Assembly (NCBI GenBank): GCA_903904835.1
Contig: CAIVEI010000102.1
Location: 24,070-88,069, forward strand
Reading direction: 5' to 3'
From: an uncultured Schlesneria sp.
Lineage (GTDB): Bacteria; Planctomycetota; Planctomycetia; Planctomycetales; Planctomycetaceae
DNA: 64,000 nt
A model generated the notes under the pieces. The model had not been told where the DNA came from and made no database searches. It saw nothing but the letters and a program-made list of their open reading frames with translations. The number at the start of each line of letters is the position of its first letter. The first letter of the stretch is position 1. Both the position numbers and the translations under genes were made by a program. Below are positions 1 through 64,000 of this stretch, piece after piece.

Positions 1-1
1 C

Positions 2-700
2 GGAATTTATGACCAGGGCTTGCCTGCGGAAAGTTTTGGTTTAGGAATTGGACAGGCGACGTCGCTGGGAATTCATGAGTCGCAATCACGGTTGTGGGAA
101 AACTTTGTCGGTCGCAGTCGTTCGTTTTGGCAGTATCTGTTTCCTACTGCTCAAACCGCTTTTCCGAAGTCTCTTGGCGACGTTTCGCTGGATGAATTCT
201 ATTTCGCCATCAACGATGTTCGTCCGTCGCTGATTCGGGTCGAGGCAGACGAGGTGACTTACAACTTGCATATCATGCTTCGGTTTGAAATAGAGCAGCA
301 ACTTGTTTCGGGGGACCTGAAACCGGCTGATGTTCCTGGCGTCTGGAATGAAAAGGTTCACAAATACTTCGGACTGACGGTCCCGAACGATTCAAACGGC
401 TGTTTGCAGGATATCCACTGGAGTGCCGGTTTGCTGGGTTACTTTCCCACCTACGCACTCGGCAACATGTATGCCGCGCAGTTATTCGTGGCCGCAGGAC
501 GGGACCTGGGAAATCTGGATGAGTCCTTTTCACGTGGTCACTTTAAGCCGTTAAAGGCTTGGCTAAATGAAAAAATTCATCGACATGGAAAACGATTCCG
601 GGCGAAGCGACTTGTCGAAGTCGTGACGGGTGAATCTCTTTCTCACGAACCATTGATCGCTCATTTGCGATCAAAATATTCCGCACTCTATGGTTTATGA
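2..700 (+). CDS. M32 family carboxypeptidase (Taq-like), C-terminal part
   Basis: This is the C-terminal part of a zinc metallocarboxypeptidase that removes C-terminal residues from peptides in the cytoplasm. The reading frame is open from base 2, so the gene starts upstream of the window and the HExxH zinc site is not visible. What remains contains the M32 hallmark HESQSRLWEN, whose glutamate is the expected third zinc ligand. It also holds the conserved stretch GYFPTYALGNMYAAQLF near the C-terminus. A methionine-like start inside the frame (a TTG at 20) is not a real start because the residues before it (GIYDQG) fit the family. The stop overlaps the start of the next gene by four bases (ATGA), so the two are probably translated together. 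Family assignment is firm; substrate is unknown. Confidence 0.88.
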   Translation, partial: GIYDQGLPAESFGLGIGQATSLGIHESQSRLWENFVGRSRSFWQYLFPTAQTAFPKSLGDVSLDEFYFAINDVRPSLIRVEADEVTYNLHIMLRFEIEQQLVSGDLKPADVPGVWNEKVHKYFGLTVPNDSNGCLQDIHWSAGLLGYFPTYALGNMYAAQLFVAAGRDLGNLDESFSRGHFKPLKAWLNEKIHRHGKRFRAKRLVEVVTGESLSHEPLIAHLRSKYSALYGL

Positions 701-1287
701 CCCCCATGCAAGACGAGCTTCCTGCCCAAAATGGCCCCAGTGGATTTCTGATTGCCGTCAGTATCGTTGGTCTTTTGACAATTGGTTTTGCGTGGCTGCT
801 TCGATCCGCGATGGCTCCGGCCTTATCACCACAAATTGGCCGACCGTTTCCCCGTATCGAAGCGGCTGGCTGGATCAATGGTCCTGGACCAACGGTGGAC
901 GACCTTCAGGGGAAGGTCGTCGTGGTGGACGCGTGGGCTCATTGGTGCGGCCCTTGTCGGGCGGTCACGCCTTACGTCATTGAGTTACGCAACAAATACA
1001 AAGATCAAGGGGTCGTCTTTATCGGACTGACTTCGGAGGGACTTGATTCCCGGTCGATTGATCTGAGTCGTCAATTCGTGTCGTCGCTCAATATTCCGTG
1101 GCCGAATGGCTATGGTGCGACGAAGACGCTGTCAGATCTGGAGGTTGACACGATTCCGCAACTATGGGTTATCGACCGTCAAAATCGGATCGTTTTTCAT
1201 GAAATCGGGTTTGGAGATAATTCCATCAATGAGATGGAATCTGCCATCAAAAAAGCTCTGGCGGATTCTCCAGAAGTAAAAAAATAA
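697..1287 (+). CDS. TlpA/ResA-like membrane-anchored thioredoxin-fold protein
   Basis: A 196-residue thiol-disulfide oxidoreductase of the TlpA/ResA type. Residues 16-36 form one hydrophobic segment that should anchor it in the membrane with the thioredoxin domain outside the cytoplasm. The redox motif WCGPC is at 83-87, and a cis-proline-like TIPQLWVID follows near 150. Such proteins reduce or oxidise cysteines in exported proteins or cytochromes; the partner here is unknown. The ATG at 697 overlaps the stop of the upstream carboxypeptidase gene, which suggests translational coupling although the functions are not obviously related. A palindromic repeat and a strong two-way terminator follow the gene. 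Confidence 0.85.
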   Translation: MTPMQDELPAQNGPSGFLIAVSIVGLLTIGFAWLLRSAMAPALSPQIGRPFPRIEAAGWINGPGPTVDDLQGKVVVVDAWAHWCGPCRAVTPYVIELRNKYKDQGVVFIGLTSEGLDSRSIDLSRQFVSSLNIPWPNGYGATKTLSDLEVDTIPQLWVIDRQNRIVFHEIGFGDNSINEMESAIKKALADSPEVKK

Positions 1288-1301
1288 ACAGTCCGACGTT
1301 C

Positions 1302-1366
1302 GCCCGACGCGCAAGCGATCGATCTTTTCTTTCACTCAGTGAAGATCCCTCGCTTGCGCGTCGGGC
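1302..1366. repeat. Dispersed palindromic repeat, family A, copy 1
   Basis: Two arms of 25 bases (1302-1326 and 1342-1366) are inverted copies with 23 matches, giving a long hairpin with a 15-base loop. The right arm, CTCGCTTGCGCGTCGGGC, recurs at 28034-28054. Both copies lie in the spacer between converging genes, just after a plus-strand stop codon. It is a REP-like extragenic palindrome; a role in ending transcription or in mRNA 3' end stability is inference. Confidence 0.85.
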
Positions 1367-1421
1367 TAATGAATAATCCAGGCAAGTTCGAGTTCTGCGG
1401 AATTCGAACAACTCAAAATAA

Positions 1422-1455
1422 AAAGTCCCCACCAAGCTGTGTTGGTGGGGACTTT
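1422..1455. terminator. Bidirectional intrinsic terminator
   Basis: A perfect 14-base-pair stem (AAAGTCCCCACCAA with its complement) closes on a 6-base loop. On the plus strand it is followed by GTTTT; on the minus strand the stem runs into a T-rich stretch (the complement of AAAATA upstream). It sits between the converging thioredoxin and oxidoreductase genes and can serve both. Confidence 0.9.
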
Positions 1456-1495
1456 GTTTTAGACCAGTTACCGTGGCGGGTGTCAGGCAGATTGA

Positions 1496-2842
1496 TTAGA
1501 GAACTCGTGTGAGTCCAGGAACGGCAATCGGATAGACACCGTCGGCATTGGCTTTGACTGGCGGTTCTGCGTCCCACTTGTAGCTCTTGGGTGCCAAACT
1601 CACGTTTGAGTTGATGGCGTCATTCCACGAGATTTCTTTTCCCGAGTAAGTGCATAGACGACCAAGGATCGCGGTCATCGAACTATAAGCCCCGTTGTCA
1701 CCTTCGTTGTATTCCGTTCCCTTTCGGATGGCGGCAAACAGGTCATCGTGTTCGACCTGGTATGGGTCTTTCTGCTTTTCGCTGAAATTCCAATTGATTC
1801 CAGGACCGTTGATGCTTCCTGATGGGTTTGACGTCCCTTTGGTGCCAGTTACGGATTCCGAAACACTGTCCCAGCAACCGCGAATATGTCGGCATTGGCT
1901 GGATAGGCGGCTACCGTCACTGTATTCGTACTCGACAAAGTGATGATCGAAGATTTCTCCGTATTTCTTGTCGATACGAACTTGTCGGCCCCCCATACCG
2001 TTTGCTTTAACCGGGTAAGCTGCTTCCTTGTCTTTGCCACCCTTGATCCAGTTGATCACGTCAAGGTTATGGATGTGCTGTTCGCAGATGTGGTCGCCGC
2101 TCAGCCAGTTGTAGTAGTACCAGTTCAGAACCTGGTATTCCATTTCCGTCTTACACTGTTCGCGGGTTTTACGAGGATCCCACACGCCGCCGCCATTCCA
2201 ATAGGCTCGCATGGCGATGACATCACCGATCGCGCCGTCTTTGATCCGCTTGATCGTTTCGAGGTAGCCAGCCTGATGGTGACGTTGCAGACCAACGCCC
2301 ACTTTCAGCTTCTTTTCCTTGGCGATCTTATTTGCTTCGATCACTTGTCGAACGCCAGGGGCGTCAACTGCGACCGGCTTTTCCATGAAGACGTGCTTTC
2401 CGGCTTTGACCGCATACTCAAAATGGATTGGGCGGAAGCCAGGTGGCGTGGCAAGGATCACAAGGTCGACGCCGCTATCGATCACTTTTTGATAGGCGTC
2501 CAAGCCGTCGAAGATATTCTCGGGCTTGACCTGAACGCGATCACCCTTTGAACCGAGTCCATTTTTGACCGCGTCGACAACGCCACGGGCATTTTCGGGA
2601 AATGCGTCACCCACTGCCGTGAGCTTGACGTTGCCATTCGTCGAAAGTGCCTGGCCTGCTGCACCAGTTCCGCGTCCTCCGCAACCGACCAGGCCAACTT
2701 TGACCGTATCGTCGCCGCTGGCGAACAGGCTACTGCTAAAGCCGGTCGGCACTACCAACGCTGCGCCAGCGCCGACTAAAGCCGACGTTTTCAAAAAGTC
2801 ACGACGTGAAGCGCTGTCGTGGGGTTGATCGGATGAACTCAT
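1496..2842 (-). CDS. Gfo/Idh/MocA family oxidoreductase with Tat signal
   Basis: A 448-residue NAD(P)-dependent oxidoreductase, most likely acting on a sugar or polyol. It starts with a twin-arginine signal (SRRDFLKTSALVGAGAALVV), so it is exported folded, usually with its cofactor bound. The Rossmann nucleotide-binding motif is VGLVGCGGRGTG, and the family motif MEKPVAVD follows at the end of the nucleotide-binding domain; the C-terminal substrate domain contains GDHICEQHIHNLDVINW. The start at 2842 is chosen over a start 17 codons upstream because AAGGAG lies six bases before it. Tat-exported members of this family are unusually numerous in planctomycetes. Substrate unknown. Confidence 0.9.
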   Translation of the reverse strand: MSSSDQPHDSASRRDFLKTSALVGAGAALVVPTGFSSSLFASGDDTVKVGLVGCGGRGTGAAGQALSTNGNVKLTAVGDAFPENARGVVDAVKNGLGSKGDRVQVKPENIFDGLDAYQKVIDSGVDLVILATPPGFRPIHFEYAVKAGKHVFMEKPVAVDAPGVRQVIEANKIAKEKKLKVGVGLQRHHQAGYLETIKRIKDGAIGDVIAMRAYWNGGGVWDPRKTREQCKTEMEYQVLNWYYYNWLSGDHICEQHIHNLDVINWIKGGKDKEAAYPVKANGMGGRQVRIDKKYGEIFDHHFVEYEYSDGSRLSSQCRHIRGCWDSVSESVTGTKGTSNPSGSINGPGINWNFSEKQKDPYQVEHDDLFAAIRKGTEYNEGDNGAYSSMTAILGRLCTYSGKEISWNDAINSNVSLAPKSYKWDAEPPVKANADGVYPIAVPGLTRVL

Positions 2843-2930
2843 GCTCGACTCCTTGGTTGTCAGGTACACGGATAGAAATGGGCGTTGAATCAAGCCGATT
2901 CAACGCCCGGCATAAAACGGAGCACAAAAA

Positions 2931-4031
2931 TTATTCAATCGTCACTCGCGGTTTGACACCTTTCGGGACAACCGCATCCAACCTCAGATTCTTTCGTTCG
3001 TCGTCGCTTGGCGTTCGTAGTGGCCGAACGACACGAAATCCACCCCACACTGCATCTGTCATGTACCATGCGCTTTTGGGGTTCTGAGGATCTTGCTGCT
3101 TCCAGTCTGGATCGGAAGCTAACCTTGTTGCACTACGGCATTCGGCAGGTCCGCGGTCCCAGGCACCACCTCGTGCTACTCGAGGATATTCGTCATCGGC
3201 GAGACAGAGTGGAAACTTAACGGCTTCGTTTTGTTTGAATTTTCCATAAAAATCGGGTTCATAACGGTCTTGGACCCACTCGGCGACATTCCCATGCATG
3301 TCGTGCAAACCCCAGGGATTGGGTTTCTTCTTTCCGACCTTATGGTATTTGGGTTTTCCGTTCTCAGTACTGTTCCCTTCGAACCAGGCGTATTCACCCA
3401 ATTGAGTTGCATCGTCGCCAAAGTGGTACTTGGTTGTCGTACCAGCCCGACAGGCATATTCCCACTCTGCTTCGGTCGGCAGCCGATGATATCGTCCGGT
3501 TTTTGCCGTAAGCCATTCGCAATAGGTCTTCGCGGCGTGCTGAGTCATACAAATCGCGGGGAAGCCGCCATCCTTTCCCATTTCGAATGACATGTCTGTG
3601 TAGGGGTTCGTCGGTTTCGTAACCGCATCGGCGGCCTTTTCGAGCGGACCGATTTCCGCTGCGCCGAAATCTCGCAATGCTCGTTCCAATCGAATCGACC
3701 AGAGTTCGAATTCATCCCAGGTGACTTCCGTTTGGCCCATCCAGAACGGTTCAAGTTTGACTTTGTGTTGAGGCCCTTCGTCTTCGTTCCGATCTGATTC
3801 CGTAGCGGGGCTTCCCATGAGAAATTCGCCGCCTGGAATCGGAACCATTTTGAACGAGATTTCCGTATTGCGGATCTTCTGCGAGTACGGTTTCATGTCA
3901 GCTTCGGTCTTGGCGTTGCCAGCGTCGTCTTGAGCCATCGACAACGTCGAAAGACCCAAAAAACAAATCAACGAGACAACGAATTTTGCACCGCGACGTG
4001 AAACATTTAAGTGAGAGCAGGTGAATGGCAT
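2931..4031 (-). CDS. Formylglycine-generating-enzyme-family (SUMF1/FGE-sulfatase domain) protein
   Basis: A 366-residue protein with a signal peptide (hydrophobic FVVSLICFLGLSTLSMAQ) followed by a complete FGE-sulfatase domain: IPGGEFLMGSP near residue 64, RLPTEAEWEYACRAG, LHDMHGNVAEW, and RGGAWDRGPAECRSATR near the end. Canonical enzymes of this fold oxidise the active-site cysteine of sulfatases to formylglycine, but many relatives with the same motifs have other roles (for example NirV-like or binding proteins). Only one cysteine of the C-terminal pair is obvious, so enzymatic activity is unproven. The start codon overlaps, back to back, the start of apbE on the other strand. A sulfatase gene lies about 11 kb away. 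Confidence 0.85.
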   Translation of the reverse strand: MPFTCSHLNVSRRGAKFVVSLICFLGLSTLSMAQDDAGNAKTEADMKPYSQKIRNTEISFKMVPIPGGEFLMGSPATESDRNEDEGPQHKVKLEPFWMGQTEVTWDEFELWSIRLERALRDFGAAEIGPLEKAADAVTKPTNPYTDMSFEMGKDGGFPAICMTQHAAKTYCEWLTAKTGRYHRLPTEAEWEYACRAGTTTKYHFGDDATQLGEYAWFEGNSTENGKPKYHKVGKKKPNPWGLHDMHGNVAEWVQDRYEPDFYGKFKQNEAVKFPLCLADDEYPRVARGGAWDRGPAECRSATRLASDPDWKQQDPQNPKSAWYMTDAVWGGFRVVRPLRTPSDDERKNLRLDAVVPKGVKPRVTIE

Positions 4032-5055
4032 GGCAACTCGAAAGTGGAAACTGTTGGGGACCCTGGTCGTTGACCTGATCTGGATGTCAAGTTGGGCGCT
4101 CGCTCAGTCGCAGGAGCGCTTCACATTTGCCGAACCACATCTCGGAACGATTGTTGAAATAACACTATACGCTCCCGAAGATACCGTCGCAAATGATGCA
4201 GCCAAAGCCGCATTCAGGAGATTGAAAGAACTCGATCAAATTTTCAGCGATTACAAAACTGACAGCGAAACAATGAGGCTTTGCGACAGCGCCGGATCAG
4301 GTCGGGCGGTCAAAGTCAGTCCGGAATTGTTTCACGTCATCCGAAAATCGATAGAGATTTCCGAGAAATCGGAAGGAGCGTTCGATGTCACCGTCGGACC
4401 ATTGGTACAGCTATGGCGTCGTGCTCGAAAACTGAAAATTCTCCCAAATAACGACGAACTCGCCGCTGCAAAGGAACTGGTCGGATCGAAGCTTGTCAGC
4501 CTGGATGAGGCCACGCAATCAGTCGAATTGAAGCGACAGGGGATGCGGCTCGATTTTGGCGGGATCGCAAAGGGATTTATTGCCCAGAACGTCAGTCAGT
4601 TGCTTCGCGAAAAGGGGCATCAACAAACGTTAGTTGCGGTGGCAGGTGATATTGTCGCTGGCGATGCTCCGCCCAATACATCGGGCTGGAAGGTCGGTGT
4701 TGCACCACTTGATCGGCCTAATGGTGCCGTCAGCCGCTTGTTGCTGCTGAAGAATTGCGCTATTTCCACGTCAGGGGATGCATTTCAGTTTGCTGAAATC
4801 AACGGAGTGCGATATTCGCATATCGTCAATCCTCACACCGGACTCGGCCTGACTGAGCGAAGCAGCGTTACGGTTCTTGCCGAGGATGGAACGACCGCCG
4901 ACGCGCTGGCAACGGCAATTTGCGTTCTGGGACCTCAAAAAGGACTTAAGCTGATCGAAGGCCGAGGTGGCGTCGATGCATTGATCGTCCAGGCAACCGA
5001 CGATGGGCCGCGTGTCATCGAATCAAAGTCGTTTCGGTCATACGAAACCAAGTAA
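4030..5055 (+). CDS. apbE: ApbE-like FAD:protein FMN transferase
   Basis: A 341-residue exported flavin transferase. Family members attach FMN from FAD to a threonine or serine of target membrane proteins such as Rnf or Nqr subunits, outside the cytoplasm. The N-terminus MATRKWKLL plus a hydrophobic stretch ending WALAQ is a signal peptide. Recognisable family blocks are HLGTIVEIT, EGAFDVTVGPLVQLW, LDFGGIAKGF, VAVAGDIVAG, HIVNPHTG and ADALATAICVLG. The ATG at 4030 is preferred; a GTG at 4021 in the same frame is possible. The start lies within the 5' end of the divergent FGE-like gene, so its promoter must be inside that gene. It converges with guaA with only 12 bases between stops. No target flavoprotein is visible in the window. 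Confidence 0.88.
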   Translation: MATRKWKLLGTLVVDLIWMSSWALAQSQERFTFAEPHLGTIVEITLYAPEDTVANDAAKAAFRRLKELDQIFSDYKTDSETMRLCDSAGSGRAVKVSPELFHVIRKSIEISEKSEGAFDVTVGPLVQLWRRARKLKILPNNDELAAAKELVGSKLVSLDEATQSVELKRQGMRLDFGGIAKGFIAQNVSQLLREKGHQQTLVAVAGDIVAGDAPPNTSGWKVGVAPLDRPNGAVSRLLLLKNCAISTSGDAFQFAEINGVRYSHIVNPHTGLGLTERSSVTVLAEDGTTADALATAICVLGPQKGLKLIEGRGGVDALIVQATDDGPRVIESKSFRSYETK

Positions 5056-5067
5056 GTTTTGACGCGC

Positions 5068-6645
5068 CTATTCCCACTCGATCGTGCTCGGGGGTTTTGA
5101 GCTGATATCGTAGACGACCCGGTTGACTCCACGAACTTCATTGATAATCCGTGTTGAAATCCGTTGCAAGATTTCGTGTGGCATTGGGAACCAGTCGGCA
5201 GTCATGAAGTCATCCGTTGAAACGGCTCGAACCGCGACGACCTCTTCATACGTACGACCGTCACCCATGACTCCGACAGTGTGCACCGGCAGCAGTACCG
5301 CAAACGCCTGTTGGATTTCCCGATAAAGTCCTGCGAGTCGTAATTCTTCCATCACGATTGCGTCAGCTTCGCGCAGCTTTGCGAGCCTTGGCGCACTGAG
5401 TTCGCCAAGACATCGCACACCAAGGCCTGGTCCGGGAAACGGATGCCGCCAGACAAGTTCGTCCGTTAATCCGAGCTCCAGTCCCATGCGACGGACCTCG
5501 TCTTTAAACAAGTCGCGCAACGGTTCGATCAGCTCAAATCCCAGTTGCTCTGGCAAGCCGCCAACGTTGTGATGCGCCTTGATTGTCGCGGCAGGGCCAT
5601 CTGCATCGGCACCCGATTCAATCACGTCCGGGTACAAAGTACCTTGAGCCAGAAAATGTGCATCGGGGATGGACTCAGCCTCCTTTCGAAAGACTTCGAT
5701 AAATACCCGCCCGATGATTTTCCGTTTTTGTTGAGGATCAGTGACCCCTTTCAGCTCGTCAAGAAAGCGGTCCTTCGCATCGACAACGTGAAGATCGGTT
5801 TTGAAGTGATTCTGAAAACGATCACGAACCTTGTCGGATTCACCTTTTCGCAGAAGTCCGTTGTCAACGAAGATACACGAAAGCTGCGATCCAATCGCTT
5901 TATACAAAATGGCAGCGACGACAGAGGAATCGACACCCCCGGATAGTCCGCAGATCACTCGTTTGTTACCAACTCGTGATCGAATGGAGGCCACTTCACG
6001 ATCGATCAGCGAGCTGATTTTCCAAGTGCCATGACATCCGCAAACCGCTTTAACGAAGTTGGCAAGCATCAGGCTGCCGTATTCCGAATGTGTCACTTCT
6101 GGATGGAACTGCAGTCCGTAGATTGGCTTGTCGCGGTGTTTGACCGCTGCATATGAACATGTTGACGTGTCCATCAACCGAATGAATGCAGTCTCCGCAT
6201 CTTCAACATGGTCGCCATGACTCATCCAGACAGTACTCGTCTGAGGGAGTCCGGCCAACAACGGATCAGGCTGCAAAATCCGGCATTCGGTTCTTCCGAA
6301 TTCGCGTTTTGATCCAGGTGTCACGTGCCCACCGAGCAGCTTGCAGGTGAGATGCAGCCCGTAACAGATTCCCAATACGGGGATTCCCAATTCAAAAAGT
6401 CGAGGATCGACTTTTGGTGAGTTTGTTTCGTAGACACTTGCAGGGCCGCCGGACAGGATCAGCCCTTTCGGGTTGAGTTGGCGGATCCTTTCCAAGGAAA
6501 GATCATGTCTGACCAACTGGCAGAACACATTCTGGTCGCGGATGCGCCGAGCGATCAGTTGTGCGGTTTGACCGCCAAAATCGAGTACGAGAATCAGTTC
6601 TTCTGTCGTCGCGATCGCATTGCGAGAATCGGCCAAGGCAGTCAT
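5068..6645 (-). CDS. guaA: GMP synthase (glutamine-hydrolysing)
   Basis: Converts XMP to GMP using ATP and the amide nitrogen of glutamine, the last step of guanine nucleotide synthesis. The protein is 525 residues with the chosen start, the usual length. The N-terminal glutaminase half has Cys94 in GICYG and the His181/Glu183 pair in [11 protein letters not shown]; the synthase half has the ATP-pyrophosphatase loop LSGGVDSS near 235-241 and ends in the typical STIEWE. An upstream ATG would add 26 residues that do not fit the family. No clear ribosome-binding site is seen at either start. It lies downstream of the ExbB/ExbD operon on the same strand, 115 bases away. Confidence 0.96.
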
Positions 6646-6760
6646 TAGGAAAAACCATTTTGTGTGTTGCGCTCCCTGCATAAAATCAGGGGGAAGGGGC
6701 CAATTATACCGTCGCCGCGTCACGTGGCAAACGGTTCCCCTGTCACTTAAGCGTCAAACA

Positions 6761-7264
6761 TCACGCCTTCGGCTTGTGAGGTGGCGCGAACTTGATTTTT
6801 TCGACGTATCTCGCAACCTGTTTGGAACCTGTGTCAAGTCTGCCGGTGCAATTTGAAATTGCTTTAACTACATACTTGTATTGGGTTTCGTAGTCGGCAT
6901 CGATCTCAACTTCGATATCCTTGGCCAATGGGTTTCCTGGTCTGCCGATGATTTTCAAGATTTCTCTATTCAGGCGCTCAAACGCCATTTCGTCGTTTCC
7001 AAGGTTCTTGGATCCCAAAGTTAATTGCATCAAATTTCCCTGGCGGTCCGAAACCATGCCGACTTTGATTTCTGGCAGCGTGAATTCAGCGGCTACGGCG
7101 GACGGCGCACTGATGGGCAAATTGATGTTGAAGTTCCCTTCAGGGGAAACAATCTTCAGATTCAGCATGAAGAATATCAGCAGAAGAAATACGATGTCGA
7201 TCATCGGAGCCATTGGTATTTGGAGTTTTGTCGGCTCACTTAAGCGGTTTCGCAGCTTCATCAT
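6761..7264 (-). CDS. ExbD/TolR family energy-transducing protein (second copy)
   Basis: A 167-residue protein with one N-terminal membrane helix (residues about 17-38, MAPMIDIVFLLLIFFML) carrying the conserved proton-path aspartate in MID, then a periplasmic domain. ExbD/TolR proteins pair with ExbB/TolQ channels and use the proton gradient to drive motion in the envelope. Its start overlaps the stop of the preceding exbD-like gene by one base (TGATG), so the pair is translationally coupled. The last gene of the operon led by the large TPR protein. Confidence 0.88.
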   Translation of the reverse strand: MMKLRNRLSEPTKLQIPMAPMIDIVFLLLIFFMLNLKIVSPEGNFNINLPISAPSAVAAEFTLPEIKVGMVSDRQGNLMQLTLGSKNLGNDEMAFERLNREILKIIGRPGNPLAKDIEVEIDADYETQYKYVVKAISNCTGRLDTGSKQVARYVEKIKFAPPHKPKA

Positions 7265-7740
7265 CAGGCCTCCTCAGAAGTGGCGCGAAGCGAGAACTTG
7301 CTGAAGCCTGCTTCCTGGCACTTCCTGATAAGTTCTTGAACAAGCCCCGTCGGGATTTCTGAGTCGGCCCTGATCAGGACGGTCACGTCTTTAATCGCAT
7401 TTTGCCCGTGAACTCGCTCCATGACCCGTTTTTCTTGTTCGAGTTCCGGTGAGATTTCGTAAACGTCGACATAGCGTTCATTATAGAAGACTTCGGGTCT
7501 CGATTTCCTGAGCTCACCTGAAGGAAACCGTTGATAGCCGAAGTTTAAGACCAGTTCGTGTTCAGGCTTCACCACAGGTGGTTTGGCGAGTGAATCCTTT
7601 GGGAGTTTAACTCGTTCGTCGGCTTTGGTGTTTTCGAAATTGATGGCAATCATGAAGAACGTGAGCAATTGGAATACGATGTCGATCATTGGAGTCATAT
7701 CAGGCTCCGTAAACCCCATTTCAATCTTCCGCATTTTCAT
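7264..7740 (-). CDS. ExbD/TolR family energy-transducing protein (first copy)
   Basis: A 158-residue ExbD/TolR protein. The N-terminus MTPMIDIVFQLLTFFMIAI is the single membrane helix with the conserved aspartate; a periplasmic domain with KDVTVLIRADSEIPTG follows, a typical ExbD strand-turn. It differs clearly from the second copy downstream, so the channel is probably built with two distinct ExbD subunits or serves two partners. It is about 110 bases downstream of the ExbB-like gene; that gap holds a dispersed palindromic repeat. Confidence 0.88.
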   Translation of the reverse strand: MKMRKIEMGFTEPDMTPMIDIVFQLLTFFMIAINFENTKADERVKLPKDSLAKPPVVKPEHELVLNFGYQRFPSGELRKSRPEVFYNERYVDVYEISPELEQEKRVMERVHGQNAIKDVTVLIRADSEIPTGLVQELIRKCQEAGFSKFSLRATSEEA

Positions 7741-7797
7741 TTCAACGCTCCGTCGTTGTCGGCTTTTGCCATGTGGGGATCAGCCCGCTTATGCTGC

Positions 7798-7832
7798 TGT
7801 GGGACACGGGCTTAAAGCCCATGCCACTTCAG
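7798..7832. repeat. Dispersed palindromic repeat, family B, copy 1
   Basis: A hairpin-forming element centred on GGGCTTAAAGCCC with outer arms GTGG and CCAC. A related copy lies at 43213-43243 (centre GGGCTAAAGCTC with outer arms TAGCA and TGCTA). Here it sits inside the ExbB-ExbD spacer, in the middle of an operon, so it does not simply mark gene ends. Confidence 0.6.
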
Positions 7833-7848
7833 AATACCCATCATTCGA

Positions 7849-8727
7849 TCAATGAAAATGCGGGGCGGCAGGAACGGCTGTGGGTGAGCCACCGCCTGAT
7901 CGATTGACTGTTGCAGGAGCGGCTGGTTTTCCAATATTTTGAAAATTCTTCATCAGATTATCGGCCACGAATCCACATTCCATCAGAAATCGGGCCAGAC
8001 GATTCTTATACAACGAATAGAAAACGATCGCAGGGATCGCGACAACCAAGCCTTCGAGCGTGGTAAATAACGCGGTCGCGATTCCGTCGGCTAGTTCCGA
8101 AGGCTTTGGCGAAGTTGTTGAGTTCGCGATTACTTGAAAGGCCATCACCATACCTTGAACCGTGCCAAGTAGTCCAAGCATCGGAGCGATCGAGCCGATC
8201 AGTGCCAGGTAACCGATCTTGTGTTCCATGGACATCGTCTCGTCTTCACCAACCTGCTGCATCTGCTCAACAGCCTCGTCATATCCGCGCGAAAGTCTAC
8301 CCATTCCGGCGGCCAGAATTCGACCGATAAATGAATCACTTCCTTTGGCCGATTCGTAGGCACCCTGATAGTCCTTCGCCTGAAGCTGCTGTTCAAAATC
8401 TTCAATAAACGAAGAGGGAAGGTAATTGTCCCGGCGAAGCTGCAGGGAGATCATCATGATAATCGCGATCATGGCGAACGCGACCAACATGATCAGAAAT
8501 CCAAATATTCCCGATGCACGAATCATCCATGCCAGGAACGATTCCTGTGGCTTTCTGACTTCGGAAGCATTCCCTTCAACACCCAATCTACCAATGTCAT
8601 CACGGACTGCTGGGCGTCCTTCATCTTGTGCGTTCAATGCCGATTGTGGTAGTCCTAAAGACATCCATCCGACCAGCACGGCGAGAACCAAACGCCAAAA
8701 GCGGCTGCGAACACCTGACAGGTGCAT
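7849..8727 (-). CDS. MotA/TolQ/ExbB family proton channel protein
   Basis: A 292-residue inner-membrane channel protein that works with ExbD/TolR. A signal-peptide-like segment at the N-terminus (RLVLAVLVGWMSLGLPQSALNAQ) is followed by three membrane helices: near residues 55-85 (GFLIMLVAFAMIAIIMMI), and two in the conserved C-terminal half around IGSIAPMLGLLGTVQGMVMAF and LEGLVVAIPAIVFYSLY. The ATG at 8727 has AAGGGA six bases before it and is preferred to a GTG at 8751. The N-terminal extension before the first channel helix is typical of planctomycete and gammaproteobacterial TonB-system variants. It is in one operon with two TPR proteins and two ExbD proteins. Confidence 0.9.
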   Translation of the reverse strand: MHLSGVRSRFWRLVLAVLVGWMSLGLPQSALNAQDEGRPAVRDDIGRLGVEGNASEVRKPQESFLAWMIRASGIFGFLIMLVAFAMIAIIMMISLQLRRDNYLPSSFIEDFEQQLQAKDYQGAYESAKGSDSFIGRILAAGMGRLSRGYDEAVEQMQQVGEDETMSMEHKIGYLALIGSIAPMLGLLGTVQGMVMAFQVIANSTTSPKPSELADGIATALFTTLEGLVVAIPAIVFYSLYKNRLARFLMECGFVADNLMKNFQNIGKPAAPATVNRSGGGSPTAVPAAPHFH

Positions 8728-8947
8728 TGTAAATCCCTTCACGTCAAACACTCCTTCGTCTCAGCAGTCATCCGTAACCCATCAGTCGCGATCCGACGAG
8801 CATCACGATTCTAAGTATCCATTGCTCCTGATGCCAGAGGATTATGCCCGGAACGAGAGATTCCAACGCGGGCACTGACAAGTTCCACGTCAGTTTGGCC
8901 TTGTCTTCTCCATTCAATGCAGGTGTTTTGGAACACTGGTGATACCC

Positions 8948-10009
8948 TCATTCATTACCAACCAATTTCTTTCTCCATTCGCTATTGGGATAGATTTGAA
9001 CCAGTTTTCCCGCCGCTTCGGCGCTGCGATCCGGGTGTTGAACCAGCTTCCACAGGTTGCTCATTTGATAAAGCGCTTCTGCATGGAATCCCGCTTCTTT
9101 GGGAAAAAGGATGTCGACATGCAAATACGCCAGTGCCGCTTCTTTCGTTCGTCCCAGACCTTGAAGCGCCTGGCCTTGCAGGATGTAGGCCTCGGCCTGG
9201 ACAGCGGAATCTTCGGCGGGACCTTTTTCTGTGACGACATCAAGAATCTTGAGCGCCTCGTCAAATTTCGTCTGGGCAATCAGCCCTCGTGCATGTCCAA
9301 GCATTGCCTCGAATTTTCGCGAAATGTCGCCAGGCGTATCTCCTGCCGACGCGACGATCGCTTCAAATCCGGTGATTGCTTCGTCAATTTTTCCTTCTGC
9401 AACCAGCACCCGCGACTCTGCAATCCGCGAAGCAAGCTTCAGATCGTTCCAGGGAGCCTGCGATAATTTTTCGAGGGTCGAACGTGCGCCAGCAAAATCC
9501 TTTTCGGCTAGTTGAATTTGACTGAGCAGCAATACCGATTCGTAGAATCGAACATGGTCAGGATATCCCTTTTGAGCCGCGATCAACTTTTGAATTGCCT
9601 GTTGGCGTTTTTCAGGATCGGCCAATGCCTGCCTGGCTGCGATTCTTGCAATAATATAGTCGAATTCGCCCCTCAGAAAATCACTCGGTGATTTTGCATC
9701 GGCTTTTGCCTTCAGAAGCCTTTGGGTGGCGGAATCGTATCGCCCTCCGTTTTCGTCGCTGTAACCCAGCTTTAATTCGCCACCACCACCTTCCCACTCG
9801 ATAGCGGCAATGTCGTTGGCACTGACAATCTCGGGTTCGCCCTGATTTTTCTTCAGCGTCAACTCGGTCTTCGACATCGCCGAGATATTGCCATTCACGC
9901 GTTTCCCGTCACTTTTCTTTGTGATGATGTCGATGGCAAAAATCGAGTTCAGTGGAAGTGCAACGATCGTCACCGATACGAAACACGCATTGCGAAAAAA
10001 CGTCTTCAT
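8948..10009 (-). CDS. Exported tetratricopeptide-repeat protein
   Basis: A 353-residue protein with a signal peptide (MKTFFRNACFVSVTIVALPL then NSIFA). The first 80 residues form a beta-type segment, and the remainder is helical repeats of TPR type (for example EKDFAGARSTLEKLSQAPWN, FDEALKILDVVTEKGP). AGGGA lies six bases before the ATG. It is in the same direction as the ExbB/ExbD genes below it and the large TPR protein above it, which points to a periplasmic scaffold for the energised complex. The exact function is unknown. Confidence 0.8.
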   Translation of the reverse strand: MKTFFRNACFVSVTIVALPLNSIFAIDIITKKSDGKRVNGNISAMSKTELTLKKNQGEPEIVSANDIAAIEWEGGGGELKLGYSDENGGRYDSATQRLLKAKADAKSPSDFLRGEFDYIIARIAARQALADPEKRQQAIQKLIAAQKGYPDHVRFYESVLLLSQIQLAEKDFAGARSTLEKLSQAPWNDLKLASRIAESRVLVAEGKIDEAITGFEAIVASAGDTPGDISRKFEAMLGHARGLIAQTKFDEALKILDVVTEKGPAEDSAVQAEAYILQGQALQGLGRTKEAALAYLHVDILFPKEAGFHAEALYQMSNLWKLVQHPDRSAEAAGKLVQIYPNSEWRKKLVGNE

Positions 10010-10027
10010 TGGGGGTCCCTTTATTTC

Positions 10028-10082
10028 ATAAGTTCATTAGTTTTATAGGTCTCATAGGACTTATAAGTCTTATAGGTCCCAT
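10028..10082. repeat. Nonamer tandem repeat (ATAGGWCYY), copy 1
   Basis: At 10045-10080 four 9-base units follow each other (ATAGGTCTC, ATAGGACTT, ATAAGTCTT, ATAGGTCCC), with two looser units before them. Because each unit resembles its own complement, the array can fold on itself. A related array lies at 41774-41850. It occupies the spacer between the two TPR genes of the operon. Confidence 0.75.
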
Positions 10083-10129
10083 TCTTTGTCGGCGACGCCG
10101 TGACACGAGCGATCCCAGGTTTCTATTTT

Positions 10130-13100
10130 TCATTCCGCCGCAGGAGGCGTTGGTGGTTTCGGGCGAGGCTTCGGCGACGGGGCCGTTCCTCCTTCGGTTC
10201 GTGATTGTGTTTTCGTCACAGGTTTCGATGCTGCCGGTTGAGCGGCGGTTGTTCCAGTACCAGCCGAAGCCGATGGTTTTGGCCGTGGTTTGGGAGCAAT
10301 CGGTGCAGTAAATGATGGCGATTGCTGTTTTTCTACCGCAATGCCCGAGAACGATACCGGTTCTTCGATGCGGCCGAGCGTCTTCGGCTTAGCGGTCTTC
10401 TTGCCTCCCTTAAAAAACACCCAGCCCAGCACGCCAAGTCCACAAAGGATACTCAGGAGAAAGATGGTGAACGTCAATGTGTCATTGTTTTTAGGCTCTT
10501 GTGTCTTTTTCACGGTGACGGCTTCCGGTTGATTTGCAGTATTGTTTTCCGACTCTTTTGCTTTATCCTCGGAGTCGACGGTCTCTTTCGGCTTCGTTTG
10601 TTCCAACGGAGCGTCGACTGACCATGGCAGGTCAATGACTGGTTTGCCGGATTCCCGCATGACTTCGCGATAGAGTTCGTTAAGCTTTGCTCGCTTGTCA
10701 TCAGGCAGGGTTCTCATGATGGAAGACGAACCGACCAATTCCATGGCGCACAGGTCCAATGCCTTTTGTTTGTCTTTGGGGGCAAGTTCTTTTCCATATC
10801 GGAAACGACAAAGAGAGACGCTGTAGCGAGCATCGAGAAAGCTGTCGACCAGGTCTGGCCGTTCCGAGAAATTCTTCTGCTGTTGAATTCGTTTCGCAAT
10901 TCCTCCCCATCCCCACAGCCCGATTTCCTTATTGCCACCGATCGCAGTGACGAACTTCTTGTGGTCACCGTTTGATCCCCAGTCCTGAAAGACGGAGGCA
11001 CCTTCAATCTGCGTTCGCAGATCGTTACCTCTCGCTTTGAGAACTTCGTTGAGAAGCTTTTCGGCGCCGCTGAAGTCCTTTTTCAAACGATTGCAGCGAA
11101 CCAGTCGAACTTTTACGTTCAGCAATTGATCGGCGGTAGCGAACGCCGAATCGGCCTGCGCACGTGTCAGAACCCCATTGAAGGCCGAAGCTGCACGGTC
11201 GTAATAGCTGGCGGTTTTCGAAGCGTCCGTTGAAATTTCTCCCAACGCAAAATACGTTTCTCCGATCCAGCTGAGCGATCCCAGAGTCTGGCCTTCCTGT
11301 TTCTTGTACATGTCATCAAGAAATGTCTCGAAGGCTTCCATCAGCTTATTGAAGCGTTCTGTTTCACCGTTACTTCGAAACCGTTCCAATTCGTTTTTTA
11401 ACCCTTTTCCCAGGTCAACATACAGGTGTGTCAGGTCTGAACTGGGATCTCCTGATGCGATGGCTTCAAGAATTTTCATGGTTGCCCGAGCATCATTCAA
11501 CTTGTCCGGACCCAGGCCGATATATGATCGCAGCAGCAACTTGTAAACAGTCTTCGCGATCAAGCGACCGTGGATTCCTCTTTCGGGTCGCTGAGATTCG
11601 TCGGGGACCGCTATGGCCTTGATCACGGATTGTGGTTCGTCCTGAAGGATCTTGATCGCATCGGTTTCTTTTCCCTGATTGAGCAGGATTTCCGCGAGGT
11701 AGATCTTCGCACTGACGAGTTCCAGCGGCACAGCCCCTTCTTTGGGTAGAGTCGCTGAAAGTTTCTCAATACCAGATCGCAAGTACCGATCGGCCGAAGC
11801 CTTCCATTCCGCAAGTTTTTCAGGGCTTGGGCGCGATTCTTGCGGCATTCCGGCAGATGAACCGAAAGCGAGCCAGTAAGCTTGTCCGGCGGCCAACTGT
11901 GCTTCAGGATACTTTGCATCGGACTCGGGGACCTTACTGAACCATTCGGCCGCTTCAACGGGCTTTTTTGCAGACGTGTACAATGAACCAAGGGTCATCC
12001 GAGCCTCGTTCGCTTTGTCGCTCTCGGGCCAGCGACTTGCGATCAGGTTTGCGGCCTTAATCGTCAGCCGCATTTCGTCCTGTTTTTTATCGGCGTCGGC
12101 TTTGTTGTCATAATACGCTTGAACGAAGGCGGCCATTGCCATGTGGGCAGCATCCAAAGCGACACTTCCTTCATCATCGCTTGTTGTACGAGCCACAAAT
12201 TGCGCCAGGATCGCTGCCTCGTAATTGCGATGCAAATAGAAATTCGTGTAGGCAAGTAGAAGTCGAGCAGTGGCAACGTCCTTCGCATTGTCGCGGCGAT
12301 TAGTCAACACCATCGCCAATTCAAGGTTTTTCGCGGCGTCATTCAGCTCGTTGGACCAGTCTTGCTTTAACCGCACCATTTCATCGGCAGGTTTTTGAGT
12401 CCTGACGGCGGCATCCAACTCTTTTTTAACTTCTTGAGCAGTATTGAAGGATTGACGTCCCAGTCCAAACGCCGTTTCGAAGTCCTCGGGCTTTTTCTCT
12501 TTACCACCGAGCTTGACCTGCAGCCGCTGTGCTAAGGACAGCGAGACGTCTTTGTATTCGCCAGGAAAACGGCTGATTTGTTGGGCCGTCGTACGAGCCT
12601 GTCGCCAGAAGCGCTCTTGATCTGGTTTGGGCAGATTTCGATTGTCGCCTAACGCATCAAGGGCGCGAGCCTGCTCCCATTGAATTCCCAGGCCGACCGC
12701 TGTCCTGGATTCGTTGCTGTTCTTTTTCAGCCAATCATCCGCCAGGTCGACGATCAATTGGTAATCGTTTCGCGCATGAAGACAGATCAGTTTGAATTGC
12801 AGCGTCTGTGATTTCAGGCTCTGAAGCAGGGGGTCGTCGCCTGGATGATCGAGCAACTCGTTGTAGATCCCGAGTGCCTTCTGTAAATCTCCCTGTTCTT
12901 CAAAACATTTGCCTTGCCATGCCCGGGCATGTAACCCTCCCATCTGGCTGCGATACCTTTGATGCATCTTTTCGAATTCATCCGCTGCCTGATTCAGCAA
13001 TTGTTTGAACTGAGGTGCTGATGGGTCGTAGGTCTGCGCTTCGTCGTAGGTACATTTCCCCAGACTCAGAGATTCAAGGATCATGCTTCGTTCAACACGT

Positions 13101-13669
13101 ACTCGATCGGCATGAAGTTTAGGGTCTTTTTGGTCGTCGATATATGGCGGGAACTTTTTGAAGGCCGCTTCATGTTGGTCGAACGCGAGCTTCACAACGT
13201 CTCTTGCCTTTTGCACCAATTCACGTGCGCGTCGCTGAAATTCTGCTTTACTCCCCTGATTTGCAGGAGATTTCGACCGGAATATTTCGACTTCGGCCTT
13301 TTGCCTCAGGATTTCAGCCCGGTCAGAGTTTGCATCGCCACTGTATGCATGATTAGGGTTTTCCTGCACGAATTGGTCAAGAAACGCCAGTGCCTGATCC
13401 AGTTGCTCAAGCTGCTTTTCTGGACTACGTAGCGTTTTGGCGTTTTCGCGCAGCGTGACCGCTTTTTCATAAGGAATGAGTTGCCGCATCTCTGCAGGCA
13501 AGGAGGGACGGAGAGCGAGCTGATCGAGGTAGATCAGGGCATAATCGAAATAATTTCGCTCACGAAGCCCTTGCAGGAACTCCTGGTACGGCTCTTCGGC
13601 CATAAGCGGGCGCGTCGAAACGGCGATCAACAACAGCCAAAATGGCCACATTAACAACCGGGTCTTCAT
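10130..13669 (-). CDS. Large exported TPR-repeat protein with C-terminal membrane anchor
   Basis: A 1179-residue protein. It has a signal peptide (MKTRLLMWPFWLLLIAVSTR then PLMAEEP), about 1000 residues of helical TPR-like repeats, one membrane helix near residue 1085 (LTFTIFLLSILCGLGVLGWVFF), and a Pro/Ala/Lys-rich cytoplasmic tail ending in PPTPPAAE. The ATG at 13669 has AAGGA seven bases upstream and is favoured over one 11 codons earlier. It is the first gene of the operon with a second TPR protein, ExbB-like and two ExbD-like proteins. Large periplasmic repeat proteins of this kind in planctomycetes are probably part of an envelope complex powered by the channel; substrate or cargo unknown. 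Confidence 0.82.
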   Translation of the reverse strand: MKTRLLMWPFWLLLIAVSTRPLMAEEPYQEFLQGLRERNYFDYALIYLDQLALRPSLPAEMRQLIPYEKAVTLRENAKTLRSPEKQLEQLDQALAFLDQFVQENPNHAYSGDANSDRAEILRQKAEVEIFRSKSPANQGSKAEFQRRARELVQKARDVVKLAFDQHEAAFKKFPPYIDDQKDPKLHADRVRVERSMILESLSLGKCTYDEAQTYDPSAPQFKQLLNQAADEFEKMHQRYRSQMGGLHARAWQGKCFEEQGDLQKALGIYNELLDHPGDDPLLQSLKSQTLQFKLICLHARNDYQLIVDLADDWLKKNSNESRTAVGLGIQWEQARALDALGDNRNLPKPDQERFWRQARTTAQQISRFPGEYKDVSLSLAQRLQVKLGGKEKKPEDFETAFGLGRQSFNTAQEVKKELDAAVRTQKPADEMVRLKQDWSNELNDAAKNLELAMVLTNRRDNAKDVATARLLLAYTNFYLHRNYEAAILAQFVARTTSDDEGSVALDAAHMAMAAFVQAYYDNKADADKKQDEMRLTIKAANLIASRWPESDKANEARMTLGSLYTSAKKPVEAAEWFSKVPESDAKYPEAQLAAGQAYWLAFGSSAGMPQESRPSPEKLAEWKASADRYLRSGIEKLSATLPKEGAVPLELVSAKIYLAEILLNQGKETDAIKILQDEPQSVIKAIAVPDESQRPERGIHGRLIAKTVYKLLLRSYIGLGPDKLNDARATMKILEAIASGDPSSDLTHLYVDLGKGLKNELERFRSNGETERFNKLMEAFETFLDDMYKKQEGQTLGSLSWIGETYFALGEISTDASKTASYYDRAASAFNGVLTRAQADSAFATADQLLNVKVRLVRCNRLKKDFSGAEKLLNEVLKARGNDLRTQIEGASVFQDWGSNGDHKKFVTAIGGNKEIGLWGWGGIAKRIQQQKNFSERPDLVDSFLDARYSVSLCRFRYGKELAPKDKQKALDLCAMELVGSSSIMRTLPDDKRAKLNELYREVMRESGKPVIDLPWSVDAPLEQTKPKETVDSEDKAKESENNTANQPEAVTVKKTQEPKNNDTLTFTIFLLSILCGLGVLGWVFFKGGKKTAKPKTLGRIEEPVSFSGIAVEKQQSPSFTAPIAPKPRPKPSASAGTGTTAAQPAASKPVTKTQSRTEGGTAPSPKPRPKPPTPPAAE

Positions 13670-14477
13670 CGGTTGGTCCTTAAATCTCAGTGGGAAATGC
13701 AAGTGACGAAAGGAAGTGAAGCATGGAAATCACGAATCCAACCGCTCACACTATCAGTATCGGAAGGAAATGCCCGTTCGGCAAGGCTTCGCCGAAAGCC
13801 TTACTGTCGTCAGGTGCCTACAGCCTTAAGCCTCACGACGTCTTTTCCGGGGCTTGTCTCGAAAAATGAACCAGAATCCGGCTATTTCAATGAGATCCCA
13901 TTCGTGCCTGAAGAAACATCATTGATGCATCCGTTTTCGACGAGAAGCGACAGTTTCTCGCCAATTTCGTTTCGTTACCAATTTCTCGAAATCAGTAACC
14001 GGTTGCTGAGGCCGTCACATGGTTGAAACAAGTTTCTCCGACGGAGCGGCGATTTGTGAAGATTTCAAAAAACGCTTGCGATTTCGCCAAATGAGCCTCC
14101 GAAGAAATGATCCTTCAGGACCTCAAAAATGGAGTATTAACAAACGCGAATTCTTTTTCGTTCAATGGTTTAAATAAAGCGTTCAGTGTTACTAGTTTTC
14201 GGATCAAGAGTGTTTCAATGAACAGTTGATTGTGTTCCGTCATTTTCATTGAAAATTAACGGGCTTATCGAAGCTATCTCGGTATCATACTGGGACAAAC
14301 TTTGTGGCATGCTAAATGCCAATGTTTTTGGTCGTCGCAATCTCTGTTAAAGAATTAAATGACGCGACCGTCGAACGTTTTCGCTGATCCTGCTGTTTAT
14401 CTCTTTTCGAGTGTGAGACTCATTGAGGTTTCCAGTTGATCGGTGTTTTTGATCAAGCAACGAAGGGTCATCCGCCA
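13670..14477. other. Gene-free spacer of about 0.8 kb
   Basis: This lies between the start of the TPR operon and the PEP-CTERM gene, so it must hold promoters for both. A small hairpin (TTCGGC at 13777, GCCGAA at 13791) is present. From about 14040 on it is A/T-rich. No open frame here looks like a protein. Confidence 0.5.
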
Positions 14478-15313
14478 ATGTCTTGCGTCTTTCAAAAATC
14501 GATCTTGCGTCGAATCGCAGTCCTGGTTTGCTTTATTGTTGGAGTTTCGTTTCAGGTAAACGCGGCTGTTGCTGGAGTTGTCATTCAGACTCCTATCGGC
14601 GTCGGTCCCACTGACCATTTTCGAATTATCTTCGTGACGTCAGGAATGACGACCGCAACCTCGAATAACATCGCGGATTACAATGCATTTGTTAACGCCC
14701 AGGCAGGCGGAGCAACATACGAGGGTCAAGTCATTCAATGGTCTGCCATCGCATCCACGAATGCTGTTAATGCGTATACGAATACCAACTCTGGAACGAA
14801 TTCCGCAGTTTACATGGTCGACGGAACGGAAGTGGCTTCTTCAACAACCAGAAACGTGGGTGGACTTTGGTCTTCGACTTTAATTGCCCAGCCAACTGAA
14901 GGGATTGACGGGACCAAATATACGAGCGGCATGGCATGGCCTGGACGGGGACTTCCGGAAATGGCCTCGAATATAGCACTACGATCTTTGGCGGCTACGG
15001 TCTTGGTTCAAATAATTCGGGTTACAATCCTTACAGTCAAATGAATGTTTTTTCGGCTCCGCAAGTTCAAGTCGGATTCATTTCCACATCACAGTCTGGC
15101 TCAAGTTGGGTACAAGAGCCGAATAAGTCTGCTACGGTTACTCCAGGACTGAGCACTTGGACAAATACATTTCAAATGTACGCAATATCACAGGAATTAA
15201 CGATGGCTCCGGAGCCGTCGACTCTCATGAGTGCAGTTGTAGGTTTGCTCGCTCTGACATTTGTCTGGAGAAGTCGCTTACGCACGGCGGCTTCTGATTT
15301 TGGAAAACAATAA
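14478..15313 (+). pseudogene. PEP-CTERM sorting-signal protein, frameshifted by a 5-bp duplication
   Basis: Read in two frames, this encodes one exported protein. The first frame (14478 to about 14935) gives a signal peptide (SILRRIAVLVCFIVGVSFQVNA) and a domain with FRIIFVTSGMTTATSNNIA and IADYNAFVNAQAG. The second frame (from about 14936) gives GTSGNGLEYSTTIFGG and ends in PEPSTLMSAVVGLLAL plus a basic tail, a PEP-CTERM signal for exosortase-dependent anchoring. ATGGC is present twice in tandem at 14931-14940; removing one copy restores a single frame of 276 residues running TSGMAWTGTSGNG across the joint. The domain resembles a family of PEP-CTERM proteins of unknown function. Whether it is a mutation, a phase-variable switch or a sequence error cannot be told here. 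Confidence 0.82.
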
Positions 15314-15388
15314 AGAAGCGTCAATTGGCTTCAGCGGCGGTACACGGAATTGCTTTCCTCACGGTTTCATTGAGGATTGATTGAAAAG

Positions 15389-17224
15389 TTATTTTCCCTC
15401 GTCGATCGCGGCGTCACTGATTCCAAAGTATGACTTCATCCGGTCGATGTACTCCCGATCATGGTCATAGTGGCACGCGCGCATCGCCTCGATGTAAGTT
15501 GCGTGTCCGTCGCCGATCCAATCGATAATGTTAAGAATTTCGAGTGTGGCATATGAACTGTCGCTGAGTAATTGATTCCAGCATTGTTGAGCTTCCGATT
15601 TTTCTCCGTCGCGATAAAGAATCCACGCCGCCATCGCTCGCACATGATCCGAATCGTCTTTCAGGCAACTGCGGATCAAATCATGATCCAGCTTCACGTG
15701 CCCTTGCAGATGAAAGCAGCCAATCACCGACCAGTAACGAATCCCCGAATCGGAATGGCTGAGATTCCGGTAAAACGCTGGCAGATTTGCTGGGTCTTGC
15801 TTCATCGCCAACGCGGCAGACTGCTGGTAACCCTTCAGATCGTACAACGATGGATCTCGGACAAGTTCGTAGATTGTCTTGTTGCTCGCTTCAGATCGCC
15901 GAACGAGTTCCGTTTCTGGTAATAAACCCGCATCAAAATATTCCAGTTGCCAGGCGTCGAGAGCCTTGCTCAACCGTGCCAGTTCGTTGGCGTACCGTGG
16001 ATGGGCCGCAAGGTTGTTCACGTTGTCTGGATCTGCGGTCGTGTCGAAGAGTTCTTCCGTCGGTTTGGTCTTGAAGAATTGTCCGGTGACATCGTCAGTC
16101 TTGCCAGCCTTATGATATTGCTCCCAAGCTTGCGTTGCCTTCATCGTCCACAGGTAGTTCAGGTGTTGTCCCCATGGCACGTAGGGCATGTAGTTACGGA
16201 TGTAAAGAAACTGCCGATCTCGGATCGCGCGGGAGTTATCAATTCGTTCATCCATCCGGCCGCGAAAGCTGACGTGATACTGTCGAGATTCTGCGTGGGG
16301 GCCGAGAAATATTTTGCCTTGCATATAAGTGGGGGTTTCTACCCCGCAAAGGCTCAGCCATGTCTTGGGCATGTCGATGAAGCTGACCAATTGGTCAATT
16401 GTCCCGCCCGGTTCGGCAGGGCGCAAGTGCTTGAACTTTTCTGGAATTCGCACGATCAGCGGGCAGTGGGTACCACTATTGTGCAAGCAGCGTTTACTGC
16501 GAGGCAGAACCCCGCCGTGGTCTGAGTTATAAATCACGATCGTGTTTTCAGTGAGGCCGCTCCTTTCCAATTCAGCGAGCGCCTTGCCGATGTCGGCGTC
16601 CATCTTTTTGACCTGATCGTGGTAGTGCGCGTAATTCTTGCGGATCTCAGGGATATCCGGGTGATATTTTGCCAGCCTTACCTTTTCGGGGCTGTGCGTC
16701 GTGTGATCGATGTCGCCAAACGCAGTCGATTCATGCGACTTCGTGCTGTTGATGACCATGAAAAACGGCTGACGTCTGGGCAGGTCATTCCAGTCCACCT
16801 TATTGGTGTCCCAGGCATTGCCGTCAGGTCGACCGCCGATATTGTAGTCGGTCTTGGTCACGTTACCGACGTAGTATCCCTCTTGTTTGAGCAAATCGGG
16901 ATAGTATTTGATTGTTCCGTGCGGAATCGGATAGCGACTGCGCATCTGGTGTGTACCAGTCGACAGCGCATAGACACCAGTGATCCAGCCACTTCGCGAC
17001 GGAGCACAAACCGGCGCGTTGGCATAGCAGTGCAGGTAGCGAAACCCTTCGGAAGCAAGCTTGTCAATATGCGGAGTCTCGGCGTATGGATTCCCATAGC
17101 AGCCAACCCAATCGACGCTATTGTCTTCCGAAGTCAGCCAGAGAATATTCGGACGGCCGTCCGCGTTGGCCAATGACGTCCTGACGACAAAGATGAAAGC
17201 CAGGCAGCAGAGAATTGTTTTCAT
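15389..17224 (-). CDS. Exported type I sulfatase
   Basis: A 611-residue alkaline-phosphatase-fold sulfatase that would hydrolyse sulfate esters of polysaccharides outside the cytoplasm or in the periplasm. Signal peptide MKTILCCLAFIFVVRTSLANA. The formylglycine site is CAPSRSGWITG with Cys73, matching the C-x-P-S-R rule, so it needs a formylglycine-generating enzyme. Other conserved parts are LTSEDN (metal site), IVIYNSDHGG, and SGTHCPLIVRIPEK. After about residue 480 there is a HEAT-like helical tail (DSGIRYWSVIGCFHLQG, SDHVRAMAAWILYRDGE). AAGGAAGG lies upstream of the start. Planctomycetes have many such enzymes for algal sulfated glycans; the substrate is not known. Confidence 0.93.
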   Translation of the reverse strand: MKTILCCLAFIFVVRTSLANADGRPNILWLTSEDNSVDWVGCYGNPYAETPHIDKLASEGFRYLHCYANAPVCAPSRSGWITGVYALSTGTHQMRSRYPIPHGTIKYYPDLLKQEGYYVGNVTKTDYNIGGRPDGNAWDTNKVDWNDLPRRQPFFMVINSTKSHESTAFGDIDHTTHSPEKVRLAKYHPDIPEIRKNYAHYHDQVKKMDADIGKALAELERSGLTENTIVIYNSDHGGVLPRSKRCLHNSGTHCPLIVRIPEKFKHLRPAEPGGTIDQLVSFIDMPKTWLSLCGVETPTYMQGKIFLGPHAESRQYHVSFRGRMDERIDNSRAIRDRQFLYIRNYMPYVPWGQHLNYLWTMKATQAWEQYHKAGKTDDVTGQFFKTKPTEELFDTTADPDNVNNLAAHPRYANELARLSKALDAWQLEYFDAGLLPETELVRRSEASNKTIYELVRDPSLYDLKGYQQSAALAMKQDPANLPAFYRNLSHSDSGIRYWSVIGCFHLQGHVKLDHDLIRSCLKDDSDHVRAMAAWILYRDGEKSEAQQCWNQLLSDSSYATLEILNIIDWIGDGHATYIEAMRACHYDHDREYIDRMKSYFGISDAAIDEGK

Positions 17225-17718
17225 CTTCTCGCCTTCCTTTTACAGTTTTTTTTGGGAACCGACAGGGTGGTTACGGACTCTACATTTCTGCGAGGTCCGT
17301 TGGCAACCGGGTCCAATTGAAAACTTGTGGCAAAAAGTGATCGCTTGAGTTCCTGGTCGCGCAGCTGGAATCCGAGTTTTTCGGCCAGATGTAACCCGAA
17401 AGTCATCGAGACCGTTTCGATGCGGCTTGCCAAAAAGTTAAACCATGATTTCCGCCGAGCCCTTTGTTGGCAGTCGCTGTTTACTAAATGAAATCGTATC
17501 TGCTTTGTTCACGCAGAGAAAAACGAATCTCCCCCGAAATCCTAGTCGATGTCGGGGGAGATTCGTAATTCACATCGATCGAAGCCCGGCATGCGTCAAC
17601 AATCGAACCCCATCTCCGATCGATGAACTTCGGGACGTTGGCGAAATTGCATCTTGCGAAGGCTTGTTTCCATGGCCTGAAAGCCAATATGAGTCCAACG
17701 CATCAATGGTCTGAAATC
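17225..17718. other. Spacer of about 0.5 kb between CFA-synthase-like gene and sulfatase
   Basis: It holds the intrinsic terminator of the upstream minus-strand gene (17523-17566) and, after it, the presumed promoter region of the sulfatase. A 70-codon minus-strand frame that ends in an ATGA overlap with the sulfatase start is present but not convincing as a gene. Confidence 0.5.
17523..17566 (-). terminator. Intrinsic terminator of the CFA-synthase-like gene
   Basis: A perfect 15-base-pair stem (left arm 17523-17537, right arm 17552-17566; sequence ACGAATCTCCCCCGA and its complement) with a 14-base loop. On the minus strand it runs straight into TTTTT. It lies 153 bases past the stop of the methyltransferase gene. 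Confidence 0.9.
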
Positions 17719-18954
17719 CTATGCGGCGGGCAAATAGAACTCGCTAGCGGCACGCTCATCGTCGACCATGTAATCTCGCACGATCGGAACCGCATCACGT
17801 TTGTTCGCCAACACGAGGTGAAAGACCATCTCTGATCCAGTCAGAAATGCCAGTTGGGCGGAAATCAGATAGAACTCCCACATGCGACACATGCGTTCGT
17901 CGTAGATCGCCGCCGCTTTATCCCAATTCGCCATGAATCTCTCGCGCCAGTCACGAAGAGTGTAGTAGTAGTGCAACCGAAGAACTTCGCAGTCGGCGAC
18001 CCAGATACGCTGGCGTTCTGCTGGAGCGAATATCTCGGATAGTGAAGGAGCGTAGCCTCCTGGGAAAATGTATTTTCGAACGAAAGGGCTGGCAGTACCA
18101 GGTGGGGCATTGCGTCCGATGCTATGCACAAGTCCGATACCGTCTTCCGTGAGCAGGCTCCGGAATTTGCGAAAGAACTCGTCATAGTGACCAACCCCGA
18201 CGTGTTCCAGCATTCCCACCGACACGACGCGGTCGTATTTTCCCTGCAAATCTCTGTAGTCCATGTGCTCGAAATGGACACGTTTTTCGAGGCCCAATCG
18301 CCTGGCCCGCTCGCGTGCGACGCGAATTTGTTCGATCGAGAGATTGACAGCCGTTACTTCGACATCGGCGCTCTGTGCGATATGGAGCGCCAATCCTCCC
18401 CAGCCGCAACCCAATTCGGCAATCTTCATTCCGTCTTCGATTTTCAACTTGGCACAAACATGACGTTTCTTGTTGAGCTGGGCTTCCTCAAGTGTGTCAT
18501 CGGGGTTGCGATAATAGGCACATGTGTATTGCATGTCCTCATCAAGAAACAGGCGATAGAACTCGTCTGATAGATCATAGTGATGAGAAGCATTTTTCAG
18601 TGCTTTGCCCATGGGGTTGTGTTGATGCAGTCGTCGCAGCCATCTCCACGAATGACGCAATATGGTTTGTATTGGGTGCCCCGTAAGCCCGGTACGATTG
18701 TTCGAAAACAGGTTCAGTAAGTCGAAACACGTCGAGCCTTCTTCAAACGTCAGCTCGCCATTCATATAGGCTTCGCCAACATACAATTCCGGGTTAAAAA
18801 AGAGCTTGGTGTAGAGAGATTTATTGTGCAATCGGATCGTCACGGTCGGTTCGGAAGGGGTTCCGGAAAATGTGTGTAGTTTTCCAGACACATCGATGAC
18901 ACGCAGAGTACCGCGCTGGACGAATCGGCGAAGCAACGTGGATAACAGTTTCAT
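17719..18954 (-). CDS. Cyclopropane-fatty-acyl-phospholipid synthase family methyltransferase
   Basis: A 411-residue S-adenosylmethionine-dependent enzyme of the CFA synthase group, which adds a methylene bridge (or a related methyl) to unsaturated acyl chains of membrane lipids. The SAM-binding loop is ELGCGWGGLALHIA at 180-193. HHYDLSDEFYRLFLDE (124 onward), YTCAYY (143 onward), and VGMLEHVG are further family blocks. GGAGGA lies five bases before the ATG at 18954, which excludes the longer frame that starts 22 codons upstream. A strong terminator follows. Close relatives include enzymes with other lipid substrates, so the exact product is not certain. Confidence 0.9.
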   Translation of the reverse strand: MKLLSTLLRRFVQRGTLRVIDVSGKLHTFSGTPSEPTVTIRLHNKSLYTKLFFNPELYVGEAYMNGELTFEEGSTCFDLLNLFSNNRTGLTGHPIQTILRHSWRWLRRLHQHNPMGKALKNASHHYDLSDEFYRLFLDEDMQYTCAYYRNPDDTLEEAQLNKKRHVCAKLKIEDGMKIAELGCGWGGLALHIAQSADVEVTAVNLSIEQIRVARERARRLGLEKRVHFEHMDYRDLQGKYDRVVSVGMLEHVGVGHYDEFFRKFRSLLTEDGIGLVHSIGRNAPPGTASPFVRKYIFPGGYAPSLSEIFAPAERQRIWVADCEVLRLHYYYTLRDWRERFMANWDKAAAIYDERMCRMWEFYLISAQLAFLTGSEMVFHLVLANKRDAVPIVRDYMVDDERAASEFYLPAA

Positions 18955-19486
18955 GCGTGTCCTCCATGACAATGAAATTTCGGAACGGTGGCAACCGTCG
19001 ACTGTTAACGCTCGACCCACACGCTATTGAACCGGTGACGCAAATGAAGTAAGGCATTACTGGTTTTTTAATGTGCAGCCAGGCGGAAACGTTTGGATAT
19101 CCTTCACCAACGCAGACCCGGTTTTAGAAGAATCCTCCGTCGGCAAATTCTCGTCAAATAACGTTTTCAGTCAATTGATGATTAGCGTAGAAACTCTGCC
19201 AGAAGCCGAAGTGTGAGTAATGGAATATCATTCTGGCATTACGATGGTTACGACATAAACGACGAATTTGCGATTGACACGCGACGCCGCACACGCGACG
19301 AATGGGATGAAAAGCGGATGAAGAACACGGTTTGGCTGGTCCGCCAAGCATCCAATATCATGCTATCAAAGGAATTTTCCCAGTAAACTTGAAAAGCAAT
19401 ACTTCATTCACGTCAACGATGGAGGCTCTGGGTTGAACGGTTGAAGCTGTCGGCAGAAAACCGGTTTGGAAAGATCATCCGTGACT
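18955..19486. other. Spacer upstream of the CFA-synthase-like gene
   Basis: About 530 bases. The right part contains one short open frame on the plus strand listed separately (19213-19386). Otherwise nothing recognisable; a promoter for the minus-strand methyltransferase is expected here. Confidence 0.4.
19213..19386 (+). CDS. Candidate small protein of 57 residues
   Basis: A GTG-started frame whose translation has a protein-like, charged composition (FWHYDGYDINDEFAIDTR followed by RTRDEWDEKRMKNTVWLVR). There is no good ribosome-binding site and no family I recognise. It could also be a remnant of a longer gene, since the frame is open only a few codons upstream. Weak call. Confidence 0.3.
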   Translation: MSNGISFWHYDGYDINDEFAIDTRRRTRDEWDEKRMKNTVWLVRQASNIMLSKEFSQ

Positions 19487-19768
19487 CTAAAGGATTTTAT
19501 GCACAAGCCAGCAGAAAGCGAGAATGTTTGATCCAATGGTGACCGATACGATCACGAGGTTCATTCTTTCCTGAATATTGAGGATGAAACGAGCGATAAA
19601 AAAACCAGTGGAGAATACGAATCCAATCGCCGTTACGATCCCCCAAAGTAACTCATTAATGAGAAGTAAGCCTATGGAGCAGATGACTGGCAAAGCAATA
19701 AGCTTCGGTCCGATAAAATAATTCAATCTTGCTTCTATCTCATCGTACCGATCGTCGTTGTCTCTCAT
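19487..19768 (-). CDS. Small membrane protein of unknown function
   Basis: A 93-residue frame with a charged N-terminus (MRDNDDRYDEIEARLN) and three likely membrane helices (LIALPVICSIGLLLI, LLWGIVTAIGFVFSTGFFIA, LVIVSVTIGSNILAFCWLV). A TTG 20 codons upstream could extend it, but the ATG at 19768 fits better. No family is recognised. The clear hydrophobic pattern argues for a real gene; no ribosome-binding site is seen. Confidence 0.55.
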   Translation of the reverse strand: MRDNDDRYDEIEARLNYFIGPKLIALPVICSIGLLLINELLWGIVTAIGFVFSTGFFIARFILNIQERMNLVIVSVTIGSNILAFCWLVHKIL

Positions 19769-19854
19769 TTGCCGATATTTCGGTTGTAAAGGCAACCACA
19801 CTGATTCCAATAGTGGGTGAGAACGCAAGATTCAACAGTAGGTTTCAAGCAAAA

Positions 19855-20769
19855 TTATTCCGTCTTTCGGCGGATTCGCAAACGGTTTGGTTCGATTTCA
19901 ATTTGCCAACCTGCCGGTTCCGTCACGGCCTTGATGACATCGCGAAGGGAGATTCGTTTATCAAATTCGAATGTTATTTTTTCATCGAGTTTCTCTGCGC
20001 CGAGTTCGTCTTTGTCATATTCGATTTCGTTTGGTTTGCCGAGAAGTTCACGCAGGGTAACAATCAGTTCACGCCGACTGACGGGTTTCGTTTGTTTATA
20101 CTCTGCAAACTTAAACAATAGACTTTCATTGATGTCGTTTTGAGGAGGACGCGGAGGAAGAATTACGGCAGGCTGCTCTTGTTTTGTGTCAGGTGAAATA
20201 GCGACTGGAAGACTAAGGAGCGGGCCATCGATATTCGCAGGCTCGAGAGCAGAAACACTGGTCGTAACTTGATCGATGTCGGTTTTTGTGCCTGACGTTT
20301 GTATGACAATCGAAGGTTCTGCAACTGGTTCGGCGGCTTGTAATTGTTCAGGAGCCTGAACTTTTGGTGGCTCTACAACGCCATCTTTTCCATTGATAGT
20401 TGGAACGGGCCGAGCAGCGAATCGATGTTTTGGCGCAAGTGCCAGAACGGCAACGAATGCTGAGATTCCGAAGGCGAGCAACCATGCCACAGTGAGTGGT
20501 GAATCAATGAGTTTGCCGATGAATGAACGAGCCGATGGTGACGGCACGAGAATTTTGTCGGGCGGAGCGCTCTTGCCGCGAAGAGCAGGGTCTGGAGTGG
20601 CCTGTTCGTCCGGAGTTAACTTTCGTGCGACAAAATCGCCATGTTCATTCTGGTTGGAAATCCTGAGTGGGGTCTTGCATTCCGGGCAGTTCACTCGTCG
20701 GCCGACGAAAGAGCGATCACGAATCCGCAGGATCGTACCGCAATCAGGGCATGAACAACGGCCGGGCAT
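19855..20769 (-). CDS. Zinc-ribbon/TM protein with STN-like C-terminal domain (short paralogue)
   Basis: A 304-residue protein of unknown function. The N-terminus has two CxxC knuckles (CSCPDCGTILRI and NCPECKTPLRI, residues about 4-36), a zinc ribbon expected to lie in the cytoplasm. A membrane helix follows near residue 95 (VAWLLAFGISAFVAVLAL), then a Pro-rich linker and a C-terminal domain (KITFEFDKRISLRDVIKAV) that resembles the secretin/TonB short N-terminal (STN) fold. The next upstream gene has the same three-part layout, so the two are probable paralogues in one operon, 36 bases apart. Confidence 0.7.
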   Translation of the reverse strand: MPGRCSCPDCGTILRIRDRSFVGRRVNCPECKTPLRISNQNEHGDFVARKLTPDEQATPDPALRGKSAPPDKILVPSPSARSFIGKLIDSPLTVAWLLAFGISAFVAVLALAPKHRFAARPVPTINGKDGVVEPPKVQAPEQLQAAEPVAEPSIVIQTSGTKTDIDQVTTSVSALEPANIDGPLLSLPVAISPDTKQEQPAVILPPRPPQNDINESLLFKFAEYKQTKPVSRRELIVTLRELLGKPNEIEYDKDELGAEKLDEKITFEFDKRISLRDVIKAVTEPAGWQIEIEPNRLRIRRKTE

Positions 20770-20805
20770 GGAAGTAGGACCGAATGAGGACTCTTGAAAA
20801 CGGGA

Positions 20806-22713
20806 CTATTTTGAGAGATCGAAAGGCTTCAGACCTTTGTCATTTGCAGTTGCAAGGGTCGTCACAACCACATTCTTCTTTGACTCATCGACAACAATCA
20901 CCAATGTCTTTTCCGGCTTTGGATCGATCCCTTTTGATTCCTTAAAAATCATCAGAATGATGTCCTGGACTTTGGCACCGTCCATTTTGAATACTTGAGC
21001 AATGTTTTTTGTAAACCCACCCAACTTGAGGGCGTCGCCGTCGATTTCGAACGGGGTCTTGATTTCCCCCCCGATAAAAGCAAACGCTTCGTTTAATGGA
21101 GTTCGTCTGAAATCGACGTCGATTTTCATTTTCAATCGGTCAGCGATGAGTTCAGGTACTGAAGGGCCATCGGGTGAAGTCGGTTTCGCTTTCGCTTTGG
21201 AAAAATCCGTTCTTGTTGACTCGTCCCAGGCGAGCAAGGTTCCCAGAGCCAGGTTCGGAGCGGCTCGGTCGGGCAGAGGGGTAATTAACTGTACGTGTTG
21301 CGGTCCGTGATTAACGATTGTCGCAAGCGAAAAGACTTCGACCATTGCTGGAACGCGACCAATCACCATTCGTTTACCTTGTTCTCGCGGATTCATCTGC
21401 TCGATTTGCGGGAGAAGGCTTTCCGCCAACTGCGCCAGCTTCGTCTTAAAGTCTTGCTCCAGCTTCTTCGCCGAATTCTTTCCGGAAGTCCCTTTGCCTC
21501 GCAAAAGAATTTCTGAATAAAATTGTTCATCCTTCAGGTGAAAACTCCAAGAAACGCTCTCTACTTCTTCACCCAGCCAATCGAGCGAGTTTTTGACAAA
21601 TGGACGAACGTTCTCGGGAAACCACGTCTCCTGTAGACCAAGAGTCAGCGGAGTAAAAATCGCGGTAATATGTCGATCACGGTCAGTCATCGGAAGCAGT
21701 GGGTCGATCTGTTCCACGGGATGTCGTTTCTTGATCGCCTCGACCATTTCCTGGGTCTGGCTTTTGGGGCAGGCGACGAGCGTTTTCTTATCGACAATCA
21801 TATAAGCACGATCGCCTTTGGTGTAGACCGATTGTCCGTCCACTTCAAGATACTGGCCGAACTGTTCAATCAACTGGCTTTGTTTCTGTTCGTCAACCAT
21901 GTGTGCGACGACCGCAAGATCGGGCAGGCTGCCTCGTATTCCGGGTAGCAGGCAGATCAGTAATTCGTCGACTTGTTCGGGCTTGCGCTGAAACAAATCG
22001 TTGAGAGTCGTTTCCACGAGTTTGGCGAGTGGGGGGACGCAATAGCGGATTTCTTCACCCAGGCTTCCAGGTTTCCAGAGTTCGGCTGGATGAAGGTTCA
22101 GCACAACCTGTGTTCCAAAGGGTATATATTGCAGTTGAATCGGTTTCCCCTGCGTGGGTGAACGCGGATTTGCAAAACCGGTCAATAAGGTCTGGCCAGA
22201 CTCGTCGTCATTTGCAGGCTCTGTCCCGTTTGTTTTTTCTTCTGCTTTCGTGACGGTGTTTTTATCTACTGATTTCGGACCGAAGAACACCAACCCGCCA
22301 ATCAATGCTGCCGCCAGTGCCGTGATTGCCAATCCGATATTGCGTTGACGGGCACTTTTTCTCTGTTGTTCTTTCAGTCGTTCGGCGGTTCCTTTGGGTT
22401 TAACGACCTGATCCAGGTCAGTCAAAATGGGGGAGATACCAATAGCAGGCGAAACAGTTTCTTTCGGAGTTGCCTGAGAAGAAATTGTCGGTTGGATAAT
22501 TTCAAAAAATGCTGGCGTGCTGGCTGCTTTCGAAGGGGAGTTTGTCGCGGACGCTACCGGGTCAGGATTCGCGAGTTCCAGAGAAACAACCGGAGGTTCT
22601 TCTAGGATAAACGTGTGAGCACATTTGGGGCATTTGCCCTTTCGACCGAGCAAACTGCGGTCAGGCAATTTCAGCTCTCGGCCGCAGTTCGGACAGGGAA
22701 TTTGAATTGACAT
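20806..22713 (-). CDS. Zinc-ribbon/TM protein with STN-like C-terminal domain (long paralogue)
   Basis: A 635-residue protein. Residues about 5-34 are a zinc ribbon (PCPNCGRELKL and KCPKCAHTF), a membrane helix lies near 130-150 (IGLAITALAAALIGGLVFFG), then a 300-residue extracytoplasmic domain without a known family and a C-terminal STN-like stretch (MKIDVDFRRTPLNEAFAFIG). The ATG at 22713 is used; a GTG three codons earlier is also possible. It shares its design with the gene downstream. Function unknown; the layout would let it link a cytoplasmic zinc sensor or scaffold to something outside the membrane. Confidence 0.72.
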   Translation of the reverse strand: MSIQIPCPNCGRELKLPDRSLLGRKGKCPKCAHTFILEEPPVVSLELANPDPVASATNSPSKAASTPAFFEIIQPTISSQATPKETVSPAIGISPILTDLDQVVKPKGTAERLKEQQRKSARQRNIGLAITALAAALIGGLVFFGPKSVDKNTVTKAEEKTNGTEPANDDESGQTLLTGFANPRSPTQGKPIQLQYIPFGTQVVLNLHPAELWKPGSLGEEIRYCVPPLAKLVETTLNDLFQRKPEQVDELLICLLPGIRGSLPDLAVVAHMVDEQKQSQLIEQFGQYLEVDGQSVYTKGDRAYMIVDKKTLVACPKSQTQEMVEAIKKRHPVEQIDPLLPMTDRDRHITAIFTPLTLGLQETWFPENVRPFVKNSLDWLGEEVESVSWSFHLKDEQFYSEILLRGKGTSGKNSAKKLEQDFKTKLAQLAESLLPQIEQMNPREQGKRMVIGRVPAMVEVFSLATIVNHGPQHVQLITPLPDRAAPNLALGTLLAWDESTRTDFSKAKAKPTSPDGPSVPELIADRLKMKIDVDFRRTPLNEAFAFIGGEIKTPFEIDGDALKLGGFTKNIAQVFKMDGAKVQDIILMIFKESKGIDPKPEKTLVIVVDESKKNVVVTTLATANDKGLKPFDLSK

Positions 22714-23023
22714 TATTATCACCGCTCGCGGCTACGAATTCTTATGTGGTTGGCGATTTGACTGAGGAAGGGAAATGCTCTCCCCGAGTGATCAACGTAC
22801 ACACTTCGACAGAGCGACTCGTCCTGAGCCTCGCTCTCCCGTCGCGCTGCGGGTAACGCCCGCGCCGATTTCATCTTTCCAACATCGTAAACCGATGTTC
22901 CAAAGTTTGACAATCGTGATTCAAAGAGAATCCCTTTCCTCATTCATAACATCCTGCAAGAATTCTAATCGATTGATCGCAGACTTTTCGGAAAACGGTG
23001 TTTTGTCAAAAGGCCCGAGCAAG

Positions 23024-24490
23024 ATGACCATAGAAGCTGATGATGACCGAAAGCCATTATTGCAGGATCGCAGCTTCTGGGGGTTGAATCTGACTCAGTT
23101 TTTCGGAGCATTCAACGATAATCTGTTCAAGCAGCTTGTGATGCTTGATTGTCTTGATCAGGCAAGTCAGGGTGGTCGTGACTTGCAAGGATTGGGACTC
23201 GTGTTGTTCTCGATCCCGTTTATTGCAATTTCTGGATATGCCGGGTTCCTGTCGGACCGATTTAGCAAGCGGACGATCATCGTCCTTTGCAAACTGGCCG
23301 AAGTTGTGATTGTGCTGCTGGGAATGATTGGGTTTCTGATTCATAGCCTTCCATTTCTATTGGCCGTCTTGTGTTTAATGGGGGCTCACAGTGCGTTCTT
23401 CGGTCCATCAAAATACGGCATTCTGCCGGAAATGCTTCGTGCAAAAGACTTGCCGCGCGCGAATGGGATGATGCTGATGGCGACGTTTCTTGCGATCATT
23501 TTTGGGCTAACGGCAGCGGGGACTGCAAAACATTTTTTTCCAGACACTCTTTGGTTGGCGAGCCTGCCCTGTCTGATTATTTCAGTCATGGGGTTGTCAA
23601 CGTCGCTGGTGGTTCGTTCGACACCGGTGGCTCAACCGGGCCTGAAATTCGATGCGACATCACTGCTGATGGCTCCTGAGACTCGGAGACTGTTGCGCGA
23701 CCAGCCAAAACTCTTTGGCGTGTTATTGATGTCGTCCGTCTTCTGGTTCGTAGGTGGAACAATCTATCCTCCAGCGATCAATGCTTTGGGGAAAGAGCAG
23801 TTTCACATGAATGACTTAATAACCGGTGTTCTTGCCGCGACGACCGGGGTTGGAATTGCCGTTGGTTGTGTCGTTGCAGGAATATTGTCGAAAGATCGCG
23901 TTCGGGGTTGGATTGTTCGAACCGGGGCGTGGGGGATCACGTTAAGCCTGTTGCTACTGGCACTACCTGGCCCCGGTTGGAATGCCGTTCGGGAAGAAAT
24001 CCGTGAGCTTAAACTGCGTTTGCCATCCAAGGCTGACGCGAAGGTCGTCGCGGACCATTCCGTTGGGGCGACTGCAGAGAGATCAGACGGTGGACAAATT
24101 AACCCCGCGAAAACGAGTGATGTTGAACCTCGTCAATTTGAAAACTCGGCCGATCGTTTCTACCGGGGAACGATGCTTGGACCATATGGAAGTGCATTGG
24201 CTTTAATTTCTGTCGGTTTGTTTGCTGGTTTCTACAGTGTTCCTTTGCAAGTCTATTTGCAATCGACGGCGCCCGTGGAGCAAAAGGGACGCATCATCGG
24301 TGCGAACAATCTGATCAACTGGATTGGAATTGCGTCGGCAGGAGGCGTCTGCTTTCTGGGTCGGATTGTGCTCGTTGACTGGCTGATGCTTCCCTACGCG
24401 TCGCTCTTTAGCCTTGCTGCAGCACTGATGCTACCCGTCGCCCTATTTTACAAACCACCAGAAGCACAGATTGGAACCGCCACTCGATAA
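23024..24490 (+). CDS. MFS transporter resembling lysophospholipid transporter LplT
   Basis: A 488-residue twelve-helix major facilitator protein. The opening FWGLNLTQFFGAFNDNLFKQ is characteristic of the LplT / Aas-associated MFS group, which flips lysophospholipids across the inner membrane for re-acylation. Further support comes from SDRFSKRTIIVLCKLAEV (loop 2-3) and GPSKYGILPEML. An insertion rich in Lys, Glu and Asp lies in the middle loop near residues 325-385. The frame is open far upstream, but the ATG at 23024 gives a family-like N-terminus. The next gene encodes a secreted phospholipase A2-like protein, which would produce the lysolipids. Confidence 0.82.
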   Translation: MTIEADDDRKPLLQDRSFWGLNLTQFFGAFNDNLFKQLVMLDCLDQASQGGRDLQGLGLVLFSIPFIAISGYAGFLSDRFSKRTIIVLCKLAEVVIVLLGMIGFLIHSLPFLLAVLCLMGAHSAFFGPSKYGILPEMLRAKDLPRANGMMLMATFLAIIFGLTAAGTAKHFFPDTLWLASLPCLIISVMGLSTSLVVRSTPVAQPGLKFDATSLLMAPETRRLLRDQPKLFGVLLMSSVFWFVGGTIYPPAINALGKEQFHMNDLITGVLAATTGVGIAVGCVVAGILSKDRVRGWIVRTGAWGITLSLLLLALPGPGWNAVREEIRELKLRLPSKADAKVVADHSVGATAERSDGGQINPAKTSDVEPRQFENSADRFYRGTMLGPYGSALALISVGLFAGFYSVPLQVYLQSTAPVEQKGRIIGANNLINWIGIASAGGVCFLGRIVLVDWLMLPYASLFSLAAALMLPVALFYKPPEAQIGTATR

Positions 24491-24660
24491 ATGAAGGGAT
24501 ATCGATATGTACAAAATCCACCCAGAATGTTTAATCGGATGGGTTTGCGCAACTTGAAATTGTTTGCCTAAGCTGCCACGATCCCGCTTGGAAAAGGAGT
24601 TCCCCCTTGGCGAATCGGGAACTTCGATTTGTGGTCACTCGTTAATTCCGAGGTGAGAAG

Positions 24661-25005
24661 ATGCGAACGATTCAACTGGCATCGATTTTTGCGTTGGTTT
24701 TTTTGGCAAATTGTGTATCAGTCAAGGCTGAGTGTCCCCCTTGGCGTCCATGTGGACCGGGGAGTCCCGCAGGTGGAAACCGCTTAATCCCACAGGGTTT
24801 TTACGGGGCGGATTTCCGTCCCGCCTGTGCCGCGCACGACGCCTGCTATACAGGTAGTGGCTTCTCGCGCAGTGAGTGTGACCGTCAGTTCCTCTGTAAC
24901 ATGCAAGCGGCCTGTGACTGTTCTTCAAACCCGCGAGCCTGTTACCGGAAGGCTCGTTTCTATTACAACACCGCACGGCTTTTTGGCGGCAGTATGTATC
25001 GATAG
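24661..25005 (+). CDS. Secreted phospholipase A2-like protein
   Basis: A 114-residue protein with a signal peptide (residues 1-23) and ten cysteines. The calcium-loop-like CGPGSPAGGN (31-40) precedes DFRPACAAHDACYTG, with the catalytic pair His59-Asp60 in C-x-x-HD-x-CY, the hallmark of secreted phospholipase A2. Such enzymes cleave the sn-2 acyl chain of phospholipids in a calcium-dependent way, releasing a lysophospholipid and a fatty acid. It is small but complete. It ends 13 bases before the next gene and lies after the LplT-like transporter on the same strand. Bacterial members are known but uncommon. Confidence 0.8.
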   Translation: MRTIQLASIFALVFLANCVSVKAECPPWRPCGPGSPAGGNRLIPQGFYGADFRPACAAHDACYTGSGFSRSECDRQFLCNMQAACDCSSNPRACYRKARFYYNTARLFGGSMYR

Positions 25006-25018
25006 GCAAGGAATCGAA

Positions 25019-26365
25019 ATGTCGGAACGGATTCTCAGTATCTCGGGATTGCGCGGCATTGTTGGTGACGGATTAGATCCCGAGTATGTGACTCGATTTG
25101 CTGCTTCGTTGGGGACCATTGTCAACGGCGGGGCCGTGGTCCTTTCACGCGACGGGCGTTCAACGGGCGAGATGTTGCGTCACGCCGTCGTCGCCGGATT
25201 AATGGCAACCGGTTGCAAAGTTCTCGATCTGGGAATCGCATCGACACCGACTTGTGGTGTGATGGTTACGGCACTCGGTGCTGCGGGGGGATTACAACTG
25301 ACCGCCAGCCACAACCCGATTGAGTGGAATGGGCTTAAGCCGTTTTCTCCTCAAGGTTCGGTCTTTGATAAGGGAACGGGCGAGCGACTGTTGACGGTTA
25401 TCAACAGCTCGCCCTCTTATCGACCGTGGTCGGGGTTGGGTTCAGTCCAGATGGTTGCCGACCCCAACAGCGAACATCAAAGACGCGTTTTCAAACTGGT
25501 TGATGTCGCGGCGATTCGAGCAAGAAAGTTTAAAGTCGTTCTCGATTGTAATCACGGTTCGGGAAGTGTTTTAGGCCCGCAATTGCTTCGCGAACTTGGC
25601 TGCGACGTGGTTGTGATGGGCGGAATTGCGGATGGTCAATTTGAACATCCAGCCGAACCCCTGAAGGATAATCTGACAACGCTGATGGCGGCCGTTGTGG
25701 CGAACGGAGCGGATGTTGGGTTCGCTCAAGACCCGGATGCCGACCGTCTGGCTATCGTCGATAACACGGGACGGTACATTGGCGAAGAATTGACTCTAGG
25801 TCTTGCTGTTGATCATGTCTTGTCCCGCAAGACGGGGCCCGTCGTTGTTAACGGTTCGACAAGCCGTGTCACGGCGGATCTTGCTGCGAAATACGGATGT
25901 GCATTTCATCGTTCGCACGTTGGTGAAGCGAACGTTGTTGCGAAGATGCAAGAAGTGAATGCGTTGATTGGCGGTGAAGGGAATGGTGGCGTCATTGAAC
26001 CGCAAGTCGGTTTTGTTCGCGACAGTTTCGTCAGTATGGCGTATGTTCTGGACGGCCTTGTTGTTCGACGCACATCACTTGCCGCCTGGGTCGATACGCT
26101 GCCGCAATACACGATTGTCAAAGACAAATTGCATTGTCCTCGGGAACGAGTCAGCGCCGCGTGTGCGGCATTGCGCGCAGCCTATCAGAGTGCAACAGCG
26201 ACCGAGGGAGACGGGTTGCGACTCGATTGGACTGACCGCTGGGTTCAAGTTCGAGCCAGTAATACCGAGCCAATCATCCGCGTAATTGCAGAAGCACCAG
26301 ACAATGAAAGAGCCAAATCGCTTTGCGCGGAAGCGATTGCATTAGCAAAAAATGCCGTCAAATAA
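25019..26365 (+). CDS. glmM: Phosphoglucosamine mutase / phosphomannomutase family enzyme
   Basis: A 448-residue alpha-D-phosphohexomutase. It moves a phosphate between the 6 and 1 positions of a hexose; GlmM makes glucosamine-1-phosphate for cell-envelope precursors. The active serine (Ser97) is in TASHNP, the magnesium loop is DPDADR at 238-243, the sugar loop is GEGNGG, and the phosphate site is RASNTEPIIRVIAEA near the C-terminus. AAGGAA lies five bases before the ATG at 25019; the longer frame starting at 24827 overlaps the phospholipase gene and is not used. GlmM is the likeliest identity, but a phosphomannomutase is possible. Confidence 0.9.
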   Translation: MSERILSISGLRGIVGDGLDPEYVTRFAASLGTIVNGGAVVLSRDGRSTGEMLRHAVVAGLMATGCKVLDLGIASTPTCGVMVTALGAAGGLQLTASHNPIEWNGLKPFSPQGSVFDKGTGERLLTVINSSPSYRPWSGLGSVQMVADPNSEHQRRVFKLVDVAAIRARKFKVVLDCNHGSGSVLGPQLLRELGCDVVVMGGIADGQFEHPAEPLKDNLTTLMAAVVANGADVGFAQDPDADRLAIVDNTGRYIGEELTLGLAVDHVLSRKTGPVVVNGSTSRVTADLAAKYGCAFHRSHVGEANVVAKMQEVNALIGGEGNGGVIEPQVGFVRDSFVSMAYVLDGLVVRRTSLAAWVDTLPQYTIVKDKLHCPRERVSAACAALRAAYQSATATEGDGLRLDWTDRWVQVRASNTEPIIRVIAEAPDNERAKSLCAEAIALAKNAVK

Positions 26366-26627
26366 TTGATATGTTTATGATGTATCACAACAAAGTGCAG
26401 TTTGAATCGTTTTTTATTTCGGAATCTTCACAGAGAATTCTTCGGATTTGATAGAGACTCGATTGACCGAATCGACGTTGGAGCTTAGTGTTCGCTTTAG
26501 ATGGTACGGACGACCCTCTCCGCGGTAATCGCGGCTTCCGACATCGGTCAGCATGACTGATCTGTTGGAGCAGTGATCCTCGGAACCCGCTGAATGCGGC
26601 AGATCACTTTTAGTCACGGAGGACTCG

Positions 26628-27968
26628 ATGGCGGCATCCACGCCGAGCACTCGCTCGAAGTTGTTTGTTCTCGATACGAACGTCATTCTTCACGACGCTG
26701 GCTGCCTCTGGAATTTCAAAGAACACGATATTGCCGTCCCGATTACGGTCCTCGAAGAGTTAGACCGATTCAAAAAAGGGAACGAAGACATCAACTTTCA
26801 GGCGCGGGCGTTTCTTCGCCGGCTGGATGACCTGACAAGCGATGTGCTCACGGATGATGGAACGTCTCTTGGTCCAGGGCTCGGGAAGATTCGCGTCGTC
26901 CTCAAAGGCGATCACGGCGATGAATTGAAAAAGGCCTTCTTCAGTGATGCTCCTGATCATCGAATTCTCGATATCTCGCTGACCCTTCAGGATCTGGAAC
27001 AGCCGCGATCGGTGATCCTCGTGACAAAGGATACAAATCTGCGGCTCAAGGCGAAGTCGATGGGACTACCTGCCCAGGACTATAACAGCGACAAGGTCGA
27101 AAGTTTCGACAAACTTTACACCGGCAAGCGTCAGGTGACAGATCTTCCTTCTGAATTGATCTCAGAGTTCTTTATCAACAGCGGATATGTTGGTACAGAC
27201 CGCCTCCCAATGGTAGAAGAGCCGATTGCCAACGAGAATTTCATCCTGCGAAATGGTTCGAAATCAGTTCTGGCGACGTATCATGCCACCGAGAAGAAAT
27301 ACTCACGTCTCGAAAAGGTGACGGCGGCCGGCGTCACTCCGCGTAATGCCGAGCAGTCCTTTGCCCTGAGTGCTCTGATGGACGACTCGATCAAGCTGGT
27401 CACGATTGGCGGAAAAGCGGGTTCGGGAAAAACGCTGCTTGCAATGGCAGCGGCCCTCGAATGCCGGTCTCGCTACCGACAGACGCTGCTGGCTCGCCCA
27501 GTCGTTCCGCTCAGTAACCGCGATCTTGGCTTCTTGCCAGGTGACATCAACGCCAAGCTCGATCCCTACATGCAGCCCCTTTACGACAATCTGTCGGTGA
27601 TGTGTGCCCATCTCGGCGAGTCCGATGTCCGCTCGAAGCTGGATGATCTGCTCGTCAAGTATAAACTGGAAGTCACTCCGCTTGCATACATCCGAGGACG
27701 CAGTTTGCAGCGAGTATTCTTCATCGTTGACGAAGCGCAGAATCTCACCCCGCACGAAGTGAAGACCATTATCACTCGGGCAGGGGAGGGGACCAAGATT
27801 GTGTTGACGGGCGACATTCAGCAAATCGATCATCCGTATCTCGATTCGCTTTCCAATGGACTGAGCTATCTGATTAACCGCATGGTTGGTCAACCGATTT
27901 ATGCTCACGTGACATTGGAAAAAGGCGAACGATCTGCCCTGGCAGAATTGGCGAGCAACTTGCTTTGA
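26628..27968 (+). CDS. PIN-PhoH fusion protein (PhoH2-like)
   Basis: A 446-residue protein with an N-terminal PIN ribonuclease domain ([13 protein letters not shown], catalytic Asp16, then EELDRFKKG) and a C-terminal PhoH ATPase (Walker [10 protein letters not shown] at 261-269, Walker [11 protein letters not shown] near 365-374, and TGDIQQID). PIN-PhoH proteins couple an RNA-cutting domain to an ATP-dependent RNA helicase-like motor and act in RNA processing or degradation in the cytoplasm. GGAGG lies five bases before the ATG. A dispersed palindromic repeat follows the stop. Confidence 0.93.
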
Positions 27969-27983
27969 CCGGGATCGTTCATT

Positions 27984-28054
27984 AGCCCGAGTTCCAAGCG
28001 AGGGATCTTATTCCTGTTAAAACGAAGAGAAGATCCCTCGCTTGCGCGTCGGGC
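27984..28054. repeat. Dispersed palindromic repeat, family A, copy 2
   Basis: Two arms, 27984-28009 and 28030-28054, form an inverted repeat. The right arm (AAGATCCCTCGCTTGCGCG and on to GTCGGGC) is identical to the right arm of copy 1 at 1342-1366; the left arm is partly degenerate. Like copy 1 it sits between two converging genes, right after a plus-strand stop. Confidence 0.85.
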
Positions 28055-28070
28055 TAACGTTAGAACATCG

Positions 28071-29090
28071 TCAATTCTTCAGCACGATGCGATATCTTGC
28101 TTTACCTGAGCGCAGGTGCTCGATGGCGTCGTTGACTTTCGACATCGGGAATGTTTCGGTCACAGGCGCAATGTTGTGCCGCGCGCAGAAGTCGATCATC
28201 TGTTTCGTGGTTGTCGGACTGCCGAGCGGCGATCCAGAAACCGACTTTTGTCCCATGATTAACGGAAATGCTTCGACCGATATCGGTTCTGCAATGGCAC
28301 CGACCGTATGGAAGCGGCCTTTGGGTGCCAGGCACGTGATATACGCCTGCCAGTCGAGCGTCACATTCACCGTCGAGATAATCAGGTTCAAACTTCCTGC
28401 AATGTCGGCCAACTGCTTTTCATCACGGGAATTCACGACTCGATGTGCTCCCAGTTTCATGGCCTCTGCCGTCTTTGAGTCACTCGATGAGAATGCGATG
28501 ACCTCGCAACCCCATTTGTTAATAAACTGTAGCGCCATATGTCCCAGGCCGCCGATCCCGATCACGCCAACGCGATCAGTCGGCTTGATGTCGAATTGGA
28601 CGAGGGGATTGAATACCGTTAATCCGCCACAGAACAACGGGCCAGCTTTTGAATGATCGACTGTTTCGGGTATCGGTGTCGCCCAGACCCAATGACAACG
28701 GACGCGATCCGCAAACCCGCCATGTCGTCCAATAATTGTCTCTTCGCGACCAGCCGGATTTGTACAGAGATTGTGGTTACCCGAAAGGCATTGTTGGCAA
28801 CTCATGCAGCTTCCTGAAAACCAGCCCAGGCCAACTCGGTCTCCGACTTTCACGTTCTTGACGTGGTCTCCGGCAGCAACGATGGTTCCGACAATCTCGT
28901 GTCCAGGGACGAACGGGTATTGGCTGAATCCCCATTCATTGTCCAGCATCGACAGGTCCGAATGGCAGATCCCGCAATAACTGACAGCAATTTCAACCTG
29001 CTCTTCTTTCAACGGGCCGGGATCGAATTCAAATGGCTTCAGTTCTCCAGCGGCTGAGGTGGCTGCATACGCTTTGAATGTTGTCGACAT
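28071..29090 (-). CDS. Zinc-dependent alcohol dehydrogenase (YahK/cinnamyl-alcohol-dehydrogenase type)
   Basis: A 339-residue NADP(H)-type medium-chain dehydrogenase. The catalytic zinc site is YCGICHSDLS with the later GHEIVGTIVAAG; the structural zinc site is the four-cysteine set in GSCMSCQQCLSGNHNLC; the cofactor loop is GIGGLGHMALQF. Members reduce aldehydes to alcohols, often broad-range. It is transcribed away from the neighbouring SpoIIE-type phosphatase. The physiological substrate is not known. Confidence 0.92.
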   Translation of the reverse strand: MSTTFKAYAATSAAGELKPFEFDPGPLKEEQVEIAVSYCGICHSDLSMLDNEWGFSQYPFVPGHEIVGTIVAAGDHVKNVKVGDRVGLGWFSGSCMSCQQCLSGNHNLCTNPAGREETIIGRHGGFADRVRCHWVWATPIPETVDHSKAGPLFCGGLTVFNPLVQFDIKPTDRVGVIGIGGLGHMALQFINKWGCEVIAFSSSDSKTAEAMKLGAHRVVNSRDEKQLADIAGSLNLIISTVNVTLDWQAYITCLAPKGRFHTVGAIAEPISVEAFPLIMGQKSVSGSPLGSPTTTKQMIDFCARHNIAPVTETFPMSKVNDAIEHLRSGKARYRIVLKN

Positions 29091-29364
29091 GGGGCTGTCT
29101 TTCTTATTGAGCCTGGAAATTCTTCAATGCGTTAACACGCATGACAATCATAGGCCGATGAATTGGTACGGCAATTCCAAGAATCCGTTAATCGTGTTTG
29201 CGACTTTCCTCTTGCAGAACAAACGGACTACATTGGTGGTGTTTTTTTGTGATAGCAAATCGATGCATGTTAACCATCAATAAGTCGCCTCTTTGAATGG
29301 GCCGTTCGTTCCGCAATCGGGGCGAAAATATCTCAGAGTCATTTCGGTCGCAGGAATGAAGACA

Positions 29365-30657
29365 ATGACGAATGAAAAAACGATATTTGAACAGACGCCA
29401 TGGCAGCAGCGGCTCGACGTGATCGTCGACATCATGATGGACATGAGTCGTCATACCGATCCGCAAGCCATGGTTCGCTCGTACGGAGATAAGATGCAGC
29501 AACTTCTCTCTGTCGATCGCCGAATCTCGCTCAGTCGACGCGGGTTGGAGGCTCCTTTTTATCGAGTTACTCGCAGCACGACATGGACGGAGGACGTGAA
29601 TCCCTGGCAAGAAAAGAATCGATTACCGCTATTCGAAGGAGGACTTCTCGCCAGGTTGATCCACGGTAATCAAACCGTGTTAATCGAAGACATTGAATTT
29701 TCGGCCGATGAACCCGCCTACGAATTCCTCGCAGGGCACAGGTCGTTGCTCGCTATCCCCCTTTACGATCAAGGGGTCGCCATGAACATGGTGATCATGT
29801 TGCAACGAGAAGCGCAAGGTTTCGACCCGGAGCAAATTCCAGACATCGTTTGGCGTAGCAATCTGTTTGGGCGTGCGACGAATAACCTGGTCCTGAAAGA
29901 GGAACTGAGTCGAGCCTATCACGATCTGGATCGTGAGATGAAAGTTGTTGGCCAGATTCAACGATCTCTGTTGCCAGCCGAATTGCCAAAAATCCCTACG
30001 CTTGACCTGGCTGCATATTATCAGCCAGCTCAACGCGCGGGTGGCGACTATTACGACTTCTTTCCAATGCCCGACGATCAATGGGGGATCTTTATCGCCG
30101 ATGTCAGCGGGCACGGTACCCCCGCAGCCGTACTCATGGCAGTCACTCATTGCATCGCTCATACGCATCCTGGGCCACCTCTTCCGCCTGGAAAGTTACT
30201 TGAGTATCTCAATGGCCACCTGTCAGCCAAGTACGTCGGCATGAACGCAACATTCGTTACGGGGTTTTATGGCATCTACGATCCGAAAAGCCGCGTCTTG
30301 ACTTACGCCTGCGCGGGACACAACCCGCCAAGGATCAAGCGTTGTCAAGATGGTTCGCTGTTGTCACTGGATCAGGCTGGTGGGCTTCCGCTAGGCGTCA
30401 TTGATGACACGTCTTACGAAGAGGCTCGGTTACAGCTTCAACGGGGAGACCAGATCATTTTCTATACCGATGGCATTACTGAAGCGCAGAGTATTGACGG
30501 TACTTTCTTTGGAACGAATCGTCTGGATGATGAACTGGCAAAGTGTTCATTCCAGGCAGACGCATTAATGAAATCGGTTTTGCGATCGGTTGAACTGTTT
30601 GCGAACGGGCGACCTGCTGATGACGACCGAACCATGATCGTCGCACGAGTGATTTAA
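29365..30657 (+). CDS. GAF-SpoIIE (RsbU-type) PP2C serine phosphatase
   Basis: A 430-residue signalling phosphatase. The N-terminal 180 residues form a GAF-like sensor domain (LLAIPLYDQGVAMNMVIML); a short coiled link carries EMKVVGQIQRSLLP; the rest is a SpoIIE/RsbU PP2C domain with metal sites in RAGGDYYDFF and IADVSGHG, and YTDGITEAQ and DDRTMIV near the end. Such enzymes dephosphorylate anti-sigma-factor antagonists in partner-switch systems. The ATG at 29365 has AGGA nine bases upstream; the ATG at 29356 is too close to it. No anti-sigma antagonist is next to it, though a receiver/ATPase protein lies 5 kb away. Confidence 0.9.
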   Translation: MTNEKTIFEQTPWQQRLDVIVDIMMDMSRHTDPQAMVRSYGDKMQQLLSVDRRISLSRRGLEAPFYRVTRSTTWTEDVNPWQEKNRLPLFEGGLLARLIHGNQTVLIEDIEFSADEPAYEFLAGHRSLLAIPLYDQGVAMNMVIMLQREAQGFDPEQIPDIVWRSNLFGRATNNLVLKEELSRAYHDLDREMKVVGQIQRSLLPAELPKIPTLDLAAYYQPAQRAGGDYYDFFPMPDDQWGIFIADVSGHGTPAAVLMAVTHCIAHTHPGPPLPPGKLLEYLNGHLSAKYVGMNATFVTGFYGIYDPKSRVLTYACAGHNPPRIKRCQDGSLLSLDQAGGLPLGVIDDTSYEEARLQLQRGDQIIFYTDGITEAQSIDGTFFGTNRLDDELAKCSFQADALMKSVLRSVELFANGRPADDDRTMIVARVI

Positions 30658-30660
30658 GAT

Positions 30661-30672
30661 CTGTGATCACAG
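30661..30672. other. Perfect 12-base palindrome in a convergent spacer
   Basis: CTGTGATCACAG lies between the stops of the SpoIIE-type phosphatase and the RND pump. It looks like a regulator half-site pair, but it is downstream of both genes, so a regulatory role is doubtful. Confidence 0.3.
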
Positions 30673-30704
30673 TGTGCCCGCTGATCCTGCATTCAAAAGG
30701 AATG

Positions 30705-33700
30705 CTACTCTTCTTGTCGGTTGACCCGTCCAAATGCCAGATAAATCGGTGGCAGCAGGAACAGGTTGAGAATTGTCGATGTGACCAGTCCGCCGAGAAT
30801 CACAATTGCCATCGGGTATTCGATTTCGTGGCCGGGAAGATTGCCGCCCCAGACGAGCGGGACCAATGCCAGACCCGTGGCAAGGACGGTCATGAGGATT
30901 GGTGCCAGGCGTTCTTCAGAACCTCGTTGAACAAGCGCCGCACCAAACGGTTCTCCTTCCTGTTCTTCCAGGTGCCGATAATGACTGACCAGCATGATGC
31001 CATTGCGAGCTGCGATGCCGAGCACTGTTACGAAACCGACCATTGATCCCAGCGAGACGATCCGATTGTCGAGAAGAACTCCAGCGACACCGCCGAACAG
31101 TGCAAACGGAAGGGTCAAAAACACGATTGCCGTCAGTTTCCACGAACGAAAATCGACATGCAAAAGCAGCAGGATGCCAATCATGGAAAGAAAGCCAAGC
31201 GCGACCAGACGAATTCGGGATTCTGCCAATGCGGCGTATTCACCTAAAAACTCAGGGTGATAACCTTGTGCAAAATCAAGTTTCTTCACAGCCTCTTCAA
31301 TTTCACGAGCAACTGACCCGAGATCCCGGTCTTTGACGTTGCATGTAATGTCGATTCGTCGCGAAGCCTTTTCGTGCTTGATTTCGTTGGGAGCGGGCAA
31401 TACCTGAATATCAGCCAGATCACCTAAGGGGACTTGGCCCCCTCCATTTGGGACGTCAACCAGAATTCCCTGAAGCGATGTAATGTCAGTTCGCAGTTCT
31501 GGTGTTCCCCAGACGACGACGTCGGTCGTCTTCTGGTCACCGTAGATCTCGCCGACCTTTGTCCCTTTAATGAGCGTCGCGACGGCCCGTCGAATTTGAC
31601 CGGCCGTCAGACCGAAGCGGGTCACTGCATTCGGACGAAGCCGAACTTGAATTTGCGGTACGAGCACCTGCGACTCCACCTGCAAATCCTTGACTCCCTT
31701 GACCTGGTTCATTGTGGCATAGACTTCTTGAGCTTTGGCGCGGAGCACCGTCAGATCCGTGCCGTAGACTCGCACAACGATACTGGCTCCGGCACCGGAC
31801 AAAACTTCCTTGATTCGCTCTTTAAGATACGTGAGGACGTCGCGTTTGAGGCCTGGATAGCCATTAATAACCTCTTCGATCTTGACGATCGTTTTATCCA
31901 GGTTCACTTCGGGATCAACACTGATCCAAAGCTCCGTAAAGTTCGGACCGACGACTTCGTCCGCCACTTCGGCTCGACCAATGTGAGAACCAAAGTTGCG
32001 AACCCCGGGGATTGCTCGAAGTTCACGGCTGACTTGAACGGTGATCCGTTGCATCGACTCCAGTGAACTCCCTGGTTTTTCCACCCAGTGCATCAGGAAG
32101 TCGGTCTCTTTGAAACTTGGAAGATGTTCTTGTCCCAGTCTTAACGCTCCGAATGCCGTCGATACGAACATGGCGATGATCAGACCGATCGCGAGAACGG
32201 GGCTCTTGATCCAGAACGGAAGAATCTTGCCGTAAATCCCTTTCAAAAACTGTGCAAGCGGTGCTTCGTGGTGGTCCTTCGTGGAACCTGGCAACAGCAT
32301 CAACGAGAGTGCCGGGGTGACCGTCAGCGCGACCAAAAGCGACGCGAGAATCGCCAGAATGTAGGCAATTGCCAGTGGTCTGAAGAACGCCCCTGAAATC
32401 CCGTCCAGAAATAAAACCGGCAAGAAGACAAGCGTCACAATCAAGCTGGCGTAGACAACGGCACTACGAACTTCCAGCGACGCCTGAAGAACGACTTGAA
32501 AGGGAGAAAGAGGTTTCTCAAGGCTTCGATTCAGCGTGAGTCGTCTCAGAATGTTTTCGACATCGATAATGGCATCATCAACCACTTCACCCAGTGCGAT
32601 CACCAATCCGGCAATCACCATGGTGTTGATTGTTGATCCGGTGTAATAGAGAGCGAGAGCCGCTGAGATCAACGATAAAGGAATTGCGGTCAGGCTGATC
32701 AATGATGTCCGCCAGTCGAACAGAAACACCAGCAGAATGATGATGACCAGGAGGCACCCCACACCCATCGCGTGCCGTAGATTGTGTAGTGATCGTTCGA
32801 TGAATGTTGCCGGGCGAAAGATTGTTGGATCAATATCAACGCCTTTCAGGCCAGGACGCAATTCTTCCAGCGCTGCTTCGACCTTTTGAGTCACTTCAAG
32901 CGTATTGCCCCACGGTTGCTTTTCGACAATCAGCAATAAGCCAGGTCCGTCATTGATGACCGCATCGCCGATCGGAAGTGGATGACCTTCAACGATATTG
33001 GCGACGTCCCGCAAAAGAATTGGCGAGCCAGACCGGTAATCGACGATCGCCGCTCCCAGGTCTTCGGGGTTGTCCACTCCCGTCATCTGACGGACAGCAA
33101 TACGCTGGTTGGGTGTGTCGACAAATCCACCTCCACTGAGAGCCACACTGTCGGCAACTGCACGCTGAACAGCATCGAGTGTCACCGAATGAGCCCGTAA
33201 TTCTTCCGGGTTGACCAGCACTTGGAGTTGACGATCTCGTTGACCCCAGATGGCGACGTTGGCTACGCCTTGGATCGCCATCAGGTTCGGCCGGATCGTC
33301 CATTTTGCGAGTTCGCTGATCTCCATCTGGGTCATCGTCTTCGAAGTCACGCCGATCTTCAGAACGCGACTCGTCGACGATAACGGTGAAAGCATCACCG
33401 GAGCGTGGGCGATGACAGGGAGCCGGCTTGCTTCCATGGCCAGTCGCTCTTGTACGAATTGGCGCGCTCGAACCAGGTCCGTGCCTCGAGGAAAAATCAG
33501 TACGACGGACGACAATCCCAGCACTGATTTTGATCTCAACGTCTTGAGCCAGGGTGTCCCTTTCAGTCCGTTTTCGAGCGGGATCGTAATCAGGCTCTCA
33601 ACTTCTTCCGTCGATAACCCCGGTGCCTCGGTCTGGATTTCGACGAGTGGCTCAGCAAATTCGGGAAAGACATCCAGTGGGGCTGTTCGGAGCGTTAGTG

Positions 33701-33779
33701 TACCGACTACGACGAGCACGATCGACGCGGCAAGTACCATTACTCGAAGTTTTAACGATGTCGAGACGAGCCAATTCAT
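30705..33779 (-). CDS. RND efflux pump, heavy-metal (CzcA/CusA) type
   Basis: A 1024-residue inner-membrane proton-driven exporter. Twelve membrane helices and two large periplasmic loops are apparent. Membrane helix 4 carries [16 protein letters not shown], acidic residues as in the heavy-metal (HME) subgroup. Other family blocks are [37 protein letters not shown], and [20 protein letters not shown] near the C-terminus. The ATG at 33779 has GGAA six bases upstream; a TTG at 33791 is less likely. Its adaptor gene lies just upstream on the same strand. No outer-membrane factor is present, so it must be encoded elsewhere. Confidence 0.93.
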
Positions 33780-33838
33780 AAACAATTCCAACGGTCAACG
33801 GATTTCAGAGTTTGGGTGCCACACGGATGTCAGTTTTC

Positions 33839-33899
33839 GTAGCTGCAGCTTCCAGCCTCCGCCTCTTTTTTACTTCTGCGGCTGAAAGACGCAGCTACG
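33839..33899. repeat. Palindromic element between pump and adaptor genes
   Basis: CGTAGCTGC at 33839-33847 is the exact complement of GCAGCTACG at 33891-33899; CAGCC and GGCTG pair inside it. It forms a hairpin in the spacer between the adaptor gene and the pump gene, and may temper read-through or mRNA stability between the two. Confidence 0.65.
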
Positions 33900-33915
33900 G
33901 CTTGCGAGTGCTCGC

Positions 33916-35166
33916 TTATTTCTGAACCCAGAATTCCGTGCCAAAGACTTCGGCGACTCCAGTCACGACAATTGTCGTACCGACGGGAGGACCCTGTTCG
34001 AGCACCGCCCATTTATCAACCACCTGTTTCACTTGAACTCGCCGCCGAACATATTTGTGATCAGGCCGCTGTTCGTAAATCCAAGATCCCCCGTGGATAT
34101 CCTGGACGACCGCAGACCAGGGGATGGCTCGTTGCTCCAGATCGACGCGAAGTGGCAGTTGAACGCTGACACGCTGCCCAGGTCGTAGTTTTCCCTGGGA
34201 ATTTGGAAGGGAGTAGTAGAGATCCACTGTTGAAGCCAATGCGGTGGCCGTGGGAGGGGCCGCAAGCGGTTCGGCCTTAATTCGTTCTTGACCTGGGCGT
34301 GACGCCAGTTCGCCAATCGAGGCGGGTTGATCAATCGCCAGGTCATCGGTCTCACCCACGTACACGGGGACACGAATCCAAAGTGATTCCGTATTCATGA
34401 TTTCGAATAACGGTGCCCCGGCCATGACGACTTCACCGGGCAATGCGTGCATTGCTCGAATGATGCCTGCTTGAGGGGCTTCGATCACAAGTGGCGTCTG
34501 TTCGTTGTTTGATTCTTCATCCAACTGAGTTTCATCGACGATTTTTTTACGTGACATCGCCGCTTCCAACGCTTTTTCACTCAATGTCAGTTGTGCTTTT
34601 GCCTCATCAACGACCCGTTTGCTCCCTGCACCGTCTTTGTCTAACCGTTCGGCGCGGTTCAGGGCAATCCGAGCCGCGTCAACTTGTGTTTGAGCCTGTT
34701 GGACAAGCCCCGCTGCGTCGGCTCGCTGCGTGGCGACCCCGTTTCGTGCCATGGCGAGAGCCGTTCGGTCTGACGGAGTCAGGACCATTGGCAGTAGCGT
34801 CAAGATTGGCTGCTTTCCGACAACAATTGCACCTGCCTTGGCGGGCTTGGCTCCATTCGGCACTTGAAGCTGGCCGGCGACTGTGGCTGATACCGTGATC
34901 GTCGCATCCGTGGGCAGGGTCACCTCGCCGCCATACGTACGATGCTGAGGTAACGCACGCATTTCGATGGCTGCCGTTTCGATGCCAAGGCGTTTCTCTG
35001 CTTCTTCAGTCAGCTCGACTGTCGTCAGCGTGTCTTCTTTGACTGCCCCGGTGACTTTTGACGGAGGAGTCTGTTTTGACGACGTCGTCGAGGCAGGTTG
35101 GCAACCGGCAACAAACAAGATCAGTCCCACACCCAGGCAAACACGTTGGCCGACAAACAAAGTCAT
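33916..35166 (-). CDS. RND efflux periplasmic adaptor (lipoprotein)
   Basis: A 416-residue membrane-fusion protein that links the RND pump to an outer-membrane channel. It starts with a lipoprotein signal ending in the lipobox LFVAGC (Cys22 as the lipid site), followed by a biotinyl-lipoyl-like domain (ATVAGQLQVPNGAKPAKAG), a helical hairpin near residues 125-200 rich in Ala, Gln and Glu, and a beta-barrel domain. It is the first gene of the two-gene efflux operon. The metal or drug exported is unknown. Confidence 0.9.
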   Translation of the reverse strand: MTLFVGQRVCLGVGLILFVAGCQPASTTSSKQTPPSKVTGAVKEDTLTTVELTEEAEKRLGIETAAIEMRALPQHRTYGGEVTLPTDATITVSATVAGQLQVPNGAKPAKAGAIVVGKQPILTLLPMVLTPSDRTALAMARNGVATQRADAAGLVQQAQTQVDAARIALNRAERLDKDGAGSKRVVDEAKAQLTLSEKALEAAMSRKKIVDETQLDEESNNEQTPLVIEAPQAGIIRAMHALPGEVVMAGAPLFEIMNTESLWIRVPVYVGETDDLAIDQPASIGELASRPGQERIKAEPLAAPPTATALASTVDLYYSLPNSQGKLRPGQRVSVQLPLRVDLEQRAIPWSAVVQDIHGGSWIYEQRPDHKYVRRRVQVKQVVDKWAVLEQGPPVGTTIVVTGVAEVFGTEFWVQK

Positions 35167-35288
35167 ATTGGTATCTTAAAAATGGCTTTAAAGTTACATA
35201 TTGAGGGAGTTTAACAGAGCAATGTCACCGTCCGCGAGGAAGTAACTGCCCCTTCGACATTGAATCACAAAGAATCGCGAAATTATCG

Positions 35289-36179
35289 CTACGACTGTTT
35301 TCGAACCTTCACCAGCGTCACCTCGTTCCCCTTTTCGTTGTACTGAACCTCGTCCATGAACGCATGCATTAACATCACGCCACGGCCTGAAGGGCGAGTG
35401 AGGTTTTCAGGATCAGTCGGGTCAGGAAGCTTTTTGACATCAAAACCAGGGCCTCCGTCACGAATAACAAAGCGAGTTTCTTCTGTCGTCGTCTGAGCGT
35501 CGATTTCAATGAAGCGATTTTTATAGGGAAGTTCGTTTTGACGTTGGGAGACAAGATTGTAAAAGCTGGAGTCAGAGGCTTCTTTGAGCGTCGAGCTGAC
35601 TTCTAAGTTTCCGTGGTACAAGGCATTCAGTAATGCCTCTTCCAATACAAGTCCGATTCGAAGACGTGACGACTGGTTCAAAGTCCAAATCTGTGCCACT
35701 CTCTTTTGCAAATATTTTGAAAGCGACTGACATTCCTCGACCCGGTTGGTCAGTTGAAACGATTCGGAATGGACACGAAGTCGATTCATCAGCAGGTTTT
35801 CTTCTCGGTCTTCGTTCGCTTCCGATAATACCATTTGCGCCGTTTCCATCAGACGTTTCGCTAGAGTTCGTTTGGCAACGTAACTTGACGCTCCGGCTTT
35901 CAACGCTTCAACCGCGAGTTCTTCACTGCCGGTCGCGGTCATGAGAATAATCGGCGTTTGCAATCCTTCCTTGCGAACTGCAGCCACCATCTCCAAACCG
36001 TTCATGGCTGGCATTTGCATATCGGTGACTACAAGATCCGGCTGGTGATTGCGAATCGATTCTAACCCTGCATTTCCGTCTTCAGCATAAATCACACGAC
36101 AACCAAGTTGTTTGCCGAGAATGCCACCAGCTAAAGCTCGATCGAGTGGTGAATCGTCGACGATCAGCACCAGAGTCAT
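35289..36179 (-). CDS. Response regulator fused to an anti-sigma-type (RsbW-like) ATPase
   Basis: A 296-residue protein. The N-terminal receiver domain has the phosphate site Asp in VVTDMQMPAMNG (near residue 53) and DDSPLDR; the C-terminal half is a GHKL ATPase with EEALLNALYHGN (N box), IRDGGPGFD (G1) and SGRGVMLM (G2), of the kind found in anti-sigma factors such as RsbW. Phosphorylation of the receiver would control the ATPase. It follows the hybrid kinase gene by 39 bases on the same strand, so that kinase is its likely phosphodonor. A SpoIIE phosphatase gene nearby may belong to the same control chain (inference). Confidence 0.9.
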   Translation of the reverse strand: MTLVLIVDDSPLDRALAGGILGKQLGCRVIYAEDGNAGLESIRNHQPDLVVTDMQMPAMNGLEMVAAVRKEGLQTPIILMTATGSEELAVEALKAGASSYVAKRTLAKRLMETAQMVLSEANEDREENLLMNRLRVHSESFQLTNRVEECQSLSKYLQKRVAQIWTLNQSSRLRIGLVLEEALLNALYHGNLEVSSTLKEASDSSFYNLVSQRQNELPYKNRFIEIDAQTTTEETRFVIRDGGPGFDVKKLPDPTDPENLTRPSGRGVMLMHAFMDEVQYNEKGNEVTLVKVRKQS

Positions 36180-36218
36180 TGATAATCTCTCCGCATTCGC
36201 GACAGGAACGCTAGTCCT

Positions 36219-38348
36219 TTAGCCATTCTTCCTGAGAAATAATGAGACCGCATCCATTAATCGAACATATTGTCCACGACATTCTGGCCACATCGACATG
36301 GCTTCGTCGAGATCCCCTTCTGCGGCAGCTTTTTCAAGCCGGGACATCGAAGCACAAGCCAGATGACCACCAACATTGTCCGCCGAAGACTTGAGCGAAT
36401 GAGCCATACGACGGGTTGCCGTTTGATCTCGTTCGTTTAAGTGAGTTTGCAAGCTTTCAATCCAATCGGGGCAAATCTGAATAAACATCTCAGCGATCTG
36501 TTGAAGCAGGTCTTCGTCGCCGCCGACACGCTCAAGGGCCGCAGCACGATCAAAAGCATCGCCCGTGATCACAGGCGTTTCGACGACACCGCTTGCGAGC
36601 TGTGGTGTTGTTGAGTCTTCAATCGGTGCTGAAATCAGAGCTTGAATCTGTTCAAACAATTCTGTGCGGTTGATGGGTTTGGTGGCAAAGTCATTGCAAC
36701 CGGCGTCGGTACATTTCTGGCGGTCTCCCTGCATCACGTTCGCGGTCAATGCCAGGATCGGCCGAGTCCATCCGCGAGCACGAAGTTCGGCGGTGGCAGC
36801 GTACCCATCCAGAATCGGCATCTGCATATCCATCAACACAATCTGGAAGGGATGGCCATCGGAAATCGAAGCGAGGGCAGCATCAACAGCTTTGCGCCCG
36901 TTATCGACGATCGTGACGTCGGCTCCGAGTTTGCGAAGGAACGAACCGATCAACAGTTGATTGTCTGGGCCGTCCTCTGCCAGAAGTATGCGTCCTGACA
37001 ATCTCGCATCGGCTGATCCAATGACGGGAGACGCCAGTTTGCCAATCGACGACGGACGATCATGCCACTTCGCATCAACGATGGAATCCGTCCCAATATG
37101 TACTCGAAACGTGCTGCCGACACCTTTTTGACTCGTTGCAACAACGTCGCCACCCAGCATTCTTGCCAGTCGACGGCTGATTGAAAGACCCAGGCCAGTC
37201 CCTCCAAACCGTCTTGCCATGGATTCGTCTGCTTGCATAAACGGCGAGAATAATCGGGCAAGTTGCTCGTCTGACATCCCGATACCCGTATCGACAACGT
37301 CGCATTGCAGCCACAGTTGACGATCCTGGTTTGCCGCTCGACACACGTTGCCATTTTCATCGAGCATACTCATACGCAGGCTGACGTGTCCCCGTTCCGT
37401 AAACTTGATTCCGTTACTGATCAGGTTCATCAGGATCTGACGCAGTCGAGTTGGGTCGCTTTCGATCAAATCCGGAATCGGGCCGTCATAGATCAGTGAC
37501 AGTCCAATCTGTTTCGAGGCGGCACGGACTTGCAATGCCGAGATCACATCCGCCGCCAATTCGCCCGGCGAGAACTTCAGTCGTTCAATCTCTAATCGTT
37601 CTGCTTCGATCTTCGACAAGTCCAGGATGTCATTGATCAATTGCAGTAGATGATGACCATTCCGCAAAATCGTCTCGGTTGCCGCAGTTCGTTCGTCGGA
37701 AGTGTAATCGGGATCGAGCAGGTTTTCGGCGAATCCAAGAATCGCCGTCAGCGGAGTCCGAATCTCGTGACTCATATTCGCAAGAAAGAGACTTTTCGCA
37801 CGATTGGCCGCCTCGGCGACGTCGGCTTGAGACCGAATCGTTTCGTTTGCGAGTACCAGCAATTGAGACTGTGCAATCAGCAACGTGTGCACGTCGAGCA
37901 ACCGAAACTCGCTGACATCCCGGACAACGACCGGTTCGTACACTCGGTCAGCCGGACGATGCAGAGCAGTATGTGCTGCTTCGCTGACCAGCATATCGCT
38001 CGGTAATACAAGAGGGTCATTCCGCTCGGCTTCGAGCAATAATCGAATCGGGCGCTTTAAGTAGAGGTCTTGCCCGAATGGTCGTGACAGTTGAGCGAAC
38101 AGCATCGGACGAGAAATCATCCCCAGTAGTTCGCTGCCTGAGGCGATCACGACGCCGGGAACGTCAGGAGCCGATCCGAGTTCCCGATCAACGACGCTGG
38201 TCAACATCTCCGGGGAAACAGTAACTTCAAATGACGGAATTCCCCCGAGCGTTGTCTCCGCTGTCAGCGACTTTAACCACTCCCGCGCCGAGATATCGCC
38301 CGTCAAGTTCATGTCGTCATCGATCAGGTTGTATTGTGATTCGTTCAT
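36219..38348 (-). CDS. Hybrid histidine kinase with receiver and HPt domains
   Basis: A 709-residue sensory kinase. The first 170 residues resemble a CBS/GGDEF-associated sensing module (PGVVIASGSELLGMISRPML); no membrane helix is seen, so it is cytoplasmic. Then come HisKA (FLANMSHEIRTPLTAILGF, phospho-His), HATPase (DTGIGMSDEQLARLFSPF, FGGTGLGLSISRRLA), a receiver domain (LMDMQMPILDG, phospho-Asp) and a C-terminal HPt domain (MAHSLKSSADNVGG). A full phosphorelay is thus carried on one chain, presumably ending on the receiver-ATPase protein encoded next. The signal is unknown. Confidence 0.92.
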   Translation of the reverse strand: MNESQYNLIDDDMNLTGDISAREWLKSLTAETTLGGIPSFEVTVSPEMLTSVVDRELGSAPDVPGVVIASGSELLGMISRPMLFAQLSRPFGQDLYLKRPIRLLLEAERNDPLVLPSDMLVSEAAHTALHRPADRVYEPVVVRDVSEFRLLDVHTLLIAQSQLLVLANETIRSQADVAEAANRAKSLFLANMSHEIRTPLTAILGFAENLLDPDYTSDERTAATETILRNGHHLLQLINDILDLSKIEAERLEIERLKFSPGELAADVISALQVRAASKQIGLSLIYDGPIPDLIESDPTRLRQILMNLISNGIKFTERGHVSLRMSMLDENGNVCRAANQDRQLWLQCDVVDTGIGMSDEQLARLFSPFMQADESMARRFGGTGLGLSISRRLARMLGGDVVATSQKGVGSTFRVHIGTDSIVDAKWHDRPSSIGKLASPVIGSADARLSGRILLAEDGPDNQLLIGSFLRKLGADVTIVDNGRKAVDAALASISDGHPFQIVLMDMQMPILDGYAATAELRARGWTRPILALTANVMQGDRQKCTDAGCNDFATKPINRTELFEQIQALISAPIEDSTTPQLASGVVETPVITGDAFDRAAALERVGGDEDLLQQIAEMFIQICPDWIESLQTHLNERDQTATRRMAHSLKSSADNVGGHLACASMSRLEKAAAEGDLDEAMSMWPECRGQYVRLMDAVSLFLRKNG

Positions 38349-38690
38349 GAGGTTCAGCCACGTTCAGTTTTTAACACGGCGAGCTGAGGCGATCGGATTG
38401 TACTCTTCAATCATGCTGGTCTACCAACCTGCAGAAAATGATGAAGAATTGATGAAGATTTGAAGAGGAGGGCACGATCGATGAAATCCTCTCGACATCC
38501 AGGCGAGCCGGGGATGTCAATCCCAGGATTCTTCTCCCCGACTGAAACCAAACAGTCTAAAAACGCAAAAGTGTTGAAAAGAATTTAAAAAAATTCAAAA
38601 TAAAATGAAACATGAGCGACTTTCAAGTCTTCTGATTAGCGAAAATGAGTGCTGATCAGTGTTCCGATCTTTCTCTTCGTCGTTTTCAGC

Positions 38691-39225
38691 TTTGAGCAAC
38701 TATGGCGGCGTTTGCGCAACATTGACGGAAACCAGGCGTTTTTCGATGTTTCGGTGGTACGGACACTTGCGCAACTATGGCCAAGCTTGCGCAACGATGG
38801 TTGCGCGACGCTGGCGAGCCGGTAGCGGAGTCTCCTAGCCTCCGATCTCGAACGACGAAGTCAGTTCGACGTTGACGGAGTTTGAGCAACTCTGGCGGCG
38901 TTTGCGCAACATTGATGGAAAGCAGGCATTTTTCAATGTTTCAGTGGTACGGACACTTGCGCAACTATGGCCAAGCTTGAGCAACGACGGTGCGCGACGC
39001 TGGCCAGCCGGTAGCGGAGTCTTCTAGTCGCCGATCTCGAATGACTAAGGTTGTTCGACATTAACGGTGTTTGCGCAACTATGGGATTTTTGCGAGACAT
39101 TGGTGGAATGCAGGGCTTTTTCGAAATCTCAATGTTACGAACGCTTGCGCAACTATGGACACGCGACTCTGGCAATGCTTGCGCGACATTGGTGCGCGAC
39201 GATGACCGCATTTGCGCAACTATGG
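38691..39225 (+). repeat. Array of TTGCGCAACTATGG motifs in three tandem units of about 190 bp
   Basis: The exact 14-mer TTGCGCAACTATGG occurs at 38767, 38957, 39070, 39145 and 39212, always on the plus strand. At least eight near copies lie between them (for example TTGAGCAACTATGG at 38692, TTGCGCAACGATGG at 38787, TTGCGCGACGCTGG at 38801, TTGAGCAACGACGG at 38977, TTGCGCGACATTGG at 39179). The core TTGCGCAA is its own complement. The array is organised as units starting at 38691, 38881 and 39069; units one and two are closely alike over their whole length, unit three is more diverged. An A/T-rich tract lies just to the left. Confidence 0.9.
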
Positions 39226-39342
39226 AGCCCCTTCGAATTCTCAAAGCAAGAACAGGCTGGTGTCGAGTCTTCGAGACCCCAGCCGAAACGGCTAGAAAGT
39301 TGACCAGAAGTGAGTAGGCCATGAAAACGAATCCATGCCATG

Positions 39343-39443
39343 AATTATCCACTCTTGAGGAATTTGGCGTCGGAAATGACGCAGAGTTCCTTAGGTAAAT
39401 GGAGCGGAAGCTCCTGGCGAGCCGCCTGCGGCGGCTCAGTACT
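39343..39443 (+). repeat. Dispersed repeat, family D, copy 1
   Basis: About 100 bases ending in GAGCCGCCTGCGGCGGCTC, a strong hairpin, preceded by ATGGAGCGGAAGCTCCTGGC. A diverged copy in the same orientation lies at 58657-58760, where the same order of blocks (GGAACTTGGCTTCGGAAA, ATGGAGCGGGAGGTCCTG, GCGGCTCATCA) is seen. Both copies are in spacers. Confidence 0.75.
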
Positions 39444-39520
39444 TTCTCAAAACTACTCTCTGCCGCTTCGGCCCGCCCACCAAAACTTCAAACAAAGCCA
39501 TGATCGAACTCGTCAAAAAA

Positions 39521-39600
39521 GTTGGCCAAGTTGGCAAAGTTGACCAACATCCGTGTTTTATAGGCGTTTTCCAGGTTTGAACTTGGCCAACGTTGTCAAA
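39521..39600. repeat. TTGGCCAA-type nonamer repeat with inverted copy
   Basis: Three 9-base units in a row (GTTGGCCAA, GTTGGCAAA, GTTGACCAA; 39521-39547), then AACTTGGCCAACGTTGTCAA in the opposite sense at 39580-39599. TTGGCCAA is palindromic, like the TTGCGCAA core of the neighbouring array. Confidence 0.7.
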
Positions 39601-40081
39601 TTCCTTCGTTTTTGCGATCTCTTCGGCTCGTCCGCCGTATCGTCCAAACGCATCGTTTAACCGCGCCTCGAAGAGAAGCGAGTTATCCGGAGCAAGGAAC
39701 GAAACCCGAGACGACATTCGCAAAATCGCCGCCGAAACCAAATCGCAGCGAAGTTCGTAAGTAAGCGACTGATCTCCGAACCGCCTGCGCCGTTGGCTTC
39801 GGGTAAAGCGACCAGAAAACATCCCTCATTTTCATTAAATCAGTATGCGACATAAAAATACAAGAGTTTATGTCGAATGTCAATAGGCCTCCGTGAGTCG
39901 TTTCTTAACGTTTGGAATGTGCTCCTTGATTCTGTTTGCGGAATGGTTCCTGCGCTTCCGATCGCCTTTACGCCAAAGGCGTTGCCTATCAAAGACCATG
40001 TTGTTACGGCGCAGGCTAACGGGAGATACTGGTTCTATCAGGCTGACGAGGTCCTGAAACGCCAATCATCGGTTAGATCGA

Positions 40082-41023
40082 TCATCCCTCAATCTTCTGC
40101 ATCACTTCGCGGACTCGTCGTTGTGTTTCTTCATAGACGCATGATGGCTTGAGAGCTTCGAGGACCGTTTCAATGTCTCGCCGCGCTTCGAGTTGCGAGA
40201 TCAGAAAGTTAATCGCTGAAGGATCGCGTGACAGGCCGATGCTGATCAGCAGCGACCGCTGTTGATCTTTATTCCCTGTGCGCTTTAATGCATTGATTAA
40301 CGCTTCGACGGCCGCTGGCTTGCCGCATACGCCGAGAGCGGCGGCGGCTTCATAGACGACGTTTTCTGTCGGGTTCGACAGGAACTCGGCGACGAGCGGG
40401 ATCGAACGCTGCGTTGCGAGGTCGAGCAGGCCCGACATACATGTTCCCATGACTTCTGCTTCGGGATCGCCAGACAGAAGTTTGAGTCGCAGTAATGGGA
40501 TGGCTGATTCGTGCCGGGTGTCGGTTATTGCTTTGACGGCATTGATTCGATCGGATCGCGAACCTTGCAGGTAATCAACAAACGCGGTCAGCTTGTCGAC
40601 GATTCGCAGTTGCTGCGACCGTGCGATGGCGAATGCGCAGCCAGCTCGCACATTTTCTGCGGTATCTTGCGCGTCCGGCCAGCCAGGTTCGATCTGACGA
40701 TACTGAATGGCGGTCAGGTAAAACTCGGAATCGTCGTGATTTAAGTTTCCCAGGGTTTCGATAATCGCCGTTTTTGCCGTGCAACCTTTATCCGCTTTGA
40801 CCGGGTCAGCATGCTCGATCAACCGATTCCAGGCGGCCTGTAATTCCGACTCTAACTCCGTGACTTCGAACTCGCCGATTAACTTAGCTGCCTCGGCAAT
40901 CACGAGGTTTGTTTTGTCGGCAAGATATTTGATCGCGGTTTCGCGGATTTTTTCCGGGTCGCCTTCGGTGCGAACTTCGCGCAGGATGCGAAGTTTTTCA
41001 TCAATCGATTGGCGGGGTCGCAT
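40082..41023 (-). CDS. HEAT-repeat protein
   Basis: A 313-residue cytoplasmic protein (no signal peptide) built of helical HEAT-like repeats, for example YEAAAALGVCGKPAAVEALI and RINAVKAITDTRHESAIPLL. Proteins of this type are scaffolds for protein binding. ATG at 41023. It is next to the toxin-antitoxin remnants on the same strand. Function unknown. Confidence 0.8.
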   Translation of the reverse strand: MRPRQSIDEKLRILREVRTEGDPEKIRETAIKYLADKTNLVIAEAAKLIGEFEVTELESELQAAWNRLIEHADPVKADKGCTAKTAIIETLGNLNHDDSEFYLTAIQYRQIEPGWPDAQDTAENVRAGCAFAIARSQQLRIVDKLTAFVDYLQGSRSDRINAVKAITDTRHESAIPLLRLKLLSGDPEAEVMGTCMSGLLDLATQRSIPLVAEFLSNPTENVVYEAAAALGVCGKPAAVEALINALKRTGNKDQQRSLLISIGLSRDPSAINFLISQLEARRDIETVLEALKPSCVYEETQRRVREVMQKIEG

Positions 41024-41070
41024 CCGTTGTCACTGAATCCAAGTTGACTTTGTCAGCATCCTGTCTCTCA

Positions 41071-41401
41071 TCATAGATTGCCAAGATCATCGGAAGACAA
41101 TTCCTGCTGGTCCGGCCCACGCAAATGAGTGACAATGACGCAATCATTTTCCGTGTAGAAAAATGGCACGGAAGACTCGACCGTTCCGAGTCCCAAAAAA
41201 CGCGTTTCTCAATTCTTTTTCGCAAAACTCGTCTTCAACTGCGAGAGGAAAAGACTCAGGACTGGTCGAAAGCTGTTTGAGAACACGATCTAATGCATCC
41301 AGCCATGAAAAGGCGCCTGTCACGGATCGTTCCGCGATCCAATCTGCGATTTCATTTTGATTACGGACGGCTTCGGCCGTTAGTCGGACACGAAACTTCA
41401 T
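41071..41401 (-). pseudogene. ParE/RelE-family toxin, frameshifted in a homopolymer
   Basis: The first frame gives a normal ParE start (MKFRVRLTAEAVRNQNEIAD, and later GAFSWLDALDRVLKQLSTSP) but stops early at 41144 after VFRAIFLHGK. Removing one base from the run of five A at 41159-41163 restores a typical toxin C-terminus: RAIFYTENDCVIVTHLRGPD and on to a stop at 41071, giving 109 residues in all. The family acts on DNA gyrase or on ribosome-bound mRNA. Its start overlaps the antitoxin stop (ATGA). As written the toxin is truncated and probably inactive, unless the extra base is a sequence error or is skipped in translation. Confidence 0.85.
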
Positions 41402-41646
41402 TTGGAATTCTGTAACCGAGACCGTGTTTCGTGAATCGCCTGATCCGCATCGACCACGCGCCCGGCTTTGGCGTCGTCAAGTCCCCGCGCCAGTGATAAC
41501 AGGCTTTGTTCAAGTGACTGCTTTGCCGGGCGAGACGCGCGCCAGCGCCGAAAGAGATCTTCCAACAAAAGATCGGCTGCCTCCCCTCGGGATTGCTCAA
41601 GGACGAACTCGCGAAATGCTTCGACTTCTTCAATCACCGTACTCAT
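41398..41646 (-). CDS. Antitoxin partner of the ParE-like toxin
   Basis: An 82-residue acidic-then-basic protein (MSTVIEEVEAFREFVLEQSR, ending in AIHETRSRLQNSK) directly upstream of the toxin gene, overlapping it by four bases. Size, position and coupling fit an antitoxin of a type II module, probably of the addiction-module-component group; sequence alone does not settle the family. ATG at 41646 is preferred to one ten codons earlier. Confidence 0.72.
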   Translation of the reverse strand: MSTVIEEVEAFREFVLEQSRGEAADLLLEDLFRRWRASRPAKQSLEQSLLSLARGLDDAKAGRVVDADQAIHETRSRLQNSK

Positions 41647-41773
41647 GCGAGATACCCTATCACACGGGACGCGCAACCTCCGTTGCTATTTATACCGTTA
41701 TGTCACTCAGGCTGGCAAATGCGTGTTTACCCAGCGATCCAGAACGTGGATTGTAAAGCTTGCTTTATTACAC

Positions 41774-41850
41774 ATAAGTCCCATCCGTCCCATTTCTTCG
41801 AAGGGCGAGAATGGGACTGATAGGACCTATGGGACTTATACGACTTATAA
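41774..41850. repeat. Nonamer repeat (ATAGGWCYY family), copy 2, inverted pair
   Basis: Left arm ATAAGTCCCATCCGTCCCAT and right arm with AATGGGACT, GATAGGACC, TATGGGACT, TATACGACT as successive 9-base units in the opposite sense. It can fold into a long imperfect hairpin. It lies just past the stop of the glutamate dehydrogenase gene, where it could act as a terminator or 3' stabiliser. Related to the array at 10028-10082. Confidence 0.75.
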
Positions 41851-41865
41851 AAACTATTCGGTTCT

Positions 41866-43092
41866 TTAAGACACGCCGGCCAATTCGGTTGCCTTCGCGA
41901 CCCGATCGATTCCCAGAATATAGGCTGCTGTTCTCATGGTGACTTTGCGTTCTTCGGCGATTTTCCAGACTTCGTCGAAGGCGGCCGTCATCTTGATTTC
42001 CAGCTTGCCTCGAATTTCTTCCAGTGGCCAGTGGACGACCGAACGATTCTGGACCCATTCAAAGTAGCTGACCGTCACACCTCCCGCATTGGCCAGAATG
42101 TCTGGAACTACCAAAATCCCTTTCTCGTGGAAAATCTCGTCGGCTTCGGGGGTTGTTGGGTCGTTTGCCGCTTCGACGATGTATTTTGCTTTGACGAGCG
42201 GGGCGGTCTTTGCCGTCAACTGACCACCCAATGCGGCAGGGATCAGCAGATCACATTTGGTACCGAAAAGTTGCTCGTTGCTAAGTGGCTCTGTCCCCGG
42301 AAACCCCTGGACACCGTTATTGTTCTTGGAATATTCGAGCAATTTTGGAACGTCGATCCCCTTGGGGTTCCCACATCCACCTCGCACATCCGTGATCGCA
42401 ACGAGGACTGCGCCGCGTTCGTGAAGAAACTTTGCGGTGAACGAACCGACGTTCCCGAAGCCTTGCAGAGCGACTTTCTTTCCCTTTAATGACTTCCCCA
42501 ATTGATGGAACAGTCGGTCGGCGACGATCACGACGCCCCGTCCGGTTGCTTCTTCACGGCCTTCGCAGCCATGCAGTTCAAGTGGCTTTCCGGTGACACA
42601 GGCGGGTTGAAACCCGTGGTACTTTTGATATTGGTTCATGAACCAGGCCATCACCTGGCCGTTCGTTCCCATGTCCGGAGCCGGGATATCGCTATCGGGG
42701 CCAACCATGTCATGGATCTGATCGACAAACTTACGGGTTAGTCGTTCGAGTTCACCTTTGCTCAGGCTGCGTGGATCGACGGCAATGCCTCCTTTGGCAC
42801 CTCCATAGGGCAGATCAACAACAGCGGTTTTCCATGTCATCAATTGAGCGAGCGTCTGAACTTCTTCGTCATCGACCTGAGGATGGTATCGAAGACCTCC
42901 CTTCATCGGGCCTCGCGCGCTGTCATGTTGAACGCGGTAACCGACGAAGGTCCCGATCTCGCCATTATCCAGGCGAATGGCAAGTTGCACTTTCACGTCA
43001 CGCTCGGGAGTGAGCATTCGCGTTCTCATCCGATCAGAAATTTTCAGGTGATCGGCGGCAGTGTGAAAATAGATCTCGGATTTCGTCGTCAT
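41866..43092 (-). CDS. Glu/Leu/Phe/Val dehydrogenase family protein (glutamate dehydrogenase)
   Basis: A 408-residue enzyme that interconverts glutamate and 2-oxoglutarate plus ammonia. Blocks seen: KGGLRYHP (substrate lysine), PYGGAKGGI (catalytic lysine region), PAPDMGTN, and the NAD(P) loop GFGNVGSF. The ATG at 43092 gives a normal N-terminus ([18 protein letters not shown]) with weak GGAA upstream; the longer frame has no support. It links nitrogen and carbon metabolism. Coenzyme preference cannot be told. Confidence 0.92.
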
Positions 43093-43212
43093 TATTGTTT
43101 CCAGGGGAATGAGGTTGGTTGGGATTGAATGAAGATTTACCAAACTGGCGAAAGAAAGACACGCGACGAGGTGGTTCGTTTTTGTTGGATTGGATTTTTG
43201 CCTGAAGATGAT

Positions 43213-43243
43213 GTGGGTTAGCACGGGCTAAAGCTCATGCTAC
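43213..43243. repeat. Dispersed palindromic repeat, family B, copy 2
   Basis: A hairpin (TAGCA outer arm, GGGCT and AGCTC inner arms, TGCTA closing) related to 7798-7832. It lies in the spacer between the SGNH-like gene and the glutamate dehydrogenase gene. Confidence 0.6.
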
Positions 43244-43263
43244 GAGACGACGTGCGTCCTTCG

Positions 43264-44580
43264 TCATCTCAATTGGCGGTTATGCGCTGGCTCGAAGCGA
43301 TTGATATTCGATCGTTCTCCACTGGCCGGTTGAACGGAGTCGTCGCGTCGTTTTTCACGGCTGATAGGCTGTTCGTTCTGGTAGAAATAGCCAGGATTCC
43401 ACGGTCCAGGAACTTGCTGTAAAAAGCAATCGGCGACCAGATCGGCCATTCGCTGATGTCCTGTCGGAGACCAGCGCGGTGCGTAGCGCAGGAAATTGGA
43501 TTCCGCGTCTTTTCCGGGTGTCATCACCATTGATCCATCGACAAAAGGGATCTGTTCTCGCTCTGCATAACTCGCCAGTAAATCGAACGGTGCTCGATTG
43601 AGATAGCAGGCATCCTGAGCCACTCCGGCGGCCAGGCGAACTCCTTGGCCCCGACTGCACTTTGCCGAGACTTGCCATGGTTTTGGTGATGTCATGAGCA
43701 CGAACTGGATGTTTTCAGCTTCACACAGTTGAAACAGGTGATTGATAGGCTCAGCGGCGTGGCGGAACGAAAGGTTTTTTTCAGGCCGTTCGTCGCGAAG
43801 CCAGGCATAGGGGTTGGTATCAACATCCCGGCTGACAGCTTTTTGCTGAGCCAATTGTTGCTTCCATTCGACGCTCAAGGAATTCAGGGCCCAATCCATC
43901 AGGCGGAAATGTTGTCGCCAGACATCGTGTGGTCGTTCCTTCTTCGAGGTATCCAATTTCGCGTGCGGGCACGACTGCGGAATACCAGTCTCGTCGCATC
44001 GAGCTCGACGGCGAATCTGCTGGTCCTCCGAAACATCAGACCAGTCGAAATGCAACAAAACAATATCTGGTTTCAACACCAGCAAACGCTGTTTGAAAAA
44101 AAGATATTCCGTCAAAGGGCAATGTCCTGGAATCCCCGCATTGACGACTTCGATTCTCGCTGCAGAACGCTGTTGCAACTGCTGTTGAAGGAGAGTGCAG
44201 AAATGATCCGTATCGTCGGTTTCCGGAGCGTAAATTGTTTCGTCACCCAGCACGACAATTCGGCAGACGTTTTGCGGTTTGGGGATCGCCAGTTCGGGGC
44301 CGCGCAGCCTGAGGCTGTTGGTACGAACCTCCACGCTCGAATTGGAGTCACGGCATTCCACGTGAGCGACAGCCATCGGCTTCAGCTCCTGGTAGAATGA
44401 CCTGGAAGGCTCGCTCAGTTTGGATGTGTCGCTGCAAACGCCATCAGACATCGAACAGATTTTGTCGCCCGTCGACGCTTCGTATGTGCGCACCGCGACT
44501 TCAGCTCCACAGACCAGCAGGATGAGTAGTGAAGCTGCAAAGGTCACTCGACGAACTAAAGTCAGTCCAGCGCGGAACAT
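43264..44580 (-). CDS. SGNH/GDSL-hydrolase-fold protein with altered block I
   Basis: A 438-residue protein with one N-terminal membrane helix (residues about 12-28, VTFAASLLILLVCGAEV) and an SGNH-type domain outside. The block with the nucleophile reads VVLGDETIYAPE (Gly112-Asp113-Glu114), so the usual serine of GDS is replaced. Later blocks are present: NAGIPGHCPLTEY, PDIVLLHFDWSD and WSPTGHQ with the usual histidine. Family members remove acetyl or acyl groups from glycans, but the missing serine makes this one either inactive or using another residue. Its partner is unknown. Confidence 0.75.
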   Translation of the reverse strand: MFRAGLTLVRRVTFAASLLILLVCGAEVAVRTYEASTGDKICSMSDGVCSDTSKLSEPSRSFYQELKPMAVAHVECRDSNSSVEVRTNSLRLRGPELAIPKPQNVCRIVVLGDETIYAPETDDTDHFCTLLQQQLQQRSAARIEVVNAGIPGHCPLTEYLFFKQRLLVLKPDIVLLHFDWSDVSEDQQIRRRARCDETGIPQSCPHAKLDTSKKERPHDVWRQHFRLMDWALNSLSVEWKQQLAQQKAVSRDVDTNPYAWLRDERPEKNLSFRHAAEPINHLFQLCEAENIQFVLMTSPKPWQVSAKCSRGQGVRLAAGVAQDACYLNRAPFDLLASYAEREQIPFVDGSMVMTPGKDAESNFLRYAPRWSPTGHQRMADLVADCFLQQVPGPWNPGYFYQNEQPISREKRRDDSVQPASGERSNINRFEPAHNRQLR

Positions 44581-44836
44581 ATACGTCTCGCGACCGAGAT
44601 CGAGGCATTCATCGAAAGTTCATTTCGACCTCTTATCCCGGTTTAAAAATCTCCCCACCCGATGCGGCGGCATGCTAGCCAGACTGGGAAAACCAGACAA
44701 TACGGGTTTGTGCAAAGAGCTAACGGAGCAAAGCGAGGGGACAGACCCATTCTCATGGGCAAACCATGAATCAGACTTAAGCGACCCCATTGAGATTCGT
44801 GTTTTTCGCCTTGAAAATGCGTCAGTCCCCGGCCCG

Positions 44837-47083
44837 TCAACGAATCACTCGTGGCACCAGGCATTGATCGATTTGATTTCGCAGGCGAATTGCATCCAGA
44901 TCCGTCTTGTTTTCACGCAAGGAGGCGTTGATCTGTTGTCGAGCTTTGACAAAATTCCCCTGCTGATAGTCTTGGCACGCTCGATCATAGTGTGCCCGTG
45001 CAAGGTTATGGCGACTCTTTGGACTCTGCCTATCACGGAATTCGGCCGCTCGTTCTTCGGCGGCATGTTCGAGACATTTCCCTTCCGCTTCGCTGTCGCA
45101 ATCGATGACAATCTTTGGCGTAACAAGAACAATCAGTTCCGTCCGCTGAAGGCGTTCACGTTTGCTACGGAATGGAATGCCGATCACAGGGATCGCGCCG
45201 ACGCCAGGAAGTCGGTTTGTCGTATCGGTTCCCTGTTCAGCGATCAGGCCGCCAATCGCAACAGTGGCCCCGTCGCGAATCATGACCTGGGTTGTCAATT
45301 CCGCAGTCGTTTGAACAGGTTGCCGTGACCGTTTCGCCGCCGTGGCGGAACTTCGTTCCGGATGAATGTCTAATCGGATAAATCCGTCAGCAGAAACGGA
45401 AGGTCGCAAGATCAGCCGAGTTCCTGCGTCCATGAAGCGAACTTCGCTTCCCGCTTGCGACTGATATCCGATCCGGTCGCCGATCAACATCTCGGCTCGA
45501 TGTTTGTTGAGAACTTGAATCCGTTGCGAGGTAACAACGCTCGTATCCGCAAGTCGTTCGCAAGATTTGATGAACGTAGGGATACTGCATGACAGACGAG
45601 CCTGTTTTAGTCCCCCTTCAGCCATTGAAACGCCTGAATCTCGATGACACGGAAGCTGGCTCAGGTCAATTCCCTGCTGGATTCCATCGGACAGCCTGAC
45701 GCTGAGGATTTTTGCCTCGATACTGACCTGGAGAGGTGGGACGTCCACATCCACGAGAATCTGGTCAATCTGATCCAGAACTTCGGGGACATCCTGGACA
45801 ATGACCGTATCCCGCTGAGCCGTCGCATCACAGGCAGACAGTCCGTCGGCATCTGCGAGTCCTGCCAGGTCAGGTGACGTTGCTGAATGTCGACCGTCAC
45901 TCGATAGGAGCGGTTCGATCAAGCCGATCAATTCGACTGCACTCAGAAAATTTGGACGATAGATTTTCACGATCAGCTTGCGGTTCTGGTGTTTTCGACG
46001 AGCTGTTTCCGCCAACGTGCGGACGATAATAATGTTGTCGTCGCGCTCGATCACGTAATCTTGTGACGCAATGATCGCCTTGAGAGCGGCGTCGATTCGG
46101 ACATCGCGTAAATTCAAAGAGATTCGTCCCTGAATCTCAGGACTCGGGATAATGCTGATTTGAGCCACTTCGCTCAGTTTTGCGAAGACGTGTCGGATAT
46201 CAGCATCATCAGCACTGATCAAGAATGTTTCAGGCGCATTGAGTTCTGTCGACCGCCGGATACGGATCGGTGATTCATCATCATAGGGACGGTCTGCGGG
46301 CAAGGGGGCTGGGACCTCGACCATCGGTGTTTCTTCGGGCAAAGTATCGAATGAATTTGGTAAGTCTTCCGCGATCAACGTCGGAGGCTGAGGATCAAAT
46401 GCGGGCGCTTTGGTGCAGGGAACCGATGTCAGTTCAGGACTTGCCGAATCGCTCGATGGTCGCTCATTAAGTTTTGTGATCACATCAAGCAATTTTGTCT
46501 GGCGGGCAATTTCTTCGGCCTGCTGCTGGCGCTGCTGAGTCGTCAACCGATCGAGTTGTTGCCGTACATCGGTCAGTTGTGATTCGAGACGACGAGCTGA
46601 CTGGGCGGTCAGAGTGTCTTCTTCGTCATCAACAGGGCGGAAGATGATTGGAGGAAGTTCTTCAAACTCCGGTTGAAAACGCGGGCTGGTCGAGTTGGTT
46701 GTGTTGGTCGACGCGACCGTGGCCGATTCCGAAACGACCGTCGGTTCGATCGGCTTCCGTCTGGTCACGGAGCCAGTGAAATTCACCTGCGGCAAGGGAG
46801 TGTGATCGATTTCCGAGGGAGTGATTTCCTGGATTTGGATTGTTGACAGACGAGCAGGTATTGGACGGGAAGCTGTCTGTGTTTTCGGTTCTTGGGACTT
46901 CGGTTCTTGGGACTTGGTAAGCGAACCTTTTGCGAACTTGGCCCATCGAGGGTGGGCGGTCGATTGCAGTTGACGCGTTCGGATTGCACCAAACATCAAG
47001 ACAGCGATGGGTAGTCCAATCGCCAGTACCATCGCCCAGAAGGCAGTTTCGAAAGGGGTACGTGGGCGTCGTGGACTCGGCAT
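44837..47083 (-). CDS. Secretin (GspD/PilQ family) with membrane-anchored N-terminus
   Basis: A 748-residue outer-membrane-pore-type protein. Near the N-terminus is one hydrophobic helix (AFWAMVLAIGLPIAVLMF) in place of a cleavable signal, a long low-complexity, coiled-coil region (QLTDVRQQLDRLTTQQ), then STN (ISLNLRDVRIDAALKAII), N-type repeats (RPNFLSAVELIGLIEPLL) and the secretin core with VAIGGLIAE and LPGVGAIPVIGIPFRS, ending RTELIVLVTPKIV. A short TPR-like tail follows. Secretins are the outer-membrane gates of type II, type IV pilus and type III systems, but no other secretion gene is in the window. The ATG at 47083 is preferred to one seven codons earlier. Confidence 0.88.
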   Translation of the reverse strand: MPSPRRPRTPFETAFWAMVLAIGLPIAVLMFGAIRTRQLQSTAHPRWAKFAKGSLTKSQEPKSQEPKTQTASRPIPARLSTIQIQEITPSEIDHTPLPQVNFTGSVTRRKPIEPTVVSESATVASTNTTNSTSPRFQPEFEELPPIIFRPVDDEEDTLTAQSARRLESQLTDVRQQLDRLTTQQRQQQAEEIARQTKLLDVITKLNERPSSDSASPELTSVPCTKAPAFDPQPPTLIAEDLPNSFDTLPEETPMVEVPAPLPADRPYDDESPIRIRRSTELNAPETFLISADDADIRHVFAKLSEVAQISIIPSPEIQGRISLNLRDVRIDAALKAIIASQDYVIERDDNIIIVRTLAETARRKHQNRKLIVKIYRPNFLSAVELIGLIEPLLSSDGRHSATSPDLAGLADADGLSACDATAQRDTVIVQDVPEVLDQIDQILVDVDVPPLQVSIEAKILSVRLSDGIQQGIDLSQLPCHRDSGVSMAEGGLKQARLSCSIPTFIKSCERLADTSVVTSQRIQVLNKHRAEMLIGDRIGYQSQAGSEVRFMDAGTRLILRPSVSADGFIRLDIHPERSSATAAKRSRQPVQTTAELTTQVMIRDGATVAIGGLIAEQGTDTTNRLPGVGAIPVIGIPFRSKRERLQRTELIVLVTPKIVIDCDSEAEGKCLEHAAEERAAEFRDRQSPKSRHNLARAHYDRACQDYQQGNFVKARQQINASLRENKTDLDAIRLRNQIDQCLVPRVIR

Positions 47084-47655
47084 GGCATGATCCCTGACTG
47101 CCAAGGGTCAATCGTTTGGTATTTCGAATAATCCCCGTCAGTCAGCTTGACTGTTAAGGAATACTGAATGCGCAAACTGAAATGGCAGTATCAGTTGATC
47201 GGAAGATGACGCCTGCATCTTGTGAGAATTAATAGAAAAACGCGGCAAGGTCCCCTCGAAGCTCCCAGCTCCTCCTTGCCGCGTTGAGACACTCGACCTC
47301 TTGCGAAGCCAAATGATGTACGCTGTTTAACTCAAATTGTGTGTCAGTCGTGACTGACAATCAAAACATAGATCATGAACTGAAGTTGTCAAACTGGTAG
47401 TTCGAGATCTTTGAATAAAATGAGTGTTTGCGGGTAATGGCGGCGCCAGGGTGGTTTGAGGTGTTGCCGTGAAGGAGGTTGATCGCATAAGGCCGGGCGT
47501 TTAAGAAAATATGACATTTCCTTTTCCGAACCCAGATTTTTCACTTTCTTGATGGGTCATCGCCCCTGGTTCGTTGACAGTATTAAGTTGTTGCAGGCAT
47601 CATGTCGTTTCGCCGGACTTAATTCCCTTGACAACCTTGCTTTGGAGAACATCTC
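47084..47655. other. Divergent spacer upstream of the secretin and DUF3467 genes
   Basis: About 570 bases that must contain the promoters of the minus-strand secretin and the plus-strand DUF3467 gene. A terminator-like hairpin is at 47239-47285 (listed separately). Nothing else recognisable. Confidence 0.5.
47239..47285 (-). terminator. Terminator-like hairpin in the secretin leader
   Basis: Perfect 12-base-pair stem (AACGCGGCAAGG at 47239-47250, its complement at 47274-47285) with a run of T on the minus strand right after it. No minus-strand gene lies above it, so on that strand it would sit about 155 bases before the secretin ATG and could end a leader RNA (attenuation) or a small RNA. 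Confidence 0.7.
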
Positions 47656-48003
47656 GTGGCAGAAACCCCAATTCTTGACCCTGGTACATCAACTCAACAA
47701 ACGGCCGCAACTCAGCCAGTACAGCAGGTGATTGAGCCTGAAGGTCTTGAGCCGCTTTACGCAAATTTCGCCCGGGTTTCCGGTTTGCCAGAAGAGCTTA
47801 TTCTTGACTTCGGCTTGAATCCTCAGCCAGCCGGAGCACAGGGGACACCGGTGAAAATCTCGCAACGTCTGGTCGTAAATTATTACACCGCGAAACGTCT
47901 GTGGCTGGCTCTTGGCGCTTTCCTGCAACGACACGAGCAAGCTTTCGGCGAAGTGCAAATCGACGTCAATAAGCGAGTGATTCCACAGCGCAACGTCAAA
48001 TAG
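47656..48003 (+). CDS. DUF3467 family protein
   Basis: A 115-residue protein of the DUF3467 family, recognised by LYANFARVSGLPEELILDFG and the C-terminal RLVVNYYTAKRLWLALGAFL followed by QRHEQAFG. The function of the family is not established; it is small and cytoplasmic and is widespread in planctomycetes and some other bacteria. It starts with GTG at 47656; GGAGA lies seven bases upstream. Confidence 0.85.
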   Translation: MAETPILDPGTSTQQTAATQPVQQVIEPEGLEPLYANFARVSGLPEELILDFGLNPQPAGAQGTPVKISQRLVVNYYTAKRLWLALGAFLQRHEQAFGEVQIDVNKRVIPQRNVK

Positions 48004-48032
48004 CTGAAATTGCCAGTGCGGCCTTTGTCCGC

Positions 48033-48070
48033 AACCCACTGGGTGGACGAGAACCCACTGGGTGGACGAG
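48033..48070 (+). repeat. Perfect 19-bp tandem duplication
   Basis: AACCCACTGGGTGGACGAG occurs twice without a gap. Each copy contains the palindrome CCCACTGGG. It lies 30 bases past the DUF3467 gene stop. Confidence 0.9.
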
Positions 48071-48147
48071 GCTTCGCTGTTGATCGTTTAAACTTTCGTC
48101 AGGTCATGCTGTTACTCCCCGTCGGCGCAGTGGCGGAAAAAACTCGA

Positions 48148-48249
48148 GGGTGGCACAGTTTTGGAGTCTTCGACAAGGCCGTGTCTTCATGGTGCGATAA
48201 CCTGCCCGAAGAGCACGGCTTAACCGAAGACGGTAAAACCGTGCCACCC
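48148..48249. mobile_element. MITE-like palindromic element, copy 1
   Basis: About 102 bases with terminal inverted repeats: GGGTGGCACAGTTTT at the left end and AAAACCGTGCCACCC at the right end (14 of 15 pair). Inside, TCTTCGACAAGGCCGTGTC and GAAGAGCACGGCTTAACCGA give more pairing. A clear copy in the opposite orientation is at 58548-58642 and a decayed copy at about 50322-50404. No coding capacity. Small size, terminal repeats and several copies fit a MITE or REP-type element. Confidence 0.8.
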
Positions 48250-48338
48250 TTTTTCCTGCCTTTTGTTTTCGTGCCTTAGCTGGAATAATCAGGTCAAAAC
48301 CTTTTTATTGACACTGACTGTTTTACGTCGGCGCGCGA

Positions 48339-49187
48339 ATGAATGATCCCTTTATTCCCTGGTGGTTGGCAGTACTGCTTGGAATGTGGTCGGTCGCTCT
48401 CACGTTGTGGGTTCGTTCCAAAGTGAATCGGGAAGTTCGGCTTTGGTCTGGGCTGGCGACGCTCGTTTATCTGGCCCTGATCTTTTTGGCTTTGAGGGTC
48501 AATCCACGTCAAAATCTTCCGTTGGCGTTCCGTTCAACGGTATCCCAATTGGCTGATTGTAGTTTCGGTGTTTGCCTGGCAGTCAGCCTGACCGCGAGTC
48601 TTTATTGTTTAGGCCGGGTCTCGGTACAGCATCGTCGTGCAGGTTATTTAATACATACACTTGCCAATGCAAGTATTTGTGCCCTGCTTCAACAGCCAGA
48701 AGTCGCTCTCGGGCTATTGATCGTCGTCGGGGTACTGGCACGTCCCCTCATCCGAAACCTTTCGATACCTGCGTCGACTTCAGTCCGAGAATGGCTGATG
48801 ACCGCGATTCGATTTCATGATAAATCAGTGGCTTTAGGGGAACAGGGCAGTTATTGGCTGGTCGGTATGCTCATCGGTATTTTGGCGTTCACGTCATTTG
48901 GAACGATTTCTTATGCCCTGCGAAGCGAGACATCGCAGGTGGCGTCGAGTCCACGACATTCTGCGCTGCCGACTCGCGACCAATTGAGCGAAGTTCTGGT
49001 GAGTCGAACTATTCCTGAGCGGACGGTATCACTCCTGAATCTCGCTTTGGGTCGCCGCTCGGACATCCTGGTGCTCATGACCGTGATTGTCTTTCTCCAT
49101 CTGGCAATGTCGATGGCCGAGGATCGAGGTGTATCGACAGCAGGGGCGAGAACCGTTGAAGTCACAATTGGAAACAGCCCAGAGTAA
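48339..49187 (+). CDS. Multi-pass membrane protein, first gene of a three-gene operon
   Basis: A 282-residue protein with about six or seven membrane helices (WWLAVLLGMWSVALTLWV, LATLVYLALIFLAL, VALGLLIVVGVLA, LVGMLIGILAFTSFGTISY, ILVLMTVIVFLHLAM). No family is recognised with certainty; the size, order and context with the next two genes faintly recall NuoJ of complex I or Mrp-type antiporter subunits. It ends four bases before the next start. No conserved catalytic residues can be pointed out. Confidence 0.7.
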   Translation: MNDPFIPWWLAVLLGMWSVALTLWVRSKVNREVRLWSGLATLVYLALIFLALRVNPRQNLPLAFRSTVSQLADCSFGVCLAVSLTASLYCLGRVSVQHRRAGYLIHTLANASICALLQQPEVALGLLIVVGVLARPLIRNLSIPASTSVREWLMTAIRFHDKSVALGEQGSYWLVGMLIGILAFTSFGTISYALRSETSQVASSPRHSALPTRDQLSEVLVSRTIPERTVSLLNLALGRRSDILVLMTVIVFLHLAMSMAEDRGVSTAGARTVEVTIGNSPE

Positions 49188-49191
49188 ATTC

Positions 49192-49488
49192 ATGAGCATC
49201 GATTATGGCAACTGGGGCAGTCTCATTCTCTTTGCATCGGTGTGCATTGTGACAGGAATTATCGGGGTAGTCCTGGCTCGAACTGACGCCGAGCGATGGC
49301 TGCGTCAAAGCGTGTTGTTGCAGGCGATTCTGCTGGTTTACGTCGTGAGCGCCGCGTTTTTCCAGCGTCAAAGCGAGCTGAAGTTAGGCGGAGTTGTGAT
49401 CGTCGGACTGTTGATCATTCCAGCAATGTTGGGATCTTCGAGCGTCGACGACGAACCGCCGTTGAGCGAGGAGCAGTCTGTACCATGA
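49192..49488 (+). CDS. Small three-helix membrane protein, NuoK/MnhC-like in shape
   Basis: A 98-residue protein with three membrane helices (LILFASVCIVTGIIGVVLA, SVLLQAILLVYVVSAAFF, GGVVIVGLLIIPAMLG). Length and helix number match NuoK or MnhC, and a short basic/acidic loop (ARTDAERWLRQ) follows helix 1, but the glutamates that NuoK uses in helices 2 and 3 are not present. It is between two other membrane-protein genes; its stop overlaps the next start (ATGA). Role unknown. Confidence 0.65.
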   Translation: MSIDYGNWGSLILFASVCIVTGIIGVVLARTDAERWLRQSVLLQAILLVYVVSAAFFQRQSELKLGGVVIVGLLIIPAMLGSSSVDDEPPLSEEQSVP

Positions 49489-50267
49489 CGGCCCCCGAAA
49501 TTTGGCTGATCGCTGCCGCGGCGTTCCCGATACTGGGGGCAATCGGTTCGTTGGCCGGGATCCTTTTTCAGTCTCCCCGCTGGGGTTTCGCCGCCGCGCG
49601 AACCGGATTGATCGGTGGATGTCTTTGTTCCGCAGTACTCGCGGTTCTTTTATACAGCAACGATTTCAATGTTCTTCCGTCAGTTCATGTTTTGAACTGG
49701 ACATGGTTCTCGATGTCCAATCCCCGCCCCATCTCCCTTACTTTTGGCCTGCAAGCAACTTGGATCAAGGCTTTGCTGGTCAGTCTTTTCGGGGGTGTGG
49801 TGTTGGCAAAACAATTTTCCCTTGGAGTTCGAGGTGGCCGCTCACTGTCAGAAAATGTCAGCCTTGTTGATAGCCTGCTTTGTGTTGCCCTGACGAGTTT
49901 TTTTTACGCACCGAATCTGGCCCAATCACTCCTCGGATGGTTAGCCATCAGTCTTGTGGTAAGTCTCCTGATTCGGCTGTCGCGCGAATCAGTTGACCTG
50001 CCGCAAGCTCGTTCAGGTCGGTTCTCAATGCCGACTGGCGAGAGCGTCGTCGCGGATGCTAACCGGGGAATTCAACCCCTTGCGTATTCTCTTTCGGTTG
50101 TTGAGCGTTTTATTCAGGAACGGGTTTGGCGCGGGGTCGTGAAACGTTTTCCTGACTGGCTCGGTGAACAGGCGGAAGTGATTGAAGAATCGACCGTTTC
50201 GTTTCAGGTCCTTGCCATAATCTTGGGTTCGTTCGCAGTGCTGTTAACGTGGCTGGCTGTCGTGTAA
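49485..50267 (+). CDS. Multi-pass membrane protein, third gene of the operon
   Basis: A 260-residue protein with about six helices (IWLIAAAAFPILGAIGSLAG, TGLIGGCLCSAVLAVLLY, WIKALLVSLFGGVVLA, LAQSLLGWLAISLVVSLLI, and VLAIILGSFAVLLTWLAV at the C-terminus). The pattern resembles the ends of NuoL or antiporter proteins with the middle missing, but key lysine and glutamate helices cannot be confirmed. Translationally coupled to the preceding gene. Function unknown; see findings. Confidence 0.65.
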   Translation: MTAPEIWLIAAAAFPILGAIGSLAGILFQSPRWGFAAARTGLIGGCLCSAVLAVLLYSNDFNVLPSVHVLNWTWFSMSNPRPISLTFGLQATWIKALLVSLFGGVVLAKQFSLGVRGGRSLSENVSLVDSLLCVALTSFFYAPNLAQSLLGWLAISLVVSLLIRLSRESVDLPQARSGRFSMPTGESVVADANRGIQPLAYSLSVVERFIQERVWRGVVKRFPDWLGEQAEVIEESTVSFQVLAIILGSFAVLLTWLAVV

Positions 50268-50704
50268 ACCAGGATACGAAGCGCCAGGGATTTCTCGTGC
50301 TTCGTCAATCTTCTGAATTACGGTGCCACTGTATGGCCGTCTTCGGTCATGCAGTGCTCTTTCACCGGCAGAACGAGAAGCCCTGCTTCTCCGAAGACTC
50401 CAGAAATCCTGAAACTTGACTTCATAAGTCAAGTTTCAGACCCGAGGAAGTCCGAAGCAGTGGCGCAGGATCCAAATTCGGAAGTTTGACAAAGCACTGG
50501 CCATAATTTGAAACGTGAGTTCATCTTCCTCTGTTGTCGACTTTCCTTTAAAACACCGCACCTTTCAAGCGAACGCCTATGCTTGAGGCAATTTCGACTT
50601 GAATTGGCAGAAAAGAGTTCCATTAGAAATGTTCAGGAATCGATTCGTTTGATCCGGGCGGGATTGGCCGACCACGTCGTCGACGAACGCAAGGATGTGA
50701 TGCA
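50268..50704. other. Spacer with decayed MITE-like element and a hairpin
   Basis: Holds a decayed copy of the MITE-like element (about 50322-50404; GGTGCCACTGTATGGCCGT at the left, CTTCTCCGAAGACTCCAG at the right) and a perfect 11-base-pair hairpin at 50410-50438 (TGAAACTTGAC and its complement around a 7-base loop). No gene seen. Confidence 0.6.
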
Positions 50705-51334
50705 ATGCTCGAAATTGGACTATTTTCTCTAGCCTGGCAAATCGATCCCATGTCCGTTGGCGAATCCCAAAGAAACGGATCGGCCACGGTCTCGGCCTTT
50801 ATTCGACCTCAAGTAAAAGCCGTCGAACGCGACGTGGATCACGCCACTTTTCTCACCCGTACGGCAGATGTCGATGAAATCGCCTCCTTGCTGAAGGAAT
50901 GGGAACAATCAACGAGCGATCAGCCTTCTTGGAACCGGTCGCGGAAGGAAGAGTTTCGACAGTCGATTCAGCGGGAATTCAACGAACATACGGCCGTCGC
51001 GGCAGAACAGCTTGCTGGTCAAGTCAGCTCAGACGGGCTGAGTGAGGCCTACCAATGGAAGATTATCGACCGAACCGATCAGCGGTTGACTCTTGAAGCC
51101 TTTCCTCGCGACGAAACCGATCGACTGTTTTTTCGCTGTTTCCGTATCTCATTTAATGTGAGCGAAGCGGTTCCTGATCGAATTGTTGTCGTTGGCCGAA
51201 ATCAAAAGCAGGGAATCGTCTGGCAGTCTGGTCAGCGGTCCAATGCAAATCGAATTCAACTCGTGAACCACCACGATGATGTTCCCCCGGCTCCGATGCG
51301 ACTCATCACAACGGCGGATTCACGTATTGACTAG
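50705..51334 (+). CDS. Hypothetical protein upstream of HtrA-like protease
   Basis: A 209-residue protein with no recognised family, no signal peptide and no membrane helix. It is rich in charged residues (FLTRTADVDEIASLLKEWEQ, RKEEFRQSIQREFNEHTAVA) and has a beta-rich second half (QWKIIDRTDQRLTLEAFPRD). AAGGA lies nine bases before the ATG. It ends 26 bases before the HtrA-like gene and is probably in one transcript with it, so a role in the same pathway is possible. Confidence 0.65.
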   Translation: MLEIGLFSLAWQIDPMSVGESQRNGSATVSAFIRPQVKAVERDVDHATFLTRTADVDEIASLLKEWEQSTSDQPSWNRSRKEEFRQSIQREFNEHTAVAAEQLAGQVSSDGLSEAYQWKIIDRTDQRLTLEAFPRDETDRLFFRCFRISFNVSEAVPDRIVVVGRNQKQGIVWQSGQRSNANRIQLVNHHDDVPPAPMRLITTADSRID

Positions 51335-51360
51335 TTGGTCTGATTGGAATGAGGATCTTC

Positions 51361-52524
51361 ATGCGGTTTTTCGTGGGATGCTTGCTATCGGCACTTCTGG
51401 CGAGCTCGTTCACAATCTGGATGGTGAGCGAGTCGCGCGATGGATCATTGACTGCGCAAGACCGTCGGGTCCGGATTGAATCTCCCGTCGAGAGAATTCG
51501 ACCAAGTGCATCAAGGATCTATGACGAAGATGGTCTCACTCCCGATGAGGCAATTGCTGTTTCAGTTTACGAAGCGGTGAATCGGAGCGTGGTGAATATC
51601 ACGTCGAAGTCTGTCAAAACCGAGCGACTGATCATGACGGAACACTCCGAAGGGTCTGGTTCGGGGGCAATCATCGATCATGATGGCCACATTCTGACAA
51701 ATTACCACGTTGTGGCGAATGCCAAGGAAGTGGCGGTCACGCTCTATAACGGCAAAACTTACGAAGCGACGACGATCGGTGCTGATCCGCTAAACGACCT
51801 GGCAGTTATCCAGATTGAATCTACCGACGACGAATTGTTTCCCGTCGCATTGGGTGATTCACGCAGCTTGCGAGTCGGGATGCGCGTGTTCGCTTTAGGG
51901 AACCCATTCGGGCTGGAGCGAACACTGACAACAGGAATCATCTCGAGTTTAAATCGCTCGCTTCAGATTCATGGGAACTGGAAGATCAAATCGATCATTC
52001 AGATTGATGCGGCGATTAACCCTGGAAGTTCGGGCGGGCCATTGCTTGATGCCCACGGACGACTGATTGGAATTAACACAGCGATTGCAACGACATCGGG
52101 TCAAAGTTCGGGGGTTGGATTTGCGATTCCGGTCAGTCTGATCGCGCGTGTGGTTCCTCAACTGTTAAAATATGGACACGTGGTCCGACCTGAAAGCGGC
52201 ATTGATAAGGTTTATCAAAATGATAAGGGTTTGCTGATCGCCGAGATGCGACCCAACGGACCGGCGGAACGGGCTGGGTTACGTGGCCCGAAAATCACGA
52301 AGACGCGTCGCGGCCCATTTACATTGAATCGGGTTGACCAGTCGGCAGCCGATCTGATCGTGGCAATCGACGATCAGAAAATCGTGAACGCAGAGGATTT
52401 TCTGGGATACATAGAAGGAAAACGTCCGGGAGATGAAGTGACGCTGACGATCGTTCGTGATGGCCGCCGAATTCAAGTGCCGCTGACTCTTGCCACATCG
52501 GAAGCGGTTGAACGAGCGGAATAG
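51361..52524 (+). CDS. HtrA/DegP-like serine protease with PDZ domain
   Basis: A 387-residue trypsin-type protease with one N-terminal membrane anchor or signal (residues about 3-21). Catalytic triad: His116 in TNYHVVAN, Asp146 in NDLAVI, Ser224 in NPGSSGGP. One C-terminal PDZ domain (GLLIAEMRPNGPAERAGLRG and DDQKIVNAEDFLGYIEG). Such proteins degrade or refold damaged proteins in the periplasm and act in stress. The ATG at 51361 has GAGG six bases upstream and is preferred to the one at 51349. Confidence 0.92.
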   Translation: MRFFVGCLLSALLASSFTIWMVSESRDGSLTAQDRRVRIESPVERIRPSASRIYDEDGLTPDEAIAVSVYEAVNRSVVNITSKSVKTERLIMTEHSEGSGSGAIIDHDGHILTNYHVVANAKEVAVTLYNGKTYEATTIGADPLNDLAVIQIESTDDELFPVALGDSRSLRVGMRVFALGNPFGLERTLTTGIISSLNRSLQIHGNWKIKSIIQIDAAINPGSSGGPLLDAHGRLIGINTAIATTSGQSSGVGFAIPVSLIARVVPQLLKYGHVVRPESGIDKVYQNDKGLLIAEMRPNGPAERAGLRGPKITKTRRGPFTLNRVDQSAADLIVAIDDQKIVNAEDFLGYIEGKRPGDEVTLTIVRDGRRIQVPLTLATSEAVERAE

Positions 52525-52675
52525 CGAATACGTGTCCGACTTCACTTGACACTCGATCGGATGATTTCAAGAATCTCCGCGCGTTGAACGTTGAGATACG
52601 TTACACTCGCAAAGTCGCCGCGTTGTTGCGGCACATTCGACATGCCGTTTTAGTAAGTATTAAGAGGAGCATCAG

Positions 52676-52858
52676 ATGGGTGGCCCGATTGTCCGTACCG
52701 GTACGACTCCCAAGTTCTGGGAAAACTACGATCGTATTTTCAGCGGTACGACTTCGAAGAAAGCGGGCGCTTCCAAAAAGGAAACAGCCGTGAAAGCAGA
52801 AGCGAAGGCCCCCAAAAAGGCGGCCGCGAAGAAGGCTGCTGCGAAAAAGAAAAAATAG
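52676..52858 (+). CDS. 60-residue protein with Lys/Ala-rich histone-H1-like tail
   Basis: A small protein: a globular-looking start (MGGPIVRTGTTPKFWENYDR then IFSGTTSKKAGASKK) and a tail with repeated Ala-Lys blocks (PKKAAAKKAAAKKKK). A strong GAGGAG lies six bases before the ATG, which supports translation in spite of the small size. The tail looks like that of histone H1 or of the basic tails of bacterial nucleoid proteins, so DNA or RNA binding is an inference. I believe similar short proteins occur in other planctomycetes, but could not check. Confidence 0.78.
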   Translation: MGGPIVRTGTTPKFWENYDRIFSGTTSKKAGASKKETAVKAEAKAPKKAAAKKAAAKKKK

Positions 52859-52908
52859 TGCGTCAAGATTCGAGATCGGCGACCTGACTCCAAGAGGCAT
52901 TTTTGTCG

Positions 52909-54573
52909 ATGTCGGTTCGTGAAACGCCGCCGAGCGAAATGAGCAACACACAGATGTGGCCCGTACTGATCGCGGTATGGGCGACATTTCTGTTGTACGG
53001 TCTCATCGCGGCACCCGTGCCTGCGGTGAATGAGCCACACTATCTATGTAAATCGAAGCATTTCTGGCAGCCGGACTGGTGCGACCGGGATTTTTTCTTA
53101 GCCTCTCGCAACGCTCACACCGTCTTCTATGCGACGATCGGCGGACTGACCCGGTTTTTCTCATTCACTCAGGCTGCCTTGTTCGGTCGTATTCTGGCGA
53201 CGTTCGTGCTGGCCTGGGGTTGGACACGTTGTTGGTCGCAATTGTTTTTTACTAAGTGGGCCGTGCTTTGGTCTGCCTGGATTTTTTTGATTTTCTCGGC
53301 TTGTGGAAACTTCTCGGGCGAATGGCTTGTTGGCGGAGTTGAAGGGAAAGTTCCCTGTTACGGATTCCTGTTGGCGGCATTCGGTGATGTGTTACGTCGC
53401 CGATTTGTTCTCGCTGCTATTTGGGCAGGGCTGGCAGTCAGTTTCCATCCCGTCGTCGGTGTCTGGGGGCTGCTTGCATTCGCCCTGAGCTGGGTCCTTG
53501 AGCGAGTCATTGATGCGAACCGACAGAAGCGTCGGCGGATGCAGTCTGCCGCGTTGAGCGAAGGACGGCTTAAGGGGAAAGCCAATTCGCTGACGGAAAC
53601 GGAGCCGGTGCCGCATTTATCGCTCGGTTCCATTCTTTTACCATGCGTGATTCTGATCGTATTCGCCTTGCCAGGTTTGATACCCGTCTATCAATTGCTG
53701 ACGGAGGCTGTCTCACCAGAGACGCGTCGCGCGGGGACGTACATTCAGGTTTACTACAGACTGGCACACCATCTTGATCCGATGTTGTTTCCGTTTCGCT
53801 CTTATGCCTGTTATGTGTTACTGGTGCTTTTCTGGTTATGCAGTTGCCGATGGGGCGGGCGAACGATTGCAAAAAAAAGGCTGGATCACATTGTGTTCTG
53901 GTCCTTGATGTTCGCTGTGGCGGGAATCCTGATCGGATGGGGGCCGCGCCCACCGATACGCATGCCGTTCTATGATCAGCGAATGAACCTGTTGAAGTTC
54001 TATCCGTTTCGACTGGCCGATGTTTTAATGCCAATCGCCGTTGCAGTCAGTCTGGTCAGTGTCCTGGAACGCACTGCTTTCAAATCAACTTCACCTAAAA
54101 CGTGGGGTGCATTCATTTCGCATCCATTGTGGCTTCTGACATTTGTCTTCATCGCCGGTTTATGGCGAGCCCACTCAATGACGGAAACAAATCGGTATTC
54201 GCTGGAGGATCGCGCGGATTGGCTCGATGTCTGTTCGTGGATCGATCACAACCTTCCGTCCGATGCGCTCGTTCAAACACCAACGAATGGATGGGCATTC
54301 AAATGGTTTGCGCGTCGAGCGGAATACGTGGCGTTCAAGGATTGTCCGCAGGATGCCGCCGGGATCGTCGAGTGGAACACGCGACTGAACTTTCTGCAAA
54401 AGTGGTTCGAGAATAACTACGTTGACGAGTTCTATTCGGCAGGTGAACTGAAAAGTCTTCGTCAAAAGACCGGGTTGACACACCTGTTGACGGATCGACT
54501 GGGGCCTCTTGAGCTTGAACCGATTTATCGTAACGGAACGTTTCAAGTCTACGATTTGTCCAGTCTGGATTGA
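52909..54573 (+). CDS. Large multi-pass membrane protein, GT-C-like layout
   Basis: A 554-residue protein with about ten membrane helices and a C-terminal soluble part (residues about 430-554). The segment VNEPHYLCKSKHFWQPDWC with acidic residues in the first extracytoplasmic loop recalls the GT-C glycosyltransferase layout (dolichyl/undecaprenyl sugar users), and I take it to belong to an uncharacterised planctomycete family. ATG at 52909 is used; a TTG two codons earlier and an ATG ten codons later are possible. It is 50 bases after the small Lys-rich gene and converges with mfd. Confidence 0.72.
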   Translation: MSVRETPPSEMSNTQMWPVLIAVWATFLLYGLIAAPVPAVNEPHYLCKSKHFWQPDWCDRDFFLASRNAHTVFYATIGGLTRFFSFTQAALFGRILATFVLAWGWTRCWSQLFFTKWAVLWSAWIFLIFSACGNFSGEWLVGGVEGKVPCYGFLLAAFGDVLRRRFVLAAIWAGLAVSFHPVVGVWGLLAFALSWVLERVIDANRQKRRRMQSAALSEGRLKGKANSLTETEPVPHLSLGSILLPCVILIVFALPGLIPVYQLLTEAVSPETRRAGTYIQVYYRLAHHLDPMLFPFRSYACYVLLVLFWLCSCRWGGRTIAKKRLDHIVFWSLMFAVAGILIGWGPRPPIRMPFYDQRMNLLKFYPFRLADVLMPIAVAVSLVSVLERTAFKSTSPKTWGAFISHPLWLLTFVFIAGLWRAHSMTETNRYSLEDRADWLDVCSWIDHNLPSDALVQTPTNGWAFKWFARRAEYVAFKDCPQDAAGIVEWNTRLNFLQKWFENNYVDEFYSAGELKSLRQKTGLTHLLTDRLGPLELEPIYRNGTFQVYDLSSLD

Positions 54574-54581
54574 CTCGCCCA

Positions 54582-57500
54582 TCAATCGCTGTGATATCCC
54601 TTCTCGGCGAACGTCGGAAGTTCCGATTCAAAGACGCTTTTGAGAAGCTTTAGTAACTCATCAGGCTCGGGAGGTCGAGGAGGCAGTACAAGGCACGCTT
54701 CGCGATCATCGACAATCCGTAACGGCGTCGCACTGAGACGCGACAGCTTTGCAATCTTCTTCGGGTTTCGATAGCCGAAAACGACATAGCCCGGTTCCAG
54801 GTGGATATCATCGATCTGCCAGCGGACCGCAAGAATCTGCAGTTCGCGGATTTGAATCATTTTTTCGACCGGCTCGGGGATTGGCCCGTATCGATCTCGA
54901 AGTTCTTGCGTCAACTCATTCAGCAGATCCAGGGTCGATACAATCGAAAACTTGCGGTACATCTCGATTTTGGGGCGACCATCGGGAATATATTCCGAAG
55001 GTAAATAAGCGGTGACAGGAAGATTCACTTCGACGTGTCGATGTTCGCGTAATGGTTGTCGCTTTGCTGCCCGGACCGCGTTTTCAAGCAGTTGGCAGTA
55101 CAGTTCGTATCCGACTGCTGCGATGTGGCCTGATTGCTCGGTCCCCAGGATGTTGCCTGCGCCTCGAATTTCAAGATCTCGCATCGCGATCTTGAATCCC
55201 GCTCCAAGTTCGCTGAATTCTTCGATCGCCTTCAACCGCCGCGACGCTTGTGGAGTCAATGATTTACCCTCGTCGAGCAGCAGGTAGCAGTATGCCCGAT
55301 GCTTGTACCTTCCGACGCGTCCTCTCAATTGGTGCATATCGGCCAGACCATAATTGTTGGCCTGGTTAATGAAGATCGTGTTCGCGTTAGGGATATCCAG
55401 GCCACTTTCAATGATCGTGGTTGCGACCAGGACGTCAGTTCTTCCTTGTACGAAATTCATCATTGCCTGTTCCATGGGTTCTTCGGACATCTGGCCGTGA
55501 ACGACGTCGACGGTTGCTTCGGGGACCAGGCCGCGAATCTGGTCTGCAATCGATTCGATGTTGTAAACCCGGTTGTGAACGAAGTAGATCTGCCCATCGC
55601 GGTTCAGTTCACGAATGATCGACGACCGAATCAGGTCTTTATTCCAGCGACAGATGTGCGTTTCAACAGCTTGACGGTCCTGTGGTGGTGTTTCCAGATT
55701 GGAAATATCTCGAACCCCGACAAGTGACATGTGCAGTGTACGTGGGATCGGGGTTGCCGAAAGCGTCAGCACGTCGACTTCCAGTCGCATGTGTTTCAGC
55801 AGTTCTTTCACCTCGACACCGAATCGTTGTTCTTCGTCGATCACCAGCAGACCCAGGTCTTTGAACTTGACGTCCTTGCTGACCAGTCGATGCGTGCCGA
55901 TGCAGATGTCGATCGTTCCTGCCGCGAGTCCCTGCAAAGTATCGCGGACTTCCTTGGCCGATTTGAATCGATTCAGTGAAGCAATATTGACGGGGAATTC
56001 GGCCATTCGCTCGCTGAAACTGCGAAAATGCTGTTCACACAGAACTGTGGTCGGAACCAGAATCGCTACCTGTCGTCCTGCATCAACCGCTTTAAATGCG
56101 GCACGCATGGCGACTTCGGTCTTACCATAACCGACGTCGCCACAGATCAGCCGGTCCATCGGACGTGGCTGCTCCATATCCTTTTTCAGGTCGGTAATCG
56201 CATGCAATTGATCGATGGTTTCGGTGTAAGGGAAGGCGGCGTCGAACTCCTCAACCCAGTGACTGTCGGGCGGACATTGCAGTCCCGGCTTCATGTCTCG
56301 ATCGGCCTGCAATTTGATCATGTCCGAGGCCATATCGCAGACCGCTTCGGTCACCCGCTTCTTCTTGTTTGACCAGCTCGATCCACCCAGCTTTGATAAT
56401 TCAGGCGACGCTTTCCCCCCGCCGATGTATTTCTGAACGAGATGAATCAATGAGACGGGGACGTACATTTTGACGCCGCCACCAAACTCAATCGCCAGAT
56501 GGTCTTCGGTGTGGTCACCCTTCTGCTGGATCTCCATCCCACGGAAGCGGCCGATTCCATGGGAAAGGTGAACCACCAGATCACCAGAATTGAGGTCGAG
56601 AAAACTGTCGATCGCTCGCGATTCGATTTTGCTCTTTTTTGCTGTTCGCCGAACTTCCGCCCGTCCAAACAATTCATTGTCACCCAGGACGATGATGCGA
56701 TCCGGCCGAAGACGAAAGCCGTGTGAGACGTGACCGACGCAAAGTTGAATTCGCGACAGAAAAGGATGACTCGACTTTTGATCATCGACTTTTGGTGGAT
56801 GCGGTCCGCTCGTGCTCGACGAGGTCTGGTGAGGGGATGGATCTGTTTTCGATTCGCCTGATTTCACTTCGTTCGTCTGGTCTTTTGGCGCGCCGCGAAG
56901 GAACTTCTTCAATCCACCGCCTGAAGCGGAATCCATGACAGCACGACTCACGATTGGGCTCGCGGTTTCCGGCGCTGATGTTGGTTTCGTCCCTTTCTTT
57001 TTTGGCGCAGGGTCGGACTGTTTTCCCCCTTTCAATTTTGTTTCCGGCTGAGTGACAGGTTCACCAAACTTTATCTGGTTACCGGAATCATCCGTTAGTT
57101 TGTCAGATTCTTTTCCGGTACCCATAAAGACTTCTGTCATCAACTCACTCAATCGGGTCCGAGCCGCTTCGTTATGACAAGCGATGAGGACCGTCTCATC
57201 CTGTTGAACGAATCTGGCAAGCTCTTGAAGTGCCTCACCCTTCAGTCCGCCGAATCGTTCGATGGATTCAACCTGCAGATGGCAAGTCGGTGAAAGGCTG
57301 TCCGCAAGCAGCGGTGCCATCGTCACGTAAGGATGATGTGTACACCGCTCAAGAACTGCCGAAACGCTGAACAATCCTCGCGGGTCCGCCATTCGATCGA
57401 GATAACGTTTTCCCTCACTCGCAATTTCGGCAAGGTCAAGCAGAACGACCCAGGATTGAGCGGGCAATGAATCGAGGGCCGACGAGTTCAAGTCGGAGAT

Positions 57501-58319
57501 CGGCGAGTGATCGGCCGGAGGGGACTCCGACTCAGCCTCCTTCGAACGTTTTTTTGTTTTCGATCTGGTCTCCGCTTGTGGTTCCTGATTCTCGACAGGA
57601 TTTTCCCGGATCGGTGTCACGATCGCGATGTCGATTTCGGTCAGATCTTTGACTTTTCGCTGCGATTCGACATCGAACAGCCGGATCGATTCGATCTCAT
57701 CTCCGAACAGTTCAATCCGAACCGGGTCAGTCGCATCTGGGGAAAAGACGTCGACGATTCCGCCGTGAATACTGAATTCACCGGGAAGCTCAATCGCCGT
57801 CACTCGTTCAAACCCATGGCTGACCATCCATGAGGTCAATTCGTCCAAATCCAGTTCGCGTCCGACGGTCAGTGTCCGTGAAGCCACTGTGCGCGCTTCA
57901 CGACTTGGAACCGGTTGCAGCAGTGCGTGAATCGTCGTTACGACCATGCGAGGTGGAGATGCGGATTCGAACGAACGCAAGATTCTCAGCCGTGATCCCA
58001 GGATCGGATCAGTGATACTCAGTTCCTGCGGCAGAGCGGCCCACGCTGGGAAACATTCGGGCTCAATCCCAAACGCGGCCGCATCTGACGTAAATCCGTC
58101 AACATCCTTCTCGTGTGGCAGAACAACAACAAGGGTACTCGAGGCTTGCTGACAAAGAGCGACGGCGGTCAATGCGGAGGACGATCCCCACGCTCCGTCG
58201 ATGGTGGCGTCTTTTCCGTCGCGCAGTTTCGCAATCACCTCGGCCATTCCTGGCTGGGTCAGTAACCGAGATGGAAGGTCCGTCAACTGCGTAATCAAGT
58301 TCTCTACAACCACGTCCAT
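54582..58319 (-). CDS. mfd: Transcription-repair coupling factor
   Basis: A 1245-residue ATP-dependent motor that removes RNA polymerase stalled at DNA lesions and recruits UvrA. Domains in order: UvrB-like domain (GAWGSSSALTAVALC), the RNA-polymerase-interacting CarD-like domain (SGDLVVHLSHGIGRFRGMEI), the helicase core with Walker A GDVGYGKT near 728 and DEEQRFG near 830, and the TRCF C-terminal domain. About 100 residues near 413-510 are a low-complexity, Lys/Pro/Ser/Thr-rich insert that ordinary Mfd lacks, so it is longer than the usual 1150 residues. ATG at 58319. Confidence 0.96.
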   Translation of the reverse strand: MDVVVENLITQLTDLPSRLLTQPGMAEVIAKLRDGKDATIDGAWGSSSALTAVALCQQASSTLVVVLPHEKDVDGFTSDAAAFGIEPECFPAWAALPQELSITDPILGSRLRILRSFESASPPRMVVTTIHALLQPVPSREARTVASRTLTVGRELDLDELTSWMVSHGFERVTAIELPGEFSIHGGIVDVFSPDATDPVRIELFGDEIESIRLFDVESQRKVKDLTEIDIAIVTPIRENPVENQEPQAETRSKTKKRSKEAESESPPADHSPISDLNSSALDSLPAQSWVVLLDLAEIASEGKRYLDRMADPRGLFSVSAVLERCTHHPYVTMAPLLADSLSPTCHLQVESIERFGGLKGEALQELARFVQQDETVLIACHNEAARTRLSELMTEVFMGTGKESDKLTDDSGNQIKFGEPVTQPETKLKGGKQSDPAPKKKGTKPTSAPETASPIVSRAVMDSASGGGLKKFLRGAPKDQTNEVKSGESKTDPSPHQTSSSTSGPHPPKVDDQKSSHPFLSRIQLCVGHVSHGFRLRPDRIIVLGDNELFGRAEVRRTAKKSKIESRAIDSFLDLNSGDLVVHLSHGIGRFRGMEIQQKGDHTEDHLAIEFGGGVKMYVPVSLIHLVQKYIGGGKASPELSKLGGSSWSNKKKRVTEAVCDMASDMIKLQADRDMKPGLQCPPDSHWVEEFDAAFPYTETIDQLHAITDLKKDMEQPRPMDRLICGDVGYGKTEVAMRAAFKAVDAGRQVAILVPTTVLCEQHFRSFSERMAEFPVNIASLNRFKSAKEVRDTLQGLAAGTIDICIGTHRLVSKDVKFKDLGLLVIDEEQRFGVEVKELLKHMRLEVDVLTLSATPIPRTLHMSLVGVRDISNLETPPQDRQAVETHICRWNKDLIRSSIIRELNRDGQIYFVHNRVYNIESIADQIRGLVPEATVDVVHGQMSEEPMEQAMMNFVQGRTDVLVATTIIESGLDIPNANTIFINQANNYGLADMHQLRGRVGRYKHRAYCYLLLDEGKSLTPQASRRLKAIEEFSELGAGFKIAMRDLEIRGAGNILGTEQSGHIAAVGYELYCQLLENAVRAAKRQPLREHRHVEVNLPVTAYLPSEYIPDGRPKIEMYRKFSIVSTLDLLNELTQELRDRYGPIPEPVEKMIQIRELQILAVRWQIDDIHLEPGYVVFGYRNPKKIAKLSRLSATPLRIVDDREACLVLPPRPPEPDELLKLLKSVFESELPTFAEKGYHSD

Positions 58320-58547
58320 TACTCATCGAACTTTTGTCATCAGCGCAAACACATTCATCCCGACAAAGCCGGCAGCGGCAATGCGGGAACACGTGAACCA
58401 GAAAACAGCCGCCGGATTGTAGAGGGAAATCGAGTGAACAGCGAGCGGTATGACGGGGCGAGGTGGTCTGATGACACGATCAGAAGAGGGGCTATTCGCG
58501 TTGGTGGGGATGACCTGCTCTTAGAACACAAATCCACAATAAAGATT

Positions 58548-58642
58548 GCCACGGTTTTACCCTCTGCGGTAAGGCCGTGCTCTTCGGATGCGTTTGGAAA
58601 TCATGAAGACACGGCCTTGTCGAAGACTCCAAAACCGTGGCA
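58548..58642. mobile_element. MITE-like palindromic element, copy 2 (inverted relative to copy 1)
   Basis: Ends in perfect 11-base inverted repeats (GCCACGGTTTT and AAAACCGTGGC). Inside, GGCCGTGCTCTTCGGATGC and GAAGACACGGCCTTGTCGA match, in reverse complement, the inner blocks of the copy at 48148-48249. No coding capacity. Confidence 0.8.
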
Positions 58643-58656
58643 CCCCGAGGCTCGAC

Positions 58657-58760
58657 TGCTATTCCACATTCTTGGGGAACTTGGCTTCGGAAAGGGAGTC
58701 GAGTTTCTGTGGTTCATGGAGCGGGAGGTCCTGCGCGAACCGCTTGAGGCGGCTCATCAG
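58657..58760 (+). repeat. Dispersed repeat, family D, copy 2
   Basis: Same block order as 39343-39443: a TTCCACATTCTTGGGGAAC start, ATGGAGCGGGAGGTCCTG in the middle and GAGGCGGCTCATCA at the end, about three quarters alike by eye. It directly follows a MITE-like copy. Confidence 0.7.
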
Positions 58761-58950
58761 GCGCAACCATGTTCTCTATACCAATTTGGCCGTTGCATCA
58801 GACCAGTGCCATGCTCTGATCATGATCCGATATCTGAGACGTCGAAAAATCAGTAATTCGGTCTGAATTGCGAAAATTCCGTGTAAGATTAAGCGTTTCG
58901 ATGGAATAGATAAGAAGCAATTCGAAGCTGTTGCAAGTGGAGTGCCATTG

Positions 58951-59565
58951 ATGTTGGAACCGGAGACACGTCCGAGCCTGATGCTGCGACTGCGAGACCC
59001 GCAGGATCAGCAGGCGTGGACTCAATTCGTCTCCATTTATGAACCACTCGTACTGCGAATGTTGCGGCAGCGCGGATTGCAGGAGGCCGATGCTCGCGAT
59101 GTGACTCAACAGGTCATTCTGGCGGTGACTCAGGCAGTTGATGATTGGGAACCGGACGGCCGCGAGGCATCGTTTAGACGCTGGTTATTCACGATCGCCC
59201 GGAACCTGGCTCTCAAGTTCATCCAGCGGGGTAACGCGGCCGGCGGGGCAGGGCGTCGCGGCGTCGGTGGGTCTGACATGATGGACTTGCTCAAGAATCT
59301 TCCTGAGCCCGAACACCGTACCGTTGTTGCGTTTGACGATGAATATCGGAACGAGATATTTGATTTGGCGGCGGAGCGGGCTCGCAGTGAATTCCGTGAA
59401 TCGACTTGGCAGGCCTTCTGGAGGACCTGTGTGTTGGGCGAATTGATTGCCGATGTGGCCGCAAGCCTGAAGTTGACCACGGGAAGCGTTTATGTTGCCC
59501 GCAGTCGCGTTATCTCCAGATTGCGACAGATCGTGGAAGAATATGAGACGAAACGTGATGCCTAA
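58951..59565 (+). CDS. ECF-type RNA polymerase sigma factor
   Basis: A 204-residue sigma-70 family factor of the extracytoplasmic-function group. Region 2 (DARDVTQQVILAVTQAVDDW then RRWLFTIARNLALKF) binds polymerase and the -10 element; region 4 (ELIADVAASLKLTTGSVYVA then RSRVISRLRQI) binds the -35 element. The ATG at 58951 has GGAG eight bases upstream; the GTG at 58942 is less likely. The gene next to it encodes a Ser/Thr kinase with an N-terminal zinc-finger segment like that of anti-sigma factors; planctomycetes are known for ECF groups associated with Ser/Thr kinases. Confidence 0.93.
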   Translation: MLEPETRPSLMLRLRDPQDQQAWTQFVSIYEPLVLRMLRQRGLQEADARDVTQQVILAVTQAVDDWEPDGREASFRRWLFTIARNLALKFIQRGNAAGGAGRRGVGGSDMMDLLKNLPEPEHRTVVAFDDEYRNEIFDLAAERARSEFRESTWQAFWRTCVLGELIADVAASLKLTTGSVYVARSRVISRLRQIVEEYETKRDA

Positions 59566-59628
59566 CCGAGTTCGAAATTTGTATGTCATCGCTGGGTAAC
59601 CAATAAAACCTTTTTGAATCGTTTGTCC

Positions 59629-61128
59629 ATGAGTGATTTTTCAAAAGCCTGCTGTGATCGAAAGCAATTACAGAATTTGCTGATGGAATCTCTTCCTGAA
59701 AAAGAAGAGAACGATGTCTCTGAGCATTTGTCTGCCTGCTCGGAATGTCGACACGAATTTGAAGTGCTCGCCGCGACGAATGAATGGTGGTCAGAAGCAA
59801 GTGAGCGTCTCTCACGCAGTGCGGCCCGGCGAGCTGGCCATAGCACTTTTGGTTATTCGTCACACGACGACGATGCGGCCCATTTCTCAGCCGATTTTGC
59901 CGTCGATTTTCTGGAACCAAGTGACGATCAAACGAGTCTTGGACGTCTGGGTGAATATGAAATTGTTGAGGTGATCGGTCGTGGCGGCATGGGAATCGTC
60001 TTGAAGGGCTTTCAGAAAGAGCTTCACCGGCACGTTGCTGTGAAAGTTCTGTCGCCTCATCTGGCAACGAGTGGAGCTGCACGACGTCGATTTGCGCGTG
60101 AGGCTCAGGCGACAGCAGCCGTTGTGAATCCGCACGTGATGGCAATTCACTCTGTGAACGCGAATGCCAAGCTGCCGTATCTGGTCATGCCGTACGTGGC
60201 CTGTCAGTCACTGCAGGAACGTCTCGATCAACAGGGGCCGCTCGATGTGAAGGACGTATTGCGGATCGGTATGCAGGCTTCTCTGGGATTATCGGCTGCG
60301 CATGCACAAGGTCTCGTCCATCGAGATGTGAAACCAGCGAATATCTTGCTGGAGACAAACGTTGATCGAGTGTTGCTGACCGACTTTGGTCTGGCTCGGG
60401 CAGTCGATGATGCGACATTGACTCGAACAGGAATCATCGCAGGTACGCCACAATATATGTCGCCGGAACAGGCGAACGGTGACGCAGTTGATCATCGCAG
60501 TGACCTGTTCAGCCTGGGAGCCGTTTTGTACGCGATGTGTACCGGCCGGCCTCCTTTTCGAGCCGACACCACGTTTGGAATTCTCCGCAGGATTCGAGAG
60601 ACGGCCCCGCGTCCCATTCGGGAAATCAACCCCGAGATTCCTGAATGGCTTGAACGGATCGCAATGAAACTGCTCGCGAAGGATGTTGCGGAGCGGTTCA
60701 GCTCAGCAGCGGAAGTCGCCAAGTTGCTGGAACAAAGTCTAGCCCATGTTCAGCAGCCAACGACCGTCGACTTACCAAAAGGGATTGGTGATTGGCTACT
60801 GGTGCCGAAAAAGGAAATGGGTTCAAGAGATTTGGCGAATTGGAGACGCAAGTATCTTTTTCGCGGAGTTCTTGTCTCGATTGCAGCATTGGTCAGCGTT
60901 TCTCTCCTGACGTGGGGGATCAATTCAATAACAGACTCATTAAGTCGAATTGCCCCTGACGAACAAACCGGAATTCAACCATCGGACGTACCGGCGACGC
61001 CCGTTTCCGTTGAGCCTTGGAATGCTGTCGAAACAGAACTCGACGCAACAACAGGGCTGATTGAGCTACTTGAAACGACAGTGAATGAGGAAGAAATGCC
61101 AGGTCTAAATGGTCCGCAGGCAAATTAA
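59629..61128 (+). CDS. Ser/Thr protein kinase with N-terminal anti-sigma-like zinc finger
   Basis: A 499-residue protein. The N-terminal 55 residues hold the pattern His33-x3-Cys37-x2-Cys40 (EHLSACSEC), a zf-HC2-type motif as in zinc-binding anti-sigma factors. The kinase domain follows: GRGGMGIV near 117, VAVKVL, the catalytic HRDVKPANIL near 231, and TDFGLA near 250 with the GTPQYMSPEQ activation-loop end. A single membrane helix lies near 411-430 (YLFRGVLVSIAALVSVSLL), with a short extracytoplasmic tail. So it could bind the preceding ECF factor and release it on phosphorylation (inference). ATG at 59629 chosen over a TTG five codons earlier. Confidence 0.9.
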   Translation: MSDFSKACCDRKQLQNLLMESLPEKEENDVSEHLSACSECRHEFEVLAATNEWWSEASERLSRSAARRAGHSTFGYSSHDDDAAHFSADFAVDFLEPSDDQTSLGRLGEYEIVEVIGRGGMGIVLKGFQKELHRHVAVKVLSPHLATSGAARRRFAREAQATAAVVNPHVMAIHSVNANAKLPYLVMPYVACQSLQERLDQQGPLDVKDVLRIGMQASLGLSAAHAQGLVHRDVKPANILLETNVDRVLLTDFGLARAVDDATLTRTGIIAGTPQYMSPEQANGDAVDHRSDLFSLGAVLYAMCTGRPPFRADTTFGILRRIRETAPRPIREINPEIPEWLERIAMKLLAKDVAERFSSAAEVAKLLEQSLAHVQQPTTVDLPKGIGDWLLVPKKEMGSRDLANWRRKYLFRGVLVSIAALVSVSLLTWGINSITDSLSRIAPDEQTGIQPSDVPATPVSVEPWNAVETELDATTGLIELLETTVNEEEMPGLNGPQAN

Positions 61129-61145
61129 ACAATTCCAACGAAACC

Positions 61146-61166
61146 CCACCCCCTCCACGGGGGTGG
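61146..61166 (+). terminator. G/C-rich hairpin after the kinase gene
   Basis: Perfect 8-base-pair stem (CCACCCCC at 61146-61153, GGGGGTGG at 61159-61166) with a 5-base loop, then only TTAAC. A weak intrinsic terminator or a transcript-end stabiliser. Confidence 0.5.
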
Positions 61167-61296
61167 TTAACGGGCCTTTGCCTAAGTGACTTAAGAATTC
61201 ACCGTGTATGTACGTGCTTTTGGGTATGCCATGAAACGCAACGTCATCACGATGAATGGTTATTTTACGAGCTAATTCTCGAAGGAAAGCAATATC

Positions 61297-63900
61297 ATGA
61301 TCACATCCAAATTGCTCTCGCGTTTCAACATCGCGGCGATCACCTTTACCTTGTGGTTCGCCATCTCATCGGCGAACGACGAACCACCAAATGCCAATTC
61401 GGATCTGACGAAGCCAGAATCCAGCGTTGAAAAGCCTGCAACGGCTAACAATTCAATGCCGGATATTTCTGGTGAATGGGATATGGGACGTAAAGGACGT
61501 TTCGCCAGATGTACGGTGAGTCGCGTAACAGATGGAACCGCCGATTTTCAGGCGTATATGAATAAACAGCCATGGGTGAAATTAAATTGGCTTGTGAAGG
61601 TTCAACAATTTCAGGGGACTGTAATCGAAAAAGCGGGGCCCTTTAATGGAGTGATTGCCACGTTCGCGATAACACTGGACGAAACGGGCCAGACACTTAA
61701 TGTCAAAACAACCTTCGAAGAAATAACGCCCGAACTTGTTGAGACAAAAAAGAAAGAGCTGATAAAAAGTACCGGTCTGACGCAGGAAGACGTTGATGAA
61801 CTGTTCGATATGCGATGGAAACGGCGGAATGCATTCGGGCAAAAATTAGCTGGCCGAACCATTCAAATTGTTGGCAATCCGAAATCAAACAGCGAAACGA
61901 TCGATCCACAGCAAAAAAAGTCCGAAGACACCAAGCCAAAATCAAACAAATCCGATTCGAATCATGCCAAACCAGCCTCGAGCGTTGAAAATCCCACAAC
62001 TGCAGACAACTCGATACCGGATATTTCTGGCGAATGGGATATGGAACGTAAAGGACGTTTCGCCAGATGTACGGTGACTCGGGTGACGGATGGAACCGCT
62101 GATTTTCACGTGTACATGAATACGCAGCCTTGGCTGAAATTCAAATGGCTTCCAATGGTGCGCCAATTTCAAGGGACCCTCATCGATGAGAACGGTCCCA
62201 TCGATGGAGAGATGGCTACGTTCACAATGATACTGGACAAAACGGGCCAGAGACTTACTGTGAAAACAGCCTTTGAACAAATAACACCGGAACTCGATGA
62301 GGCAAAAAAGAAAGAGTTGATAAAAAATGCCGGTGTGACGACGGAAGAAATTGATGAACTGTTTGATATGCAATGGATGCGGCGGAACGCATTCGGCGAA
62401 AAACTGGATGGCAAATCTATTCAAATTGTTGGCAAACCGAAATCAAAAGATGAAACGAACAATTTAAAGCAAAATGAGTCTGAGGCCGTTGGGTCTGACC
62501 CAGGCCGATCGGATTCGAAGTCTATTTCAAATGCGAATGCCGACCCTGCTCAGAAAACCACATCGTCCGACGATCAACTCAAATCGCCTTCAATCCCAGG
62601 GGGCCCCACTAGCCCACGCGGCCCGCGCTTGCCAAGCATTTCTGATTTGTGGAGTGACAGTCCTGCTCCAGCCAAGGTTTCGGGCGACGAAAAGCGTCCT
62701 CAGTTTGATCGGGTTTCCTCTCCAGAACTTCTCGTGATTGAAACCAAAGACGGGTTATCGGCCTACAGCACGTTAACAGGAACATGGGATCGCGTTGTCG
62801 TTGGTCTTCCCAAAGATGGTCAGCCACGTTTGAAGCAATCGATCACGAGCAGCAACTTTTGTTCGGTCATCGTTGATGATCAGTTATTTGGCTTCAGCAG
62901 CAAAGCGGGTAAGTGGGGAAAACTGACGATCCCTGCGGAATTTGTCGGTAAAGTCAAGCCAGAGCATGGATGGAACATGATCTCGGCGAGGATTGGTGAT
63001 CGAACCTTTGTGTTGTCACCAGTCACGGGCAAATGGACCTCCTCAGACGATGATACTTCGTCGTCGGTCTCAATCGTGGAACGAACCCCATTGTCGGACC
63101 CGCAGATCAGACCAAGGGCAGATTTCGTTGATGCAGAACAAAAACTACGGCTTGCTGTCGAAACGTCGGAATCTCGTCGATTGGTAGAAACGATTGCAAA
63201 GCATGAATTACAGGCGGCGACGATTGCCGAAAGGATTCGGACGCAATCGAAATCGTCTCCATCGGATCAAACCGTAAAACCGACGATCGAAGATTTGCGT
63301 CGCGACGTGGAGGTATCGCTTTCTTCAGCGTTCGAACTCAAGTTGCAATTGGAAAAATTGCGAGTGAAGGAACTGCATGCCCGACTCAGTCGTTTGGAAC
63401 AACAGATTGGTCGACGGCAGGCGCAACAGAAACAAATCATTGAACGACGGACGAATGAGCTGATCGCTGGTGACGAGACTGAATGGAACAGTGACCCGAA
63501 TTCGACGACGCAGGATGAGAACCTGAAAACCGAGCCGAAGAGATCGCGACCACAACAGGCAGGTAAACCCGGCTCGGGACAAAAATCAGCGTTCTTTTAC
63601 GGCGATAAATGGGACGGAGAGAACCCCCATCCGACGGCCGTGACGACCGATGAAAACGGAGTTATTGTGAAGTCGGAACCCGATCAGAACTCGGAAAACC
63701 TTGTTCCCGTTCCTGTCTCATTTCCTTCAGGTGACGAATTAGCCACCAATCTGGTAAGTGCCCGCGAGGAAACTGCTGCGGCGCAGAGTGAGTTTTTGCG
63801 ACAAGAAAGTCTGTTCAAGCTTAACGTCACTTCCGCCCAAGACATGGCGAGCGCAAGACGTTACGATGGACCCCAAAAACTGGACCAGGAAATAAGATAG
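61297..63900 (+). CDS. Exported protein with tandem domain duplication, end truncated by an IS
   Basis: An 867-residue protein with a signal peptide (FNIAAITFTLWFAISSANDE). Two tandem copies of a domain of about 130 residues follow (PDISGEWDMGRKGRFARCTV and PDISGEWDMERKGRFARCTV), exactly 558 bases apart, with low-complexity Lys/Ser/Asn linkers. Further on come a WD-like or beta-strand region (TKDGLSAYSTLTGTWDRVVV) and helical, coiled-coil-like segments (RLEQQIGRRQAQQKQIIERR). The last residues (DGPQKLDQEIR) are read from the end of an inserted IS3-type element, so the native C-terminus is missing in this copy. AAGGA lies ten bases before the ATG. No function is known. Confidence 0.75.
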   Translation: MITSKLLSRFNIAAITFTLWFAISSANDEPPNANSDLTKPESSVEKPATANNSMPDISGEWDMGRKGRFARCTVSRVTDGTADFQAYMNKQPWVKLNWLVKVQQFQGTVIEKAGPFNGVIATFAITLDETGQTLNVKTTFEEITPELVETKKKELIKSTGLTQEDVDELFDMRWKRRNAFGQKLAGRTIQIVGNPKSNSETIDPQQKKSEDTKPKSNKSDSNHAKPASSVENPTTADNSIPDISGEWDMERKGRFARCTVTRVTDGTADFHVYMNTQPWLKFKWLPMVRQFQGTLIDENGPIDGEMATFTMILDKTGQRLTVKTAFEQITPELDEAKKKELIKNAGVTTEEIDELFDMQWMRRNAFGEKLDGKSIQIVGKPKSKDETNNLKQNESEAVGSDPGRSDSKSISNANADPAQKTTSSDDQLKSPSIPGGPTSPRGPRLPSISDLWSDSPAPAKVSGDEKRPQFDRVSSPELLVIETKDGLSAYSTLTGTWDRVVVGLPKDGQPRLKQSITSSNFCSVIVDDQLFGFSSKAGKWGKLTIPAEFVGKVKPEHGWNMISARIGDRTFVLSPVTGKWTSSDDDTSSSVSIVERTPLSDPQIRPRADFVDAEQKLRLAVETSESRRLVETIAKHELQAATIAERIRTQSKSSPSDQTVKPTIEDLRRDVEVSLSSAFELKLQLEKLRVKELHARLSRLEQQIGRRQAQQKQIIERRTNELIAGDETEWNSDPNSTTQDENLKTEPKRSRPQQAGKPGSGQKSAFFYGDKWDGENPHPTAVTTDENGVIVKSEPDQNSENLVPVPVSFPSGDELATNLVSAREETAAAQSEFLRQESLFKLNVTSAQDMASARRYDGPQKLDQEIR

Positions 63901-64000
63901 AATTTCAGTGGTTCATTTTTGGAGGGGAAGATGCCGGTTAAGCGTAAGATTCGCAGTGGGAGTTTCAAAGCGAAGGTCGCGATCGCAGCATTGCGTGAGC
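63867..64000 (+). mobile_element. Left end of an IS3-family insertion sequence
   Basis: TGGACCCCAAAAACTGGACC at 63867 looks like an IS3-family terminal inverted repeat (starting TG, with the CCCCAAAAACTGGACC core that many members carry). It is followed after 64 bases by the start of an OrfA. The element continues past the window, so the right end and any target duplication cannot be seen. Confidence 0.72.
63931..64000 (+). CDS. IS3-family transposase OrfA (start only)
   Basis: The first 23 codons read MPVKRKIRSGSFKAKVAIAA then LRE, the typical beginning of IS3-family OrfA, a helix-turn-helix protein that binds the element ends. GGAGG lies five bases before the ATG. The gene runs off the window. 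Confidence 0.85.
   Translation, partial: MPVKRKIRSGSFKAKVAIAALRE

Follow-up and report, generated by a model that had tools for sequence, protein, structure and literature searches.

REP/BIME elements with their RAYT transposases are mosaic intergenic arrays of short modules with hairpin pairs, MITE-like elements (BOX, RUP) carry terminal inverted repeats and a target-site duplication, and KOPS polarity signals keep one orientation along the replichore. The closest known kind to the arrays described here are the STAR elements of Staphylococcus, for which the available part of the source gives the 14-bp consensus T(G/A/T)TGTTG(G/T)GGCCC(C/A), 32–39 loci per S. aureus genome, a copy number that varies by local expansion and contraction, and no assigned function (PMC3532100). 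BOX elements of Streptococcus pneumoniae have terminal inverted repeats, target duplications and a predicted RNA structure, according to the excerpted text (PMC3049150). The TAACTGA repeats of Beggiatoaceae are, in the accessible portion of their description, heptamers in sets of two to six, most of them located no more than several nucleotides from a start codon; a nucleic-acid-binding protein was proposed for them, and the functions of the neighboring genes were without pattern (PMC4679880).

The array analyzed here is in a spacer between a hybrid histidine kinase gene and a HEAT-repeat protein gene of an uncultured Schlesneria. The window, meaning the whole 64,000-nucleotide stretch of DNA that was analyzed, contains the following features around it:

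36219..38348, − strand: hybrid histidine kinase gene, with its start 343 bp from the array
about 38560..38610, no strand: A/T-rich tract, left of the array
38691..39225, + strand: TTGVGCAACNNTGG words arrayed in one direction, in about 2.6 tandem units of about 190 bp
38692..38705, + strand: word 1 of unit 1, TTGAGCAACTATGG
38712..38766, + strand: 55-bp module of unit 1, a word variant and spacer up to the next word
38767..38780, + strand: exact word, unit 1
38801..38881, + strand: 81-bp module of unit 1, a word variant and spacer, reaching the first word of unit 2
38902..38956, + strand: 55-bp module of unit 2
38957..38970, + strand: exact word, unit 2
39071..39084, + strand: exact word, unit 3
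39090..39144, + strand: 55-bp module of unit 3, whose word is more diverged
39145..39158, + strand: exact word, unit 3
39212..39225, + strand: final exact word
39519..39595, + strand: another word array of this spacer, made of three 9-bp words of the AAGTTGGCC type, a center with TTATAGGCGTTTT and one AACTTGGCCAAC copy, in that order
40082..41023, − strand: HEAT-repeat protein gene, on the opposite flank

A mismatch search confirmed the five exact copies and eight near copies, with one to three changes, which the preliminary description had reported on one strand within 38691–39225. The exact copies of TTGCGCAACTATGG start on the + strand at 38767, 38957, 39071, 39145, and 39212, and the others on this strand comprise two copies with one change (38692 and 38787), one with two changes (38882), and five with three changes (38712, 38801, 38902, 38977, and 39179). 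The entire window contained 18 matches with up to three mismatches, compared to a mean of 5.5 and a maximum of 14 in 100 shuffles; three of the 18 were on the − strand inside the array, due to the self-complementary TTGCGCAA, and two were elsewhere in the window. Tandem Repeats Finder located the repeat at 38691–39187 with a period of 190, 2.6 copies and 81% matches, in agreement with the tandem units of about 190 bp noticed before. The spacer, which had been described as gene-free and 1.7 kb long, extends from 38349 to 40081 (1.73 kb), and its three ORFs (139, 128, and 91 aa) gave no Pfam match. The A/T-rich tract and the near-DnaA box TTATCCACT, one copy at 39345 to the right of the array, were both found where they had been reported. 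The second one-way word array, of the AAGTTGGCC type and with the TTATAGGCGTTTT center, is located 0.3 kb to the right of the first.

A genome-wide motif count, which had been suggested as a check, showed that the word is dispersed but clustered. The own draft genome (G000, a Schlesneria; 8.18 Mb in 211 contigs) contained 71 exact copies of TTGCGCAACTATGG and 143 with up to one mismatch, while the reversed-pattern control gave 2. The words are at no fewer than 36 intergenic places, window included, a number that derives from 100 of the 143 matches and in which a few places may be fragments or duplicates of a single array, because four pairs share identical stretches of at least 60 bp, several of them at contig ends. 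Two or more words are present at 32 of the 36 places, and a 400-kb sample of other stretches added one more array.

When each of 71 stretches from five genomes (527,558 bases) was oriented to its majority direction, all 303 matches to TTGNGCAACNNTGG were forward and none was reverse, with both directions in none of the stretches. Three contigs (C26, C34, and C174) each carry two far-apart clusters facing opposite ways, which shows that the direction of an array is independent of the contig. The arrays are composed of recurring modules of 13–14, 19–20, 54–55, and 80–81 bp, and the common spacings, judged by eye, are off whole helical turns. The array modules are sometimes followed by a tail and a AACCACGGAT repeat; in the stretch L128 after the SpoVR gene of the relative G005 these two modules are present without the 14-bp word, which makes them independent repeats. 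Two arrays at contig ends, L026 and L030, share a terminal stretch of at least 57 bases (…GAGCGTGTCAATAACTTTGAGACAG…) that resembles the end of an insertion sequence located inside the arrays. The length of the tandem unit differs between arrays, being 190 bp in the window, 149 bp in L038, 106 bp in L032, and 187–188 bp in L042, and such array-specific lengths point to duplication in place.

No genes predicted by a simple gene caller overlapped the arrays of G000. The arrays are located both before and after genes, at a median distance of 293 bp to the gene on the nearer side, and the 47 flanking proteins have no common function, the commonest families, DUF1549 and DUF1553, being found in five. 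For these two reasons the arrays are unlikely to belong to a single regulon. There is a weak polarity of the arrays towards genes: in G000 the gene on the upstream side points away in 22 of 31 cases (p 0.03), and in 13 of 16 it is the closer gene (p 0.02), while the corresponding counts in G002 (8/12 and 5/7) and G001 (6/10 and 4/6) were not significant.

The window array is one of at least 36 one-directional intergenic word places, and our tentative reading of the sequence comparisons, to which we assign a probability of about 0.42, is that the arrays act where they stand as clusters of docking sites for a putative sequence-specific DNA-binding protein. This protein would recognize the outer TTG..CAA in combination with the C..TGG side of the word, and its clustering may organize or insulate the local chromosome rather than control one regulon. 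The arrays themselves would grow by tandem duplication where they are located, as the differing unit lengths suggest. The preliminary description had named a cluster of operators for a dimeric regulator among its readings; clustered binding sites are still the reading with the best support, because 11 word positions are nearly fixed and three are loose.

The consensus of the word is TTG-V-GCAAC-NN-TGG, in which 11 of the 14 positions have one base in at least 90% of copies, while positions 4, 10, and 11 are loose. Among 435 words, positions 2, 3, 5, 6, 8, 9, 12, and 13 had one base in at least 97%, and positions 1, 7, and 14 in 93, 96, and 90%, respectively. Position 4 was C in 250 words, G in 92, A in 88, and T in 5, and position 10 was T in 238, A in 124, G in 57, and C in 16. 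As these words had been chosen by fixed positions, the test was repeated with sites chosen by a 41-bp spacer profile derived from many arrays, which had 83 matches in array stretches (29 training spacers included) and none in 800 kb of control. With a shift of the word by up to two bases permitted, the upstream word was perfect at the 11 fixed positions in 50 of 77 matches reaching the profile start and had at most one change in 71, while the downstream word was perfect in 40 of 66 matches reaching the profile end and had at most one change in 53. One of the control stretches, L174, holds an array of its own, of TTGGGCAAC.

The same positions differed in their fate at orthologous places, where position 3 agreed in 112 of 112 comparisons and position 8 in 111 of 111, but position 4 in only 58 of 112 and position 10 in 66 of 106. 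A strict 8-bp palindrome as the recognized feature was rejected, since position 4 is loose while position 5 is fixed. Hence, what is kept site by site is TTG..CAA around a loose center and a one-sided C..TGG. The palindromic core proposed earlier survives in its conserved outer TTG and CAA, but not in its middle, where G is nearly invariant at position 5, whereas C, G, and A all occur at the partner position 4. An observation against docking sites is that the words overall are no better kept than flanks outside the arrays: in 19 partly overlapping orthologous array pairs, with similarity-seeded alignments that may favor words, 1328 of 1528 letters agreed in words (87%) and 4515 of 5242 in the partly coding outer flanks (86%). 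The agreement in spacers was 2753 of 3480, and words were less alike than spacers in three of the 19 pairs.

The distribution among species and at orthologous sites bears on the main rival, a non-autonomous mobile repeat, in which the word would be recognized by a transposase or recombinase and the arrays would have spread in one clade without benefit to the cell; we consider this reading possible but doubtful. The word arrays are limited to a small Schlesneria clade. Across 59 genomes, own included, TTGMGCAACNATGG was counted 109 times in G000, 37 in G002, 31 in G001, 4 in G005, 3 in G010, and 0–2 times in the remainder, with 0–1 matches of the reversed control save 5 in one distant genome. 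Among 14 congeners comparable arrays were present in two only, with a trace in a third. A double-word pattern searched in one genome per species (84,980 species, from which own-genome records may be left out) matched only the uncultured Schlesneria MAGs bin-1599 (G002) and bin-0469 (G001). No account of these arrays was found among the papers listed, which for those containing one of the short words were 15 of 150; the available portion of a study on freshwater Planctomycetes describes no such arrays (PMC6461901).

At 12 of the 36 places in G000, the ortholog of the upstream-side gene is also beside the word in G001, G002, or G005, sometimes with a single word only. The spacer of the window corresponds in G001 to about 360 bp with one exact word, and in G002 to 4.3 kb with an array and also other predicted coding sequence; the additional sequence that looks coding, located between this array and the HEAT gene (L076), resembles an Rpn-type nuclease by eye. 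In G005, the two genes flanking the window array are on different contigs, and the surroundings of the kinase are without the word. At the end of a G005 contig (L134), a perfect tandem of a CGCCTTCGATCGGGTTGCA-containing unit directly follows the ortholog of the gene that precedes the array L038. Three arrays of G000, chosen because they were partnerless, are located after a SpoVR gene, after a methyltransferase gene, and before the gene of an FAD enzyme, and no word with up to two mismatches was found in the equivalent regions of G001, G002, and G005, where the G005 contig ends 135 bases past the methyltransferase gene. These absences show that the arrays are dispensable at these sites in the relatives, and together with the shared places they mean that the family is old enough for sharing and young enough for variation. 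The sites are empty at these three loci, while the spacers are too diverged to place the terminal inverted repeats or target duplications of MITE-like junctions.

The confinement to few congeners and the three missing arrays are observations against docking sites, and both are consistent with a mobile repeat, as is the fact that the arrays sit among other dispersed repeats. On the other hand, fixed word positions next to freely changing ones at orthologous places are unlike an inert inserted copy. No transposase was present among 25 of the 94 families found in the 47 flanking proteins, and Y1 transposases (PF01797) do not track the arrays, as there are 10–15 per genome in G000, G001, G002, and G005 and 1–18 in the other 11 congeners. 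The spread of the arrays is better explained by a mobile repeat than by docking sites, while the unequal fate of the word positions is not.

A generic scan of these genomes revealed further one-way arrays, with the words AGTTCGNNCR (10 bp), AAGTTGGCC (9 bp), AAGTTGATC, AGTTCACCCG, and a 20-mer. Such arrays, with words of the AGTTCGA type, GTCGGGTGAA, GAGTTCACCC, AACTTGATC, and the 20-mer GTTTAGGCAACCATGACAGC, are at L019:3300-3900, L082:3400-3900, L085:5100-5280, L066:2760-2920, and L016:4080-4259. Several of them have a common center with the core TTYATAGGSTTTTG, which was counted 15 times in G000, 23 in G001, 23 in G002, 10 in G005, 0–1 times in the other 11 congeners, and at most twice in 391 other planctomycetes, while the reversed control gave up to 4 matches in individual genomes, and in G000 it gave 2. 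Among 40 distinct core sites of the 71 in the four genomes, 36 were flanked on both sides by at least two words and 39 by one or more, whereas this was so for none of 12 core sites from elsewhere. Around the arrays of G000 (35 stretches, 249 kb) there were 7 clusters of the AGTTCGA type and 11 of the AAGTTGG type, compared to 1 and 0, respectively, in 400 kb taken elsewhere. It is conceivable, though unlikely, that the window arrays are one branch of clade-specific "word-swap" elements, in which a TTYATAGGSTTTTG center is conserved and the flanking word is exchanged between branches (AGTTCGNNCR, AAGTTGGCC, AAGTTGATC, AGTTCACCCG, and TTG-NN-CAA in the window). The spacer center of the window family aligned with that of the other arrays in the same best register in 25 of 49 modules; homology of the two centers was rejected as not significant, since only 7 of the 49 modules beat all 20 shuffles and the profile score was reached by 168 of 2000 column shuffles. 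These shuffle tests leave the link of the window family to the word-swap class no more than suggestive. If such a class existed, the recognition protein and the word would turn over together, in a bacterial parallel to fast-changing DNA-binding specificities.

Neutral minisatellites, that is, functionless copies kept alike by tandem duplication and conversion, are a rather improbable explanation. The array-specific unit lengths and the conservation of words no better than that of outer flanks are in line with it, and so are word variants that are often common within one array, such as G at position 4 in L066 and L081. Homogenization between copies could also be an alternative cause of the fixed positions. 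What counts against neutrality is that conservation falls on the same 11 positions, and variation on the same three, across arrays and species, also with spacer-chosen sites, because duplication without function would not favor some positions over others. The functionless tandem repeat, which the preliminary description had named as the plain alternative, is weakened but retains some probability.

A transcribed structured RNA, attenuator or terminator is very improbable: some spacer modules do contain a small GC-rich inverted repeat, but four folds of three array segments were not stabler than shuffles (z −0.85 to 0.66), 31 aligned 55-bp modules gave no consensus structure, and there was no Rfam match in the window. 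Protein coding was considered because the word, read on the reverse strand, translates to I/N-V-A-Q with changes that look synonymous, and it was rejected because the common spacings (13, 19, 20, 34, and 55) and several unit lengths (190, 149, and 106) are not divisible by three and none of the ORFs has a Pfam match. A single origin or partition site is excluded, and a replication origin, iteron set or partition site of any kind, as suggested earlier from the directional repeats, the A/T-rich tract next to them and the single near-DnaA box, has a negligible probability, as there are 36 or more such places in one draft genome, the GC-skew plot proposed as a check had no switch at the window array, the two DnaA-domain genes are on other contigs (C11 and C171) that lack the exact word, blastn found nothing like the window array among 72,556 plasmid and 50,697 phage records, and the double word was not found in viral contigs.

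Iterons and partition sites are one or few per replicon beside a replication or partition function, while the Schlesneria word is at many places. KOPS differ from it in orientation, given the oppositely directed clusters on single contigs, and CRISPR arrays have unique spacers between identical repeats, while the Schlesneria spacer modules recur. The arrays resemble REP/BIME elements as mosaics of short modules, but their word is a one-way asymmetric 14-mer without a hairpin pair; a RAYT/REP origin is improbable, as PF01797 is present in all 15 congeners without excess in the array carriers. BOX elements, in the part of the source available, are likewise intergenic and modular, contain inner modules that can be repeated, and cluster with other repeats, but they have a predicted RNA structure, while the Schlesneria arrays show no excess folding, and a one-way word is not among the BOX features given there (PMC3049150). 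TAACTGA repeats share with the arrays the many intergenic sets of one short directional word and neighbors without a functional pattern, and differ, as far as the excerpt describes them, in being heptamers near start codons, while the 14-mer has longer spacers and is located farther from genes and also after them (PMC4679880).

The STAR elements are similar to the Schlesneria arrays in their 14-bp direct repeats with few degenerate positions, spacing of tens of bases, and many intergenic loci, although the consensus differs from TTGVGCAACNNTGG (PMC3532100, as excerpted). STAR repeats are interspersed with at least 40 bp, and the common spacings of 54–55 and 80–81 bp at the Schlesneria places agree with this, though spacings of 13 and 19–20 bp also occur. 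According to the same excerpt, STAR spacers are distinct at each locus and no neighborhoods common to species were found, whereas the Schlesneria spacer modules recur, as the matches to the 41-bp profile show, and a third of the places (12/36) are shared, at least by neighbor, with G001, G002, or G005. With 11 nearly fixed and three loose positions, strict direction, places common to species, and presence or absence in close relatives, the Schlesneria word family offers a sharper test than STAR. With their own common center, the other word arrays of G000, G001, G002, and G005 allow a direct test of how words and their readers turn over.
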